This document shows positions 1 to 55,244 of a DNA stretch of 55,244 nucleotides, in pieces. Origin of the DNA: Chloroflexota bacterium (GTDB lineage: Bacteria; Chloroflexota; Anaerolineae; Anaerolineales; UBA11858); contig JABGRQ010000119.1 in assembly GCA_018648225.1 (NCBI GenBank), positions 1 to 55,244 on the forward strand. The letters are read 5' to 3'. The position numbers and the translations under genes are program-made. Each line of letters starts with the position of its first letter. Within the stretch, counting starts at the first letter, position 1. Below the pieces are notes generated by a model. That model had not been told where the DNA came from and searched no databases. It saw only the letters and a list, made by a program, of their open reading frames with translations.

Positions 1-197
1 TGTAGGGCTATTCATGTTGTCAAAGTACTTGTCTCTCCGACAGACTGCTAGCCACGAAAATAATTGCAGGTTTTTGTTGCGCTTGAATAAACGTTTTGCA
101 CCAGATGCTATGAATGACACAATTGCTTCTACCTCCAAACTAATTTTAATAGGAAAAATGACGTTGCGATTCTTTTGCCATGTGCCTGATTATAGTA
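1..197. other. Window edge without a recognisable gene
   Basis: This AT-rich stretch lies downstream of the mechanosensitive channel gene. A short open frame crosses it on the plus strand into the 3' end of that gene, but its translation has no recognisable domain and it lacks a ribosome binding site. I see no convincing terminator or RNA gene here. Confidence 0.5.
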
Positions 198-1103
198 CTA
201 ATTTGGATTTTGTCCTGAAAGCTCTACAATATTCCGCAGGGTTGAGTAGGCCAATTGAATATCGTCTCGGAGCGCAAAAGCGCTTAACACTTCTTCAATA
301 AACGCTTGTTCCACAATCCGGCGCTGGCGTGTCTGGCACAGATAGCGAATCGTCAGGCAAACGCCGTTGTCTTTCAGCGAAGTGTATACCGTGGGGGTCA
401 AATACGTGTAGTAGTAATAATACTTATGGCGTTGTTGCTTTTTCATTTCTGCGGCGACTTCATCTTCTGGCGCGCTAAGTTGTGCGGCCAACTCGCCCAG
501 CAGGGTTTTGGCAGCCTGCCAGTCACTTTCGAAAGTCAGAGTAATTGGAATCTCGTCCCAAATGAAATTAAACTCTTCGGTGTAGTTGGCAATCGGTTCC
601 AGAAACACCTGGCTGTTGGGAATGTGTAAAATCCGCCCGGTACTTTGGTCGGCATCGACCCAATTACCAATTTCCATCATCACAAATTTAAACACATTGA
701 TGTCAATCACATCGCCTGCGTGCGTACCAATCTGGATGCGGTCGCCCATCGAGAAGGGCCGCCGCCAGAGAATATAGCCCCAGCCAACCAGATTGCTCAA
801 AGGGTCTTTGAGGGCAATTGCTAACCCGGCAGAAAGCAAGCCCAAATAGGTGATAATTTGATCGGTGCGTGTCAGCCATAATGAGGCAATCAAAAGTACA
901 GCAATGAACGAAGCCAGATAAGCGCTGCTCCGCCGCCAGTTATAGCGCGCTTTGAGTTCCTCGCTTCGGCGGTAGGCGATCCGTAAGACCATTTGCCTTA
1001 GCAACCAAATCGCGATCAGTACAATCAGCGATTCGAAGATTTGCCAACCCATCTCGGGCGAAATATACACTCTGTTTTGGAGCCACTCAAGCCATCGGGT
1101 CAT
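198..1103 (-). CDS. MscS-family mechanosensitive ion channel
   Basis: A 301-residue small-conductance mechanosensitive channel of the inner membrane, a family that opens under membrane tension to release solutes on hypo-osmotic shock. Hydrophobic segments lie near residues 20-40, 62-80 and 83-108. The last carries the pore-helix-like Gly/Ala pattern (GLLSAGLAIALKDPLSNL). It is followed by the beta domain with the MGDRIQIG and IPNSQVF motifs typical of MscS. A cytoplasmic alpha/beta domain with an unusual Lys/Tyr-rich patch (KYYYYYTY) follows. The start is the ATG at 1103 with a GAGGC-like Shine-Dalgarno. It begins 8 bases after the hyuA stop codon, so the two genes are probably co-transcribed. 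A second MscS-like gene lies at 33239-34042. Family assignment is firm; the physiological stimulus is inferred. Confidence 0.9.
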   Translation of the reverse strand: MTRWLEWLQNRVYISPEMGWQIFESLIVLIAIWLLRQMVLRIAYRRSEELKARYNWRRSSAYLASFIAVLLIASLWLTRTDQIITYLGLLSAGLAIALKDPLSNLVGWGYILWRRPFSMGDRIQIGTHAGDVIDINVFKFVMMEIGNWVDADQSTGRILHIPNSQVFLEPIANYTEEFNFIWDEIPITLTFESDWQAAKTLLGELAAQLSAPEDEVAAEMKKQQRHKYYYYYTYLTPTVYTSLKDNGVCLTIRYLCQTRQRRIVEQAFIEEVLSAFALRDDIQLAYSTLRNIVELSGQNPN

Positions 1104-1111
1104 AGCTGCCT

Positions 1112-3247
1112 CTATACATGAATTTCAATTACGAGATTACCAAAATGGTCTATGCGCGCCTGATCTTGTTCGTTCAGCAAGATCGTCGTGTCGCTCCGAA
1201 CGATGATGGCTGGCCCTTCGATTTGATTGCCGCAGGCCAGGGATTCTCCGCGGTAGAGTGGCGTGTTGAGCGCGCCTGATGGAAAAACAACCGGGCGTGT
1301 GTCGATGATGGCCGCGGCGCAAGCGGGACTCCTTTCGGGTTGTTCGGCGAGTTTTGGGGAGGGTACCGACCCCACAGCCTGGAGGCGCAAATTAACGATC
1401 TCGATTTCTGCGCCATGCCGCGCATAGCCGTAATAATGTTGGTGGGCTTCATGAAATCGGCCAATGAAATCTTGCTCGAAGGGAATGCTTAGCTCGTAGG
1501 ACTGACCGCGATAGCGCATATCCAGCGCCGGGTGCAGATGAATATCTGTTAAACTGAATCCCTCGCGGGTTAAGTCCCGCCGCCCCTGTTCGAGCAGAGA
1601 ATTCATACCGGCAGCGATCGCTTCGTAGGAGCTATCTCCTGGCAGCATTACTGTTTGGGTGTAATCTTTTATCGTATCCGCGGCCAACATGCCAAAAGCA
1701 GAGAAAGTAGCCGCGTAGGGCGAGATCAACACGCGGGGGATTTTCAACCGTCGCGCCAGATCGGCAGCGTGCAGCCCGCCCGCGCCGCCAAACGAGAGCA
1801 GGGGAAAATCGCGCGGATCGTGGCCGCGCTCGATGGAAATGACCCGCAGGGCGCGCTCCATGTGGGCGTTGGCAATTTCGATGATGCCCAGCGCGGTTTC
1901 GATGGGTTTAAGGCCGAGTTGATTCCCAATATGCGCGATGGCTTCTTCGGCAAGTTTTGGGTAGACTGCCATCTCGCCGCCCAGAAAATAATCGGCGGGA
2001 ATACGGCCGAGGAACAGGTTGGCATCGGTGACGGTTGCTGGCGGGTAGCTGATCGCTGCTTTACCATAACACGCCGGGCCAGGGTCTGCCCCTGCACTCT
2101 CTGGGCCGACGCGCAGCGCGCCGCCCGCGTCCACGCTGGCAATCGAGCCGCCGCCCGCGCCAATGGTGTGGATGTCGAGCAGCGGGATGCCAATCGGGTG
2201 TCCGCCGACGTTGGCATCGGTGGTGATTTGGGGTTTGCCGTCGATCAGGGCTACATCGGTGGATGTGCCGCCCATATCGAAGGTTAATAGTTGCAGTCTC
2301 GTGGATTGGTCGAATCGCTGATTTACGATTTCCCCCACAAACTCCGCTCCCACCACGCCTCCCGCCGGGCCAGAGAGTACGCAACGCACCCCGGCTTTGC
2401 GGGCCTCACTCACGCTGATACTACCCCCGTTGGATTGCATCACCTGAAGACGCGCCCGTTGACTCGTTGAAGCGCCGAATTGTTTAACTTCCTCTTCCAA
2501 CCGCTTCAGATACCGATCCAGCACCGGCGTGACATAGGCATTCACCACCGTGGTGCTTGTGCGCTCATATTCGCGGTATTCGGGCAAGATTTCATGCGAG
2601 GCCGAGACGAAGAATCCGGCCCCGCGCAGTTTTTTGGCGATGCGTTGCTCGTGTTCGGGATTTGCAAATGAGAAAAGCAGGCAGACGGCAATGGATTCAA
2701 CCGCAGATCGCCATCCGCCATCCGCTATCCGTAATTTTTTTAGCTTTTCTACAATTTCGTCAATCTGTGCCTCATCCAACGCTGTCAACACGCGCCCAAA
2801 ACGATCCACGCGTTCGTCCACTTCCAGGCGTAATTCTGCCGGGATGAGTGGTTCCATCGGTTGGCTGGCAAAATTATATAATTCAGGCCGATTCTGCCGT
2901 CCGATTTGGAGCACATCCTTGAAGCCGCGCGTGGTAATCAACGCTGCGGATGAGCCTTTGCGTTCCAGCAAGGCATTTGTGGCTACCGTTGAACCGTGGA
3001 TGATCGTTATCCATGGGACGTTGCCATGAGCCAGTCCGGACGGATTGTTGTCCACTGGCAACTGTTTACTGATTCGCTCAAACCCCTCCAGCACCGCGTG
3101 CGCCGGGTCATGTGTTGTGGAGGGCAGCTTGAAGGTCGTAATTTCTCCATTGTGCGGATTGAAGATGACAAAGTCGGTAAACGTCCCACCGATGTCAATC
3201 CCTACACGCAGGGCGGCAGGGGGGTGGTCTGTGGTTTGCGTTTGCAT
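1112..3247 (-). CDS. hyuA: Hydantoinase/oxoprolinase family protein, subunit A type
   Basis: A 711-residue member of the HyuA/oxoprolinase family, whose enzymes use ATP to open five-membered lactam rings such as hydantoins or 5-oxoproline; acetone carboxylase beta subunits are relatives. The N-terminal ATP-binding motif GIDIGGTFTDFV is at about residues 16-27. HGSTVATNALLERKG follows near 83-97, and the second ATPase motif LTFDMGGTSTDVAL is near 320. Length is normal for a stand-alone A subunit. There is no HyuB-type partner in the window, so the substrate cannot be assigned. The gene has its own promoter (3254-3282) with the -10 box only 6 bases before the ATG, suggesting a leaderless mRNA. 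It reads into the MscS gene. Confidence 0.9.
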   Translation of the reverse strand: MQTQTTDHPPAALRVGIDIGGTFTDFVIFNPHNGEITTFKLPSTTHDPAHAVLEGFERISKQLPVDNNPSGLAHGNVPWITIIHGSTVATNALLERKGSSAALITTRGFKDVLQIGRQNRPELYNFASQPMEPLIPAELRLEVDERVDRFGRVLTALDEAQIDEIVEKLKKLRIADGGWRSAVESIAVCLLFSFANPEHEQRIAKKLRGAGFFVSASHEILPEYREYERTSTTVVNAYVTPVLDRYLKRLEEEVKQFGASTSQRARLQVMQSNGGSISVSEARKAGVRCVLSGPAGGVVGAEFVGEIVNQRFDQSTRLQLLTFDMGGTSTDVALIDGKPQITTDANVGGHPIGIPLLDIHTIGAGGGSIASVDAGGALRVGPESAGADPGPACYGKAAISYPPATVTDANLFLGRIPADYFLGGEMAVYPKLAEEAIAHIGNQLGLKPIETALGIIEIANAHMERALRVISIERGHDPRDFPLLSFGGAGGLHAADLARRLKIPRVLISPYAATFSAFGMLAADTIKDYTQTVMLPGDSSYEAIAAGMNSLLEQGRRDLTREGFSLTDIHLHPALDMRYRGQSYELSIPFEQDFIGRFHEAHQHYYGYARHGAEIEIVNLRLQAVGSVPSPKLAEQPERSPACAAAIIDTRPVVFPSGALNTPLYRGESLACGNQIEGPAIIVRSDTTILLNEQDQARIDHFGNLVIEIHV

Positions 3248-3253
3248 GGTGCA

Positions 3254-3282
3254 AGTATAGATGAGCAGTGAGGAACTGACAA
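3254..3282 (-). promoter_or_regulatory. Promoter of hyuA, leaderless architecture
   Basis: On the minus strand TTGTCA (3277-3282) and TATACT (3254-3259) are separated by 17 bases. The -10 box ends 6 bases before the hyuA ATG, so the transcript should begin at or next to the start codon. No Shine-Dalgarno can fit. Confidence 0.65.
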
Positions 3283-3304
3283 GTAGGGTGCGTGGGTTTT
3301 GTAC

Positions 3305-3310
3305 TATAAT
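3305..3310 (+). promoter_or_regulatory. Possible -10 box for the EamA gene pair
   Basis: A perfect TATAAT lies about 47 bases before the preferred start of the first EamA gene and back to back with the hyuA promoter. No good -35 hexamer is visible at 16-18 bases, so this is a weak call. Confidence 0.35.
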
Positions 3311-3357
3311 TGCGCCTTCGTAACTTTTATTTTCGCGGATGCTGTGGGTCCGTTTCT

Positions 3358-4320
3358 ATGCTTTGCCTGGAGAATCAATTGCCAAAAATATTTTCTGGTT
3401 TATCACAAACGACCCGCGCCTATCTGGCGTTGGGTTTTGGTTTGCTTAGCCTGGGTTTTTCGGCCATATTTGTGCGCGGCGCCAATGCTCCTGGTACAGT
3501 AACTGCTTTCTATCGAATGACGATTGGTTCTCTCGTGATGGTGATTCCATTTGCGAATCAATTCCGTAGTGGCGCATCTATCCGCCCCGCCCGCCACAGT
3601 ATTTGGCTGGCGATTTTGGGTGGTGTTTTCTTTGGTAGTGATCTGGTTCTGTGGACGAGCGGTATTGTGATGAGTGGCGCCACGATCCCTACACTGATGG
3701 CGAATATTGCCCCCCTGTGGGTTGGGCTGGGCGCTTTTTTATTTTTTCGAGAACGTCAAGGGGTGCGTTTTTGGATGGGGCTGCTGGTCGCGATCATTGG
3801 CGCGGCGATTATTTTGGGGCAAGATTTCTCGAAGGCGAGTAATATTGGCATGGGGAGTTTACTGGGGTTGGGATCGGGTGTTTTTTATGGGGCTTATTAT
3901 CTGACCACACAGCGCGCCCGCGCAGGTATGCGAACGCTGTCCTATTTCTGGATCTCGACGGCGAGTTCAATGATTTTATTGTTATTCGTCAATCTCATTC
4001 TGGGGCGCACACTAACCGGTTACGATTCGTTGACCTATGCCATGTTTTTGGGTATTGGTTTGCTGGTGCAGGTGGGGGGTTGGCTGGCGATTAATTATGC
4101 GCAGGGTTTTTTGCCCGCGTCGATCATTTCGTCCACGTTGCTTGGACAACCTGTGCTAACCGCTGTGATTGCCTGGCCATTATTCGGTGAAAACCTGAAT
4201 TCTTGGCAAATTTTCGGTGGTGCAGCTGTGATTACGGGTGTATATTTGGTGCATCGTAGCCGCAGTAATGGTCGCAGGGTTTTTGCATCCGCTGGCATCG
4301 AGAAGAATTATGACAACTGA
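3358..4320 (+). CDS. EamA/DMT-superfamily transporter
   Basis: A roughly 320-residue membrane protein of the drug/metabolite transporter superfamily. It has ten predicted hydrophobic helices in two EamA repeats; the first repeat begins with YLALGFGLLSLGFSAIFVRG. Such proteins export amino acids, nucleobases or other metabolites, and the substrate cannot be read from sequence. I chose the ATG at 3358 because the upstream extension (TTG at 3310) overlaps the -10 box and encodes a non-family, Cys-rich stretch. The 3' end overlaps the next EamA gene by 11 bases, implying translational coupling. Confidence 0.85.
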   Translation: MLCLENQLPKIFSGLSQTTRAYLALGFGLLSLGFSAIFVRGANAPGTVTAFYRMTIGSLVMVIPFANQFRSGASIRPARHSIWLAILGGVFFGSDLVLWTSGIVMSGATIPTLMANIAPLWVGLGAFLFFRERQGVRFWMGLLVAIIGAAIILGQDFSKASNIGMGSLLGLGSGVFYGAYYLTTQRARAGMRTLSYFWISTASSMILLLFVNLILGRTLTGYDSLTYAMFLGIGLLVQVGGWLAINYAQGFLPASIISSTLLGQPVLTAVIAWPLFGENLNSWQIFGGAAVITGVYLVHRSRSNGRRVFASAGIEKNYDN

Positions 4321-5206
4321 AAAACAAATCACCTGGCAAGGCTTGTTGAATCTGTTCGTGGTTTATATCGTATGGGGCAGCACGTATCTGGCAATTCGTG
4401 TAGCTGTGCGAGAAGGTTCGGGTTTTCCGCCGTTTGCTATGGGGTTGATGCGTGTTTTCATCGCCGGGATCATCTTGTTGGGGTGGGCGCGTCTGGCAAA
4501 ATCTCGCCTGCGGCTAACACGGCAAGAGTTCATCACCCTGTTTGCCTCTGGTTTGTTGTTATGGGCGGGCGGAAATGGCATGGTCAACTGGTCTGAGCAG
4601 CGCGCCGATTCAGGCCTGGCAGCACTGATCATTGCCGCTACACCCATTTGGGTCGCCATAGTTGAAGCATTTCTAGATCGACGTTTACCCACCTGGCGGC
4701 TGGTCGGTTCTTTGATGATCGGTTTCTCCGGAATTGCGGTACTCAGTTGGCCGGTGCTTTCACAGGGTGTTCAGGCCGATCTCTTTGCCATTTTGGGTTT
4801 GCTCCTTGCCGGGTTTAGTTGGGGCATGGGAACCATTTTACAAAGTCGCCGTCCGGTTGGAGTGAAACCCTCCATCAGTTCTGGCTATCAGCAGCTTTTT
4901 GGTAGCCTGGGTTTCGTTCTGCTGTTTCTCGTTAGTGGAGAGTCGCTGCCTAATCCAAATCCTCAAGCCTGGTGGGCGGTGAGCTATTTGATAGTGGTAG
5001 GGTCACTCTTTGCATTTACGGCCTATGTGCGCGCCGTTCAATTATTGCCTACATCTATCGTCATGACCTATCCGTATGTCAACCCCGTTATTGCGGTTTT
5101 CTTGGGTTGGCTGATCTTGGGCGAAACGATTACGCCTTGGACGATTGCAGGCGCAGCGCTGGTGCTTTTGGGCGTAGCAGGTGTATTCAACGAACGTAGG
5201 ACTTGA
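4310..5206 (+). CDS. EamA/DMT-superfamily transporter, second copy
   Basis: A 298-residue ten-helix EamA transporter. It belongs to a different subgroup from its neighbour: the start LLNLFVVYIVWGSTYLAIR is the YwaF/RhaT-like WGSTY motif, and the C-terminal repeat ends in YVNPVIAVFLGWLILGE. The ATG at 4310 is preferred over an upstream in-frame start because it gives the normal family N-terminus and an 11-base overlap with the previous gene. The two may act on related metabolites, or one may be a duplicate with divergent substrate; the sequence does not decide. Confidence 0.88.
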   Translation: MTTEKQITWQGLLNLFVVYIVWGSTYLAIRVAVREGSGFPPFAMGLMRVFIAGIILLGWARLAKSRLRLTRQEFITLFASGLLLWAGGNGMVNWSEQRADSGLAALIIAATPIWVAIVEAFLDRRLPTWRLVGSLMIGFSGIAVLSWPVLSQGVQADLFAILGLLLAGFSWGMGTILQSRRPVGVKPSISSGYQQLFGSLGFVLLFLVSGESLPNPNPQAWWAVSYLIVVGSLFAFTAYVRAVQLLPTSIVMTYPYVNPVIAVFLGWLILGETITPWTIAGAALVLLGVAGVFNERRT

Positions 5207-5232
5207 GTACCCTATAGCATCGATCTATGGGT

Positions 5233-5238
5233 TATAAT
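5233..5238 (+). promoter_or_regulatory. Possible -10 box upstream of the nucleoside phosphorylase
   Basis: TATAAT lies in the gap after the EamA pair. No convincing -35 box is present at 16-18 bases. The 150-base leader this would imply contains the repeat at 5259-5352. Confidence 0.35.
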
Positions 5239-5258
5239 TTTAATGCGAATAGATATTC

Positions 5259-5352
5259 GTCATTCCGACTGTAGTAGGGAGGCATCCCCGTGGCGAGACG
5301 TGAAGATTTTCCAGCATTGGCATAAATTTTCGCTTTGCGGTGAAATTTCTAG
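5259..5352. repeat. Intergenic repeat copy 1 (GTCATTCCGA family)
   Basis: This stretch shares its opening (GTCATTCCGA...AGGGAGG) and an inner segment (GCATTGG-ACAAATTT-like) with the copy at 6803-6911. Only one terminal arm is preserved here, so this copy looks truncated. The two copies flank the nucleoside phosphorylase gene. Confidence 0.6.
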
Positions 5353-5387
5353 TGCCGCAGATCTCACACAGAAGCTTTGGAGTACTT

Positions 5388-6692
5388 ATGCGAGCTGTAG
5401 AAATCATAGAAAAAAAACGTGATAAGCACGAACTCACGCAGGCCGAAATTGAATATTTTGTGCAGAACTACGCCACGGGCAATATCCCCGACTATCAGGC
5501 CGCGGCCTGGGCAATGGCTGTCTTGCTCAATGGAATGACCCCACAAGAAACCACCGATCTAACGCTAGCAATTGTCGCTTCGGGCGAAACCATCAATCTT
5601 TCACAAGTTGTGCCTGTAGCCGTCGACAAACATTCTACGGGTGGGGTGGGCGATAAAACCACCCTTGTCGTAGAGCCGCTGGTTTCTGCGTGTGGCCTGC
5701 CGGTTGGCAAAATGTCGGGGCGCGGGCTTGGTTTTAGCGGTGGCACCCTCGATAAAATCGAATCGATTCCCGGATTCCGCGTAAATCTGACCACCGAAGA
5801 ATTCTTGCATCAACTGGATACAGTTGGCCTGGTTCTGGCCGGGCAAACCGCAGACCTTGCCCCCGCCGATGGCAAACTCTATGCCTTGCGCGATGTCACC
5901 GGAACCGTTCAGTCGATTCCGTTAATCGCATCCTCCGTAATGAGCAAGAAAATCGCCGGGGGGGCGCACGCCATTGTTCTGGATGTCAAAGTGGGGCTGG
6001 GAGCCTTCATGCAGACTCAGGCAGACGCGCATACGCTGGCGCAGTTGATGGTGGATATTGCCCATCTGGCCGGACGCAAAGCCGTGGCGCTGATCTCGGA
6101 TATGAACCAGCCCCTCGGGTGCGCGGTGGGAAATGCGCTGGAAGTCAAGGAAGCGATCGAAACCCTGCAGGGTGGTGGCCCAGCGGATTTTAAAACGCAT
6201 TGTATGGAAGTGGCTGCGCACATGCTTACTTTGGGGGGGATTGCTGCCAACAAAGCGGATGCTGCAAAATTAGCGGGGGAGGCTTTAGCCGATGGCCGCG
6301 CCTGGAAGCGTTTCCGCCAACTCGTGATCGCGCAACATGGCGACATAGCGTATGTCGATAACCCCGAATTACTCCCCAAAGCCAAATTCATCGAGATAGT
6401 TCCCGCGCCGCGCAGCGGATATGTAGCTGGAATTCATGCCCGTGTGGTGGGCGAAACCGCAGTAATCCTGGGAGCTGGCCGGGCGAAAAAGGGTGATCCC
6501 GTCGATCATGCTGTTGGGATCGAAATTCACTGCAATGTTGGCGATTATCTTGAAATTGGCAGCCCGCTCTTCACGCTGCATGCTGATGACGAGGGTATTC
6601 TGGCAGAAGCGCGCCAAAGCTTGCTAGACGCGCACACCTGGAGCGATGTTCCCGTAGAACCGCTACCGCTATTTTATGGTGTGATTGAATAG
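5388..6692 (+). CDS. pdp: Pyrimidine-nucleoside phosphorylase (thymidine phosphorylase family)
   Basis: A 434-residue enzyme that phosphorolyses uridine/thymidine/deoxyuridine to the base plus (deoxy)ribose-1-phosphate in pyrimidine salvage. The family signature is clear: KHSTGGVGDKTTL near residue 80, then SGRGLGFSGGTLDKIES near 110. The signature has Phe-Ser where E. coli thymidine phosphorylase has His-Thr. The C-terminal alpha/beta domain has the usual GRAKKGDPVDHAVG motif. Length matches the 433-434 residues typical of Bacillus Pdp. The ATG at 5388 follows TTGGAG and gives the canonical MRAVEIIEKKRD start; the longer frame from 5340 runs into repeat DNA. A strong hairpin terminator follows. 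Confidence 0.95.
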   Translation: MRAVEIIEKKRDKHELTQAEIEYFVQNYATGNIPDYQAAAWAMAVLLNGMTPQETTDLTLAIVASGETINLSQVVPVAVDKHSTGGVGDKTTLVVEPLVSACGLPVGKMSGRGLGFSGGTLDKIESIPGFRVNLTTEEFLHQLDTVGLVLAGQTADLAPADGKLYALRDVTGTVQSIPLIASSVMSKKIAGGAHAIVLDVKVGLGAFMQTQADAHTLAQLMVDIAHLAGRKAVALISDMNQPLGCAVGNALEVKEAIETLQGGGPADFKTHCMEVAAHMLTLGGIAANKADAAKLAGEALADGRAWKRFRQLVIAQHGDIAYVDNPELLPKAKFIEIVPAPRSGYVAGIHARVVGETAVILGAGRAKKGDPVDHAVGIEIHCNVGDYLEIGSPLFTLHADDEGILAEARQSLLDAHTWSDVPVEPLPLFYGVIE

Positions 6693-6711
6693 CAATCGAT
6701 ATTTAACACGA

Positions 6712-6758
6712 AAAACTCGGTTTTACCTGATGATTTGCGACAGGTGAAACCGAGTTTT
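6712..6758. terminator. Hairpin terminator after the nucleoside phosphorylase
   Basis: A 17-base stem (AAACTCGGTTTTACCTG pairing with CAGGTGAAACCGAGTTT, one wobble) has an 11-base loop and ends in T-rich sequence on either strand. It could serve both strands. Confidence 0.75.
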
Positions 6759-6802
6759 ATGATTCCAAACTGGCAAATAAATCATCGAGCTAATAGAAAC
6801 CT

Positions 6803-6911
6803 GTCATTCCGACCACAGGGAGGAATCTCTGAGACGATGTGAATATTTACCCGGCATTGGTACAATTTCGAGCTAAATCTCAGGGATTTCTCGTCGCTGG
6901 CTCAAAATGAT
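6803..6911. repeat. Intergenic repeat copy 2 (GTCATTCCGA family), MITE-like
   Basis: About 109 bases begin with GTCATTCCGACCACAGGGAG and end with an imperfect reverse complement (CTCAGGGATTTCTCG...AAATGA). This gives terminal inverted repeats around an inner segment shared with copy 1. No coding capacity. It resembles the small palindromic non-autonomous elements common in Chloroflexota intergenic DNA. Confidence 0.55.
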
Positions 6912-6960
6912 ATTCAGAAAGCGGCAATATATTTCTGTATTGAAATACCCCCGTCTCTTT

Positions 6961-7983
6961 TTAGAGCAATTTCTCCGGCTGCTTGCGATACGCGTCAAGC
7001 GGCATTTCGCCGCGGGTTAGCGCAATTAGGGTATCGTTGAGCAATTGATTGACCGGGGTGGGGATGCCTTGCTGCGCTCCGGCACGCGCGACGGCTCCGT
7101 TGAGATACTCGACTTCGCTCTTGCCGCTGCCGCTGTGCAGATCAATATGAAAAGATGGCATCTTGCCGCCGCGCCCGCCGCCAACGGCTTTGGCGAGCAA
7201 GGGGCGAGAAATTATCATGGGTAGCCAGCGCACGGCAAATGCCAGCGCCCGCACGGGTGTGCCGGGTAAATCTACCACTCGGATGCCCTGAGCGCGCATC
7301 ACCCGCAAGGCCTCGCGCAATTGCGCCATCTCGATGGCAAAAATGCCTGGATGAGCGAAGATTTCCGCAGGTGTCATATCCAGAATGGCGGCGCTGGCGT
7401 TGGCGATCAAATTGGTGAGCATCTTTGACCATTTCATATCCGCGGCGCGTTCGAAAAGCTGGGCATTCAGCCCGGCATCCGTCATTGCCTGAGCAAGTTC
7501 GCCTGCCAGCGGATGTTCATTGGCGATGCCCAGGCCGCGCAATTTTTCCAGGGTAATATCGCCAGCGGCATTGCGCCCGATAGCCGTGGTTACCGTTCCG
7601 GCGATGACTTTTTCGCGGCCAAGTTTTTCGGCCAGAGCCAACTCGTTATCAACTCCGTTGGAAAGGCAGAGGATAGGGGGGAGTGTTCCATGATGCGTAG
7701 AGAGCGAGTCGATGAACGCGGGCGTATGGTAGGACTTGAGGGCGAAGATGGCGATATCGTACTTCCCCGAGGCCAGCGCCTCATCGAGTGAGCCGATCAC
7801 CACCGGGGCCGCGAGGTGATGCTCCCCGTCTCCGAGTTTGAGTCTCAGGCCGCGGGCGCGTAAATCTTCGGCCACTTCAGGGCGCTCCACAAAAGTAACC
7901 CGATGTCCAGCCAGAGCCAGACTCCCGCCGATATACGTCCCAATCGCGCCTGCGCCGAGGGTAAGAATCGATAAATCTTTCAT
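6961..7983 (-). CDS. Ketopantoate reductase family protein (PanE/ApbA)
   Basis: A 340-residue member of the 2-dehydropantoate 2-reductase family, NADPH-dependent enzymes that make pantoate for CoA. The Rossmann motif ILTLGAGAIGTYIGG is at residues 6-20. A second conserved block, MKWSKMLTNLIANASAAI, carries the catalytic Lys and substrate-binding Asn. The C-terminal helical domain ends in the expected PTPVNQLLNDTL region. It is slightly longer than E. coli PanE (303). Many paralogues of this family are not PanE proper, so I leave the symbol empty. The ATG at 7983 overlaps the TGA of the phosphatase gene (ATGA), so the two are translationally coupled. Confidence 0.85.
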   Translation of the reverse strand: MKDLSILTLGAGAIGTYIGGSLALAGHRVTFVERPEVAEDLRARGLRLKLGDGEHHLAAPVVIGSLDEALASGKYDIAIFALKSYHTPAFIDSLSTHHGTLPPILCLSNGVDNELALAEKLGREKVIAGTVTTAIGRNAAGDITLEKLRGLGIANEHPLAGELAQAMTDAGLNAQLFERAADMKWSKMLTNLIANASAAILDMTPAEIFAHPGIFAIEMAQLREALRVMRAQGIRVVDLPGTPVRALAFAVRWLPMIISRPLLAKAVGGGRGGKMPSFHIDLHSGSGKSEVEYLNGAVARAGAQQGIPTPVNQLLNDTLIALTRGEMPLDAYRKQPEKLL

Positions 7984-8630
7984 GGTTGATATTCCTCTTC
8001 ATCCCAATGCGGGCGCTGGTTGATACCGTGGACAACCCACAGGTGGGAATTGGGATTGAAGGTGAACGTAGCAAATGCGGTATTCGGAAAGCGGAAGCGC
8101 GGGGTGATATAGTTGGGTTGGGGCATGATGCCAAGGATGGCGCGCACGACCATGTTCAGGATGGCGCCGTGTGAAATTACGAGATAGCGTGCCGGAGGTC
8201 GATGAAGCAAGCTCTGAAAAGCTTTACCGCCGCGCAAATATAGCTCCCATTGGCTTTCGCCTGTTCCCCCGATGGGATCATACAAGGGGATGAAATCGGG
8301 TTGGGGATATTTTTCCTGAGCCTCGGTATGGTGCAGGCCGCCGAGCAAGCCGTTGTCGCGCTCCATCCAGATTTCGTCGAGTTCGATGCTCAGACCGAGG
8401 GCGGCGGTGATGATTTCGGCGGTTTCGCGGGCGCGGCTTTGCGGGCTGGCGATTACTGTGTCGAAAGCAGGGTTGTGTGCTTGCCAATATGCAGCCAAAG
8501 CCTGCGCCTGGGCGCGGCCTTTTTCGGTGAGAGGGAAGTCAACCTGCCCCTGGTGGTAGCCGTCGGCGTTCCCTACAGACTCGCCGTGGCGTAGAAAGGT
8601 AAAATCATATTGTCGGGTTGAGTTGGTCAT
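7980..8630 (-). CDS. Histidine phosphatase family protein (phosphoglycerate mutase-like)
   Basis: A 216-residue branch-2-like histidine phosphatase. The phospho-acceptor motif FLRHGESVGN is near residue 10 and ASPQSRARETAEII near 60. The acid residue is in ERDNGLLGG and the second catalytic His in LVISHGAILN. Family members dephosphorylate sugar phosphates, nucleotides or cofactors; the substrate is not determined. I chose the ATG at 8630, which shares its A with the fmt TAA (TAATG), rather than the in-frame upstream start. It is coupled to fmt upstream and to the reductase downstream, so it is part of a three-gene operon. Confidence 0.88.
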   Translation of the reverse strand: MTNSTRQYDFTFLRHGESVGNADGYHQGQVDFPLTEKGRAQAQALAAYWQAHNPAFDTVIASPQSRARETAEIITAALGLSIELDEIWMERDNGLLGGLHHTEAQEKYPQPDFIPLYDPIGGTGESQWELYLRGGKAFQSLLHRPPARYLVISHGAILNMVVRAILGIMPQPNYITPRFRFPNTAFATFTFNPNSHLWVVHGINQRPHWDEEEYQP

Positions 8631-9544
8631 TAAGTTCCCCAATCGCGTGCCCCACGCAAGAAAGTTTCAGCGGGCATGGCGCGTTTTCCTGCGGGCTGTA
8701 CGATATCGAGTACCAGGCTGCCAGCCGCGGTGCCGATAGCAGGTTGGTTTTTATGAGTGAATAACACCCCGCACCCGGGTGAGGTTGCGCTGATGGCATG
8801 AGCGTGATGAATCTTGATGCGCTGATGATTCCAGATGAGAAATGTTCCCGGCCAGGGATTGAATGCGCGCACTCGGCGGGCCAGTGCATCGGCGGGTTGG
8901 TTGAAATCGAGTTGCCCATCCTGACTTTTTAGCATGGGCGCATAGGTGGCGAGGCTCTTGTCCTGTGCCTGGAGTGGAAGTTGGCCGTCGAGATAATTGG
9001 GCAGCGTATCGATGAGCAGCGCTGCGCCGAGATCGGCCATGCGGCTGAACAGACTCCCGGCAGTGTCATTCGCCTCGATGGGGATGGCGCGCTGGCGGAT
9101 GATTGGGCCAGTATCGAGACCAGAGTCCATTGTCATGATCGTGATACCGGTTTGTGCATCGCCGTGCAGGATGGCGGCATTGATCGGGGCCGCGCCGCGC
9201 CACCTGGGCAATAACGATGCGTGGATATTCAGGCAGCCATAGCGCGGCAATTCAAGCAGTTCCGGGCGTAGAATTTGGCCGAATGCGGCCACCACAATCA
9301 GGTCTGGATTCCAGGCGCGTAGTTGATCCATTGCCTCGGGCTGATTCAGCCGCTGGGGTTGAGTGACGGGAATATCTAACGACAGCGCCAGTTCTTTCAC
9401 GGGCGGCGCTTTGAGTGTGCGCCCGCGGCCCGCGGGGCGATCGGGTTGGGTGACAACACCCACTATGGCGTATGCTTGCTGGAGCGCTCTCAGCGGGGGT
9501 AGGGCGAAATCGGGCGAACCCATGAAAACGACGCGAATATCCAT
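8630..9544 (-). CDS. fmt: Methionyl-tRNA formyltransferase
   Basis: Fmt transfers a formyl group from 10-formyl-THF to initiator Met-tRNA in the cytoplasm. The 304-residue product has the N-terminal VVFMGSPDFALPPLRAL. The HASLLPRWRGAAPI block (catalytic Asn/His region, NIHASLLP) is near 107-122. The formyltransferase core continues to MDSGLDTGPI, and the C-terminal domain includes VRAFNPWPGTF. Length is close to the usual 310. The ATG at 9544 gives the canonical start; an upstream TTG would add nine non-family residues. A TAAAAT box sits 7 bases before the ATG and there is no Shine-Dalgarno, suggesting a leaderless mRNA. No def or rsmB gene is adjacent, unlike many bacteria. Confidence 0.96.
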   Translation of the reverse strand: MDIRVVFMGSPDFALPPLRALQQAYAIVGVVTQPDRPAGRGRTLKAPPVKELALSLDIPVTQPQRLNQPEAMDQLRAWNPDLIVVAAFGQILRPELLELPRYGCLNIHASLLPRWRGAAPINAAILHGDAQTGITIMTMDSGLDTGPIIRQRAIPIEANDTAGSLFSRMADLGAALLIDTLPNYLDGQLPLQAQDKSLATYAPMLKSQDGQLDFNQPADALARRVRAFNPWPGTFLIWNHQRIKIHHAHAISATSPGCGVLFTHKNQPAIGTAAGSLVLDIVQPAGKRAMPAETFLRGARDWGT

Positions 9545-9551
9545 GGTCTGG

Positions 9552-9557
9552 ATTTTA
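9552..9557 (-). promoter_or_regulatory. Possible -10 box of fmt, leaderless type
   Basis: TAAAAT lies 7 bases before the fmt ATG on the minus strand. No clear -35 hexamer is seen at 17 bases. The call rests on its similarity in placement to the hyuA, folC and mutS promoters. Confidence 0.4.
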
Positions 9558-9623
9558 GCATATCTGTTCAAAAAGAAAGAGTGCCGGGTTGCCCGACACG
9601 CTTTCTTTTTGGCTAATTTTGTA

Positions 9624-10499
9624 TCAGGGGTTTTGCAACACCAAATTTCCAGCTCCCATCTCGACGGTGATCGTCAGCAACGGCCCCTCGCCAGGCATGG
9701 AATATTCATTGCCCTGAGCCTCCCATGCATCGCCGCGGGTGCTGGTATTTGAAAGACCGCCCTCGGTGCGCAAAGAAACTTGCGTGCCTTCTGGCACCGA
9801 AATGGTGATAGTACTCAATCCAGCTTTGATGAAAACAGTACAATCCTGCTGGAGTTCGCCGGAAAAATCGAGGTCATAACTTCCCGCGCCGCCCTGGAAA
9901 ATCATTGTTTCAAAGTTGGCATTTGCCAAGTTGCTCAATGCAAGATTCGATGCACCGGTCTCGTAACGCAAGGTGGTCATCACGCTCTGATTGGGTTCCG
10001 CGAAATTCAAATGTGCTTCGGCCGCGCCATCCGTGATGTGCAGGTTTTGTAAGTTGAGCCCGCCGAATTCATAGCTGCCTACATAGGCCCCGGCCTGGAT
10101 GGCAAGATCAATCGGATCATCGCTAAGTTGAAAATCCCATTCGTTTTTGACCCGCTCTTGAAAATTAGGGATGCCATTGATCTCCAGGCTTCCGTTGGAG
10201 ATTTCAACGCGATTGCCCCGCGTGCTGATGTTTGGCCTCAGGTCGGGGACGTTGAAGGTGGCCGTGCCTTCGATGAGGTTATTTTTTGCCCCCGGGGCCA
10301 GTGACAGTTCTCCGGCGCCAAATGTCAGAGTTATTTCGCTGGTCTCTTTAGTAGTACTGGGCCGCGGCACGCGGATTTCTTTGATGGTTGTGGGCCCGGT
10401 TTTAATATCCGTGGTGATCGGGAGATTGAAGTTGACACCGCAGGCGAGCGTTGCCAGGGTGAGCGCAGTGAGAACTGCCAGAAGTGATTTTTTTTGCAT
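9624..10499 (-). CDS. Secreted lipoprotein with toast-rack-like adhesin repeats
   Basis: A 291-residue predicted lipoprotein. Residues 1-18 form a signal peptide with lipobox LATLAC, cleaved before Cys. The remainder is a beta-strand-rich sequence with repeated short Gly/Asn/Leu periodicity (LHITDGAAEAHLNF, GGAGSYDLDFSG, AGLSTITISVPEGT, MGAGNLVLQN). It resembles the toast-rack/DUF4097 and LiaF C-terminal beta-solenoid folds, which often sense the cell envelope. I infer an envelope-associated sensor or structural role. The ATG at 10499 has a strong GGAGGTTATT ribosome site 2 bases away from a spacing of 8; the upstream TTG is rejected. Function is unknown. Confidence 0.75.
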   Translation of the reverse strand: MQKKSLLAVLTALTLATLACGVNFNLPITTDIKTGPTTIKEIRVPRPSTTKETSEITLTFGAGELSLAPGAKNNLIEGTATFNVPDLRPNISTRGNRVEISNGSLEINGIPNFQERVKNEWDFQLSDDPIDLAIQAGAYVGSYEFGGLNLQNLHITDGAAEAHLNFAEPNQSVMTTLRYETGASNLALSNLANANFETMIFQGGAGSYDLDFSGELQQDCTVFIKAGLSTITISVPEGTQVSLRTEGGLSNTSTRGDAWEAQGNEYSMPGEGPLLTITVEMGAGNLVLQNP

Positions 10500-10573
10500 G
10501 GAATAACCTCCAGGTTGATTTGTTTTCAATTGAAGTGATATACGCTGGAGGGGTATCCGGGTCGCGGTAGTTG

Positions 10574-11137
10574 TTACGGAAGCCGTTCTAACCCCAGGTC
10601 GGGGCCGATTGGCCGCATAGCCTCGATGACGTTGGCGACATGCTCCCAGAGTTCAATGCCGAATTCTTCGGCTCCCTGAGCAACTTCGTTGCGGTTGACC
10701 CCCGCGGCAAAGGCTTTATCCTTCCATTTTTTCTTGACGGATTTGACGGTCAGATCGTCCAATGAGCGTGAAGGCCGCACCAACGCCGCGGCGGTGATCA
10801 GGCCGGTGATTTCGTCGCAGGCGAAAAGGGCTTTTTCCATTGTGGTGGTACGCGGCACACCGGTATGTTCGGCGTGGCTGAGAATGGCTTGTAAAATATT
10901 ATCAGAGACGCCGCGCGCTCTCAGCAGCGCAATCCCGACCTGGGGGTGCTTGTCGAGTGTGGGGTGGATTTCCCAGTCGTAATCGTGCAGCAGACCGGTC
11001 ACGGCCCACAGTTCTTCATCTTCGCCAAATTTGCGGGCGTAGAAGCGCATGGCAGCCTCGACGGCCAGCATGTGGCGCACCAGATTTTCATTTTTAACGA
11101 ATTCACGTACAATCGCAAGGGCTTCTTCTCGTTGCAT
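10574..11137 (-). CDS. HD-domain phosphohydrolase
   Basis: A 187-residue cytoplasmic HD-domain protein of the HDIG type. Metal ligands are visible as the His in LVRHMLAVEAA (about residue 20), the His-Asp in GLLHDYDWE (about 50), the HPQVG His, and the HAEHTG and CDEITG pair near 90 and 110. This is the pattern of small HDIG hydrolases related to YedJ/YqeK; the substrate (nucleotide or other phosphoester) is unknown. The start has an AAGGGAG ribosome site. The gene stands alone. Its promoter region contains one arm of the long-loop inverted repeat at 11157-11247. Confidence 0.85.
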   Translation of the reverse strand: MQREEALAIVREFVKNENLVRHMLAVEAAMRFYARKFGEDEELWAVTGLLHDYDWEIHPTLDKHPQVGIALLRARGVSDNILQAILSHAEHTGVPRTTTMEKALFACDEITGLITAAALVRPSRSLDDLTVKSVKKKWKDKAFAAGVNRNEVAQGAEEFGIELWEHVANVIEAMRPIGPDLGLERLP

Positions 11138-11156
11138 GAATTTATTCTCCCTTATG

Positions 11157-11247
11157 ACCTCCGAGATTTTTTAGATGCTTACAGTGTTATGTAGTTTGCT
11201 TTGGCACATTGTTTTTGCACTATGAAACAAGCTAAATCTCGGAGGTT
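11157..11247. repeat. Widely spaced inverted repeat (CCTCCGAGATTT)
   Basis: ACCTCCGAGATTT (from 11157) and AAATCTCGGAGGT (to 11247) are perfect inverted copies separated by about 60 bases. The region lies between the HD gene start and the SanA-like gene stop. The same stem word forms tight hairpins at 18422-18456 and 29701-29734. Here the inner sequence could be an independent insertion or a structured RNA loop. Confidence 0.6.
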
Positions 11248-11250
11248 TGG

Positions 11251-11931
11251 CTAATTGCTAATTATCGGATTTGTGCTGTTCTCGGTGAAAATTGGCTCCG
11301 GGTTGCCGAGTACCGGCAAAGGGCGCAGGATATGCACATCCCACAGGGCAACCAGTGTGGCGATGGTTTCACGGGTATGCCAGTAAGCCAATGAGCGGCG
11401 GCGATAGGTGCGCAGATCAGCGGGGGTGCCGGTAGCGTCTACGCCCAGCATATTGCACAGGTACAGGGCGCGCGGTAAATGAAAACTCTGCGTCACCAGA
11501 ATGGCTGAATCGATTTCAAAGATAGCGCTGGCACGGTAACAGGTATCATAGGTGCGCCGACCCGCATAATCGAGCACAATATCTTCATCGGGGATGCCTA
11601 ATTCTAGAGCGTAGTCGCGCATGGCAGCGGGTTCGTTATACTCCACTACGCGGTTATCGCCACTCATGAGCAATTTTTCGACTTTGCCATTGAAGTATAG
11701 TTCCGCCGCGGTTTCTACACGGTCGCGCAGCACCGGGGTTGGGGAACCATCTCGCCACAGACCAGCTCCAAAAACGATGGCTACTCTTTGGGGTTGGATT
11801 TGCCCCACCGACGCGGTCCGCCGCAGCGCATATAGCGCGGTAATCGCCCGAGGGACGATCAGCGCGGTTATTCCGGCTGCGATGGCGATAAAGATAGTAA
11901 TCAACATGATTTTGAAGATTTTCGTGAACAC
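11251..11931 (-). CDS. SanA/YdcF-like DUF218 membrane protein
   Basis: A 226-residue protein with one N-terminal membrane helix (residues about 5-27) and an extracytoplasmic DUF218 domain. The core motifs are VAIVFGAGLWRDGSPTPVLRDR, then LLMSGDN and, near 150, LVTQSFHLPRALY. SanA and ElyC relatives affect envelope integrity and vancomycin exclusion in E. coli; the reaction is not established. The start is a GTG at 11931, with a TAAAAT box 6 bases upstream and no Shine-Dalgarno. An internal ATG at 11907 is an alternative that would shorten the signal segment. Confidence 0.85.
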   Translation of the reverse strand: MFTKIFKIMLITIFIAIAAGITALIVPRAITALYALRRTASVGQIQPQRVAIVFGAGLWRDGSPTPVLRDRVETAAELYFNGKVEKLLMSGDNRVVEYNEPAAMRDYALELGIPDEDIVLDYAGRRTYDTCYRASAIFEIDSAILVTQSFHLPRALYLCNMLGVDATGTPADLRTYRRRSLAYWHTRETIATLVALWDVHILRPLPVLGNPEPIFTENSTNPIISN

Positions 11932-11965
11932 GGGGAGATTTTACCTTTGCATGGTTAAAACGTAT

Positions 11966-11990
11966 AGGGGCGGGTCTCAGACCCGCCCCT
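11966..11990 (-). terminator. GC-rich hairpin after phnE
   Basis: An 11-base perfect stem (AGGGGCGGGTC / GACCCGCCCCT) with a 3-base loop lies 38 bases beyond the phnE stop on the minus strand, followed by ATACGTTTTAACC. The same GGGGCGGGTCT-AGACCCGCCCC word is a frequently seen dispersed palindrome in environmental genomes, so it may be repeat DNA that also terminates. Confidence 0.5.
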
Positions 11991-12027
11991 GTTGTGAAAG
12001 CTTACTTTTTTTTAGAAAACTGCAAAT

Positions 12028-13548
12028 TTACACGAAGCGAGCCCGAATTTCTGCGCTGACATAGTCGAGAATGGCAACGGTGATGGCAATGAACCACACG
12101 GCCATGCCCGCGGAACGGTAGTCGAGGATGCGGATATATTGCACCAGCAAGAAGCCGATACCGCCGCCGCCGACCAGACCGATGATGGTGGACATGCGCA
12201 CATTGATGTCCCAGCGATAGATGGTGAAGGAAACGAAGGGCGGCACGATTTGCGGAACGACCGCGTAGACCACCGTTTGCAGCCATGTGGCTCCGGTGGC
12301 TTGAATGGCCTCGATAGGGCCGGGATCGATCGATTCGATGGCTTCGGAATAAAGCTTGCCCAACGCTGCGATGGAGTGGAAGACTAATGCCAGAATACCG
12401 GCAAAGGGGCCAAGCCCGACCACGATCACAGCGATGATCGCCCAGATGATCGGCTCGATGGAGCGGATAATATTGAGTACGCCGCGCACCAGATAGTACA
12501 CCACCAGCGTGATCGGCGATGCCGACATCAGGTTGCGGGCGGCGAAGAAACTCACTGGCACAGCCAGTATCACACCAAAGAAAGTTGCCATCATACCGAT
12601 GAAGATGGTCTCGATCATTTTTTCGACAACGAGTTTGAAGTCGTCGCTCAGGTGGGCTGCACCCATATCGGCTGTTTGCTCGCCGAAGACCACCCAAACG
12701 TAGAAGGGATCAGTAGCGCTGGGGGGCAGCAGGCGGTAGGGCATAATGATATCGACTTCAAAATAGCCCTCAGAATCGGGTATTACGACAACATACTCGC
12801 CTCCTTGCCGTTGGCGGAAAATATTCCCGATGGGATCTTTCCATTTTATCGCGGTATCTTCTCCCGGCGCAAAGTTGTGGCCTTCCAGATGTAGAATAGT
12901 GCCGGCCTCGCCCTCTTGTGTGCTCAGCGTGCCGCAGGTCGGAGTAGCAATCAAAACAGGTTCGCTTCCGGCAATTTCATTCGGCGCTAATTCATCGCCG
13001 GTGCAGGGGACTCGAATATCGGCAGAAGCGGCTAGTATGCTTTGTTCATAGGCGATAGCTTTTTCCCACGGCCAAGCCACGCGTCCCAGTGGAGGTCCGG
13101 CTTCATCGGCCTGGGTGACTAATGTCACCAGATCAATTTGTCCGATCTGCCAACCGAGGGCAAAGAATACCACGATTAGCACAAAGAAAACCCCAATTGG
13201 TGTGCGTGTGGGGTCTTTAGCAATTGCGTAGGCATCTACGGCGATCCAGATATAAAGCAGAGCAACTAAGATCGTCACAGCGATCAAGAATGGATCGAGA
13301 TGCCAACCTTTTTTGATAATATTGACCCAGCCCTCATCGCGTGGCGCAGTCAGTTTGAAGCGCCACAACAGCAGGCCGACTATACTGGTGATTGTGAACA
13401 AAAGCAATAGGCCGCGTCGCGCGGCGCGGGCAAGGGCTTGTCCCAGGCCTGGCAAAATCAAAGAGAGCAGGGCTGCAACCGGGGGCTTTACCAGACTGGG
13501 CTGGCGAATATCATCTTTATGAGCCAATTTTTTGGTGTTGTTGCTCAT
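12028..13548 (-). CDS. phnE: PhnE-type ABC permease with large N-terminal membrane and ectodomain extension
   Basis: A 506-residue protein about twice the usual PhnE length. The C-terminal ~220 residues are a standard phosphonate-type permease: IGMMATFFGVILAVPVSFFAARN, the EAA-like loop AIQATGATWLQTVVYAVVPQ, then RMSTIIGLVGGGGIGFLL. Upstream, residues 20-60 carry a TM2-like PGLGQALARAARRG hairpin, and further helices lie near 85-110 and 118-140. Residues ~165-295 form a predicted extracytoplasmic segment with an IPT/TIG-like core (GTILHLEGHNFAPGED) and paired Cys. No PhnD-type binding protein occurs in the window. The extension might supply substrate capture or dock a distant binding protein; that is inference. 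Its ATG overlaps the phnC stop by 4 bases. Confidence 0.88.
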   Translation of the reverse strand: MSNNTKKLAHKDDIRQPSLVKPPVAALLSLILPGLGQALARAARRGLLLLFTITSIVGLLLWRFKLTAPRDEGWVNIIKKGWHLDPFLIAVTILVALLYIWIAVDAYAIAKDPTRTPIGVFFVLIVVFFALGWQIGQIDLVTLVTQADEAGPPLGRVAWPWEKAIAYEQSILAASADIRVPCTGDELAPNEIAGSEPVLIATPTCGTLSTQEGEAGTILHLEGHNFAPGEDTAIKWKDPIGNIFRQRQGGEYVVVIPDSEGYFEVDIIMPYRLLPPSATDPFYVWVVFGEQTADMGAAHLSDDFKLVVEKMIETIFIGMMATFFGVILAVPVSFFAARNLMSASPITLVVYYLVRGVLNIIRSIEPIIWAIIAVIVVGLGPFAGILALVFHSIAALGKLYSEAIESIDPGPIEAIQATGATWLQTVVYAVVPQIVPPFVSFTIYRWDINVRMSTIIGLVGGGGIGFLLVQYIRILDYRSAGMAVWFIAITVAILDYVSAEIRARFV

Positions 13549-14351
13549 GCTGCGCCCTCCGCGTTGTCGTTCAAATTGCCTTCGAGACCCGCGCTAACGC
13601 GGACGGCCTCTTCTCCGTAAATTTCTTTAAATTCATTATCCGTCATGGCGCGAATATCTGCGCGGCTGCCATGATAGACGATCTCGCCATCGCGCAAGCC
13701 GATGACGCGTGTGGAGTATTGCTGCACCAAATCGAGATAGTGCAAGCTGCACAGAACGGTCATATTATCTTCCTGGTTGAGCATTTCCAGATATTGCAAA
13801 ATGGAATGTGCCAATACCGGGTCGAGGCTGGCAACGGGTTCATCCGCCAGAATCATCAATGGTTCCTGCATCAGCGCGCGCGCCACGCCAACGCGTTGCT
13901 GCTGCCCGCCGCTTAGCTCACGGGCCAGTTTGTGGGCCTGATCTTCAATCCCCAAGCGCTTCAACGCGGTCCAGGCTTTTGCTTTGTCTTTTTCTGAAAA
14001 ACGACCGAGCAGGCTGTTTCGCTGCGGGGTATAACCCAATCGTCCAGCGAGCACATTGGTCAGCACGGTGGAGCGCCTGACCAAATTAAAGTGCTGGAAG
14101 ATCATGCCGATTTGGCGGCGGTTTTTGCGCAGTTCTTCACCCTGAAGTTGGGCCATATCAACGCCATTCCAAATAATCTCGCCTTCGGTGGGGTCAATCA
14201 GCCGATTGATACAGCGCAGCAATGTCGATTTGCCGGATCCGCTCAGGCCGATGACGACCAAAAATTCGCCATCGTCTACGGTGAAACTTACATTTTTGAG
14301 CGCAACCGTACCGTCGTCGTACACTTTGGTTAAATTTCGAATTTCAAGCAT
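13545..14351 (-). CDS. phnC: Phosphonate-type ABC transporter ATP-binding protein
   Basis: A 268-residue ATPase that energises a phosphonate/phosphite-class importer. Walker A is [13 protein letters not shown] near residues 36-48, the Q-loop IFQHFNLV near 85, the signature [16 protein letters not shown] near 145-160, and Walker [14 protein letters not shown] just after. The [16 protein letters not shown] stretch is characteristic of PhnC as opposed to other amino-acid-type ATPases. The start has AGGAGTAGC upstream. phnC and phnE are translationally coupled (ATGA). No C-P lyase, phosphite dehydrogenase or PhnD gene is nearby, so the imported compound is uncertain. Confidence 0.93.
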
Positions 14352-14557
14352 AAGCTACTCCTTGCTAACTTGGCATTGTCACATTACAACAAGGGTGGTC
14401 GGAAATATCCGCGCTGTAACATTGTCAAACTAATGCGAACGGGATAATTTTATCATGCCGTGACTGTCTGCGACGCTGTCATTTATCACTTGTGAATATG
14501 CAAAAACTGTCAGCCGCTTCCCGAAAATATTGGCGAATTCGCGCCCGGGCATCTCTC

Positions 14558-14586
14558 TTGCGTCATACCCTCCGCGGGGTTACAAT
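14558..14586 (+). promoter_or_regulatory. Promoter of folC-lon, leaderless architecture
   Basis: TTGCGT (14558-14563) and TACAAT (14581-14586) are separated by exactly 17 bases. The -10 box ends 9 bases before the folC ATG, leaving room for at most a few untranslated bases and no Shine-Dalgarno. Confidence 0.65.
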
Positions 14587-14595
14587 CTGCCTGCT

Positions 14596-15930
14596 ATGCT
14601 TAACAACCTCGAAACCCGCTATCAAAACGCGCTCGATTATCTTTATAGCTACGTTGATTTCAGCCTGACGCATCAGCAAAATCTTTCGCCAGAGAATTTT
14701 GATCTTACGCGCATGTACGCCCTGATGGAAGCGTTAAGTCAGCCACAGCAAACCTACCCCAGCCTGCATGTGGCAGGCAGCAAAGGTAAAGGTTCGGTGA
14801 GCGCTTTTTGCGCCGCCGCTTTACAAGCGCAAGGGTATCGGGTTGGCCTGTACACCTCGCCACATTTGCGGGATTTCGAAGAACGCATTCAGGTGAATGG
14901 AAAATCGATCACTCGCGCCGATCTGGTGGAAATTATCGACGAAATTAAGCCCTATGTCGATGCGATCCCGCGCCTGACCACGTTTGAAATTTCCACTGCC
15001 CTGGCTTTCTGGCATTTTTCCCGCCAAAAAATAGATGTTGCGGTGATCGAAGTGGGACTCGGTGGCAGACTGGATGCGACCAATATCGTCATACCGGAAG
15101 TCGCGGTGATTACGGCTTTGTACCTGGAACATACCTATGTGCTGGGGAATACCATCGAGGAGATTGCTGCCGAAAAAGGCGGGATCATCAAACCAGGCGT
15201 GCCGGTGATCCTGGCTCCCCAGCAGGATTCTGCCCTCGAGGTGATTAAGCGCATTACCGCCGAGAAAGACGCGGCTTTGGTATATATCCCCAAAGCGTAT
15301 CCTAACCGCCCGGAGACGCACTCCCTGGAGGGGCAAAGTTTTATCATCTCGCCACCGGATCAGCCTCCGGTTAAGTTGGCGATTCCCCTGCTCGGGCCGC
15401 ACCAGATCGAAAATGCGGTCGTCGCCTATGCTGCGCTCGATTCCCTGCGAGGGCAGAGTCTTCCAATTGACGACGCAGCCATCCAGCAGGGTTTTGCTAA
15501 TGTGTATTGGCCGGGGCGCTTTGAAGTGCTGCGCCAGGAGCCGCCAGTGATCGTCGATTCGGCGCATACGCCTGGGGCAATGGTTCGATTGCAAGAAACG
15601 CTGGATTTGTTATTTCCGCAGCGCCCGGTTTATTTAATGGTTGGGGTTTCGGAAGATAAAGACATCCCTGGTATGCTGGCGGCGCTCAAGCCGCAGACCG
15701 AACGAATTTATTGTGCGCAGGCGCCGCATCCACGGGCGATGGTGCCCGAAGCTTTGGCAGAAGCGGCGCGCTTTTTAGGAAAACCGGTTTTTGCTTGTGC
15801 CAGCCCGGCCGCTGCGCTTGAAATGGCGCTGCGCGAAGCGCCCCCTGAAGCGATTATTTTGGTGACCGGCAGTATTTTCATCGCCGCCAGCGCGCGCATC
15901 GCCTGGTTTGAGCGAGTGCATACGGAGTAA
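14596..15930 (+). CDS. folC: Bifunctional folylpolyglutamate/dihydrofolate synthase
   Basis: A 444-residue FolC, which adds glutamate to dihydropteroate and tetrahydrofolates with ATP in the cytoplasm. The P-loop is [18 protein letters not shown] near residues 55-72. The omega-loop [12 protein letters not shown] and the family block [13 protein letters not shown] near 152-164 follow. The C-terminal Mur-ligase domain has GRFEVL and DSAHTPGAM. Length is typical. The ATG at 14596 gives the usual N-terminal helix and follows the TACAAT box by 9 bases; the longer frame from 14530 would include the promoter. Lon begins 2 bases after the stop, so the two are probably co-transcribed. Whether it has both activities cannot be told from sequence alone. 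Confidence 0.94.
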
Positions 15931-15932
15931 AT

Positions 15933-18416
15933 ATGCAGCAAGATGATTGGGATTTGTACGACAGCGACGAATACGCTGAGACGCTGCATCGCCGCATAGA
16001 GGAACTATATAGCATCAATGATCTGTTGCCGGATGCGGCTGGGATGATTGAATCGCCAGTGATGGCGCTGCGCGGTCTGGTGGTGTATCCGCAGATGGTA
16101 TCGCCGCTGTTTATTGGCCGTGAGAAAACGCTTTGGGCGGTTGAAGAAGCCCAGGAGCAGAATCAGACTTTGATTGCGTTGGTGCAGCACAATTTGGAAG
16201 CGGAACATCCAACCCCGGATGATTTTTTCCACATCGGGGTGGAAGTCGCGGTGGGTAAATTAATCAATATGCCGGATGGCGCCAGTTCGGCTTTGGTGCA
16301 GGCTCGTCGCCGCGTAGAGATTGTGGAGTTTACCCAATTAGAACCGTATATCCGCGCCCGTGTGCGCCCGCTTTTCGAAGATGTGCGCATAGATCGGCGT
16401 TCGCAAGCTTCGATGCGCTCCGTACTCGATCTCTTCCATCGCTGCGTGCAGCTTAATCGCAGCATTCCCGAAGAAGCCTATTTATTTGCTCTGAATATCG
16501 ATGAACCCGGTTGGTTGGCCGATATGATCGCGACCGCGATTTCGCCGGATATCGAAATGCGAATTAAATTACTGGCGATGCTCAATCCACAGGAGCGCCT
16601 GAACTATGTGGGTGAGTTGCTGGCTCAGGAATTGGATGTACTCGAACTGGAAAGCGAAATATCGACGCGCACGCGCAGTGAAGTGGACCGGACGCAGCGC
16701 GAATTTTATCTGCGCGAGCAGATGAAGGTGATCCAGACTGAATTGGGGGAGGGGGATCCGCATATTGCCGATGTGGCGGAACTCAAGGAGCGTGTAAAAA
16801 CGATTGCACTTTCCGAACAGGCGCGTGAGCGCGCGCTGAAAGAAATCAGCCGCCTCGACCATGTGCCGCCCATCTCGCCCGAAGTGGGCATCATTCGCAG
16901 TTATCTGGACTGGATTTTGGATTTACCTTGGGATCAATCCACCGAGGATAATCTGGATGTCATCAACGCGGCCAAAGTGCTGGATGAAAATCACTATGGA
17001 TTGCCAAAGGCCAAAGACCGCATTCTGGAGTATATTGCCGTCAAAAGCTTGCGCCCCAAGAAGTCGCGCCAGCCGATATTGTGTTTTGTCGGGCCGCCCG
17101 GTACGGGAAAAACTTCGTTAGGGCGTTCGATTGCCACCGCGCTGGGACGCGAGTTTGTGCGTATTTCCCTCGGCGGGGTGCGCGATGAAGCCGAAATCCG
17201 CGGCCACCGCCGCACCTATATTGGCGCGCTGCCGGGACGAATCTTGCAAACCATGAAGCGGGCTAAAGTCACCAATCCGCTCTTTATGTTGGACGAAATT
17301 GATAAACTTGGCAGCAGCTATCGCGGCGATCCGGCCTCTGCGATGCTCGAAGTGTTGGATCCGGAACAAAATCATGCTTTCTCCGATCATTATCTGGAAC
17401 TCGATTACGACCTTTCCAATGTGATGTTCATTACAACAGCCAACACCGATATGACCATACCCGATCCGCTGTTGGATCGCATGGAAGTGATCGAATTCCC
17501 TGGCTATATTGAAGAAGACAAGCTCGAAATTGCAAACCAATTTCTGATCCCGCGTCAACTTGAAGATAGCAGCCTGGAAGCGGCAGAAATCGAATTCACC
17601 GAAGCCGCGCTGCGCGAAATTATCCGCTATTACACCTATGAAGCTGGCGTTCGAAATCTGGAGCGCGAAATTGGGCGCGTGTGCCGCAAGTTGGCGCGCA
17701 AAAAGGCCGAAGGTGCCGAATTTTCCAAGATAGTGGACGAGGCCGAAATTTACACCTTCCTCGGCCCGCGGCAGATTTTCTATCATCAGGCTGAGCGCGA
17801 AGATGAAATTGGCGTTGCCACCGCGGTCGCCTGGACAGCCAACGGCGGCGAAATTATGCCCGTAGAAGTAGTGCTGATCGAGGGGAAAAGCGGCCTGAAG
17901 CTGACCGGTCAGCTTGGCGAGGTGATGCAAGAATCAGCCCAGGCGGCGATGTCTTATTTGCAGTCGCGCGCCGAAGATTTTGAAATTGATCCAGAACGTT
18001 TTCAAGAATTGGATATTCATCTGCACATCCCGGCAGGCGCGATCCCCAAAGATGGCCCCAGCGCGGGTATTACGATTGCCACCGCATTGATTTCAGCTTT
18101 TACCGAAATACCGGTGCGCTGCGATTTGGGTATGACCGGCGAGATTACATTGCGCGGGCGTGTGCTGCCCATCGGCGGCGTGCGCGAGAAAATTCTGGCC
18201 GCACACCGTTCTGGGCTAAAGATGGTGATACTGCCCGCTGAAAATGAAAAAGACCTGATCGACGTGCCTCAAAAAGCGCGCGATGATCTTGATATTCGTC
18301 TGGTAAAGCACTTGGATGAGGTGCTGGAGTTGGCGCTGCGACCAGAGCCAAACCCAGAACCGCAAGAAAAATCGAAAAAGCCCAAAGCGCTAGCACCGGA
18401 AGAAGAAGCGGCCTAG
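15933..18416 (+). CDS. lon: ATP-dependent protease La (Lon)
   Basis: An 827-residue LonA, a cytoplasmic AAA+ protease that degrades misfolded and regulatory proteins. The N-terminal LON domain spans about 40-235 ([19 protein letters not shown]). A coiled-coil linker follows, then Walker [14 protein letters not shown] near 387-399 and Walker [12 protein letters not shown] near 450. The proteolytic domain has the catalytic Ser in [14 protein letters not shown] (about residue 709) and Lys in [11 protein letters not shown] (about 752). An acidic 38-residue N-terminal extension and a Pro/Glu/Lys-rich tail (from about residue 803) lie outside the conserved fold. The gene follows folC with a 2-base gap. 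A hairpin terminator follows. Confidence 0.97.
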
Positions 18417-18421
18417 CGCAC

Positions 18422-18460
18422 CAGACCTCCGAAGCCTCGCTGACTTCGGAGGTCTGTTTT
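18422..18460 (+). terminator. Terminator after lon (CCTCCGAAG hairpin)
   Basis: A 13-base perfect stem (CAGACCTCCGAAG / CTTCGGAGGTCTG) with a 9-base loop is followed by TTTT. The T-run overlaps the -10 box of the next gene. Confidence 0.8.
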
Positions 18461-18465
18461 ATAAT
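18460..18465 (+). promoter_or_regulatory. -10 box of the AlbA_2/ATPase gene, leaderless type
   Basis: TATAAT ends 6 bases before the ATG at 18472. The -35 region falls inside the lon terminator and matches poorly, so only the -10 element is supported. Confidence 0.45.
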
Positions 18466-18471
18466 GGGGGC

Positions 18472-19866
18472 ATGAACTCCTCTGATAGTAAACTCCATTC
18501 TCTGTTGGCGCAAGACATAAGCGCCACCTTTCACAGATTCCCCGAGCATGTGCCCGTTTCCGAGCTGGCGACTGTATTGACCGGGATGGCAAATTCTGAG
18601 GGGGGCAGCGTGCTTTTAGGCGTTCATCCGCAAAGTGGAACTCCGCAAGGGTTGCGCGATATTCAGGGTTTGCTTGACCGAATTTTCCAGGCGGCGCTAT
18701 TGGTCTCGCCGTCGTTGGTGCTGCCCATGCCGCAGATCGAATCTGTGGGGGATGCAACCATTATGCGAATTACGGTTCCTCCGGGATTGCCACATGCCTA
18801 CCATTACGAAGGACGTTATCTCACTCGCCGGGGGACGCGCACCGATCCGCTGACTCCGCAACGTTTGCGTGCCCTGATGATGGAGCGGGGTGCCATCCAG
18901 TTTGAGGCTCAAACCCCTGAGAATGCCACGCTGGACGATCTGGATTTTGAGTTGGTTGCCGCCTATCGAGAAACATTGGGTTTGCCCCCGGAGGACGCTC
19001 TGGAAGGGCTGCTTTCCCGACGCGGTTGCCTATATTCTTTGGATGGGCAGTTACGACCGGCCTATGCTGCATTGCTACTTTTTGGCCGACATCCTCAACA
19101 GTGGGTTCCCAGCGCAACCATTCTGGCGGCTCGTTTTTCCGGTGTGGCGATTTCAGATCAATTTGTAAAGCAAGAGATACGCGGCACACTGCCGCAGCAA
19201 TTGAATCGGGCAGAGAATTTTGTGCGCGATCAAGTGCGCAGCGTGGCGCGTTTGGTGGGGATGCAGCGTACTGAAACCCCGGAATACCCCCTGGAAGCCG
19301 TGCGAGAGTTGCTGGTCAATGCCGTGGCGCATCGCGACTACAATCAGCAGGGCGATAGCATTCATCTGCATATTTTTGCCGATCGGTTGGAAGTTCACTC
19401 CCCCGGCGGTTTGCCCGGCCCGGTAAATATGGCGAATCTACTGGAAGCGCGGTTCTCGCGCAATGCCGTTATCGCCCAGGTGCTTTCGGATTTGGGGTAT
19501 GTGGAGCGTTTGGGGTATGGCCTGAATCGCGTGGTTGCCGTAATGCGCCAAAATCACTTGCCGGAACCGCAGTTTGAAGAGATCGGTGGTACCTTTCGGG
19601 TGCGGCTAGCCTCGGCTACGGATGGTGCTATGGATGAATCGTCGATATCCGATTTGGCGCGCTACACGGAAATTGAACTCAATCTACGACAGGAACAGGC
19701 CATTGGCTATCTGGTTTCGCACAAACGCCTCACGAGTAGCGCCTATCAGAAACTCTGCCCGGATGTCTCGCCAGAAACCCTGCGCCGCGATCTGGTCGAT
19801 TTAGTAGATAAGGGGATATTGCTAAAGATGGGGACAAAGCGGGGGACGTATTATATTTTGAAATGA
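18472..19866 (+). CDS. AlbA_2 (Schlafen-like)/GHKL-ATPase/winged-helix regulator
   Basis: A 464-residue cytoplasmic protein of the putative transcriptional regulator family often mislabelled RecG-like. Residues about 15-125 are an AlbA_2 domain (ATVLTGMANSEGGSVLLGV). A linker follows, then from about 260 a GHKL ATPase-like C-terminal module (EAVRELLVNAVAHRDYNQ, with the N-box Asn-Ala...His-Arg-Asp, and LEVHSPGGLPGPV). The last ~60 residues form a winged helix (LTSSAYQKLCPDVSPETLRRDLVDL). Relatives are thought to act as DNA-binding regulators, and some neighbour defence or stress genes. None of the adjacent genes points to a target. The -10 box sits 6 bases before the ATG. Confidence 0.8.
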   Translation: MNSSDSKLHSLLAQDISATFHRFPEHVPVSELATVLTGMANSEGGSVLLGVHPQSGTPQGLRDIQGLLDRIFQAALLVSPSLVLPMPQIESVGDATIMRITVPPGLPHAYHYEGRYLTRRGTRTDPLTPQRLRALMMERGAIQFEAQTPENATLDDLDFELVAAYRETLGLPPEDALEGLLSRRGCLYSLDGQLRPAYAALLLFGRHPQQWVPSATILAARFSGVAISDQFVKQEIRGTLPQQLNRAENFVRDQVRSVARLVGMQRTETPEYPLEAVRELLVNAVAHRDYNQQGDSIHLHIFADRLEVHSPGGLPGPVNMANLLEARFSRNAVIAQVLSDLGYVERLGYGLNRVVAVMRQNHLPEPQFEEIGGTFRVRLASATDGAMDESSISDLARYTEIELNLRQEQAIGYLVSHKRLTSSAYQKLCPDVSPETLRRDLVDLVDKGILLKMGTKRGTYYILK

Positions 19867-19894
19867 GTTTCGGGTTACAGGTTAATGATTGTCT

Positions 19895-19975
19895 AAAAAT
19901 GACTTCCCGAAAAATTGGTTCAATCTGTGCAAATTGTTGCTCATTCCCCAAGTCATTTTCAGATTGAACCAATTT
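19895..19975. repeat. Interleaved inverted repeats between convergent genes
   Basis: Two inverted-repeat pairs overlap in order A-B-A'-B'. A is AAAATGACTT (19895-19905) with A' at 19950-19959. B is AAATTGGTTCAATCTG (19912-19927) with a perfect 16-base B' at 19960-19975. The topology is that of a pseudoknot, or of two alternative hairpins. There is no T-run. It sits in the 128-base gap between convergent genes and may terminate both. Confidence 0.65.
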
Positions 19976-19994
19976 AGCTAACAGATTTTTACCA

Positions 19995-20807
19995 TCAACC
20001 CTTACACAGCGCATACATCCGCGGCACATCGCGTGCGATAACGCTGGAATCGCTATTGGCTGCGAAAAAGGGGTGTCCATCGCCGCCATATTCATAGGCT
20101 AACAAATGGGGTTTCTCCCAACCTTCATTTTGAATGCCTGCCATTACCCATTCCAGCCAGGGCCAATCCTCATCGAGTGCGGGCAGGTGATCCATTAAAT
20201 GTCCGCCGCCGAGGTCGTGCAGGCCAGTGAAATGTAACTCGCGGAGTTGTTCCAGAGGGAGCGCGCGCATATAATCTTTGGCATCCAAACCAAGGGTGTC
20301 GGCGCTGATGCGGGCATGCGAGATGTCGAGCAACAGACCGCAACCATGATTCTCGATGACCTCGCTGATTACCTCGGGCAGGATACAGGTTCGAATGACA
20401 TGCTCCTCACCGAAGTGGTAGGGTACATTTTCCACGATCACGCGCTCCGGGCCAAATCGCGATACAACTGCACCCACATCGGCGTGTAAATTCGCCATTA
20501 TTTGCTCATCATCTGCCAATGAGGGGTAATCACAGTTGAAGGGCAAACCATCGCGCTTGTCGGCAGCCAGATGCAGGTTGACGTAGTGCGTTGACGTGGT
20601 TTCCAGAAAAGTTTCGATTTCGCCCCAATCTGTTTTGTGCAGTTGACCTGTTCCGGCGCGCAAGTTGAAATGCACGGCAACCGGGCGATACGCTTCGGCT
20701 TTAGCGATCATCTCCGGCCAGGGTGGAGTTTTGAAAAAATCAATCTCAATTGAGCCAGCAGCGACCAGCGCCACAGCCTGTGGGGAGTAGTTGATGGCGA
20801 AATCCAT
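19995..20807 (-). CDS. DUF692/MNIO-like TIM-barrel protein
   Basis: A 270-residue TIM-barrel protein that resembles DUF692, now called multinuclear non-heme iron-dependent oxidative enzymes (MNIO). Putative metal ligands are His in VHFNLRAG and LHLAADK, Glu in VIVENVPYHF (about residue 123), Asp and His in GLLLDISHARIS (about 158-166), His in ELHFTGLHD (about 190), DHLPALDED, and Glu in LAYEYGGDGH near 245. The ENVP and LLLDISHA blocks match the family better than ordinary xylose-isomerase-like epimerases, but that alternative remains. Characterised MNIOs modify Cys, Asp or other residues in ribosomal peptides; no precursor peptide is evident here. The ATG abuts the SDR stop codon with zero spacing, so the two are co-expressed. 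Confidence 0.62.
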   Translation of the reverse strand: MDFAINYSPQAVALVAAGSIEIDFFKTPPWPEMIAKAEAYRPVAVHFNLRAGTGQLHKTDWGEIETFLETTSTHYVNLHLAADKRDGLPFNCDYPSLADDEQIMANLHADVGAVVSRFGPERVIVENVPYHFGEEHVIRTCILPEVISEVIENHGCGLLLDISHARISADTLGLDAKDYMRALPLEQLRELHFTGLHDLGGGHLMDHLPALDEDWPWLEWVMAGIQNEGWEKPHLLAYEYGGDGHPFFAANSDSSVIARDVPRMYALCKG

Positions 20808-21596
20808 TTACAAGGCCGATTTTGCCATGCCGCCGTCGAACATGATAGCCTGACCATGAATAAAGGATGCCGCCGGGGAAGCCAGCCAGGCCACGGTGCG
20901 CCCGAATTCTTCGGTTGTACCCATGCGCCCCAGAGGGACTTGTTTGACAAGTTCGGCAGTGATTTCTTCTACTGCTCTACCGCTGCGAGTGGCGCGGTCA
21001 TTCATCAATTGTTCTACGCGTTCGGTCCAGGTGTAAGTGGGATTAATTGTGTTGACGCGGATTCCCTTTGGGCCAAGTTCGTTCGCCAGCGATTTGAATA
21101 GGCCAATTACGGCCATGCGCAGCGAATTGGAGAGAATCAGATTATCGATGGGCTGCTTAACTGAAACCGATTGCGCAGCGATGATACTGCCCTCGCCGCG
21201 CGCAATCATATGCGGCACAACCGCGTAGCACAGGCGCACGGCGCTCATCAAGGTCAGGTTGCAGGCAGCTTCCCAATCTTCAGGTTTGAGCGAAAGAAAA
21301 TTGCCCGGTGGCGGGCCGCCCGCATTGACAAAGAGAATATCAATTTGTCCAAACTGCTCGAGGGTGGCGTTCACCAATTCGTCAATATGGCTTTGCTGGG
21401 CAATATCACCGCGCAGGGTGATGACTTGTGCGTTAGTTTCGGCGCGAATTTCTGCCGCGGCGCTTTCGATGGCTTCGCTGCGGGCGCTCATCGCGATATG
21501 CGCGCCTTCGCGGGCCAGCGCCAACGCGGTGGCTTTGCCAAGACCTTTTGATGCGGCGGTGACGACGGCGACTTTGCCGTTAAGTTCAAGATCCAT
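20808..21596 (-). CDS. SDR-family oxidoreductase with atypical active site
   Basis: A 262-residue short-chain dehydrogenase/reductase-like protein. The NAD(P)-binding motif is TAASKGLGKATALALA (residues 13-28), and the NAG motif is present (LFVNAGGPPPG, about 88-98). The catalytic Tyr-x-x-x-Lys of classical SDRs is replaced by Ser-Asn-Ser-Leu-Arg (LILSNSLRMAVIGLFK, about 155-170). This replacement is typical of a known divergent BKR-like subgroup, so it is family-wide and not a local mutation. Activity is uncertain. The start has AAGGAGGTATT immediately upstream. It is the first gene of a two-gene operon with the DUF692/MNIO-like gene. Confidence 0.87.
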   Translation of the reverse strand: MDLELNGKVAVVTAASKGLGKATALALAREGAHIAMSARSEAIESAAAEIRAETNAQVITLRGDIAQQSHIDELVNATLEQFGQIDILFVNAGGPPPGNFLSLKPEDWEAACNLTLMSAVRLCYAVVPHMIARGEGSIIAAQSVSVKQPIDNLILSNSLRMAVIGLFKSLANELGPKGIRVNTINPTYTWTERVEQLMNDRATRSGRAVEEITAELVKQVPLGRMGTTEEFGRTVAWLASPAASFIHGQAIMFDGGMAKSAL

Positions 21597-21681
21597 AATA
21601 CCTCCTTGTATTATTTGTATATTAGAGTTGTTCCCAAATAATTACCATTTTGGCATCCCCCGCTTTCGGCGGAGAAAAGTC

Positions 21682-21732
21682 AAAAAAAGGGTGTGCATGG
21701 GGTGCGCAGCACCCCATGCACACCCTTTTTTT
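21682..21732 (-). terminator. 24-base perfect hairpin downstream of mltG
   Basis: AAAAAAAGGGTGTGCATGGG...CCCATGCACACCCTTTTTTT forms a perfect 24-base stem with a 3-base loop. It ends in T-runs on both strands, so it can terminate mltG on the minus strand and anything read the other way. Confidence 0.85.
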
Positions 21733-21735
21733 TGA

Positions 21736-21836
21736 AATCTTGATTGCGAATGCGCTAGCCTGAGCAATCAAGATTATTCAGAAACAGGTCTTATGTATCC
21801 GCGCAAATCCGTCAAATTTGCGTCATCCGCGTTCTA
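21736..21836. repeat. Secondary inverted repeat and GCGCAAATCCGTCAAATTTGCG motif
   Basis: AATCTTGATTGC (21736-21747) pairs with GCAATCAAGATT (21764-21775) across 16 bases. Immediately after, a palindromic CGCAAAT...ATTTGCG sequence flanked by ATCCGCG copies occupies 21797-21836. No coding content. This looks like repeat debris downstream of mltG. Confidence 0.45.
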
Positions 21837-21840
21837 TATT

Positions 21841-22935
21841 TTAGGGGCATGCATTATTGACGTGTTCATCAAATGTCTCAGCGAATAGATGTCTCCCAGA
21901 GCCGTCACAGGTGGCGCGGAAATAATAGTACGGTGTCTGCGCGGGGAAAGCCGCCGCCCGCAACGCATTGATGCCGGGGTTGGCAATCGGGCCTGGGGGC
22001 AGGCCGGGGTAACGATAGGTGTTATACGGGGAATCGAATTGCAAGTCAGCGAGTGAAATGGGGTTGGTCCACCAGGTATTTTGAGTCGGATTGAACCCTA
22101 CGGCGTATTGCACGGTGGGATCCGCATCCAGATTCATGCCAATCGCCAGTCGATTGAGGAATACTGATGCGATCAGCGGCATTTCATCGACTACCACGGC
22201 TTCGCGTTCGATGATCGATGCCAGGGTGACAGCCTGTATTACCGCGAGACCTTGTTGGGCGTAGCCGTCGCGCATTTCGGCGGTGACGGTTTGCTCGAAG
22301 GCTTGAGTGAGCACATGCAGTAGATCGTCAACGCTTGTGTCGCGGGGGAGTTGGTACGTGCCGGGGAAGAGCATCCCTTCGAGGGCGGCGGCCTGCGCTG
22401 TGCTAATAAAGGCCTCGGGGTCAGTAACCAACCCCGAGGTCGGCAATGCCGCGCTAATCTCTTCCAGTCGCCATCCGGCCAGAATTACTAAAGTCGCATC
22501 GCCTGGATTTGGATCTCTCAAAGCGTAGGCAATTTCCACCGCGGTATTGGCTGGGCTAAGCGTATAACCACCTGCCTGGATTTGGGTATCCAATCCACTA
22601 TACATCAAAAAAACGCTAAAGGCTGACGCGTTGCGGATGATACCCTGGCTTTGCAAGCGCTCTGCGATACTGAGCGGCGATTCGCCCAGCGCAATATGAA
22701 AGTTCTGCGGTTCGGCCTGGGGGTTGGCTGGCAGGTTCAGATCTTCGTTGTATTGCAGCAAGCGCAGCGAGAGTGAAATACGGCTGAGCGGGCCAAGTTG
22801 CGGAGCCGGTGTGCCATAGGCTGTGATGATCTGGTGCGAGAGATTTATTTGGGCAAAAATGAATATAGCCAAGCCCAGGGCGGCGGCGACCAATACCGGG
22901 ACGAAGATGAGCGCGCAGGAGCGAGATCGGTTCAT
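21841..22935 (-). CDS. mltG: Endolytic murein transglycosylase
   Basis: A 364-residue MltG/YceG, anchored by one N-terminal helix (about 8-30), which cleaves nascent glycan strands outside the membrane and sets their length. A LysM-like region comes first (HIALGESPLSIAERLQSQGI). The catalytic core follows: LEGMLFPGTYQLP near 185, the catalytic Glu in LASIIEREAV near 235, and SPYNTYRYPGLPPGPI near 305. A C-terminal Cys pair (CDGSGRH...NNACP) is probably solvent exposed. It follows ruvX without a gap. A strong hairpin terminator lies 109 bases beyond its stop. Confidence 0.95.
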   Translation of the reverse strand: MNRSRSCALIFVPVLVAAALGLAIFIFAQINLSHQIITAYGTPAPQLGPLSRISLSLRLLQYNEDLNLPANPQAEPQNFHIALGESPLSIAERLQSQGIIRNASAFSVFLMYSGLDTQIQAGGYTLSPANTAVEIAYALRDPNPGDATLVILAGWRLEEISAALPTSGLVTDPEAFISTAQAAALEGMLFPGTYQLPRDTSVDDLLHVLTQAFEQTVTAEMRDGYAQQGLAVIQAVTLASIIEREAVVVDEMPLIASVFLNRLAIGMNLDADPTVQYAVGFNPTQNTWWTNPISLADLQFDSPYNTYRYPGLPPGPIANPGINALRAAAFPAQTPYYYFRATCDGSGRHLFAETFDEHVNNACP

Positions 22936-23355
22936 TTAGTCTTTGGGGGTGTGAGCAGTGAGATAAGACTGCAATATGATCGCAGCGGCGAGATCGTCAA
23001 GGTGGCCGCTGCGTTTTTGGCGGCTGACGCCCATTATGCGCCGCGTTTGTTGCGCGGCCTGTGTGCTGTGGCTTTCGTCCCAAAAAACCAGCGGAATCTG
23101 GGTTTGGGCGCGGATCGCCCCAGCGAGACGCGCGGCGCGGCGCCCCTCGATGGTGGGCTGGCCGTCTTCGTCAATGCTTTGCCCCATTACGATCAGCCCA
23201 ATATAATGCTCTTGGGCAAGCCGGACGATGGCGGCGGCATCGTTGGCGCGGGCGGTATGCCGAAGAATAGTCAATGGTGAAGCAATCGTGCCACTGGGAT
23301 CGCTGATGGCAATGCCGATATTTTTTTCGCCGGGATCAATCGCCAGAATACGCAT
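22936..23355 (-). CDS. ruvX: RuvX/YqgF-type putative Holliday junction resolvase / pre-16S rRNA nuclease
   Basis: A 139-residue RNase-H-fold nuclease of the YqgF family, which matures the 16S rRNA 5' end in E. coli. Acidic active-site residues are in ILAIDPGEKNIGIAISD (residues 3-19), VFWDESHSTQ (about 98) and the C-terminal HLDDLAAAIILQSYL. The conserved VMGQSIDEDG loop is present. I chose the ATG at 23355, which gives the normal start; a GTG at 23370 would add five residues and overlap the upstream gene. It is an operon member between the baseplate-J-like gene and mltG. Confidence 0.93.
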   Translation of the reverse strand: MRILAIDPGEKNIGIAISDPSGTIASPLTILRHTARANDAAAIVRLAQEHYIGLIVMGQSIDEDGQPTIEGRRAARLAGAIRAQTQIPLVFWDESHSTQAAQQTRRIMGVSRQKRSGHLDDLAAAIILQSYLTAHTPKD

Positions 23356-23359
23356 ATCG

Positions 23360-24889
23360 TCAGCGGTCACTACTCACGGTAATACGGAAAGGCAAAACAG
23401 GTATGCGCGGCCACCAACCGGGGTTGATTTGGATCGATGAATCGGCGGCCAGAGTGAGTTCATTGTTGAGGTTGGCCTGTGCTGCCTCAGGTGGCAGGCC
23501 AATGGTCAGGTTAACGACTTGGTCGGGGTCAAGTTGCGCCTGTACCTGCCATTCGGCGCGCATATCCCATTGGGCGCTTTGGTTATTTTCACTGACAGGC
23601 GTGCTCAAATTGCGGATGCGCAAGGTGGCCGGATCGGGAGCAAATTGTGCGGGCAGATTGGTTTCCAGCGCCGCGCGCGCCAATTCGAGCAGATCGGCAT
23701 TGGCGACATAAAGTACCTCAAATTCGAGTTCCAGCACCAATTGAAGTTGGTCAGTTGGAGATGGTTCTGCCGGAGTATATTTTGTTTCGAGCGTGGTTTT
23801 TAGCACCGGCTCCATGCTAATAATGATGTCGTCCTCACCCAATTGGGCGGCCATTTCTTCCAGTGCGTTGACCGCCAGGGTTTTATAAAGGGTTTCATGC
23901 AGTTCAATATAGTCGCCTTCGGCGGGCGCTGGCGCGTTGCGCTGGGTTCCGCCGAAGGTGGCCTGGGGATTGGTTACGGTCAGGTTTAGCCCTAACTGAC
24001 CTTCGATAGCGAGGATACTCCCGGCAGGCACATTGCTGTCTGTGCCGGGGTTCGTGGCTGTTATTGGCACTCGCACGCCTTCTTCGCCGGGCGGGACGCT
24101 GGTTGCCGCGCTGGTTTCAAAACGGATCGGTGGGTCATCGAGCGTGCTGACGGACAGGCCTGCACTCACGGGGATGGTTTGTTCGGTCAGGTTGATGAAA
24201 AGCACTTCTCCGCTGGCAAGTTTGTCAGGGATGGGGATATTCCCGCTGGTGGGCAGGCTGCCACGTCCCTCGACGATAATGGACTGCCAACGGGCGGGCA
24301 CCACGCCGGAGAGATCCACGCGCTCGGCCTCGGGGTTGGCTGCCACCGAGATCGTCAATTTTTCCGTCTGGGTTTGTGGTGTGAGCGAGATGGTCGCGCT
24401 GGGCGTCAGCAGGGCTGCAATTGCCAGTACGCTTAGCACCCCCAGGGTAAAAGCCAGTAAACGGATGACTGGATGCTGCAACCAGCGCGATGTAGCCGGA
24501 TGAGCCAGATCACGCAATCGAGTAAAGTTGAGCGGAATACGCCGTCTACGCCAAATATCGGGTGATTGGCGACGGACTGTCAGGGGTAATTCGCGCGCTC
24601 GACGGTCGGGTCGCCAGTGGCTTTTCTCGGCTTGGCGAATGCTGCTGTACAGCGGAATACCCAGGTTTTGAGCGTATAAGCGAATATCGGGATCGCGCAC
24701 CACCAGAGCTAATTGTGAACCCAGTTCGGCGCTGTGACGTTTGAGCAGCATCAAATCCAGCGGGCGGCTGAGCACGCGCCCGCGGGCAGGCCAGATCAAC
24801 AAGATGCGCGCCGTCTGGCCCCAACCCATTTTGTCCTTGGCGGAGTAAATATCGTCATAGGGATCAAGCTGGATGATTTGCGTTTTCAT
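23360..24889 (-). CDS. Baseplate-J-like single-pass membrane protein
   Basis: A 509-residue protein with a cytoplasmic N-terminal ~140 residues rich in Arg. That part includes a DUF-like alpha/beta segment (ILLIWPARGRVLSRPLDLML). One membrane helix follows at about 146-168 (LLAFTLGVLSVLAIAALLTP), then a large extracytoplasmic beta-rich region. Segments such as VPITATNPGTDSNVPAGSI match the baseplate J/gp47 fold as it occurs in non-phage Chloroflexota proteins. No other phage genes are near, so an envelope role is more likely than a tail role. Its place between alaS and ruvX-mltG suggests function with cell-wall synthesis; that is inference. Confidence 0.7.
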   Translation of the reverse strand: MKTQIIQLDPYDDIYSAKDKMGWGQTARILLIWPARGRVLSRPLDLMLLKRHSAELGSQLALVVRDPDIRLYAQNLGIPLYSSIRQAEKSHWRPDRRARELPLTVRRQSPDIWRRRRIPLNFTRLRDLAHPATSRWLQHPVIRLLAFTLGVLSVLAIAALLTPSATISLTPQTQTEKLTISVAANPEAERVDLSGVVPARWQSIIVEGRGSLPTSGNIPIPDKLASGEVLFINLTEQTIPVSAGLSVSTLDDPPIRFETSAATSVPPGEEGVRVPITATNPGTDSNVPAGSILAIEGQLGLNLTVTNPQATFGGTQRNAPAPAEGDYIELHETLYKTLAVNALEEMAAQLGEDDIIISMEPVLKTTLETKYTPAEPSPTDQLQLVLELEFEVLYVANADLLELARAALETNLPAQFAPDPATLRIRNLSTPVSENNQSAQWDMRAEWQVQAQLDPDQVVNLTIGLPPEAAQANLNNELTLAADSSIQINPGWWPRIPVLPFRITVSSDR

Positions 24890-24891
24890 AC

Positions 24892-25398
24892 TCAGGTGGG
24901 TTTATGCCTCAGCGCTTTGCTTGTGATATAAACTCCCCCGACCAATGTGGTAATACCAAGCAGGATCAGAAAGCCCTTATTAACCAGCAAGTAGGTGAGC
25001 GCGCCTCCTATCAGAATAAGAATAATCCCCAAAGGCAAGCCCAGGCGGTTTTTTGGTTTTTGGACCTTCGAGAGTTGGTTGCTTTGAATATTAACGAGAA
25101 AATCGTGCGCTTTTTTCCAATTCCAGCCAGTGCGCAGGCAAATATCGTAGAGAATATCATCACTATCTCTGAGCTTTGCAATGCTGTCTGTCACAAACGT
25201 GGTGAGGGCTTGCTCATCAATATTAATTTCAGCCTTGAAGGGTGCGACGGCAAATTCGGCAATGATGCTATCCACAAAGCGCGCTAGCATCGCTTCGGGG
25301 GCCTTCATTGCCTGGTGTAATTCCGCGACAATTTGATCCCGCGAGTGATTATTTCGGATCCGTTCGAGTACAAAATCGGTGGCCTGTTGTTTTTCCAT
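24892..25398 (-). CDS. Small two-helix membrane protein of unknown function
   Basis: A 168-residue protein I do not recognise. Residues 1-105 are soluble, mostly helical, with two similar helical units (ATDFVLERIRNNHSRDQIVAEL and LTTFVTDSIAKLRDSDD). A basic linker is followed by two adjacent membrane helices at about 120-137 and 139-158, and the protein ends KALRHKPT. It starts the operon with the baseplate-J-like gene, ruvX and mltG; the next gene starts 2 bases downstream. A good promoter is seen with its -10 box 9 bases before the ATG. A role in envelope assembly is guesswork from context. Confidence 0.8.
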   Translation of the reverse strand: MEKQQATDFVLERIRNNHSRDQIVAELHQAMKAPEAMLARFVDSIIAEFAVAPFKAEINIDEQALTTFVTDSIAKLRDSDDILYDICLRTGWNWKKAHDFLVNIQSNQLSKVQKPKNRLGLPLGIILILIGGALTYLLVNKGFLILLGITTLVGGVYITSKALRHKPT

Positions 25399-25407
25399 GT
25401 TGGGTTT

Positions 25408-25436
25408 ATTGTAGTGTAGGGCGCGTGCAATCGCAA
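25408..25436 (-). promoter_or_regulatory. Promoter of the ruvX-mltG operon, leaderless architecture
   Basis: On the minus strand TTGCGA (25431-25436) and TACAAT (25408-25413) are separated by 17 bases. The -10 box ends 9 bases before the ATG at 25398 and no Shine-Dalgarno is present. Confidence 0.62.
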
Positions 25437-25454
25437 GGTGGGAAAAATGAATCT

Positions 25455-25540
25455 CAGGTGACAGTCTCTTGAAAACAGTCCCTAACTGCGTTTTCTAGCC
25501 AAACTCAGAATTGTCCCAATCCTACAGAGACTGTCACCTG
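25455..25540. repeat. Widely spaced perfect inverted repeat downstream of alaS
   Basis: CAGGTGACAGTCTCT (25455-25469) and AGAGACTGTCACCTG (25526-25540) are perfect 15-base inverted copies 56 bases apart. The inner sequence has no open frame and no T-run follows. The element sits 24 bases beyond the alaS stop. Confidence 0.6.
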
Positions 25541-25564
25541 CATCTCTCGCCGTGAATAATTTAC

Positions 25565-28327
25565 CTAAAGCCGTTCTTTTACCCACTCCGCCACGGTAGT
25601 TAATGCATCCTGGAGTTTGCTGGCATCTTTTCCGCCTGCTTGGGCGAGGGTAGGTTTACCGCCGCCGCCGCCGCCGAGGGGTGTGGCAACAAATTTGACG
25701 AGATCGCCTGCTTTCAGGCCGCGTTTGACCAAATCTTCCGTAACCGCCGCGATGAGCATTGGTTTATCATTAATCATGCTGGCGATGACGGCGACGCCGT
25801 TTTCGGGGTGGCGCTGGCGGAAAGTATCGGCCATTTGGCGCAGGGTATCGGCATCGGCATCTTTGAGCGTGGCGGTGAGCACATCCACACCGCCGATATT
25901 AGATGTATTATCCAGTAAGCGGGTGAAATCCACTGAGGCCAGGCGTTGACGCAGTTCGGCGATTTTTTTGCGATTTTCATTCAGATCGTTTAGCATCCCC
26001 TCCGCTTTTTCGAGGATTTTCTCCGGGGTGGTGGAGAGCGCTGCGGCGGCCTGATTAAGAACGCGGAAGCGGCGCTGGATGAGTTTATAGGCTTCGCGCC
26101 CGGTGACGGCCTCGATGCGCCGAATTCCGGCGGCGGCGCTGCCTTCGCTGATGATGACGAAAGTGCCAATCTCGCCGGTGTTGTCGCAGTGGGTGCCGCC
26201 GCAGAGTTCATTGGAGTAAGCTTCGGTTTCAGCGGGGCCATTAATAGTGATATTGCGCACAGTTTCGCCGTATTTCTCGCCAAAGAGGGCGCGCGCGCCT
26301 TCGTCGATGGCTTGCTGCAAGGGTTTAAAGTGAATATCCAGCTTGCGGTCTTCCAGAATGCGCTGGTTGACTTCGGCCTCGATTTTTTCGAGTTCTTCGC
26401 TACTCACGGCCTCAGGATGCGTGAAATCGAAGCGCAGACGGTCGGGTGCAACCAGCGAACCGGCTTGTCGGGCGTGGCTGCCCAGGTATTTATCGAGGGC
26501 GTAGTGCAGCAGGTGCGTGGCGGTGTGATTGCGCATAATATCTTTGCGGCGGGCGGCATCGATTTGGGCGACGACTTTGTCGCCAACTTTGGGTGTTCCG
26601 GAGACGACTTCACCGATTAAGGTGATAATTCCGGCCGCGGCGCGGCGCGTATTGGTGATGTGAATCTCCCACCCCCCCTCACTCCCCCCCGCTTGCGGGG
26701 GGGAGGCGGAGGGAGGGCGAATAACCGTACCCGTATCACTAACCTGCCCACCCGATTCGATGTAGAAATGGGTCTTGGGGAGTAGTAGCTCTACGGGGGT
26801 TCCAGGAGCCGCTATCTCGGTCGGCTGACCGTCCACCATCAGGGCCAGGAGTTCACCCTCGAAGGTGAGTTTTCCATAGGGATTGTATTCCACCCCCTCA
26901 GGGGGGAGTTTCCCCTGTGCCTGTAAATTTTTCAGCACGGTGGTGTAAATTTCAACATCTTCGCCACCCAGCGCGCCCATAGCTTTGCCCGCGCCCGAGG
27001 CCAGGCGGTGTGTTTCCATCGCTTGATTAAAACCAAGTTGATCGACATCCAGCCCGCGTTCGCGGGCAATATCGCGGGTGATTTCGAGCGGCATGCCAAA
27101 GGTGGTGTAGAGATCGGCGGCTTGATCGCCGGGGAGGATGCGCTGCCCCGCGGTTTCGATTTCGTTGAGTAGGCTGGCGAGCTGGTCGGTGGCGCGGTCA
27201 AGCGTGCGCTGGAATTGTTCTTCTTCGCGTGTGATGGTGGTGAGAATAGTCTTGCGGTTACGAGTAAGTTCAGGGTAGGCCGCGCCGTAATTCTCGATGA
27301 CGGCCTGTGCAACCGGCGCCAGGAAGGGTTCGTGAAGGCCGAGCATGCCGCCGAAGCGATAGGCGCGCCGGATGATCATGCGACAAATATAATTGCGTCC
27401 CATATTGCCGGGCACAACGCCATCGGCGATCAGGAAGGTTGCCGCGCGGGCATGGTCGGCAATCACGCGGTAGGGGGTGAATTCGGCGTCCACCCGTTCG
27501 TCGTTGTGGCCGGTGAGTTTTTGCGTGGTTTTAATCAGCGGCCAGAGCAAATCGGTACGGTAATTGGAAGTCTTTGTTTGCAATACCGAAACAATGCGCT
27601 CCAGCCCCATACCCGTATCGACATGCGTGGCGGGCAGGGGTTTGAGTTCAGTTGGGCTGAGACGGTTGTACTGGATAAAAACCAGATTCCAGAGTTCGAG
27701 GAAGCGGTCGGTGTCGAGGGTTTCTTCGGTCACGGGGCCGTCTTCGGGGCGTAAGTCGATGTGGATTTCGGAGCACGGGCCGCAGGGGCCAGTGTCGGCC
27801 ATTTCCCAGAAATTTTCTTTGCGACCCAAATAGAATACGTGCTCCGCAGCCATGCCGGGTTGTGCTTTCCAGTATCCGGCGGCTTCTTCGTCGGTGGGGA
27901 TTTCGCCCTTCTCATCCTTGAAGACTGTGGCGTAGAGATTTTCTTTGGGTAAGCCCCAGACGTTGGTGAGTAAATCCCAACCCCATTCGATGGCTTCTTT
28001 TTTATAGTAATCGCCGAAGGACCAGTTCCCCAGCATCTCGAAGAAAGTGTGATGCGTGTCGTCGCGGCCAACATCGTCGAGGTCGTTGTGTTTTCCGGCG
28101 ACGCGCATACATTTCTGCGAGTTGGCGGCGCGTGTGTAGTCGCGCTTGTCGGTGCCGAGAAAAACATCTTTGAATTGCACCATCCCGGCGTTGGTGAAGA
28201 GCAGAGTGGCATCGCCGCCGGGAACCAACGGAGCGGAGGGTACGAAAGTGTGCCCGGCTTTTTCGGCGAAATAATCAATAAACGTTTGGCGAATGGCGTT
28301 ACCGGTAAGATTGTTGGGGATCGTCAT
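25565..28327 (-). CDS. alaS: Alanyl-tRNA synthetase
   Basis: A 920-residue AlaRS that charges tRNA-Ala. The class II core is at residues 1-450 (FTNAGMVQFKDVFLG, then HHTFFEMLGNWSFGDYYK and DTGMGLERIVSVLQ). The editing domain has Zn ligands HTATHLLH (about residue 592) and the CGGTHCDNTG motif near 695. The C-Ala domain ends with a GGGGGG loop. Residues ~536-554 (RPPSASPPQAGGSEGG) have no counterpart in the family and are encoded by a GC-rich palindrome, an in-frame element insertion in a surface loop before the editing domain. The ATG at 28327 has an AGGAGCC ribosome site. Confidence 0.97.
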   Translation of the reverse strand: MTIPNNLTGNAIRQTFIDYFAEKAGHTFVPSAPLVPGGDATLLFTNAGMVQFKDVFLGTDKRDYTRAANSQKCMRVAGKHNDLDDVGRDDTHHTFFEMLGNWSFGDYYKKEAIEWGWDLLTNVWGLPKENLYATVFKDEKGEIPTDEEAAGYWKAQPGMAAEHVFYLGRKENFWEMADTGPCGPCSEIHIDLRPEDGPVTEETLDTDRFLELWNLVFIQYNRLSPTELKPLPATHVDTGMGLERIVSVLQTKTSNYRTDLLWPLIKTTQKLTGHNDERVDAEFTPYRVIADHARAATFLIADGVVPGNMGRNYICRMIIRRAYRFGGMLGLHEPFLAPVAQAVIENYGAAYPELTRNRKTILTTITREEEQFQRTLDRATDQLASLLNEIETAGQRILPGDQAADLYTTFGMPLEITRDIARERGLDVDQLGFNQAMETHRLASGAGKAMGALGGEDVEIYTTVLKNLQAQGKLPPEGVEYNPYGKLTFEGELLALMVDGQPTEIAAPGTPVELLLPKTHFYIESGGQVSDTGTVIRPPSASPPQAGGSEGGWEIHITNTRRAAAGIITLIGEVVSGTPKVGDKVVAQIDAARRKDIMRNHTATHLLHYALDKYLGSHARQAGSLVAPDRLRFDFTHPEAVSSEELEKIEAEVNQRILEDRKLDIHFKPLQQAIDEGARALFGEKYGETVRNITINGPAETEAYSNELCGGTHCDNTGEIGTFVIISEGSAAAGIRRIEAVTGREAYKLIQRRFRVLNQAAAALSTTPEKILEKAEGMLNDLNENRKKIAELRQRLASVDFTRLLDNTSNIGGVDVLTATLKDADADTLRQMADTFRQRHPENGVAVIASMINDKPMLIAAVTEDLVKRGLKAGDLVKFVATPLGGGGGGKPTLAQAGGKDASKLQDALTTVAEWVKERL
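26666..26720. repeat. REP-like palindrome inserted in frame within alaS
   Basis: CCCCCC-rich arms around CCCCCGCTTGCGGGGG, flanked by CTCACTCC and GGAGGCGGAGGGAGG, form a strong hairpin. It corresponds to a Pro/Ser/Gly-rich insert in AlaRS. Its word composition matches the CCTCCCTC...GAGGGAGG type of dispersed bacterial palindromes. Confidence 0.7.
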
Positions 28328-28433
28328 AATGGCTCCTGTTATTTGCTTTATTCGGGGTAGATCATCGAAGTCTTTTCAAGGTTTTGCCCGGATTGAGTAA
28401 TTTTCTGAAGATTTCGGTGGTCTTAATCAAATA

Positions 28434-28458
28434 GCCCGGACATATTATATGTCCGGGC
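28434..28458 (-). terminator. GCCCGGACATA hairpin upstream of alaS
   Basis: An 11-base perfect stem (GCCCGGACATA / TATGTCCGGGC) with a 3-base loop is followed on the minus strand by TATTTGATT. It would end the transcript from the promoter at 28627-28655. It also contains a TATAAT on the minus strand that might serve alaS. Confidence 0.55.
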
Positions 28459-28620
28459 CAATAGTGTTTATCAGAATATTTTCAATAACTTGCAGTTCAG
28501 GCAAGTATTTGCGGCTCGGACGCGGGAACTCCGGCGACTGCCCCGACAGAGACAGCCGCCGTCAGAGCAGCAGCCTTGCTATTGAGTGTAATTATCGAAT
28601 TTTTGAAGCGGTGCATAACG
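28434..28620 (-). ncRNA. Candidate small RNA (or 39-residue peptide gene) upstream of alaS
   Basis: A 388-base gap separates alaS from the lipoprotein gene. It contains, on the minus strand, a promoter (TTGCGG, 17 bases, TATAAT), about 160 bases with strong secondary structure and a closing hairpin terminator. Inside, GGCGGCTGTC pairs with GGCAGTCGCC, and an outer GCAAG...CTTGC pair encloses it. A short frame starting at the ATG at about 28617 would encode 39 residues with an Ala/Val-rich segment (SKAAALTAAVSVGAVAG); it has no Shine-Dalgarno and is only 10 bases from the -10 box. I do not recognise a known RNA family; it lacks T-box, SRP, RNase P and tmRNA hallmarks. 6S-like RNA is possible. 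Confidence 0.35.
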
Positions 28621-28626
28621 GCATAG

Positions 28627-28655
28627 ATTATACGTCAAGAGAGATGATGCCGCAA
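28627..28655 (-). promoter_or_regulatory. Promoter of the candidate small RNA
   Basis: TTGCGG (28650-28655) and a perfect TATAAT (28627-28632) on the minus strand have a 17-base spacer. No annotated gene starts immediately downstream except the 39-codon frame. Confidence 0.55.
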
Positions 28656-28661
28656 GTTCAG

Positions 28662-28708
28662 TCCGGGCTTTTCTCTACTTCCGGATTCAGAAGTGGAGAA
28701 AAGCCCGG
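28662..28708 (-). terminator. Hairpin after the first SH3 lipoprotein
   Basis: An 18-base stem (CCGGGCTTTTCTCTACTT / AAGTGGAGAAAAGCCCGG, one wobble) with a 10-base loop lies 8 bases beyond the stop codon of the lipoprotein gene. No T-run follows on the minus strand. Confidence 0.6.
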
Positions 28709-28715
28709 TTGTCAA

Positions 28716-29651
28716 TCAGGGCGTGATATTTAGCGTTTTAGTGATACAAGTTCCGCCGAGACCATCTTCTGTGCAGACTTTAACGCTGGCATCCAGATCG
28801 TGCCCGGTGGGGTCGTTGTTGAACATCCCACCAACGGTATAGCCAGTGTCGCCGGGGTCGAGATCCTCGTAGGAACTACCTGCCAGGCATCCGTTCCACT
28901 CTTCAAATTTATCATTTTGTGAATTTACGGTCGCGGCTGCATCGTTGTCGGTAACAATTGTCGAGACAGACTTCCACATGACTTCGCCGGTGTTGGTGAG
29001 CTTGAATTCAATATTCCAGCCCACGCAGCTTTCAACCTGATTGAAGGAGACACTGATACCAAATGCAGGTGTAGGCGTAGGCGTGAAGGTTGGCGTGGGC
29101 GGCGGTGTGAACACAGGCAGTGAACCGGTGTCGCCCGTTGTGGTGGCATATTGGCCCCACAGCCAGCAGAATTCACCGGGTTTGTCCGGATTGCGCACAT
29201 ACCAATATTGATTGGATGGGTCGCGGGCAATCACCTCGGTTTTTTCGCCAACCAGCAGCGCGCCCACACGCTTATAGATTTTCCCCGGTCCGATTCGGCA
29301 GTTGGTATCCACCGATACGCTGACCATTGGGACGTTTGAGGTAGGCGTAAACGTGATCGATGGTGTCAGCGTAGGCGTGTCTGTAAAGATAGGGGAGGGC
29401 GTTGCTGTATTCGTGTTGATCGGTGGTGCCTGAGCGGAGTCCTGCCCCGCAGGCGCTTGCTGCCCCTGCGCAGCAGCCACAGTCTGTGCGACTAAAGTTT
29501 GTTGAACAGCGGCATCCACTGAATTTGGCTGTTCCGCAGCGATCTGTTGTCCGCCCGGTAGATTGCATGCCAGAATCAGACTGATCAGGCTGGTACCGAT
29601 GAGCAACCAATAGACATGCTTTTTTGGGAAGGGGGTCTTATCTCGGTTCAT
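28716..29651 (-). CDS. Secreted lipoprotein with bacterial SH3 domain
   Basis: A 311-residue predicted lipoprotein with signal peptide and lipobox ending LISLILAC (Cys about residue 29). An Ala/Gln-rich stretch and a Thr/Pro linker follow. Then comes an SH3b domain (VSVDTNCRIGPGKIYKRVG ... EVIARDPSNQYWYVRNP ... CWLWGQYA), a second PTPTFTPTPTP linker, and a C-terminal ~110-residue beta-rich domain with four Cys (SCVGWNIEFKLTNTGEV ... GTCITKTLNITP) that I cannot name. SH3b domains bind peptidoglycan or peptides. The ATG at 29651 has CAGGAGG upstream; the longer frame is rejected because it runs through a terminator. It is a paralogue of the next gene. Confidence 0.8.
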   Translation of the reverse strand: MNRDKTPFPKKHVYWLLIGTSLISLILACNLPGGQQIAAEQPNSVDAAVQQTLVAQTVAAAQGQQAPAGQDSAQAPPINTNTATPSPIFTDTPTLTPSITFTPTSNVPMVSVSVDTNCRIGPGKIYKRVGALLVGEKTEVIARDPSNQYWYVRNPDKPGEFCWLWGQYATTTGDTGSLPVFTPPPTPTFTPTPTPAFGISVSFNQVESCVGWNIEFKLTNTGEVMWKSVSTIVTDNDAAATVNSQNDKFEEWNGCLAGSSYEDLDPGDTGYTVGGMFNNDPTGHDLDASVKVCTEDGLGGTCITKTLNITP

Positions 29652-29700
29652 CTTGTCTGCCTCCTGTTTTGCACAAAGTTCAAGAAATATGTGGCGAAAG

Positions 29701-29734
29701 ACCTCCGAGATTTTCCGGCGAAAATCTCGGAGGT
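29701..29734 (-). terminator. Terminator between the two SH3 lipoproteins
   Basis: A perfect 14-base stem (ACCTCCGAGATTTT / AAAATCTCGGAGGT) with a 6-base loop lies 13 bases beyond the stop of the upstream paralogue. The T/A-rich inner stem serves as the tract. Confidence 0.75.
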
Positions 29735-29746
29735 CGGGTTCAAAAG

Positions 29747-30646
29747 TTACGGCGTAAAAGTAATTGTCTTTGAGATGCACGTACCACCCAGACCGGGGTC
29801 TGTGCATACGGTTACAGTGGCGGTTACACTGTGACCGGTTGGGTCAGCGCTGAGATTGCCGCTGGGTGCGTAATCGACTCCGCCAGGGCCTATTTCATTT
29901 GAGCTGGTGGATCGCGCGCAGGCGTTCCAGTCTTCAAATTCTTCGTCGTTGTAGTTGACAGTTTCGGCTGTGTCGTTATCCGTCACGCGCACTGAAACCG
30001 ATTCGAAGGCTATATTTCCCGTATTTGTCAGCCGAAACTCAACCCGCCAGTTGGGTGCGCAGGCATCAACCTGGCGAAATACAACTTCAAACCCAACAGA
30101 TGGCGTGGCTGTAAATGTGGGTGTGGGTGTAGGCGGTGGCGTGTAGATCGGCAGGGCGCTGGTATCCCCAACAACAGTGGCGTATTCGCCCCATAGCCAG
30201 CAATAACCGCCGGGGCGATCGGGGTTGCGGACATACCAGTAAAATCCGCTGGGATCGCGGGCGATAACTTCAGTTTCCTCGCCAACCGTCAAGAAACCCA
30301 GTTGGTCGTAGGATTTTCCAGGGCCGTAGCGGCAGTTGGTATCCACCGAAACGCCGACCATCGGTACGCCCGGCGTGGGGCTTTCAGGTGGTAGCGGAGT
30401 TTCCGATGGTGCTACTACCTCTGGCAGCGGGGTTTCCGTCGGGGGAGCGGGCTGTGGGGTATCGCTGGGGCGGCTGGCGGCCTCTACAGTTTGTGCAATA
30501 AAGGTTTGTTGCACGGCGTCGGCGATCACAACTTCGGCGGCGGGTGTCGCTTCGCCACCGGGCATCTCGCAAGCAACAAGAATCAGTGCGAAAAATAAAA
30601 CAATCCATGCGCTGGCGTGTACTTTCCTCGATGAACTTCTTTTCAT
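29747..30646 (-). CDS. Secreted lipoprotein with bacterial SH3 domain, paralogue
   Basis: A 299-residue lipoprotein with signal peptide and lipobox FALILVAC, Cys about residue 26. The architecture is the same as its neighbour: Ala-rich stretch, Pro/Thr linker, SH3b domain (VSVDTNCRYGPGKSYDQLG ... EVIARDPSGFYWYVRNP ... CWLWGEYA), PTPTPTFTATP linker and a C-terminal Cys-containing domain ending GTCISKTITFTP. The SH3b parts are nearly identical over long blocks while the linkers differ, which points to tandem duplication with selection on the folded domains. Each copy has its own terminator. A Shine-Dalgarno-like AAGGAGC sits upstream of the ATG at 30646. The envelope role is inferred. Confidence 0.82.
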   Translation of the reverse strand: MKRSSSRKVHASAWIVLFFALILVACEMPGGEATPAAEVVIADAVQQTFIAQTVEAASRPSDTPQPAPPTETPLPEVVAPSETPLPPESPTPGVPMVGVSVDTNCRYGPGKSYDQLGFLTVGEETEVIARDPSGFYWYVRNPDRPGGYCWLWGEYATVVGDTSALPIYTPPPTPTPTFTATPSVGFEVVFRQVDACAPNWRVEFRLTNTGNIAFESVSVRVTDNDTAETVNYNDEEFEDWNACARSTSSNEIGPGGVDYAPSGNLSADPTGHSVTATVTVCTDPGLGGTCISKTITFTP

Positions 30647-30762
30647 AGTGTTTGCTCCTTAGCTTGCGTTTCTGTATGTGGAAACAACCTAATTATAAAA
30701 GGCTAATATTTTGGGGGCAATCACATCATAGCACTATATCTGTGCTTTCTCAAGTTGCTGCC

Positions 30763-30904
30763 AGTTCCCAAAGAAACCTTGTGTTTGGGTCTATGGGAAT
30801 CGCCGTGGTGGTTGTCCATATTTGGGGGTGTGAAGCGGGCTTCGCCCGCTTCACACCCCCAAATATGGTTTTTTTCACGGTAGTTCCCAAAGAGCCTTGT
30901 GTTT
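30763..30904. repeat. Composite intergenic repeat with 25-base hairpin
   Basis: Two imperfect direct copies of AGTTCCCAAAGA-CCTTGTGTTT (30763-30786 and 30882-30904) flank a perfect 25-base stem-loop. A 30-base piece (30795-30824) recurs with four changes at 36263-36292. The arrangement looks like a small mobile or REP-type element. Confidence 0.6.
30816..30875. terminator. 25-base perfect hairpin with T-run
   Basis: CCATATTTGGGGGTGTGAAG... pairs perfectly with its reverse complement around a TTC loop (arms 30816-30840 and 30844-30868) and is followed by seven T. It lies in the gap between divergent genes, so its role as a terminator is not obvious; it may insulate the two promoters. Confidence 0.6.
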
Positions 30905-30931
30905 CTGCGTGCCCTTTGTGGTTGAATCATT

Positions 30932-30937
30932 TATAAT
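30932..30937 (+). promoter_or_regulatory. -10 box of the spermidine-synthase-like fusion gene, leaderless type
   Basis: TATAAT ends 7 bases before the ATG at 30945. The -35 position is occupied by repeat DNA and matches poorly. No Shine-Dalgarno is present. Confidence 0.42.
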
Positions 30938-30944
30938 CTAACTG

Positions 30945-32498
30945 ATGAATCAAAAATACCTCTACTTCACCGTATTTGCATCGGGGATGACTACCCTGGC
31001 TGTTGAGTTGGCCGCCTCGCGTTTGCTGGGCAGCGTCTTTGGCACCAGCAATTTGGTGTGGGCCAGCATCATCGGCCTGATCCTCATTTATCTCACTGTG
31101 GGTTATTTTCTTGGCGGTAAGCTGGCCGACCGTAAACCCAACCCTGAAACCTTTTATAAAGTTCTGGCTTGGGGCGGTTTTACAGCCGGTCTGGTTCCTT
31201 TCATCTCGCGCCCGGTATTGAGCGCGGCTGCCGATGCTTTCGACCAACTTGCGATTGGCGTACTGGCTGGGGCCTTCTCTGCCGTGCTGGTGTTGTTCAT
31301 CCTGCCAATTACTTTGCTAGGGATGATCTCTCCTTTTGCGATTCGGCTGGCATTGCAAGATGCGCGCAAAGCCGGGCAAATTTCGGGGCGGATTTATGCC
31401 ATTTCGACATTGGGTTCCTTCGTTGGGACATTTCTCCCCGTTCTGGTGTTGATTCCGTTGATTGGTACGACGTTCACTTTTTTGACTTTTGCGTTGTTCC
31501 TGGTTTCGGTGGCGATATTCGGCCTGTGGATTTCATCGGGTCGAGCAGCAGCCCTGAAAGTGGGCTGGATGCTGCTGGTCTTGATTCTACTGGCTCTGGT
31601 GTGGGGACGCGGCCACATCAAAGCCACCAATGGGCAAATCTACGAGACTGAGTCGGCCTACAACTATGTTCAGGTTTTGGAGATCGGCGAGTATCGCTAT
31701 TTGCGCCTCAACGAAGGCCAGGGGATTCATTCCGTCTATCACCCCAATGAGTTGGCTTTCCATGGCCCGTGGATGCAAGTATTGGCCGCCCCCTTTTTTA
31801 ATCCAGCGCCTTTCGAGCAGAATCAGGTTGAGAGTATGGCCATCGTTGGCTTAGCTGCGGGAACAATTTCCACGCAAGCCAGCGAAGTCTTTGGGCCAAT
31901 CCCGATTGTGGGCTACGAGATTGACCCGGCCATTATCCGCGTGGGGCAGGAATACTTCGGGATGACACAGCCCAACCTCGAGCCAGTCCCGCTTGACGGG
32001 CGCGTGGGATTGGATCAAAGTTCGGCGCGTTATACCATCATCAGTATTGACGCCTATCGCCCTCCCTATATCCCCTGGCATCTCACGACGCGCGAGTTCT
32101 TCCAGATTGTCTACGACCATCTTAGCGCAGATGGCGTGTTGGTGATAAATGTGGGGCGCGCCCCTGGCGACCGTCGTCTGATTGATGGGCTGGCGGGCAC
32201 GATTGGTACGATTTTTCCATCCATCTATGTGATGGATATTCCCAATACTTTCAACTCAATTTTATATGCCACTGTGCAGCCGACGACGCTTGATGATGTG
32301 TATGCCAATTATGTTGCTTTGCTCGAACGCGGCGATGCCCATCAACTGCTGCTCGATGCCTTGCAGCGGGCGATTGCCTATATGCAACCCGTCCCGCAAA
32401 GCGAGATGGTTTTTACCGATGATCTGGCCCCGATTGAGTGGATAACCAACGATATGATTTTGAGCTATATGGTCGGCGGTATGGATGAGTTGAAATAA
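30945..32498 (+). CDS. Fused membrane/spermidine-synthase-like protein
   Basis: A 517-residue protein of the widespread family annotated as fused MFS/spermidine synthase. The first ~215 residues hold six to eight membrane helices, beginning FASGMTTLAVELAASRLLG, with a GGKLADR loop. The C-terminal ~270 residues have a methyltransferase-like aminopropyltransferase fold: MAIVGLAAGTISTQA, then VGYEIDPAIIRVGQ and IDAYRPPYIPWHLTTREFF. The usual Gly-rich SAM loop is weak (GLAAGT), and no SpeD or SpeA is nearby, so polyamine synthesis is not assured. It leads the plus-strand membrane-protein run. Confidence 0.83.
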   Translation: MNQKYLYFTVFASGMTTLAVELAASRLLGSVFGTSNLVWASIIGLILIYLTVGYFLGGKLADRKPNPETFYKVLAWGGFTAGLVPFISRPVLSAAADAFDQLAIGVLAGAFSAVLVLFILPITLLGMISPFAIRLALQDARKAGQISGRIYAISTLGSFVGTFLPVLVLIPLIGTTFTFLTFALFLVSVAIFGLWISSGRAAALKVGWMLLVLILLALVWGRGHIKATNGQIYETESAYNYVQVLEIGEYRYLRLNEGQGIHSVYHPNELAFHGPWMQVLAAPFFNPAPFEQNQVESMAIVGLAAGTISTQASEVFGPIPIVGYEIDPAIIRVGQEYFGMTQPNLEPVPLDGRVGLDQSSARYTIISIDAYRPPYIPWHLTTREFFQIVYDHLSADGVLVINVGRAPGDRRLIDGLAGTIGTIFPSIYVMDIPNTFNSILYATVQPTTLDDVYANYVALLERGDAHQLLLDALQRAIAYMQPVPQSEMVFTDDLAPIEWITNDMILSYMVGGMDELK

Positions 32499-32568
32499 TG
32501 GGAGACCGAAGACAGGAGACCGGGATTGAGTTCCGGTCATCCTTCCCCTGTCAGCTCAAGGAGAGCGA

Positions 32569-33237
32569 ATGAATTTTATTAAGAAGTTTTCTCAATGGGT
32601 GGTGACTATTTTGGTGCCGGTCATTCTCATTCTCGGTGCGGTGCGGTTTTTACTCACCCCAATATTTGTGCAGCTTGAATATCGAATGCCCAACTTCCCT
32701 GAAGACCGTTATGGCTTCACCCAGCAAGATCGTTTGCACTGGTCGAAGTTTGCGCTCGAATATTTGCTAAATGGGGCCGGGATTGAGTATTTGGACGACC
32801 TAAGATTTGAAGATGGCTCGCCGCTTTATAACGAGCGCGAGTTGCAGCACATGCTGGACGTGCAGGTGGTTGTCGAAGCGGCGATGAAGGTGTTGTATCT
32901 TGCCGCTGGGGTTGTATTCGCAGTCGGGGTGTGGGCGCGGCGCGGCGATTGGTGGTGGCAATATCGCCAGTCCATCGCTCGTGGCGGCTGGCTGACCGTA
33001 GCGATTTTAGCCGCGTTAATTGTGGGTATCCTGCTGAGTTTTGATGCCCTTTTTGTGGCTTTCCACAAAATTTTCTTTGAAGGCGATACCTGGATTTTCT
33101 TGTATTCGGATACGTTAATTCGCCTGTTCCCGGTGCGTTTCTGGCAAGATGCTTTCATCACCGTGGGTGGGTTGGCGCTGCTGGGCGGGGCGGCGTTGGG
33201 CTACTTTGCCGGGCGGACGAGGCCTGGTTTGGAATAA
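32569..33237 (+). CDS. DUF1461 (TIGR01906-type) integral membrane protein
   Basis: A 222-residue four-helix membrane protein. Helices are at about 10-30, 102-122, 143-163 and 190-212. The extracytoplasmic loop after helix 1 contains the family hallmark of a Tyr/Trp-rich region with Arg-Leu-His-Trp (FTQQDRLHWSKFALEYL) and NERELQHMLDV. The family has a conserved HxxF-like C-terminal element (VAFHKIFFEGDTW). Function is unknown. The start has AAGGAGAGCGA upstream. The stop codon is one base before the MscS start, so they are co-transcribed. Confidence 0.87.
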   Translation: MNFIKKFSQWVVTILVPVILILGAVRFLLTPIFVQLEYRMPNFPEDRYGFTQQDRLHWSKFALEYLLNGAGIEYLDDLRFEDGSPLYNERELQHMLDVQVVVEAAMKVLYLAAGVVFAVGVWARRGDWWWQYRQSIARGGWLTVAILAALIVGILLSFDALFVAFHKIFFEGDTWIFLYSDTLIRLFPVRFWQDAFITVGGLALLGGAALGYFAGRTRPGLE

Positions 33238-33238
33238 T

Positions 33239-34042
33239 ATGATCGAACCAATTCAAAACTATCTTCTCAATACCCCCTGGATGGCGAATCTCATCCGTAT
33301 TGCCACTTTTTATTTGCTGGCCTGGGTTATTTCACGCATGATTATCTGGATGATCCGCCGAACTTCAAAGATAGGGCGCATAAAAATCGTTTCGAATATT
33401 TCGCGGCCTGAACGCCAGCAAACCCTGCGCAGTTTGGCAATTAGTCTGGTGAGTTTTAGCTCTTTTTTGGGCGCCAGCATTGCTACGTTGGCGCTATTTG
33501 TCGATATCGACACATTAGTATGGATGGTGGGTTTGTTTAGCGCAGCCATTGGCCTGGGCGCGCGTCCGCTGTTCAGCGATTTTCTCACCGGGATCGGCTT
33601 TATTTTCGAAGATACGTTTGCTGTAGGCGAAAAAGTTGAAATCCTGGAAATGGAAGGCGTGGTCGAGAAAATTAATTTGCGCAATACCTGGATGCGCTCG
33701 CCGACCGGGGAGGTTTATATTATCCCGAATGGCGAAATTCGCATGGTGCGTAATTTCAGCCGCGGTAAATTTTCGGCGGCCAGCGTGACGGTGAAACTTC
33801 AGGCTGTTGACCTGGGGCATGCGCTCGTTGTTCTCGAGGAACTCGCTGAGGAAGCGGTTTCGCTGCTGCCCAATTTGCTGGAACCCTGGCAGGTCATCAG
33901 CAAAGAAGCTGTCATCGGTCAACAGGCCGAGTTAACTCTATTGACCAAAGCGCGTTTCGGCATGGCTGCGGAAATGCGCCCGCGCTTGCAGGCTTTAGTT
34001 CAAGAACGCCTGGCTGATGCGAGCATTGAGCTTATTGACTAG
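33239..34042 (+). CDS. MscS-family mechanosensitive channel, second copy
   Basis: A 267-residue MscS-type channel. Helices are at about 16-36, 60-85 and 90-112; the pore helix region is LVWMVGLFSAAIGLGARPLF. The beta domain has FAVGEKVEILEMEGVVEKI and the conserved IPNGEIRMVRNFS. The start ATG at 33239 immediately follows the DUF1461 TAA; the upstream extension in the same frame is a shadow of that gene. It is distinct from the 198-1103 protein in length and motifs. The CorA gene begins 14 bases later, so this is an ion-homeostasis operon. Confidence 0.9.
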   Translation: MIEPIQNYLLNTPWMANLIRIATFYLLAWVISRMIIWMIRRTSKIGRIKIVSNISRPERQQTLRSLAISLVSFSSFLGASIATLALFVDIDTLVWMVGLFSAAIGLGARPLFSDFLTGIGFIFEDTFAVGEKVEILEMEGVVEKINLRNTWMRSPTGEVYIIPNGEIRMVRNFSRGKFSAASVTVKLQAVDLGHALVVLEELAEEAVSLLPNLLEPWQVISKEAVIGQQAELTLLTKARFGMAAEMRPRLQALVQERLADASIELID

Positions 34043-34056
34043 AGATATGAACTGAG

Positions 34057-35121
34057 ATGAAACGATTTTTCCACAAACCGGCTTCGGTTGGATATGCTCC
34101 TGGCAGCCTGAATTTCACCGAAGGGAAAGAACAACTCCCTTTGAAGTTGACCGTTTTTGAATATAGTCGCGAACAAGATGCTGTCGAACGTCATGCGGAT
34201 ACCATTGCTGATTGTTTGCCTTTCGCGCCTCATGCTGATGTGACCTGGTTGAACGTGAATGGCAACCATCCGGTGGCAGCTCTCGAGGAGATCGGCAAAT
34301 ACCTTGATATCCACCCGCTGGCGCTGGAGGACATTCTCGATACCAGCCAGCGCCCAAAAATGGAGGATTTCGAGCGGTATTTATTCATCGAGTTGAATAT
34401 GCTGCTTTGGGATCAGGATCACGCCCATGTCGAGTCCGAACAGGTCAGCCTGATCATGGGGGATAAGTACGTCATTACCTTTCAGTCGAGCGAAAATGAT
34501 GTCTTCGATTCGGTTAGAAAGCGCATTCTTGAAGGCAAGAGCCGCCTGACCAAACAAGGCGCGGATTATCTGGCTTACTCTCTGGTTGATGCTATTGTGG
34601 ATCATTATTTTGTCGTGTTGGAAAACCTGGGGGACCAGATCGAATTCCTGGAGGAAGAACTGGTAACACACGCCGATCCCAAAACTCTGCAATCCATCCA
34701 TGAGTTGAAGCGTGAACTCATTTTCCTGCGGAAATCGGTTTGGCCGTTGCGAGAAGTGATTGGTGCGCTGGAACGTGGTGAAACTCCGTTGTTTAAGGAA
34801 ACATCTCTGATCTACCTACGGGATGTTTATGACCACACGATTCAGATCATCGATACGGTAGAGACTTTCCGCGATATGGTTTCCGGTATGCTCGATATTT
34901 ATCTCTCCAGTATCAGCAACCGTATGAACGAAGTGATGAAAGTACTGACAATCATTTCGACCATTTTTATTCCGATGTCATTCTTTACCGGACTTTATGG
35001 CATGAATTTTGTCAATATGCCCGAATTGCAATGGCAGTGGGGCTATTTCGCTCTATTAAGTTTCTTGGGGGTGACCTTCATCGGCATGTTAGTATTTTTT
35101 AAACACAAAAAGTGGTTTTGA
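34057..35121 (+). CDS. corA: CorA-family magnesium/divalent cation transporter
   Basis: A 354-residue CorA-like channel of the plasma membrane. The N-terminal cytoplasmic alpha/beta funnel spans 1-270 (LALEDILDTSQRPKMEDFERYL is the classic block near 90). A long stalk helix is followed by two C-terminal helices with the selectivity motif GLYGMNF near 312 and an acidic periplasmic loop (NMPELQWQWG). The protein ends KHKKWF, with the basic tail typical of CorA. It could also carry Co or Ni. The next gene starts 12 bases downstream. Confidence 0.95.
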   Translation: MKRFFHKPASVGYAPGSLNFTEGKEQLPLKLTVFEYSREQDAVERHADTIADCLPFAPHADVTWLNVNGNHPVAALEEIGKYLDIHPLALEDILDTSQRPKMEDFERYLFIELNMLLWDQDHAHVESEQVSLIMGDKYVITFQSSENDVFDSVRKRILEGKSRLTKQGADYLAYSLVDAIVDHYFVVLENLGDQIEFLEEELVTHADPKTLQSIHELKRELIFLRKSVWPLREVIGALERGETPLFKETSLIYLRDVYDHTIQIIDTVETFRDMVSGMLDIYLSSISNRMNEVMKVLTIISTIFIPMSFFTGLYGMNFVNMPELQWQWGYFALLSFLGVTFIGMLVFFKHKKWF

Positions 35122-35133
35122 AAAGGATATTGC

Positions 35134-36237
35134 GTGAGTAAAAATTGGTCTCGCACGAATAAGATATATATTAGCATATTGCTCTTTATTTTTGGAGTCT
35201 GGGTATTTTCATTGATTAAGGGGATGATTGCCCCGTTAGTAATTGCCGCATTACTGGCCTATTTGCTCAACCCGCTGGTGAATCGTCTCAAAAAATATAC
35301 CCGATTGGATCATGTCTGGGCGGTATCGCTGGTATATAGTTTATTTGTCCTGGCGCTTGTGACCGTGTTGTTAAACTTTGTGCCATTGGTAGCGCGACAA
35401 GCCCAGACTTTAACGACTGAACTGCATCTCATTGGCCCTCGATTGGAAGCCGATATTGAGACGATCGCCAGGAGATTTGATATTCAAGTGGATTTGCAGC
35501 CGATTTGGGATGAAATTCAATCAGCATCGTCAGGACTTTTAAATCCAGATCGGGTATTTCGCATGATTCGGTCAGCCAGCACCAACCTGGGCTGGATGTT
35601 GATAATTTTGGTGACAGTATATTACTTGCTTGTCGATTGGGTGCGGCTGCGTGAATGGATTTTCGGTTTATTCTCTCCGGACTATCAAGGTGACGCGCGC
35701 CGTCTTCATGTCGAGATCAAAGTCGTTTGGGCAGCTTATCTGCGCGGCCAGTTGACCCTCATGCTGATTGTTGGCATATTGTCGGGAATTGGCGCAGCGA
35801 GCATTGGATTGCCAATGGCAGCTTTCTTTGGCCTTTTGGCTGGAACACTCGATCTAATCCCCTCTTTCGGACCAACTGTGACATTGTTGGTGGCGGTGAT
35901 TGTAGCCTGGTTCAAGGGTTCATCGTATTTGGCAATTTCAAATCTGTGGCTGACCGTGCTTACCGTTGTACTTTTCTCCGCAATTCAAGTGCTGGAGAAT
36001 GTTGTTTTGCAGCCATATATTATGGGCAGGCGTTTGAAAATTCACCCGGGAGTAGTATTTATTTCTGTGGTCGGCGCCCTGACATTGGGCAGCGCATTGA
36101 TCGCGCTTATCATTGTTCCCACGGTTGTCTCGCTGAGTATCATTGGGCGCTATATTCGTTGCCGGTTGTTTGAACTGGACCCTTGGGAAGATGATCCGAT
36201 TGTTTTGCGTGATGGCGAAATATCCGGGGAATTATAA
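35134..36237 (+). CDS. AI-2E family transporter (PerM/YhhQ-like)
   Basis: A 367-residue membrane protein of the AI-2E exporter/PerM family with about eight helices and the two central family blocks VLENVVLQPYIMGRRLKIHP and LAGTLDLIPSFGPTVTLL. Some members export autoinducer-2, others Na+(Li+)/H+; the substrate here is not known. The start is a GTG at 35134 preceded by AAAGGAT. A good hydrophobic start (ISILLFIFGVWVFSLIKG) supports it. It is the last gene of the run beginning with DUF1461. Confidence 0.87.
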   Translation: MSKNWSRTNKIYISILLFIFGVWVFSLIKGMIAPLVIAALLAYLLNPLVNRLKKYTRLDHVWAVSLVYSLFVLALVTVLLNFVPLVARQAQTLTTELHLIGPRLEADIETIARRFDIQVDLQPIWDEIQSASSGLLNPDRVFRMIRSASTNLGWMLIILVTVYYLLVDWVRLREWIFGLFSPDYQGDARRLHVEIKVVWAAYLRGQLTLMLIVGILSGIGAASIGLPMAAFFGLLAGTLDLIPSFGPTVTLLVAVIVAWFKGSSYLAISNLWLTVLTVVLFSAIQVLENVVLQPYIMGRRLKIHPGVVFISVVGALTLGSALIALIIVPTVVSLSIIGRYIRCRLFELDPWEDDPIVLRDGEISGEL

Positions 36238-36262
36238 AATAAACTAGATATTCAAGGTTTTA

Positions 36263-36480
36263 GGGAAGCCCCGTGGTGGCTGTCCACATTTGAGAATTTC
36301 TTAAGTTAGTTCCCGATAAGCCATTAAAAGAAAATCCTAAACAAATTTTAAAGAAGGGAGTATAATGCCGGGCTTTTGTAAGTTAAAGTTCTATGCAGTA
36401 TATCTCCTTTTCATACCACGAAAGCGTGGAGCTCACAAAGTTTTCGCAATGGAAACAAAGCTGTCCTCTGTGTGCCCTGT
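36263..36480. repeat. Repeat-rich leader upstream of the KimA-like gene
   Basis: The first 30 bases (36263-36292) match 30795-30824 with four changes. Around 36413-36490 short words (TACCACGAAAGCGTGGAGC, and GTGTGCCCTGTGGTGG) resemble other parts of the repeat near 30900. No open frame is credible. The promoter at 36361-36366 lies inside. Confidence 0.5.
36361..36366 (+). promoter_or_regulatory. -10 box upstream of the KimA-like permease
   Basis: TATAAT with TAAACA as a weak -35 at 17 bases. The resulting leader would be about 155 bases. It shows no c-di-AMP (ydaO) riboswitch consensus. Confidence 0.45.
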
Positions 36481-36525
36481 GGTGGACAATGCGATATATC
36501 AGCTAATTTGTATTTGGAGTTTGTT

Positions 36526-38520
36526 ATGGATTATTCATCTTTAAAACGACGTATTATTGGCGAGCCATTCCCCAGCAGCATGGAATCGCATGAACGGCTG
36601 GATAAAATCCGCGGCCTGGCAATTTTTGCCTCCGACCCGATCAGCAGCAATGCTTATGCCACCGAAGCCATCATGAGTATTCTAATCGTGCTGGGCAGCG
36701 GCGCATTAGCGCTTACCTTGCCCATCGCGCTGATGATTGCTCTTTTGGTGGGGATTGTGATCTTTAGCTATATTCAGGTCATCATGCACTACCCCGAAGG
36801 CGGCGGTGGTTACCGCGTTACCAAAGATAACCTGGGGACTTCACCCTCTTTGCTGGCGGCTGGCGCATTGATGACGGATTATATTCTCACTGTTTCAGTC
36901 TCTGTTTCTGCCGGGATGCGGGCGCTTACCTCTGCATTTCCGGCACTGCACGCCTATCAGGTCACCCTGGCTTTGGTCGCTATTCTGCTGATAACCTGGA
37001 TCAATCTGCGCGGTGTGCGCGAAAGCGGGTCAATCTTTGCACTGCCGACCTATGCTTTTGTCGTTGGCGTGCTTTTGGTTGTGCTGGTTGGTCTCTCAAA
37101 ATATTTCGGTTTGTTTGGCATTACACCGATGGCGATCACCGCACCGGTTATCGAACCCCAGAGCACTTTTACCGGTTTTGCATATACCTGGCTGCTATTG
37201 CGGGCATTTGCCGCAGGGTGTACCGCGTTAACCGGTATTGAAGCCATCAGCGACGGAGTCAAAGCCTTCAAACCCCCCGAGGCAACCAATGCCGCCAAAA
37301 CCATGCTGATTATGGGCATCATTGCTATGGCGCTTTTTGGTGGAATCTCCTTTCTCGCCACACACTTGAATTTAGTGCCTGCAGAAACCGATAGCATTCT
37401 TTCCCAGATGACGCGCGCAATCGTAGGCGATGGGTTTCTGTACTATTGGGTGCAATTTTTCACCATGATGATCCTGGTTTTAGCTGCTAATACCGGTTTT
37501 CAAGATTTTCCCCGCCTGGGTTATTTCCTTGCGCGCGATGGCTTCATGCCGCGCTGGATGATGAACCTCGGGGATCGTCTGGTATATAGCGGCGGGATTG
37601 TTGCGTTGGCTTTATTATCATCAGTCGTGGTTATCATTTTTCGAGCCGATGAATTTGCCATGCTGCCGCTCTATGCGCTGGGCGTCATGGTCAGCTTCAC
37701 ATTATCTCAGGCCAGCATGGTCAAGCTGATGCGCAAAGTGAGCAAACTTAAACCCGGTGAAACTGTCCAGACAGCAGCCACTACGTTGCATAATGAAAAA
37801 AACTGGCTACTGAAAATGCTGTTAAGCGGGGTTGGCGCGCTGATTACGTTTGTGGTGCTTATCGTTCTTATCGCCACAAAATTTGTGGATGGCGCCTGGG
37901 TGATTGTATTGACGATCCCATTATTAGTCTGGATGTTTAAATCCATTCGGATGCACTACGATGATGTGGCCGAAAGCCTGCGCACGCGCAACTTGATTGG
38001 CTCGAAGTTGATCGATGTGGCCGATGTGGTGATTGTTCCCATTGGGGATATTCACCGAGGCACTTTGCGCGCCCTGCAATATGCCCGGCGGTTATCTGGT
38101 GATGTGCGCGTGATTTGCGTTACCATCAACGAAGAGCAAAAAGAACATGTGCTTGAGCGCTGGAATCGTTTTCCGCAATTAACCGATCACGCGCGCCTGA
38201 TTTGTATTGACTACGATTACCGTGATGTATTGGAGCCGGTTTTTGATTTCATTCAGAACGTGAAGGAAAACGAATTCCCCAATGAATTGATAACTGTCGT
38301 TGTGCCCGAATTTATTTCCCCAACGCTGGCAACGCAACTCTTGCATAATCAGAGTGCCAACGTCTTGCGGGCGCGGCTGCGCGCCCAGCCAGGCGTGATT
38401 GTGATTGATATCCCTTTCCACATTAATTCGCGCATGCGAGCGCGCGAAATCATTGAACAACCCGAAGAGTCAACCCCCGCGGTTGAAATCAATGACGATG
38501 CACGCCCAGAAGCGGGCTAA
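36526..38520 (+). CDS. KimA-like APC-superfamily permease (probable potassium importer)
   Basis: A 664-residue APC-type permease with twelve helices in the first ~475 residues and a cytoplasmic C-terminal domain of USP-like fold (VVIVPIGDIHRGTLRALQYA). The N-terminus (SSLKRRIIGEPFP), the PEGGGGYRVTKDNLGT loop near 92 and the TDYILTVSVSVSAGMRALTS helix are the same blocks that define Bacillus KimA, a high-affinity K+ importer regulated by c-di-AMP. I infer K+ uptake, but other APC substrates cannot be excluded. The ATG at 36526 has TTGGAG upstream; the longer frame from 36472 is not credible. Confidence 0.85.
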   Translation: MDYSSLKRRIIGEPFPSSMESHERLDKIRGLAIFASDPISSNAYATEAIMSILIVLGSGALALTLPIALMIALLVGIVIFSYIQVIMHYPEGGGGYRVTKDNLGTSPSLLAAGALMTDYILTVSVSVSAGMRALTSAFPALHAYQVTLALVAILLITWINLRGVRESGSIFALPTYAFVVGVLLVVLVGLSKYFGLFGITPMAITAPVIEPQSTFTGFAYTWLLLRAFAAGCTALTGIEAISDGVKAFKPPEATNAAKTMLIMGIIAMALFGGISFLATHLNLVPAETDSILSQMTRAIVGDGFLYYWVQFFTMMILVLAANTGFQDFPRLGYFLARDGFMPRWMMNLGDRLVYSGGIVALALLSSVVVIIFRADEFAMLPLYALGVMVSFTLSQASMVKLMRKVSKLKPGETVQTAATTLHNEKNWLLKMLLSGVGALITFVVLIVLIATKFVDGAWVIVLTIPLLVWMFKSIRMHYDDVAESLRTRNLIGSKLIDVADVVIVPIGDIHRGTLRALQYARRLSGDVRVICVTINEEQKEHVLERWNRFPQLTDHARLICIDYDYRDVLEPVFDFIQNVKENEFPNELITVVVPEFISPTLATQLLHNQSANVLRARLRAQPGVIVIDIPFHINSRMRAREIIEQPEESTPAVEINDDARPEAG

Positions 38521-38533
38521 AAGACAGGCTGCT

Positions 38534-39184
38534 TTATTTTAGGGCCAGGCGCTCGCTGCCCGGACTGAGTAAATAATCTGCCCCGTTACGATGCAAAATA
38601 GCGATGCGCCGCCGTCGTTTCAAGAACTCAGCGCGCATCGCTTCGCTTTTAATGGCATAGCTCTCCATCTCTTGCGGAAAGATGTCAAAAAATGTGTCGA
38701 AGGTCTGAATAAATTCCGCCCGATAGGTAGTGCTTACGGCATCCAGATTGTCGATCACCCAGCATTTGCCATCGAATTCCCACTCGTGGGCCAATCCCAA
38801 AAAACGAAAATCATCGCTGATATAAGGAAAGAACGGGAACTGGCGGCAGCTCAGGGCGCGGTACTCGCGCTGGCATTGATCTGGCCCCAGGCAAGCTAAC
38901 AAGATCATTGTTTCGGGCGTCTCCGCCTGGAGGGTTGCCAACTCTTTGGGACTAGTATCACATTCGTCGCCGCGCCACGTCTGCCAAAGATCGGTATTTT
39001 TTTGTAGATAATCCCATTCTTGCAGATACGCCGCGGGTACCGCCTCACAAATATCGCAGCAAAACGGCTTCCCGCTGGGATTATGCGGCGCGCACTTCTT
39101 GCCGCAATCCATCTCGGTGATCGGGGCGTTGAAAGATGTGTAAATTTTGCTGATGGGAATATGGGGGAAGCGGTATTTGCTCAT
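38534..39184 (-). CDS. YkgJ-family cysteine cluster protein
   Basis: A 216-residue cytoplasmic protein with the YkgJ/UPF0153 Zn or Fe-S cysteine pattern: MDCGKKCAPHN near residue 26, CCDICEAVPAAYL near 42, and DQCQREYRALSCRQFPFFP near 102. The rest is alpha/beta with no further domain. The biological role is unknown. It is convergent with the KimA-like gene 13 bases away and no obvious terminator lies between them. The start ATG at 39184 has no good Shine-Dalgarno. Confidence 0.85.
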   Translation of the reverse strand: MSKYRFPHIPISKIYTSFNAPITEMDCGKKCAPHNPSGKPFCCDICEAVPAAYLQEWDYLQKNTDLWQTWRGDECDTSPKELATLQAETPETMILLACLGPDQCQREYRALSCRQFPFFPYISDDFRFLGLAHEWEFDGKCWVIDNLDAVSTTYRAEFIQTFDTFFDIFPQEMESYAIKSEAMRAEFLKRRRRIAILHRNGADYLLSPGSERLALK

Positions 39185-39192
39185 GAGTTTTT

Positions 39193-39273
39193 TTAACGCA
39201 AGGACGCAAAGTTACAAGGACGCAAAGTTCTTTGATTTTTTTGCGTCTTCGCCTCTCTGCGCCTTTGCGTTAA
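39193..39273. repeat. AACGCAAAG-type inverted and direct repeat
   Basis: TTAACGCAAGGACGCAAAG on the left and TCTGCGCCTTTGCGTTAA on the right form an imperfect 19-base inverted repeat. Within it AAGGACGCAAAGTT occurs twice in tandem (period 16). The element lies between the ApgM stop and the YkgJ start. This word family is common as intergenic filler in environmental bacterial genomes. Confidence 0.65.
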
Positions 39274-39277
39274 GTTT

Positions 39278-40486
39278 TTACGCCCCATATTTGTTCATGC
39301 GCTCGGCATGGGCCAACGCCAACGACATAATATCGACTGCCGGGAAGGTGCCCAGCCCGCCGCGGGCGCAGGGCCGTTCGCCGAATTGGGTTTCAAAATC
39401 CGGGCGGTGTGTGGCAGGCGCCCACAGCAGGAAGGGAACCGGATGCCACGAATGCGATTTCATACGCGCCGGGGTAGAGTGGTCGCCGGTAATCATCAGC
39501 ACATCGGGATTGAGTGCCAGCAATTGAGGCAAGGCCGCATCCACACTTTCGATGATATTCACCTTTCCGGCAAAATCACCATCTTCACCCTTGCTGTCGG
39601 TCTTCTTGATGTGGATAAAGACGAAATCATGGGCATCCCAAATTTTCTCGACGGCGGCGAATTCGTCGGCAGGGGTATCGCCTGCAAACTCAATCACATC
39701 CATGCCAACGAGCTTGGAGACGCCGCGATACATGGGGTAGACGGCCACGCAGGCCGCGTTCAAGCCATATACGTCGCTATAGCCTGGCAGGCCCGGATCG
39801 GTGGCGAAGCCGCGCAGGGTCACGCCGTTAGCTTTGGGTTGGTCGGCGAGTACTTTTTGTGCCTCGGCAACCCATTGCGTGAATAAAACAGCGGCGCGTT
39901 GGGCGGCTGGCTCTAAGGCTCTGATAGGCAAGGGGGCTTTTCCGGTGACTTGCGGATCGGTATCGTTTAGATGAGGGTGCAGCCCCTCGCCGCGCATCAC
40001 CACAGCGAAGCGGTATTCTTTCACCTGGCGCACTTCCAGTTCGACACCGTCCAGTTGGATGCTTTGCAGTCGCTCGATGGCGGGCATGGCTTCCTCGCTG
40101 GAGATGCGACCGGCGCGCCGGTCGCTGATCAGGCCGTTTTTATCAAGGGTGCAGAAATTGCCGCGCACGGCAATATCGCCGGGATTGACATCCAGGCCGA
40201 CGCCGTTGGCCTCGAGCGCACCGCGCCCGACTTCATATTCGAGCGGATCGTAGCCGAAGAGCGCCAGGTGAGCGGGGCCAGACCCGGGGGTGATCCCCGG
40301 TCGAATGGGCGTGATTTGGCCGAGAGTCCCTTCGGCGGCAAGCTGATCCATATTTGGGGTTGCAGCCGCCTCGAGCTCGGTCGGGCCTCCGGCTTCAATC
40401 GGCAAGCCTCCCAGCCCATCCATAATCAGCAAAACAATCTTGCTCTGGTTAGATTTCAAAAGATTAGGAATATATTCGTAGGGCAT
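39278..40486 (-). CDS. apgM: Cofactor-independent phosphoglycerate mutase, archaeal type
   Basis: A 402-residue ApgM of the alkaline-phosphatase superfamily, interconverting 3- and 2-phosphoglycerate in glycolysis/gluconeogenesis without 2,3-BPG. Motifs are KIVLLIMDGLGGLP near residue 16, with catalytic Asp/metal ligand, and TPGSGPAHLALFGYDP near 65, with nucleophilic Ser. GALEANGVGLDV follows, and ITGDHSTPARMKSHSWHPVP near 335 has the His/Asp metal ligands. Length is typical. A CAAGGAG ribosome site precedes the ATG. Transcribed alone. Confidence 0.96.
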   Translation of the reverse strand: MPYEYIPNLLKSNQSKIVLLIMDGLGGLPIEAGGPTELEAAATPNMDQLAAEGTLGQITPIRPGITPGSGPAHLALFGYDPLEYEVGRGALEANGVGLDVNPGDIAVRGNFCTLDKNGLISDRRAGRISSEEAMPAIERLQSIQLDGVELEVRQVKEYRFAVVMRGEGLHPHLNDTDPQVTGKAPLPIRALEPAAQRAAVLFTQWVAEAQKVLADQPKANGVTLRGFATDPGLPGYSDVYGLNAACVAVYPMYRGVSKLVGMDVIEFAGDTPADEFAAVEKIWDAHDFVFIHIKKTDSKGEDGDFAGKVNIIESVDAALPQLLALNPDVLMITGDHSTPARMKSHSWHPVPFLLWAPATHRPDFETQFGERPCARGGLGTFPAVDIMSLALAHAERMNKYGA

Positions 40487-40508
40487 AGGAACTCCTTGTT
40501 ACGCGGAC

Positions 40509-40533
40509 GGACGCGGCACAATAGGCCGCGTCC
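40509..40533. repeat. GGACGCGGC hairpin between apgM and the MalK-type gene
   Basis: A 9-base perfect stem (GGACGCGGC / GCCGCGTCC) with a 7-base loop. It follows the stronger terminator at 40546-40581 on the minus strand and lies in the apgM leader. Confidence 0.4.
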
Positions 40534-40545
40534 TGATTCGAGAAA

Positions 40546-40581
40546 AGAAGCGAAACTTCTTTGCAAAGAAATTTCGCTTCT
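40546..40581 (-). terminator. Terminator after the MalK/UgpC-type ATPase gene
   Basis: A 10-base outer stem (AGAAGCGAAA / TTTCGCTTCT) continues through CTTCTTTGCAAAGAA-type inner pairing and is followed on the minus strand by TTTCTC. Confidence 0.75.
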
Positions 40582-40587
40582 GGATAT

Positions 40588-41688
40588 TTAGCGAATGGCT
40601 TGCTCAGTCTCCTTATCGAAGATGTGCATATTTGCCATGTTGAACGTGACCCGGGCTTTATCACCCATCTTGAATTGGGTGCGGGGATCAATGCGCCCAA
40701 CGTACTCGTATTCGCCGCTCTTGAAGAACACAAAGATTTCGTTGCCCATCAATTCGGTGACTTCAACATTGGCTTCGACGCTTTGGCCGATGATGCCAGG
40801 GGCTTCATATCCGGGATCGTAGACATCTTCAGGGCGCAAGCCGAAAACAACCTGTTTGCCAACATGCGGCTGATAAACATCGGCGTGCTCATCGGGAACT
40901 TGAACCTTGAAATCGCCAGTGTTGACGTAAATTTTGCCGCCATCTTTTTCGAGTTTGGCTTCAAAGAAGTTCATCGCCGGAGAGCCGATGAAGCCCGCCA
41001 CGAAGAGATTGTTGGGCTTGTCGTACAGGTTTTGTGGGGTGTCGAGCTGTTGCAACAGGCCGTGATTCATCACCGCGATGCGGCTGGCCATGGTCATTGC
41101 CTCTACCTGGTCGTGGGTCACATAGATAAAGGTGGTTGCCAGGCGCTTGTGCAGTTTGGTGATTTGGGTGCGGGTCTGCACGCGCAGCTTGGCATCCAGG
41201 TTCGAGAGGGGTTCATCAAGGAGGAAGACTTTTGGCTCGCGCACAATCGCGCGTCCAACGGCTACTCGCTGACGTTGACCTCCGGAAAGTTGGCGGGGTT
41301 TGCGATCGAGCAAGTTTTCGATCCCCAGAATTTGAGCGGCCTCATCTACACGCCGCTTGATTTCCTCTTTGGGGTACTTGCGCAATTTTAGCCCGAATGC
41401 CATATTGTCATAGACAGACATGTGGGGATACAGGGCATAAGATTGGAATACCATAGCGATATCCCGATCTTTGGGGGCCACATCGTTGACCACCTGGTCG
41501 CCAATGAGGATTTGCCCATCTGAAATATCTTCCAGCCCAGCCAGGCACCGCAAAGCGGTGGACTTGCCGCAGCCAGAAGGGCCAACGAGAACCAGGAATT
41601 CCTTGTCCTCGATCGTGATGCTAAGGTCGTTTACCGCCGTAACATCGCCAAAGCGTTTGAATACGTTCTTGTAAGTTACGCTTGCCAT
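40588..41688 (-). CDS. Carbohydrate ABC transporter ATP-binding protein (MalK/UgpC/MsmK type)
   Basis: A 366-residue ATPase shared by sugar importers. Walker A is GPSGCGKSTALRC (residues 36-48), the Q-loop MVFQSYALYPHMSV near 80, the signature LSGGQRQRVAVGRAIV near 133, and Walker B VFLLDEPLSNLDAKLR near 155. The H-loop YVTHDQVEAM is near 190. The C-terminal TOBE/OB regulatory domain (FGLRPEDVYD...) is complete. No sugar-binding protein or permease is nearby, so this is probably a housekeeping ATPase serving several distant transporters. AAGGAGTG precedes the ATG. Confidence 0.95.
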   Translation of the reverse strand: MASVTYKNVFKRFGDVTAVNDLSITIEDKEFLVLVGPSGCGKSTALRCLAGLEDISDGQILIGDQVVNDVAPKDRDIAMVFQSYALYPHMSVYDNMAFGLKLRKYPKEEIKRRVDEAAQILGIENLLDRKPRQLSGGQRQRVAVGRAIVREPKVFLLDEPLSNLDAKLRVQTRTQITKLHKRLATTFIYVTHDQVEAMTMASRIAVMNHGLLQQLDTPQNLYDKPNNLFVAGFIGSPAMNFFEAKLEKDGGKIYVNTGDFKVQVPDEHADVYQPHVGKQVVFGLRPEDVYDPGYEAPGIIGQSVEANVEVTELMGNEIFVFFKSGEYEYVGRIDPRTQFKMGDKARVTFNMANMHIFDKETEQAIR

Positions 41689-41863
41689 AATGTCTTACAC
41701 TCCTTTCGTAAAATATAGTGGCTTTATTATACTGCGAAATTTACAAGGGGCAATGCGAACACGCATTTTCACACAAAGTCGCCATCCTCAAAGGGTGTCG
41801 ATGCGAAAAAAATATGTAAAGCGTCATATATTTAAGTCAAGTGAAACATAGTACAAATGCCTA

Positions 41864-41893
41864 TTGCGTTAGTACTTAAGATACATATATAAT
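41864..41893 (+). promoter_or_regulatory. Promoter of the subtilisin-like protease gene
   Basis: TTGCGT (41864-41869) and TATAAT (41888-41893) with an 18-base spacer. The leader is about 85 bases and includes AAAGGAGA as ribosome site, unlike the leaderless genes in this window. The remaining part of the 41689-41983 gap is AT-rich with no other feature seen. Confidence 0.6.
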
Positions 41894-41983
41894 AAAGACT
41901 AACAAATTTGTAAGGTAGGGGCAATCATTGCGCATCCAACCTTCAATATAAAGCAGGGAATTGAGATAAAAAGGAGATGTACC

Positions 41984-43846
41984 ATGAAATTCTACCGTTT
42001 ATTGAATTTAGGGGTGGTTTTTGCGCTTGTGGCCACAATGGTGTTTCCGGCATCACTGGTGGCCTATGCCGATGAGGGGGGAACCGTTGATTCGCCTCCC
42101 GCAGAAGAAGCCGTGGGTGATGAAGCGCCGGTCGCTGACGAAACCAGTGGTGAGGTTCAACCTGTGAAAGCGGAGGTTGAAGAAGTTGCGCCCGCTGAAT
42201 CCGAAGAAGGTGTAGAAGAGTTGCCAGCCGCTGACGAGGCCGAGCCTGTGGAAACGGAAACCGAAGAAGTTGCGCCCGTGGAAGCTGAAGAAATTGTAGA
42301 AGAAGTTCCGGTCGCCGACGAAGTTGATGGCGAAACTGAGATCGAAGAAACTTCACTGTCCGAAGAAGAAAGTACACCTACTGAAAGCGCTTCGGTTCCG
42401 ATTGTTGTGATGGATACCGAGGGTACGATTATCGGTGTTGTTAACGAAGATGGTGAAGCCCTGGCGCTTGTTTCGATTGAGGCTGTGGAGATTCTTGAAG
42501 ATGCAGAGCCGTTGACGGAAACAGTGGTTGAAGCGCTTGATGCCACCGAGCAGGATGCTGTCTTGTCTCAGCCTTTGGCTATTCCTGACGACCTTGCTTA
42601 TGACGCTGGTGATCAATATGGCCTGGATAAAATCCAAGCTCCCCAAGCGTGGGGTATTACAACGGGCAGCCCTTCTGTTATCATTGCTGTAATAGATACT
42701 GGGTTTGATCTGAATCATCCAGATTTACTCGGAAAATTTATTGCAGGATATGATTTTGTAGATAATGACGCTGATCCTAGTGATCCTGGTGGGGAGGAAC
42801 ACGGAACACATGTGGCTGGAATAGCTGCGGCAGTAACGAATAATGCGACAGGCATGGCGGGAACTTCTTGGGGCTCCCTGATAATGCCAATTAGAGTTTG
42901 TGATAGCACAGGTTGTTCGGATGCAGCAATTGCTAATGGCATTATTTGGGCCGCGAATAATGGGGCTACTGTTATTAACTTGAGTTTAGGGGGTGAACTT
43001 CCTGATAACGATACCGAAAATGCCATTAACTATGCTTACAGTTTGGGTGTAACAATCGTGGCTGCGGCAGGGAATTGCGATCTCCCCGGATATACTCCGG
43101 GCTCTCCTGAAGCCTGTGCGGTCAACTTCCCTGCGGCCTACTCGAATGTGATAGCTGTGGGCGCTTCGGATGAAACGAATACTTATACCGATTTTTCGTC
43201 CTATTACACCTACTCAGGTGATCCTCAGAAACCCGAAGGCCACCAAGGTGTAGATGTTGTTGCCCCTGGTGCTAATATATACTCAACTGTTTATGATGAT
43301 GATTATGTCAAATGGAACGGCACATCTATGGCGACACCATTTGTGTCGGGTGTTGCGGCTCTGCTCGCCAGTCTGCCTGAATTCGATACGCCAGACAAGA
43401 TCAGGGATGCCCTCTTATCTACTGCTCTTGATCTGGGCACCCCTGGCTGGGATGCGGACTACGGTTTCGGACTGGTGCAGGCTTACGATGCATTGATGTA
43501 CACGCCTCCTGCGCCGCCCGCGCCACCGCCCGTTCTTGTCGTTGAAGAAGATGGTGATGGCGAGGCGGCAAGCATACTATTTGATAACGCCAGTTTGAAC
43601 CTCACGCAAGACGCTGATGGCACGGTGCGCTTCTTCTTCAATGGTGCGGATGGGAACACCCCGATTGGCACGCTGAAATTCGAACAATGGTCTGGGACTT
43701 CGGCAGGAACAGTCTTGTTGAATATCAGCTACCCAGATTTGGGCATCCTGTTGCGGGTTACTGCGTTGGGGTCAAATCAGTTCCTGGTGCAAATCTACTC
43801 GCTGGTGGATGGAGCATTGTTGAGCGATATCGTTATTACACTGTAA
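41984..43846 (+). CDS. Secreted S8 (subtilisin-like) serine protease
   Basis: A 620-residue exported protease. A signal peptide (residues 1-29, ending SLVAYA) is followed by an acidic pro-region of about 160 residues with an imperfect 28-residue repeat (EEVAPAESEEGVEELP / EEVAPVEAEEIVEEVP). The catalytic domain has Asp in VIAVIDTGFDLNHPDL (about residue 236), His in EEHGTHVAGIAAA (about 273) and Ser in NGTSMATPFVSGVAAL (about 448), all present. A Pro-rich hinge (PPAPPAPPP) leads to a C-terminal beta domain of about 100 residues, unassigned. It is probably secreted for protein degradation outside the cell. The ribosome site AAAAGGAGATGT is strong. Confidence 0.92.
   Translation: MKFYRLLNLGVVFALVATMVFPASLVAYADEGGTVDSPPAEEAVGDEAPVADETSGEVQPVKAEVEEVAPAESEEGVEELPAADEAEPVETETEEVAPVEAEEIVEEVPVADEVDGETEIEETSLSEEESTPTESASVPIVVMDTEGTIIGVVNEDGEALALVSIEAVEILEDAEPLTETVVEALDATEQDAVLSQPLAIPDDLAYDAGDQYGLDKIQAPQAWGITTGSPSVIIAVIDTGFDLNHPDLLGKFIAGYDFVDNDADPSDPGGEEHGTHVAGIAAAVTNNATGMAGTSWGSLIMPIRVCDSTGCSDAAIANGIIWAANNGATVINLSLGGELPDNDTENAINYAYSLGVTIVAAAGNCDLPGYTPGSPEACAVNFPAAYSNVIAVGASDETNTYTDFSSYYTYSGDPQKPEGHQGVDVVAPGANIYSTVYDDDYVKWNGTSMATPFVSGVAALLASLPEFDTPDKIRDALLSTALDLGTPGWDADYGFGLVQAYDALMYTPPAPPAPPPVLVVEEDGDGEAASILFDNASLNLTQDADGTVRFFFNGADGNTPIGTLKFEQWSGTSAGTVLLNISYPDLGILLRVTALGSNQFLVQIYSLVDGALLSDIVITL
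42179..42346 (+). repeat. 84-base tandem repeat in the protease pro-region
   Basis: Two imperfect copies of an 84-base unit start with GAAGAAGTTGCGCCCG at 42179 and 42263 and encode the 28-residue acidic repeats of the subtilisin-like pro-region. Confidence 0.7.
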
Positions 43847-43877
43847 ATAGGAGTCGGATATATTTCTGTGTGGTACC

Positions 43878-43913
43878 AAAAAGAGCGTCAGCACAATGCT
43901 GGCGCTCTTTTTA
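43878..43913 (+). terminator. Terminator after the protease gene
   Basis: AAAAAGAGCGTCAGCA pairs with TGCTGGCGCTCTTTTT (one wobble) around a CAA loop, with flanking T-run. It lies 32 bases beyond the stop. Confidence 0.85.
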
Positions 43914-43923
43914 TATTGTGCCC

Positions 43924-43952
43924 TTGTCGATTCGAGTAGCTCCATATAGAAT
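43924..43952 (+). promoter_or_regulatory. Promoter of mutS, leaderless architecture
   Basis: TTGTCG (43924-43929) and TAGAAT (43947-43952), spacer 17. The -10 box ends 6 bases before the mutS ATG; no Shine-Dalgarno is possible. Confidence 0.62.
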
Positions 43953-43958
43953 CAACCT

Positions 43959-46535
43959 ATGGTTGATGAAAACACCACCCCTGTTCGCCGTCAATATCTC
44001 GACATCAAGCGCCAATACCCAAATGCGCTGCTCTTTTTTCGCCTGGGGGATTTTTACGAAACCTTCGACGAAGATGCCCATATTGTGGCCCGCGAACTCG
44101 ATATTGTACTCACCTCGCGCAATGTCGCCAAAGGTGACCGCGTACCGATGGCCGGAATTCCGCATCACGCCGCCGAAAATTATCTCGGACGCCTGATTCA
44201 TAAGGGCTATCATGTGGCGATCTGCGAACAAGTTGGCACGGAGCCGATCAACGGCCTGATGCCGCGCGAAGTCGTACGCGTGGTCACGCCGGGGACGATC
44301 ATGGAGCCGGGATTGCTGCCAGGGGATGCCAATAATTATCTGGCGTGTATGCTGCTCGATGAAAAGCGTGCCGGAGTAGCCTATGTGGATATTACCACCG
44401 GCGAATTTGCGGCCACGGAATTAAAGGGGGGGGATATTCACGAAATCCTGCGGGCAGAGTTGATCCGCCTTTCCCCCGTGGAGATTCTTGCCCCGGAGAA
44501 CTTGCTCCTCAACAATAATCTTCCCGGCCACCTCACCGACTGGCCTGCCTGGCGTTTTGAATACTCACGTTGCGAAGAATCCGTGCTGGCGCATTTCAAA
44601 GTTGCTTCGCTGGATGGCTTTGGCGTGCGCGGCCTGCCGTTGGCGATCCGCGCGGCGGGGGCGGTGCTGCAATATCTGGCTGAAACCCAGCCCGCTGCCC
44701 TGAACCTGCTTACCGGGCTGAGCGCCTACCATCTCAACGAGTTTATGACCCTCGATGCGGCCACGCGCCGCAATTTGGAACTCACCGGCACGCTGCGCGG
44801 CGACCACGTTGAAGGCTCGCTGCTGGGCGTGCTGGACCGCTCAGTCACGCCGATGGGCAAGCGCCTGATGCGCCAATGGGTCAGCAAGCCGCTATTGGAT
44901 GTGGAGCAAGTCCACGCTCGCCAGCAAGGGGTGCAGTTTTTTTATGACGATGGTCTCGCGCGGGCAGAGATGCGTCAGGCCTTTAAGCCGTTGGCTGATT
45001 TAGAACGCCTGACCAATCGTGTGGTGGGTGGGACTGCCCAGCCCCGAGATTTGGTTGCCCTTCGAGAGACGCTGCGCAAACTGCCCGGATTGCGCAGCCT
45101 ATTCCCCGATGGTGATTCGCCCCTCGATGGAATTTTGGCTGCATTTCATCATTGCAGCACCGAGTTGGATTTGCTCGAACAAGCCATCGCTGAGGAACCG
45201 CCGGCCACCCTCGGGAATCCGGGCGTGATTAAGTCGGGATTCGCCGCGGAGTTAGATGATATCCTCGAGGCCTCGCGCCACGCGCGGGAGTGGATCAAGA
45301 ATCTCGAACCCCATGAGCGGCAACGCACCGGGATTTCATCCCTCAAAGTTGGCTACAATAAAGTCTTTGGCTACTATATCGAAGTCACCCATACCCATAG
45401 CGAGCTGGTGCCCGAGGATTATATTCGCAAGCAAACACTGGTGCGCGCCGAACGCTATATTACGCCGGAATTGAAGGAATACGAGAGTCTGGTGCTGAAC
45501 GCCGAAGAACGCATAAAAGATGTAGAGCGGCGGCTTTTTCTGGATGTGTGTCAGCGTTTGGCGGGGAGTGCGACGCGCATATTGGCGACGGCGCGCGCCC
45601 TGGCTCAGTTAGATGTGCTGGCAACACTGGCCGAAGTAGCCGCGTTGAATGGATTTGTGCGCCCTGAAGTGGTTGCTGAAGATGTATTGGCGATTGAAGC
45701 CAGCCGCCATCCGGTGGTTGAGAGGATGCTGCCCGCCGGAAAGCGTTTTGTACCCAACCATGTGATTTTTGAAGAGGGCGAGCGTGTGCGCATAGTCACT
45801 GGGCCAAATATGTCCGGCAAAAGCACCTTTTTGCGGCAGGTGGCACTGATTGCGCTTATGGCGCAGATGGGCAGTTTTGTTCCGGCAGCGTCGGCGCGGA
45901 TTGGGTTGGTGGATCGCATTTTTACGCGCATCGGGGCGCAGGATGAAATTCACGCCGGGCAATCGACCTTTATGGTCGAGATGGTCGAAACGGCCAATAT
46001 TTTGAATCATGCCACGCCGCGCAGTCTGGTGATTTTGGATGAGATCGGGCGCGGCACGAGCACCTACGATGGCGTTTCGATTGCCTGGGCGATTGTGGAA
46101 TATGTGCATAATCATCCCCGCTTGCGCTCGAAGACACTCTTTGCCACCCATTATCACGAACTGACTCAATTGGCCGATTTGCTGCCGGGGGTGCGCAATT
46201 ATAATGTGGCTGTCAGCGAGGCCGATGGAGATGTGGTCTTTTTATACACGATTGTCGCCGGTGGGGCAGATCGCTCGTATGGCATTCATGTGGCGCAGTT
46301 GGCAGGGATGCCGCGCCCGGTGATCCAGCGCGCCGGAGAAATTTTGCAGCAACTCGAGGTTTCTTCTGGACAGACGGTGAAAATTGACCCGCATGTGCCC
46401 CAACAATTGAATCTCTTTCCGGAAACCAATCCGATGCGGGATGAATTGGAAAAGCTCGATTTGAATACCCTTTCGCCGATTGAAGCCCTGAATCGGCTGT
46501 ATGAATGGAAAAAGCGTTTTTTGATTGAGCGTTAG
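43959..46535 (+). CDS. mutS: DNA mismatch repair protein MutS
   Basis: An 858-residue MutS that recognises mismatches and recruits MutL. The N-terminal mismatch-reading Phe-x-Glu is in FRLGDFYETFDEDA (about residues 27-40). The connector and lever domains follow. The ATPase has Walker A GPNMSGKSTFLRQ near 617 and Walker B SLVILDEIGRGTSTYDG near 690; the ST motif is in ATHYHEL. The C-terminal helix-turn-helix dimer region is intact. Length is typical (E. coli 853). No mutL lies nearby. Confidence 0.98.
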   Translation: MVDENTTPVRRQYLDIKRQYPNALLFFRLGDFYETFDEDAHIVARELDIVLTSRNVAKGDRVPMAGIPHHAAENYLGRLIHKGYHVAICEQVGTEPINGLMPREVVRVVTPGTIMEPGLLPGDANNYLACMLLDEKRAGVAYVDITTGEFAATELKGGDIHEILRAELIRLSPVEILAPENLLLNNNLPGHLTDWPAWRFEYSRCEESVLAHFKVASLDGFGVRGLPLAIRAAGAVLQYLAETQPAALNLLTGLSAYHLNEFMTLDAATRRNLELTGTLRGDHVEGSLLGVLDRSVTPMGKRLMRQWVSKPLLDVEQVHARQQGVQFFYDDGLARAEMRQAFKPLADLERLTNRVVGGTAQPRDLVALRETLRKLPGLRSLFPDGDSPLDGILAAFHHCSTELDLLEQAIAEEPPATLGNPGVIKSGFAAELDDILEASRHAREWIKNLEPHERQRTGISSLKVGYNKVFGYYIEVTHTHSELVPEDYIRKQTLVRAERYITPELKEYESLVLNAEERIKDVERRLFLDVCQRLAGSATRILATARALAQLDVLATLAEVAALNGFVRPEVVAEDVLAIEASRHPVVERMLPAGKRFVPNHVIFEEGERVRIVTGPNMSGKSTFLRQVALIALMAQMGSFVPAASARIGLVDRIFTRIGAQDEIHAGQSTFMVEMVETANILNHATPRSLVILDEIGRGTSTYDGVSIAWAIVEYVHNHPRLRSKTLFATHYHELTQLADLLPGVRNYNVAVSEADGDVVFLYTIVAGGADRSYGIHVAQLAGMPRPVIQRAGEILQQLEVSSGQTVKIDPHVPQQLNLFPETNPMRDELEKLDLNTLSPIEALNRLYEWKKRFLIER

Positions 46536-46543
46536 CTTCGCGT

Positions 46544-46580
46544 AAAGAGCGCGGGAGGTTGTGTTCCCTCGCTCTTTTTT
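46544..46580 (+). terminator. Terminator after mutS
   Basis: AAAGAGCG-GGGA pairs with TCCC-CGCTCTTT around a G/T loop and is followed by TTTTTTT. Confidence 0.8.
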
Positions 46581-46600
46581 TGTGTATTTGGAAGCAAGAT

Positions 46601-46960
46601 TTACTGGGGCTTGTCCTTATAAAGCGCAACTGTGTTCCCGGTGGGGTCTTTAAATACGGCAAACCAACCAACTCCAGGGATTTCTGTTTCGGGGACAATG
46701 CTCGTGCCGCCGTGTTTCTCGATTTGTGCCAGCGTGGCTGGAATATCGTCGGTGCTGATATAGATTAACGTCGTTCCGGCAGGATTTTCTTCGCTCACGG
46801 GGTTGAATCCGCCTCCGGGGCCGCCCTTGGCTGTGAAGGTGGCATAGTTCATTTCAGGCATTTGTTGGATTTTCCAATCAAAAACTGAATTGTAGAACTG
46901 ACCGGCAGCTTCACGGTCGGCGGCTGAAAACTCAATATGGATAATCGGATGCTTAGACAT
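46601..46960 (-). CDS. VOC-superfamily (glyoxalase-like) protein
   Basis: A 119-residue single VOC domain. The first metal-binding His is in IIHIEFSAADREAAGQFYN (about residue 8), and the C-terminal Glu/hydrophobic motif is PGVGWFAVFKDPTGNTVALY. It resembles the PhnB/glyoxalase-like proteins of unknown substrate. An AAGGAG ribosome site lies 10 bases upstream of the ATG. It is convergent with mutS; both have terminators nearby. Confidence 0.85.
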   Translation of the reverse strand: MSKHPIIHIEFSAADREAAGQFYNSVFDWKIQQMPEMNYATFTAKGGPGGGFNPVSEENPAGTTLIYISTDDIPATLAQIEKHGGTSIVPETEIPGVGWFAVFKDPTGNTVALYKDKPQ

Positions 46961-47045
46961 GGCTGTGGCTCCTTGGATTGAATCAGAATAGGATAGCCAT
47001 ATTATAGAACATATATTCTTAATTTGTAAAGGGGATAAAAATTGT

Positions 47046-47096
47046 CCGAAAATAAAAGTACCTGGGAAAATTTCACCCAGGTACTTTTATTTTCGG
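47046..47096. terminator. 21-base perfect hairpin after the AOR gene
   Basis: CCGAAAATAAAAGTACCTGGG pairs perfectly with its reverse complement around a 9-base loop. On the minus strand it lies 18 bases beyond the aldehyde oxidoreductase stop codon. Confidence 0.8.
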
Positions 47097-47113
47097 GGGT
47101 GCGGCACAAAGTA

Positions 47114-49294
47114 TTATTGTGCGCGTTGAACGATTTCCACAACTTCAGGCAAATCAATGCCTAATTCTTTGAGCTTTTCTACGGTAGGAATGCCGTTATT
47201 ATTCCAGCCGCGGCGTTTGTAAACGGTATCGGTCATTTCGGCGTATTGCGCAAAGCGATGCTCTCGCAGGGTAGTCATTTTTTCTTCCAGACTCATAGCT
47301 TCGGGATCAAGCCCCAGAATATCTTTGAGTTGACCGTCATAACGTTCCTGGCGGGATTCATACTCATCGGTGGTGACTGGTCCCATAGCGCGGTAGGGAA
47401 CCACATCGTGTTCGCGGGTGCCGAAACCTACGCGCAGGTTAAAGACGCGCTGGAAGTTGTAAACCCGCTCTGATTGTGCCAGCAAATCATCGGGGGTGAC
47501 TTTTTTGCCGGTCAGACCCTCATAGAGCCAGGTGTAGTTTTCAACGTGTTCGGGAACTTTATGCGGCTCGTCGGTCTGGGCGTTGTTTTCGGGCAGAATA
47601 TCGTTCCAAGGGAGCTTGCACAGCCCGTGGATGGAGAACCAGGTGCGCCACATGGGGAAGTAGTGCAGCGCTTCGGCTTTGTCTTCGAGGGTAGGCAGCT
47701 GCTTGTTTACTTGATCCATGAAGATCAGCCAGGCTTCGTCGTGCTGGCCGCCTTTCAGCGCCAACCCGTAGCCGCCTTGCTGGGCGATGGATTCTTTGGT
47801 CATATACTCCGAAATTTCCAGCCCCTTGGTTTCCATGGCGATGTCGTTCAGGAAGGCCGCGTCGCCGCCAAATTCCTCGGCAAAATACTGCTTCATATAA
47901 CGCGTACCCTGCCCAACGGTCACACCGAAACCCTCCCCCCGCGCCATTTGGTGCAAAATCTCCAGGGCCGAGTCGGCGTTGCCCCAGGTCAGGTCCAGTC
48001 CGCCGGTTTTCTCCGCATCCAGAATGCCATATTGCCAGCACTCCATCACAAAGGCTACGCAGTTGGCGAAGGAGATGGTGTCGACCCCGTAGGTGTCGCA
48101 GTAGAAATTCATCTCGATGACGGCCAGCGGGTCAAACACCCCGATGTTGGAACCCAGCCCGGAGACGTTCTCGTATTCGGGGCCATCGACGAGCACTTTC
48201 TCGCCTTTGTAGGGGCCGGTTTGCAGCGCGAAGCCATCCACACCGTGTGAGCACGACATGGTGCAGCCTGCCCAGCAGGCATCGTTGATGCCCTGTGTGA
48301 ATTGTTCGTGCCAGACAGACGAGTCGATTTTGCTGTGTTCGGGGTGCGCGCCGTAGCGGAAGTTGTGTACCGGCAGCAGGTCAAAGTGATCCATGATCTC
48401 GACCAAATGGGCGGTGCCGACTTTGCGCATCTGGTTCTGTTTGTCGTCCAAATCGGAAATTTCTCTATTGATGCGCTTGCCAGCCTGACGGATCATGAAC
48501 ATATCCACCGGATTATTGACATCGCCTTTGAGGCCGTTAAATTTGACGACAATACCTTTGATGCCTTTATCGCGGAAAACGCGCCCGGTGCCGCCGCGTC
48601 CGGCTTGTTTGAGGCGCATCTCCTGGCGGCGCACATCGTACCAACTGAAGTTCAGGCAGGCGTAGTTAATATGTTCGGCGGCCATCCCCGCGGTGACGGT
48701 AGAAACGCCATATTTGCCGCGTTTGCCGTCGCCGTAGTGTTCGGCGAGCTGCCCGGCCAATAAATGGGAGTCAACATCTTCCAATGGAGCTGTTTCAATG
48801 GAGACCGCACCGGTATCCCCGTCAATCACGATGATGACTTCGCCGAAGACATCTTCGGGGGCTTTGCCCTGGATGTCGATGGCATCAAAGCCCGAGAATT
48901 TGAGATACGGGCCGAAATAGCCGCCCACGTTGCTGTCGATCACGCTTTTGGTGAGTGGCGAGAGCGTGACCACAGTTGATTTGCCCAGGCCGGGGTAAGC
49001 TGTCAGCCCGCCAATAGGGCCGTTGGCGATCACCAGCGCATTTTCGGGGTCATTCCATTGGGTGTTATCCTTGATCGCCTTCCAAAGCAGCCATAATGCA
49101 AAGCCGCGCCCGCCGGTGAAGAGATCTTTCATTTGCTGCGTAACGGGTTGCTCCTGGATGCTGTAGTCTTCCAGGTTGATATGAAGCGTGCGATTGGCAT
49201 ACCCTTTATCGACGGGTTTGATCTTATAGTTGTAGGATGCCAGATTGTGGTGCGCTTTTTTTAGGGTTTCAATAGGCTTGGCAATCGTAGCCAT
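47114..49294 (-). CDS. Tungsten-type aldehyde:ferredoxin oxidoreductase family protein
   Basis: A 726-residue member of the AOR family, which uses a tungstopterin and a [4Fe-4S] cluster to oxidise aldehydes with ferredoxin in anaerobes. N-terminal pterin-binding motifs are present (GGYFGPYLKFSGFDAIDIQG near 125, GRGGTGRVFRDKGIKG near 240). The cluster Cys are in ACWAGCTMSCSHG near residues 343-355, in a CxxxCxxxC spacing, plus a later LCKLPW near 587. The protein is longer than Pyrococcus AOR (605). No MoaD-like or ferredoxin gene is adjacent. The start is ATG at 49294 with AAAAGGAGAAAG. The substrate is unknown. Confidence 0.92.
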   Translation of the reverse strand: MATIAKPIETLKKAHHNLASYNYKIKPVDKGYANRTLHINLEDYSIQEQPVTQQMKDLFTGGRGFALWLLWKAIKDNTQWNDPENALVIANGPIGGLTAYPGLGKSTVVTLSPLTKSVIDSNVGGYFGPYLKFSGFDAIDIQGKAPEDVFGEVIIVIDGDTGAVSIETAPLEDVDSHLLAGQLAEHYGDGKRGKYGVSTVTAGMAAEHINYACLNFSWYDVRRQEMRLKQAGRGGTGRVFRDKGIKGIVVKFNGLKGDVNNPVDMFMIRQAGKRINREISDLDDKQNQMRKVGTAHLVEIMDHFDLLPVHNFRYGAHPEHSKIDSSVWHEQFTQGINDACWAGCTMSCSHGVDGFALQTGPYKGEKVLVDGPEYENVSGLGSNIGVFDPLAVIEMNFYCDTYGVDTISFANCVAFVMECWQYGILDAEKTGGLDLTWGNADSALEILHQMARGEGFGVTVGQGTRYMKQYFAEEFGGDAAFLNDIAMETKGLEISEYMTKESIAQQGGYGLALKGGQHDEAWLIFMDQVNKQLPTLEDKAEALHYFPMWRTWFSIHGLCKLPWNDILPENNAQTDEPHKVPEHVENYTWLYEGLTGKKVTPDDLLAQSERVYNFQRVFNLRVGFGTREHDVVPYRAMGPVTTDEYESRQERYDGQLKDILGLDPEAMSLEEKMTTLREHRFAQYAEMTDTVYKRRGWNNNGIPTVEKLKELGIDLPEVVEIVQRAQ

Positions 49295-49505
49295 ATAACT
49301 TTCTCCTTTTTTGGGTGCACAGGGGTGAAGGTTTATATAATCCGCTGGCTGTTTATTTTCGAGAGTATATTATCACGCGCTTTGGCTGGATTTTCAACTG
49401 ACAAAACTCCCGCTTTGATGGCTGAAAATCGAATCGTAACTGACCGGATCATCGAGAGTGAAATCCCGAAAATAGGTGTGCTCCCACGCACACCGATTTT
49501 TCGGT
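49295..49505. other. Intergenic gap without recognised feature
   Basis: About 210 bases between the oxidoreductase start and the hybrid kinase stop. A short frame is present but unsupported. No terminator hairpin for the kinase was recognised, which is unusual in this window. Confidence 0.4.
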
Positions 49506-52223
49506 CTATTCTTCTTCGAGGTTGGGTTGATGCAACGAATCTGCAATCGTATCCAGCATCGTATTAAGCTTCAGGCTGCTATTGAGAATCTCCTGGGTGA
49601 TGCGTTCAATTGTATCCGCCGATAATTGCTCTCGATCGTCTGAAAGCATATCTGCACACCCCATGATGATGCTGAGTGGATTCTTTAGATCGTGAACCAG
49701 CGCGTGAATCAGCGCATCGAGGGCTGAATCTTTCATCGCTTGTTGCAGCGGGGGAATAGCATGTAGTGCAGGAAAGGCAGGATCCTTACGGAGCGTTTTA
49801 TTTCTGGTTGAGCGTGTGTTTTGAAAAATGAATTTTGCGCCTAAATGCTGCTCCAAAGCATCAATAATTTGCTGGCGCCGGAAAGGCTTTGGAATGAATC
49901 CATCGTAGCCCGCCGCCAAAATCTTGCTGCGATCTTCTTCGAAACTGCTGGCAGTCAGGGCGACAAATTTGATCTTCTCACGATTTGGCAACTTTTTGAT
50001 CTCGCGAATCGCTTGCAAACCGTCTATTTCCGGCATACGAATATCCATGAAGATAAGATCAGGCAGCCAGTTTTTTACAATTTCAACCGCTTGTAAACCG
50101 TTATGGGCTTCTTGCAGATCGAAACCCAGTGGTTCCAGAATACGTGTGAGTAAATTGCGATTGGATTCAATATCTTCAACAACCAATATTCGATAGAGTG
50201 GCTGGTTGTCGGCTAATCTTGTGCGTTGTTTACCTGGGCGGTTTTTAGTGGCGAGCTTGCCAGGGTGGATATTGCCCTTCGCCAAAATTGTGAAGCGGAA
50301 AATCGAACCAGTGCCCACTTCGCTGCTGACGGTGAGTTTTCCGCCCATCATGCGGGCATATTCCCGGCTGATCGGTAAGCCCAAACCTACGCCGCCAATA
50401 TCTGCGTTCTCGGAAGTGTTTTGAAAAAAGGGATTGAAAATATTTTCGAGCTGATCTTCCGGGATTCCGCTGCCTGTATCCTGCAGGGCGAATTTCAGTT
50501 CGAGCGTATCTTCATCCAGCGGGCCTGGGGCGGGCTGGCAGTGGACGATGAGGGTGATATTGCCTTTGGTGGTGAATTTGACCGCGTTGCTCATTAAATT
50601 TATCAAAATTTGGCGCAATTTTCGCCGATCGGCGAGAACGAATTGTGGCAGATCATCGGGCAACTCAAAGCCCAATGCTATATTTTTTTCTTCAATGGGT
50701 AGGCGGAACATCTCTGCCAGATTAGCCAGCAATTCCGGCAGATTAAAAGTTTCATTGTGTAATTCAATACTCCCGGCCTCGATTTTGGAGAAATCCAGAA
50801 TATCGTTAACCAATGCCAGCAAGTGTTCACCGCTGCGGTTAATGATTTGAATAATATCGGCTTGCTGATGCGTTAAATCGGGTTCTTGCGCGAGTAACTC
50901 GTTGTAGCCCAAAATGGCGTTGAGCGGTGTGCGTAGTTCGTGGCTCATATGGGCAAGGAAGGTGCTTTTCGCCTGATTGGCAGCTTCGGCAGCATTTTGT
51001 GCCTCGCGTAACCGTTGTTCTGTTTTTTTTCGGTGACTAATATCTAGCCCTATCGACTGGTATTCGATTATTTCGCCGCGATGATTAAAGAAAGCTCGAT
51101 CTGTCCATTGCTGCCACTGGATTTCCCCATTGGGCGAAATGATTTTGTGTTCGTATGTCTTCACCGGGGTGGCAGGGTTGAGCGATGCAAGGTGTGCTTT
51201 GGCTTGTTGAATTTCTTCAGGCGGAATGAATTCGAAAAAATTAAAACCAAGCAACTCTGCTGATGTTTTCGCGAAGGCTACACAGTAGGCCTGATTGACA
51301 AAAATAAGCGTGCCATCTGGATAAAAACGGCATATCAAAGCTGGCATATCTTCAACCAGATTCCGGTAGCGTTTTTCACTGTCGATTAGATACGCTTCGG
51401 ATCGTTTTCGCTCAGTGATATCGCGTACAATGCTTTGGATATGTTTTGGCTGTCCGTCATTATCCAGAACGAGAGTGGCATTGATTTCTGTCGATAAAAA
51501 AGCGCCATCTTTTTTTCGGAATGTACGTTCATAAACAGGGAGCGTTTTTCCCGCCACGATGGCATGATAGCGCTCCATCGCTTCTGTAATTTCATGTGGA
51601 GCTACCATTTCGGCAATATGCTTTCCGACGAGTTCCTCCACGGGAAAACCTAACATATCCGTGGCTCGCTGGTTCACCAGGATATGCTTGCCATCCAGGT
51701 CTAGAATAAAGACCCCATCATTGGAATGTTGGAAAAGCGCCTGGTAGCGATGTTCGTTTTCGCTCTGTTCACTGCGTAAATTGCTGGCTTCGGTGATGTC
51801 GCGCAGAATAACGAAATAACCCCGTGGCGCTTTTTTTATGTTGTAAAGCGCCGCATAGGTGACTTCATAACGGCATAGCTTGCCCTGATGCGAAAAACTT
51901 ATTTCCTCATGTGCCGGGCAAGGTTTTTGTAGTATTTCATAAAAGGGTTTGAAATTGGCGAGTACTCTTTCCGCCGATTTGCTGTTTACAGGCTGGGGTG
52001 CATTTTGTAGCAAAGCCGTCATCGCCGCGTTGGTGAATATAATCTCGTGGCGATGATTAAGCACCATGACCGCATCACTCAGTTGATTGAGGATCGCATT
52101 TTTATGATAATAAAAGGACTGGATGTTGAATTTTCCCCTTAGAGAAGTGAAGATGCCGATACCAATTACGCCGATCGCAAAAATCAGATATGGCAATAGT
52201 GGGACGAGACTCTCGAAATTCAT
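49506..52223 (-). CDS. Hybrid PAS sensor histidine kinase with receiver and second DHp-like helix
   Basis: A 905-residue hybrid kinase. One N-terminal membrane helix (about 5-25, LVPLLPYLIFAIGVIGIGIF) is followed by three PAS domains (about 45-140, 155-280 and 285-400). HisKA comes next with the phospho-acceptor His in FLAHMSHELRTPLNAIL. HATPase_c follows with N- and G-boxes (LMSNAVKF, DTGSGIPEDQL, GVGLGLPISRE), then a receiver (ILVVEDIESNRN ... LIFMDIRMPEIDG, phospho-Asp). The last ~70 residues form a second H-box helix (LIHALVHDLKNPLSIIMG) without an ATPase domain. The start ATG at 52223 overlaps the upstream gene by 4 bases (ATGA), so it is translated in the same operon as the longin-like protein. 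The signal is unknown. Confidence 0.9.
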   Translation of the reverse strand: MNFESLVPLLPYLIFAIGVIGIGIFTSLRGKFNIQSFYYHKNAILNQLSDAVMVLNHRHEIIFTNAAMTALLQNAPQPVNSKSAERVLANFKPFYEILQKPCPAHEEISFSHQGKLCRYEVTYAALYNIKKAPRGYFVILRDITEASNLRSEQSENEHRYQALFQHSNDGVFILDLDGKHILVNQRATDMLGFPVEELVGKHIAEMVAPHEITEAMERYHAIVAGKTLPVYERTFRKKDGAFLSTEINATLVLDNDGQPKHIQSIVRDITERKRSEAYLIDSEKRYRNLVEDMPALICRFYPDGTLIFVNQAYCVAFAKTSAELLGFNFFEFIPPEEIQQAKAHLASLNPATPVKTYEHKIISPNGEIQWQQWTDRAFFNHRGEIIEYQSIGLDISHRKKTEQRLREAQNAAEAANQAKSTFLAHMSHELRTPLNAILGYNELLAQEPDLTHQQADIIQIINRSGEHLLALVNDILDFSKIEAGSIELHNETFNLPELLANLAEMFRLPIEEKNIALGFELPDDLPQFVLADRRKLRQILINLMSNAVKFTTKGNITLIVHCQPAPGPLDEDTLELKFALQDTGSGIPEDQLENIFNPFFQNTSENADIGGVGLGLPISREYARMMGGKLTVSSEVGTGSIFRFTILAKGNIHPGKLATKNRPGKQRTRLADNQPLYRILVVEDIESNRNLLTRILEPLGFDLQEAHNGLQAVEIVKNWLPDLIFMDIRMPEIDGLQAIREIKKLPNREKIKFVALTASSFEEDRSKILAAGYDGFIPKPFRRQQIIDALEQHLGAKFIFQNTRSTRNKTLRKDPAFPALHAIPPLQQAMKDSALDALIHALVHDLKNPLSIIMGCADMLSDDREQLSADTIERITQEILNSSLKLNTMLDTIADSLHQPNLEEE

Positions 52224-53737
52224 GGGGCAGAAGTTGTGGGCGTCACAATGGAGGCAGGGAATTCTTCGGGTAATTGCACCCACCGCGAGCTGATCCAGCC
52301 TGCCAGCATTTCGTCGCCGTTTTGCCAGTTGACTTGCACCCAATCCCCATAAATTGCCAAAATCTGCACGGGCGTATCCACCAAAAGCACACCTTGAATC
52401 TTGGCGTCAATTTGTGGGGAGGCGCGCAAATTAACATTGCCGGTTGTGTAAACGACTGAAATTGTTGGCGACGGGATGGGCTGCGTGGCTGTGAGCGTGT
52501 GAGTCGCGCTGGGGATGAGCGTGGAAGTCGTGGCGTGGGTTGCGGTAGCCGTTGCCGTTGGGGTGGCGGTCAGTGTGGCGGTTGCTGTTGCCGTGGGCGA
52601 TGCCGTGGAAGTTGGCGTAGCCTTTGGGAAAGCCAGCGGCCACAGGTTAATGGTGAACCACAGGTAGAAGCACGCCAGTGTGAGCAGCAAAACTGCACCG
52701 ATCGCGGCTCCTGCCAGGCTATATTTTTGCCCGCGGCTGAGCGGCCTGGCCTGATCTTCAACGGGAGATGGCCGCGCCAACGCCCCTAATGCCGGAGCCA
52801 GGTTGGGGAGTGTTGCCGGATCGCCCGCATAATTTCGCAGCGCCGCGCTATGCTGCACATGCAAATCGGCGATAAATTGATGCAGTTCGGCGTGAAAACC
52901 CTCTGGCGCGATACCGGAATACACGATTGCCAAATAAATGTGCTGGCCGCTTTCAATGCTAATCTGCATATCCCCAAAGCTGATTTCGCCCAGTTCGGCG
53001 CTTGTGCTGGCCGAATTCGATTTAAAAGCATCCTGAACAAAATCGCGAATCGCGGTCAGCATAGCGCCGATCAAGTCTGAATCGTGCCCCTCGCCGCCGT
53101 CGGGTTGCTGGTGTGCCAGCAACAGCCCCGAATGGTGTTGGATCAGGAAGATTTCGCTAATATTGAAAGGCAACGCCTCGCGCAACGCCAGTTCAGCATT
53201 CGAAATACCGCTGAAGCGCGCCCGAAGACGTTTGACAAACCCTTTGGGGGTTAGTGGTGATTTTAGGCGTGCATCAATACTGCGTTGCAGTTCTTTGGAA
53301 AACTCGCTGATAGCACGCTGGATGGTTTCGCCAATAATCGGATAAATCGCTTCGACCATCTCTTTGCGCGAATCACGAATTTGTACACGGATCGCTTCCC
53401 CCATCACCGGGCCAATCGCTTCAGCCATTTCATCGGGCGAATCCTGAATCGTGCGCCGAATCAAACCGGTCATCACAGGTGTCAGGCGTTCTGCCAACTG
53501 CTGAATGTCGGCATTGGCCTGGGTTTTATCATCCAGCTCCGTGAGTTTTTCAAAGATGGCGTTGGTGCGCGCCGTTTGTGCCTGCTGCGATATATTTGTG
53601 CTAGAAGTCAGCGTGTGGAGTTCTTGTTCGAGGGCTTCTAATTGTTCTCGATCTTGCGAGAGAAGAATCGCCCGAACAATATTGAGCAGCGCCTCGCTAT
53701 TGGGAGATGCTGCCGGGGTTGCGTCGGAAACTGTCAT
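52220..53737 (-). CDS. Membrane protein with longin/roadblock-like domain and outside SH3 domain
   Basis: A 505-residue protein. Residues ~10-75 are helical. Residues ~80-165 carry amphipathic repeats (PVMTGLIRRTIQDS, PVMGEAIRVQIRDS, PIIGETIQRAISE). Residues ~175-300 form a longin/roadblock-like domain (ISEIFLIQHHSGLLLAHQQ ... LIGAMLTAIRDFVQDAF ... IYLAIVYSG), a fold that partners small GTPases. A membrane helix at ~337-358 is followed by a Thr/Ala/Pro linker and a C-terminal SH3b domain (NVNLRASPQIDAKIQGVLL). The first 300 residues match the N-terminal part of OmpA-family proteins that accompany Rab-like GTPases, but the OmpA domain is replaced by SH3b. The reading orientation places SH3b outside. 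It is coupled to the kinase gene (ATGA) and lies 7 bases after the coiled-coil gene. Confidence 0.78.
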   Translation of the reverse strand: MTVSDATPAASPNSEALLNIVRAILLSQDREQLEALEQELHTLTSSTNISQQAQTARTNAIFEKLTELDDKTQANADIQQLAERLTPVMTGLIRRTIQDSPDEMAEAIGPVMGEAIRVQIRDSRKEMVEAIYPIIGETIQRAISEFSKELQRSIDARLKSPLTPKGFVKRLRARFSGISNAELALREALPFNISEIFLIQHHSGLLLAHQQPDGGEGHDSDLIGAMLTAIRDFVQDAFKSNSASTSAELGEISFGDMQISIESGQHIYLAIVYSGIAPEGFHAELHQFIADLHVQHSAALRNYAGDPATLPNLAPALGALARPSPVEDQARPLSRGQKYSLAGAAIGAVLLLTLACFYLWFTINLWPLAFPKATPTSTASPTATATATLTATPTATATATHATTSTLIPSATHTLTATQPIPSPTISVVYTTGNVNLRASPQIDAKIQGVLLVDTPVQILAIYGDWVQVNWQNGDEMLAGWISSRWVQLPEEFPASIVTPTTSAP

Positions 53738-53744
53738 TGTGAGA

Positions 53745-53987
53745 TCATGCCGCTTTCAGGCGTTGTCCGAGTTCGATCAACATCTCGCCGAAAGTATCGC
53801 GGGAAACTTTCTCATCACCCAATTTTTTCGCCAGTGAAGCCAATTGCTCTTCAAGCGCTGCGGCACGCGTTTCTAGCCCTGCAAGACGATCTTCAGTTAC
53901 CCGCGCCTGCTCTCCATATAGAATATCGCGCAACCGTTCTAATTCGTTCGGCGAAGCTGCGCCGGGTTTTGATGTTTCAGCAGTCAT
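53745..53987 (-). CDS. Short coiled-coil protein of the GTPase module
   Basis: An 80-residue acidic/basic protein. Residues 12-55 are heptad-like (LERLRDILYGEQARVTEDRL then LETRAAALEEQLASLAKKL) and predict a coiled coil; residues 60-80 end with MLIELGQRLKAA. No named domain. The ATG at 53987 has a strong GGAGGCAAGT ribosome site; a longer frame reaching 54092 would overlap the promoter region of the GTPase. It is the first gene of the operon with the longin-like and kinase genes. A role as scaffold or adaptor is inferred. Confidence 0.75.
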   Translation of the reverse strand: MTAETSKPGAASPNELERLRDILYGEQARVTEDRLAGLETRAAALEEQLASLAKKLGDEKVSRDTFGEMLIELGQRLKAA

Positions 53988-54063
53988 ACTTGCCTCCAAG
54001 AAGATAAAAAGATGTGGTATATTGCATAGAGTTTGTGTAGCAGCACACGATTGATAGCCTTTG

Positions 54064-54069
54064 TATTGT
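54064..54069 (+). promoter_or_regulatory. Possible -10 box of the small GTPase gene
   Basis: TATTGT ends 6 bases before the ATG at 54076, the same placement as the leaderless promoters in this window. No good -35 box at 17 bases. Weak. Confidence 0.3.
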
Positions 54070-54075
54070 AACATT

Positions 54076-54588
54076 ATGACCATGACGCGCACAGTTCAGA
54101 AAAAATTTTGTTTGTTGGGTGATTTTGCAGTTGGCAAAACCAGCCTGGTTCGTCGATTTGTGTACCAGCGTTTTGAAGAGAAATATTTGAGCACCATCGG
54201 CGTAAACATCAGCCGTAAAGAGTTGCAACTAAACCCACATGAACGCCTGCAAATGGTAATTTGGGATCTGGCCGGGGGTGAAGCATTTACTGGCCCGCAG
54301 GCCAATTATATAAAAGGCGCTTCCGGCGCAATGCTGGTTTGCGACCTCACCCGCGCCATCACTTTGTCAACACTGCGTTTATATGCTGCCGATTTGCAAG
54401 CAGCCAGCCCCGGAGCAGCTTTTGTGATCGTAGCCAATAAATCCGATCTGGTGGCGCAGCGTGTTCTCACCGAAGTGCAACTGGCCGAACTGGCCGAAGA
54501 ATTTCAAGCGCCGCTATTTTTGACCAGCGCCAAAAACGACGAGAACGTTGAAGCTGCTTTTGCCATGCTGGCATCCAAGATTGCCTGA
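54076..54588 (+). CDS. Ras/Rab-like small GTPase
   Basis: A 170-residue prokaryotic Ras-superfamily GTPase. G1 is GDFAVGKTSLV, switch I Thr is in STIGVN, G3 is WDLAGGEAF, G4 is NKSD and G5 is TSAKN; all five are present and in order. The Gln that follows DxxG in Ras and Rab is Gly here, so intrinsic hydrolysis is probably slow and a partner is needed. The N-terminus has no lipidation signal and there is no C-terminal Cys. An ATG two codons downstream (54082) is an alternative start. It is divergent from the longin-like operon with an 88-base shared regulatory gap. Confidence 0.92.
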   Translation: MTMTRTVQKKFCLLGDFAVGKTSLVRRFVYQRFEEKYLSTIGVNISRKELQLNPHERLQMVIWDLAGGEAFTGPQANYIKGASGAMLVCDLTRAITLSTLRLYAADLQAASPGAAFVIVANKSDLVAQRVLTEVQLAELAEEFQAPLFLTSAKNDENVEAAFAMLASKIA

Positions 54589-54599
54589 TACTTCATATT

Positions 54600-55244
54600 A
54601 TGGATCGTGTTTTAGAGTGGATAACCACCCGCCTGGCCCGGCAGCAAATCTTTGCCTATGCTTTGCTGGATGATGAATTACAAGTGGTGGAGGCGTACGG
54701 ACTGGAAAATGTAGTTGATCCAGTTCAAGGGGGCGAAAACTCGTCCCTTTGGGAATACTTCCCCGCATTGATCGGTCTCGAAGATCGCCTGTACGAGATC
54801 GCGGCATCATCAGAGGGGGCTTTAGAAATCCCCCAAATTATTTCTCGCCTGCCCGATAGCGCGCCCATGTATTACAACTTGCGCGTCGAAGCCATCCACG
54901 AGTTTGGGGCGCGGCTCTTGATCTTTGCGTTGGATACCACGGAACAATCATCATTAGAACAACAATTGGTGCAGCAGCGCAATGAATTGCGCCTGAATAT
55001 CGAAGCCCGCCAGCGCGCTGAGGCAGCCCTGCGCCAGGCCAAAGATGAGCTTGAAATCCGTGTTCGTGAACGCACATTGGAAATCGAAGACGCCAATCTT
55101 CAACTACAGGCGCTTCCCCGGCGTTTAGTTGATGTTCAAGAAAATGAGCGGCGCGAGATTGCTCGCGAACTACATGACGAAATTGGTCAGGCGCTAACCG
55201 GGTTAAACTTGCTCCTAAAGATGAGTACCCGCCTGCCCGCTGAA
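54600..55244 (+). CDS. Sensor histidine kinase, HisKA_3 type (partial, runs off the window)
   Basis: The first 215 codons of a NarL-type sensor kinase, truncated by the window end. Residues 1-120 are an alpha/beta sensor region resembling PAS (LEWITTRLARQQIFAYALLD ... LRVEAIHEFGARLLIFALD). A long coiled coil of about 125-185 (AEAALRQAKDELEIRVRERT) follows, then the HisKA_3 H-box ERREIARELHDEIGQAL with the phospho-His. The HATPase is outside the window. The ATG at 54600 lies 11 bases after the GTPase stop, so they are co-transcribed. Confidence 0.88.
   Translation, partial: MDRVLEWITTRLARQQIFAYALLDDELQVVEAYGLENVVDPVQGGENSSLWEYFPALIGLEDRLYEIAASSEGALEIPQIISRLPDSAPMYYNLRVEAIHEFGARLLIFALDTTEQSSLEQQLVQQRNELRLNIEARQRAEAALRQAKDELEIRVRERTLEIEDANLQLQALPRRLVDVQENERREIARELHDEIGQALTGLNLLLKMSTRLPAE

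Follow-up and report, generated by a model that had tools for sequence, protein, structure and literature searches.

A conserved, apparently leaderless leader peptide upstream of alaS as a predicted alanine attenuator in Anaerolineae

Attenuators of the Trp, His, Phe and Leu type combine a leader frame holding cognate codons, competing antiterminator and terminator structures, and a downstream gene of amino-acid metabolism. A survey from 2010 placed leader-peptide attenuators in Proteobacteria and Actinobacteria, plus a His case in Firmicutes, and the part of its text that was covered mentions neither alaS nor Chloroflexi (PMC2965389). The single precedent for a leader peptide of alaS in the searched literature is alaL of S. 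lividans TK24, a 22-residue peptide with six alanines encoded upstream of alaS; it was proposed as an attenuator from RNA-seq, and the covered sections of that paper call the type previously undescribed in bacteria (PMC8079986). For Chloroflexota/Chloroflexi, the same searches, with subscription papers mostly outside them, returned no alaS attenuator; by term search of the text covered, PMC1262725 gave no occurrence and PMC4833913 a single, unrelated mention of Chloroflexi.

The window, the whole stretch of 55,244 nucleotides of a Chloroflexota bacterium that was analysed here, carries on its minus strand an alaS gene whose product scores 864 bits against TIGR00344 (cut-off 457) and also matches Pfam tRNA-synt_2c. 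The gap between alaS and the next minus-strand gene spans 388 bases (28328-28715) and holds, in minus-strand order, TTGCGG, 17 nt, TATAAT, 10 nt, a 39-codon frame, TGA and a 13-bp terminator hairpin, followed by alaS:

28716-29807, minus strand: next gene upstream of the gap
28627-28655, minus strand: promoter by direct reading, -35 TTGCGG (28655-28650), 17-nt spacer, -10 TATAAT (28632-28627)
28497-28616, minus strand: probably leaderless frame for the leader peptide, 39 codons and a TGA, MHRFKNSIITLNSKAAALTAAVSVGAVAGVPASEPQILA, with homologues in six genomes of genus g1
28566-28574, minus strand: Ala run 1, codons 15-17, GCT GCT GCT, proposed as stall codons together with codons 20-21
28425-28460, minus strand: intrinsic terminator, 13-bp stem with 3-nt loop (28460-28432), then UUUGAUU
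25565-28327, minus strand: alaS, alanine--tRNA ligase, the presumed regulated gene

A first-pass annotation of this DNA had described a promoter, hairpin and terminator unit at 28434-28655 within a 388-base gap, and the gap was borne out, with the unit's coordinates fitting almost exactly; promoter, hairpin, terminator and the 39-codon frame (28616-28497) are indeed all read on one strand, the minus strand. Its 'good promoter' holds for the -10 element, a perfect TATAAT, but not for the -35 element: TTGCGG is weak, agreeing with TTGACA at three of six positions, and for this reason a consensus scan listed no promoter at 28627-28655. The structured stretch is likewise present, with a stem of 13 bp (28561-28549/28544-28532) rather than the 10 bases given. 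The annotated terminator is there as well (28460-28432; −21.5 kcal/mol, z −6.9), with a poor U-tract, and it is the sole terminator-like site in the gap, where 0.4 would be expected. No curated RNA family, T-box included, reached threshold in the gap, in agreement with the earlier statement that T-box and other standard RNA hallmarks are missing. The folding z-score of the whole gap (−7.3) is due in part to a separate, near-perfect 46-nt inverted repeat (28663-28708; −33.2 kcal/mol, z −8.4) that lies between the leader promoter and the gene upstream. This repeat has T-runs within its arms and is therefore no ordinary terminator; it has no second copy in the rest of the genome and falls outside the portion of the gap common to G001, and two sub-threshold mir-like matches on it were taken as chance hairpins.

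The distribution of the leader was examined in genomes of the same family, order and class, in which alaS was found in 17 of 21, 135 of 151 and 143 of 150 cases, respectively. With the gap DNA as query, all seven genomes of the genus matched at E up to 1; a homologous frame precedes alaS in six of them (G000-G005), and the seventh (G006) yielded neither alaS nor a leader. We then defined a leader as a frame of 10-60 codons that contains five or more Ala within 12 residues and is followed by a terminator, a definition set after the first matches had been seen. Such leaders were found on the sense strand in 17 of 122 regions upstream of alaS, compared with 1 of 122 antisense and a mean of about 0.5 in shuffles; the other 105, most alaS loci of the order, have none by this definition, nor has any locus of other orders. 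Of the alaS loci of family f1, 13 have 300 nt or more of upstream sequence, and every one of these carries an Ala-rich frame with a terminator. The short frames upstream of alaS in genus g2 are different ones with similar Ala runs (for example, MKQIPIKVDFQVSPTPAAASQAAALIGCAAATDFYLKPGSFSQL), G018 of genus g4 has a leader on a contig that ends within the start of alaS, and G017 of genus g3 has none within its 268 nt upstream of alaS. Shorter frames upstream of alaS occur in family f11 (for example, MQTTLKTTASAQAAAAARATCEPVTA), where 7 of the 15 genomes read have a leader, four by the definition above and three by eye. At one f11 locus (L116, G099) a DUF4926 gene stands in place of the Ala leader peptide, and the terminator and stop-codon region look kept.

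The spacing of promoter and frame was compared across these leaders. Leaders L034, L036, L038 and L029 also show TTGC, a 17-nt spacer and TATAAT. The end of TATAAT lies 6-10 nt from the ATG in 11 of the 13 f1 leaders (exceptions, L035 and L037) and 7-8 nt from it in all seven f11 leaders; the covered text of the S. lividans study gives an average of 6.3 nt from the -10 element to the start site (PMC8079986). From the f1 spacing, the leader frame at 28616-28497 is probably translated from leaderless RNA, the option that the first-pass annotation had allowed for. In five of the six g1 leaders GACGTATAAT (region 28627-28636) is kept, beyond the needs of a -10 element alone, possibly as an extended -10 or a factor site. 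In f11 (L083-L096, L113 and L116), genomes without the leader included, a second TATAAT lies between the terminator and alaS; by eye, none is present there in the f1 loci. The attenuator may merely boost alaS in f11 and exert full control of alaS in f1.

Selection on the frame was assessed together with two RNA segments inside it:

28532-28561, minus strand: helix A, a hairpin of 13 bp (arms 28561-28549 and 28544-28532) that covers Ala codons 20-28, from fold and alignment
28512-28521, minus strand: segment B5, GUCCGAGCCG, located 13-22 nt ahead of the stop codon and proposed to pair with the terminator 5' arm as antiterminator

Across the 13 f1 leaders, run 1 uses GCT at 35 of 39 positions; in the 26 long frames of the window, this codon accounts for 16.1% of those for Ala. 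In the six g1 genomes compared, 12 of 38 leader columns have an invariant third codon position versus 173 of 915 in alaS, and invariant residues keep a single codon in 6 of 12 cases versus 113 of 556. The fixed third positions of the g1 leaders cluster in helix A (GCA-GTC-GCC) and in B5 (xxG-TCC-GAG-yCG), and the first codon of the B5 block holds its final G constant while the residue is A, A, M, T, K and L. Conservation of the frame in six genomes, together with its Ala-rich and partly hydrophobic composition, would suit a functional micropeptide, secreted or in the membrane, that has its own promoter and terminator and merely sits beside alaS. Yet the pre-alaS peptides of other genera are unrelated outside the Ala runs (those of g1 and g2 have little else in common), and the leader peptide differs from genus to genus wherever it lies outside these runs and the pairing segments. 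Furthermore, the residue is changed at 8 of the 12 codon differences between the two closest leaders, and two of these changes, V22I and A26I, jointly convert a G-C pair of helix A to A-U. The first-pass annotation had proposed weighing compensatory changes in the stems against synonymous changes in the frame: the former were found, and most of these 12 codon differences proved non-synonymous. The peptide has no Pfam or NCBIfam match, and such a frame accompanies alaS in each of the 13 f1 regions. A micropeptide function is thus highly unlikely, and we reject it on the divergence between genera and the residue-changing compensatory substitutions. By these comparisons, what is conserved in the leader is the Ala codons and the RNA-pairing segments, not the peptide; the region is both coding and RNA, but not for the sake of its peptide.

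Helix A, located inside the leader frame, folds with −24.7 kcal/mol (z −4.0); its 9-bp core is 98.3% paired in the 13 f1 leaders, with two pairs changed on both sides, and an 8-codon insertion in L035 is located in its loop. Helix A and the terminator jointly have six two-sidedly changed pairs in these leaders compared with 2.3 in shuffles. The annotation had named as refutation an absence of conservation in structure and frame alike; both proved conserved. B5 and the terminator 5' arm are paired in 97.2% of cells in eight leaders (g1, g4 and L041), with no two-sided changes in these pairs within that set. In 11 of the 13 f1 leaders, no other part of the leader complements the arm better than B5, and the segment matching the arm ends 11-14 nt before the stop codon in 9 of 13. 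The same pairing role is open to different letters in a shifted register in g2 (CCGGGC with GCCCGG). Five of the seven f11 leaders have no strong complement of the terminator 5' arm, and, by eye, a segment GCGAACCUG in L087, L089 and L093 could pair with the 3' side of the hairpin.

Folding was then compared for two ribosome positions. With the RNA taken from beyond run 1 up to the arm, as ahead of a ribosome stalled on that run, the antiterminator is formed in 10 of the 13 f1 leaders (exceptions, L038, L029 and L041), and the fold of the window's leader in this state includes one further hairpin:

28488-28506, minus strand: small hairpin spanning the stop codon, ACUUGC/GCAAGU, from the stalled-state fold, also spotted by eye in several relatives

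Once the ribosome occupies the stop codon, all 13 fold into the terminator. When the stalled RNA is folded at full length, each of the 13 leaders favours the terminator, by 3.6 to 16 kcal/mol, and antitermination must therefore be kinetic, with the antiterminator forming first. Against synonymous-codon shuffles, folding reached the 5% level in no more than 2 of 13 leaders, and arm pairing likewise in 2 of 13. A trp-type 1:2 protector, in which the Ala run would pair with B5, looks good by eye in some leaders but is not supported; run 1 ranks 7th to 58th among all 17-mers between the ATG and B5, and such a protector is consequently not claimed. In E. coli, AlaRS is a repressor of its own gene. 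For the alaS leader, feedback through AlaRS or a different protein that binds helix A or the terminator, with the frame incidental, is a further reading. The strong conservation of helix A and the thermodynamic preference for the terminator would fit such feedback, but it leaves unexplained the in-frame Ala runs with their GCU bias as well as the end point of B5, which in 9 of 13 leaders falls 11-14 nt ahead of the stop, and we regard such feedback as very unlikely. The predicted terminated transcript, about 190 nt long and strongly structured, could also be pictured as a small RNA acting in trans from its own promoter up to the terminator; neither conserved codons in frame, nor linkage to alaS, nor an antiterminator segment positioned by the stop codon would be expected of such an RNA, which makes this reading extremely unlikely.

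Based on the frame, its Ala runs, the terminator, the pairing potential, the site before alaS and their conservation, all established by sequence and comparison, we consider it highly probable that the leader senses charged tRNA-Ala and controls alaS by ribosome-mediated transcription attenuation. The first-pass annotation, which had read the unit as a small RNA or micropeptide, correctly recognized the elements but missed that the frame's Ala codons tie it to alaS. We infer the start site, translation, stalling, the switch and a role in pausing as follows. Transcription would begin on the ATG at 28616 or a few bases upstream of it, and the leader frame would be translated by a ribosome. When Ala-tRNA is ample, the ribosome would reach the stop codon, where its footprint would lie over part of B5; with B5 covered, the terminator would form and the RNA would end near 28425. 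When Ala-tRNA is scarce, the ribosome would stall at Ala codons 15-17 and 20-21 and leave B5 free to pair with the terminator 5' arm once this is made, and polymerase would continue into alaS. Helix A could serve as a pause hairpin keeping polymerase and ribosome in step, and attenuation would, on the best reading, yield the terminated short RNA and the peptide as mere by-products.

To test the leader outside its training set, a covariance model (R1) built from the 13 f1 leaders was run against 301 genomes of the order. It matched 27 genomes at E up to 0.01; at E ≤1e-10 the matches were the training leaders plus G016, G025 and extra copies in G009. Those with E above 1e-4 were taken as chance, and the one inspected, in G067 (L196), lies at the end of an unrelated frame. 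The search, which the first-pass annotation had suggested, thereby recovered a leader upstream of alaS in G025, a genome of family f6 outside the training set. This leader, MDHFSNIRYSIIPASALKAVVAFAAAAAEFPPN, has helix A and the terminator, and in the stalled fold the CCGGGCG beside its stop codon pairs with the CGCCCGG arm; it has no TATAAT close before the ATG. A 211-residue frame and then alaS follow, and G025 had earlier been scored as negative because the leader lies about 700 nt upstream of alaS. G009 holds extra, near-identical copies of the alaS leader (L201 and L202): one precedes a DUF4160/DUF2442 pair that is itself upstream of the alaS leader, and two copies flank a DUF4258 gene and a 73-residue frame, as if small toxin-antitoxin-like modules had entered at the leader, accompanied by its duplication. 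In G016, an assembly in which no alaS was found, a leader copy with an eroded Ala run (L203) precedes a 69-residue frame resembling the 73-residue frame of G009. That the leader is a portable control cassette, with toxin-antitoxin-like modules captured under an alanine attenuator and so tied to alanine starvation, seems unlikely; the reading rests on G009, where near-identical sets of promoter, Ala peptide and terminator stand before the DUF4160/DUF2442 and DUF4258 sets, these being neighbours of alaS or enclosed by leader copies.

The other synthetase genes of the window's genome, with gene names read from first residues, were compared with alaS. The T-box family RF00230 matches at ileS with 111.5 bits (gathering score 93) and at serS, thrS and leuS with 57-72 bits, below that score; these three genes are probably also under T-boxes (T-box loci of this genome, L168, L169, L173 and L174). 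At alaS, in contrast to the four loci above, no T-box match appears, whether the gathering score or E up to 1 is taken as the limit, and no leader with cognate codons is evident at 11 other synthetase loci of this genome. The alaS leader offers a comparative case of a predicted alanine attenuator in Anaerolineae, in a genome where ileS has a T-box and serS, thrS and leuS probably have one too. It makes testable how ribosome and polymerase are coupled on a leaderless leader peptide, and why alaS relies on translation and not on a T-box; the leader set also consists of tiny frames that annotation likely misses.

Taken together, the comparisons provide good support for an alanine attenuator, a kind of switch already known, that is conserved and apparently leaderless and would act on alaS. 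It shares with the Trp, His, Phe and Leu attenuators the cognate-codon frame, the terminator, for which a competing antiterminator is proposed, and the downstream gene of amino-acid metabolism, and differs from them in its Ala codons and alaS, its apparently leaderless frame and its having no supported 1:2 protector. As with the T-box (RF00230), read-through into the synthetase gene would rise when the tRNA is uncharged; the T-box senses this by direct tRNA binding, whereas the alaS leader would sense it by translation. With alaL it has in common a short Ala-containing frame upstream of alaS; alaL belongs to another phylum, and its printed peptide, compared by eye, has no evident similarity beyond Ala, so the two are probably convergent. 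For the Anaerolineae leader, comparison adds a helix, a proposed antiterminator segment and a terminator, detail that the covered text on alaL does not contain (PMC8079986).
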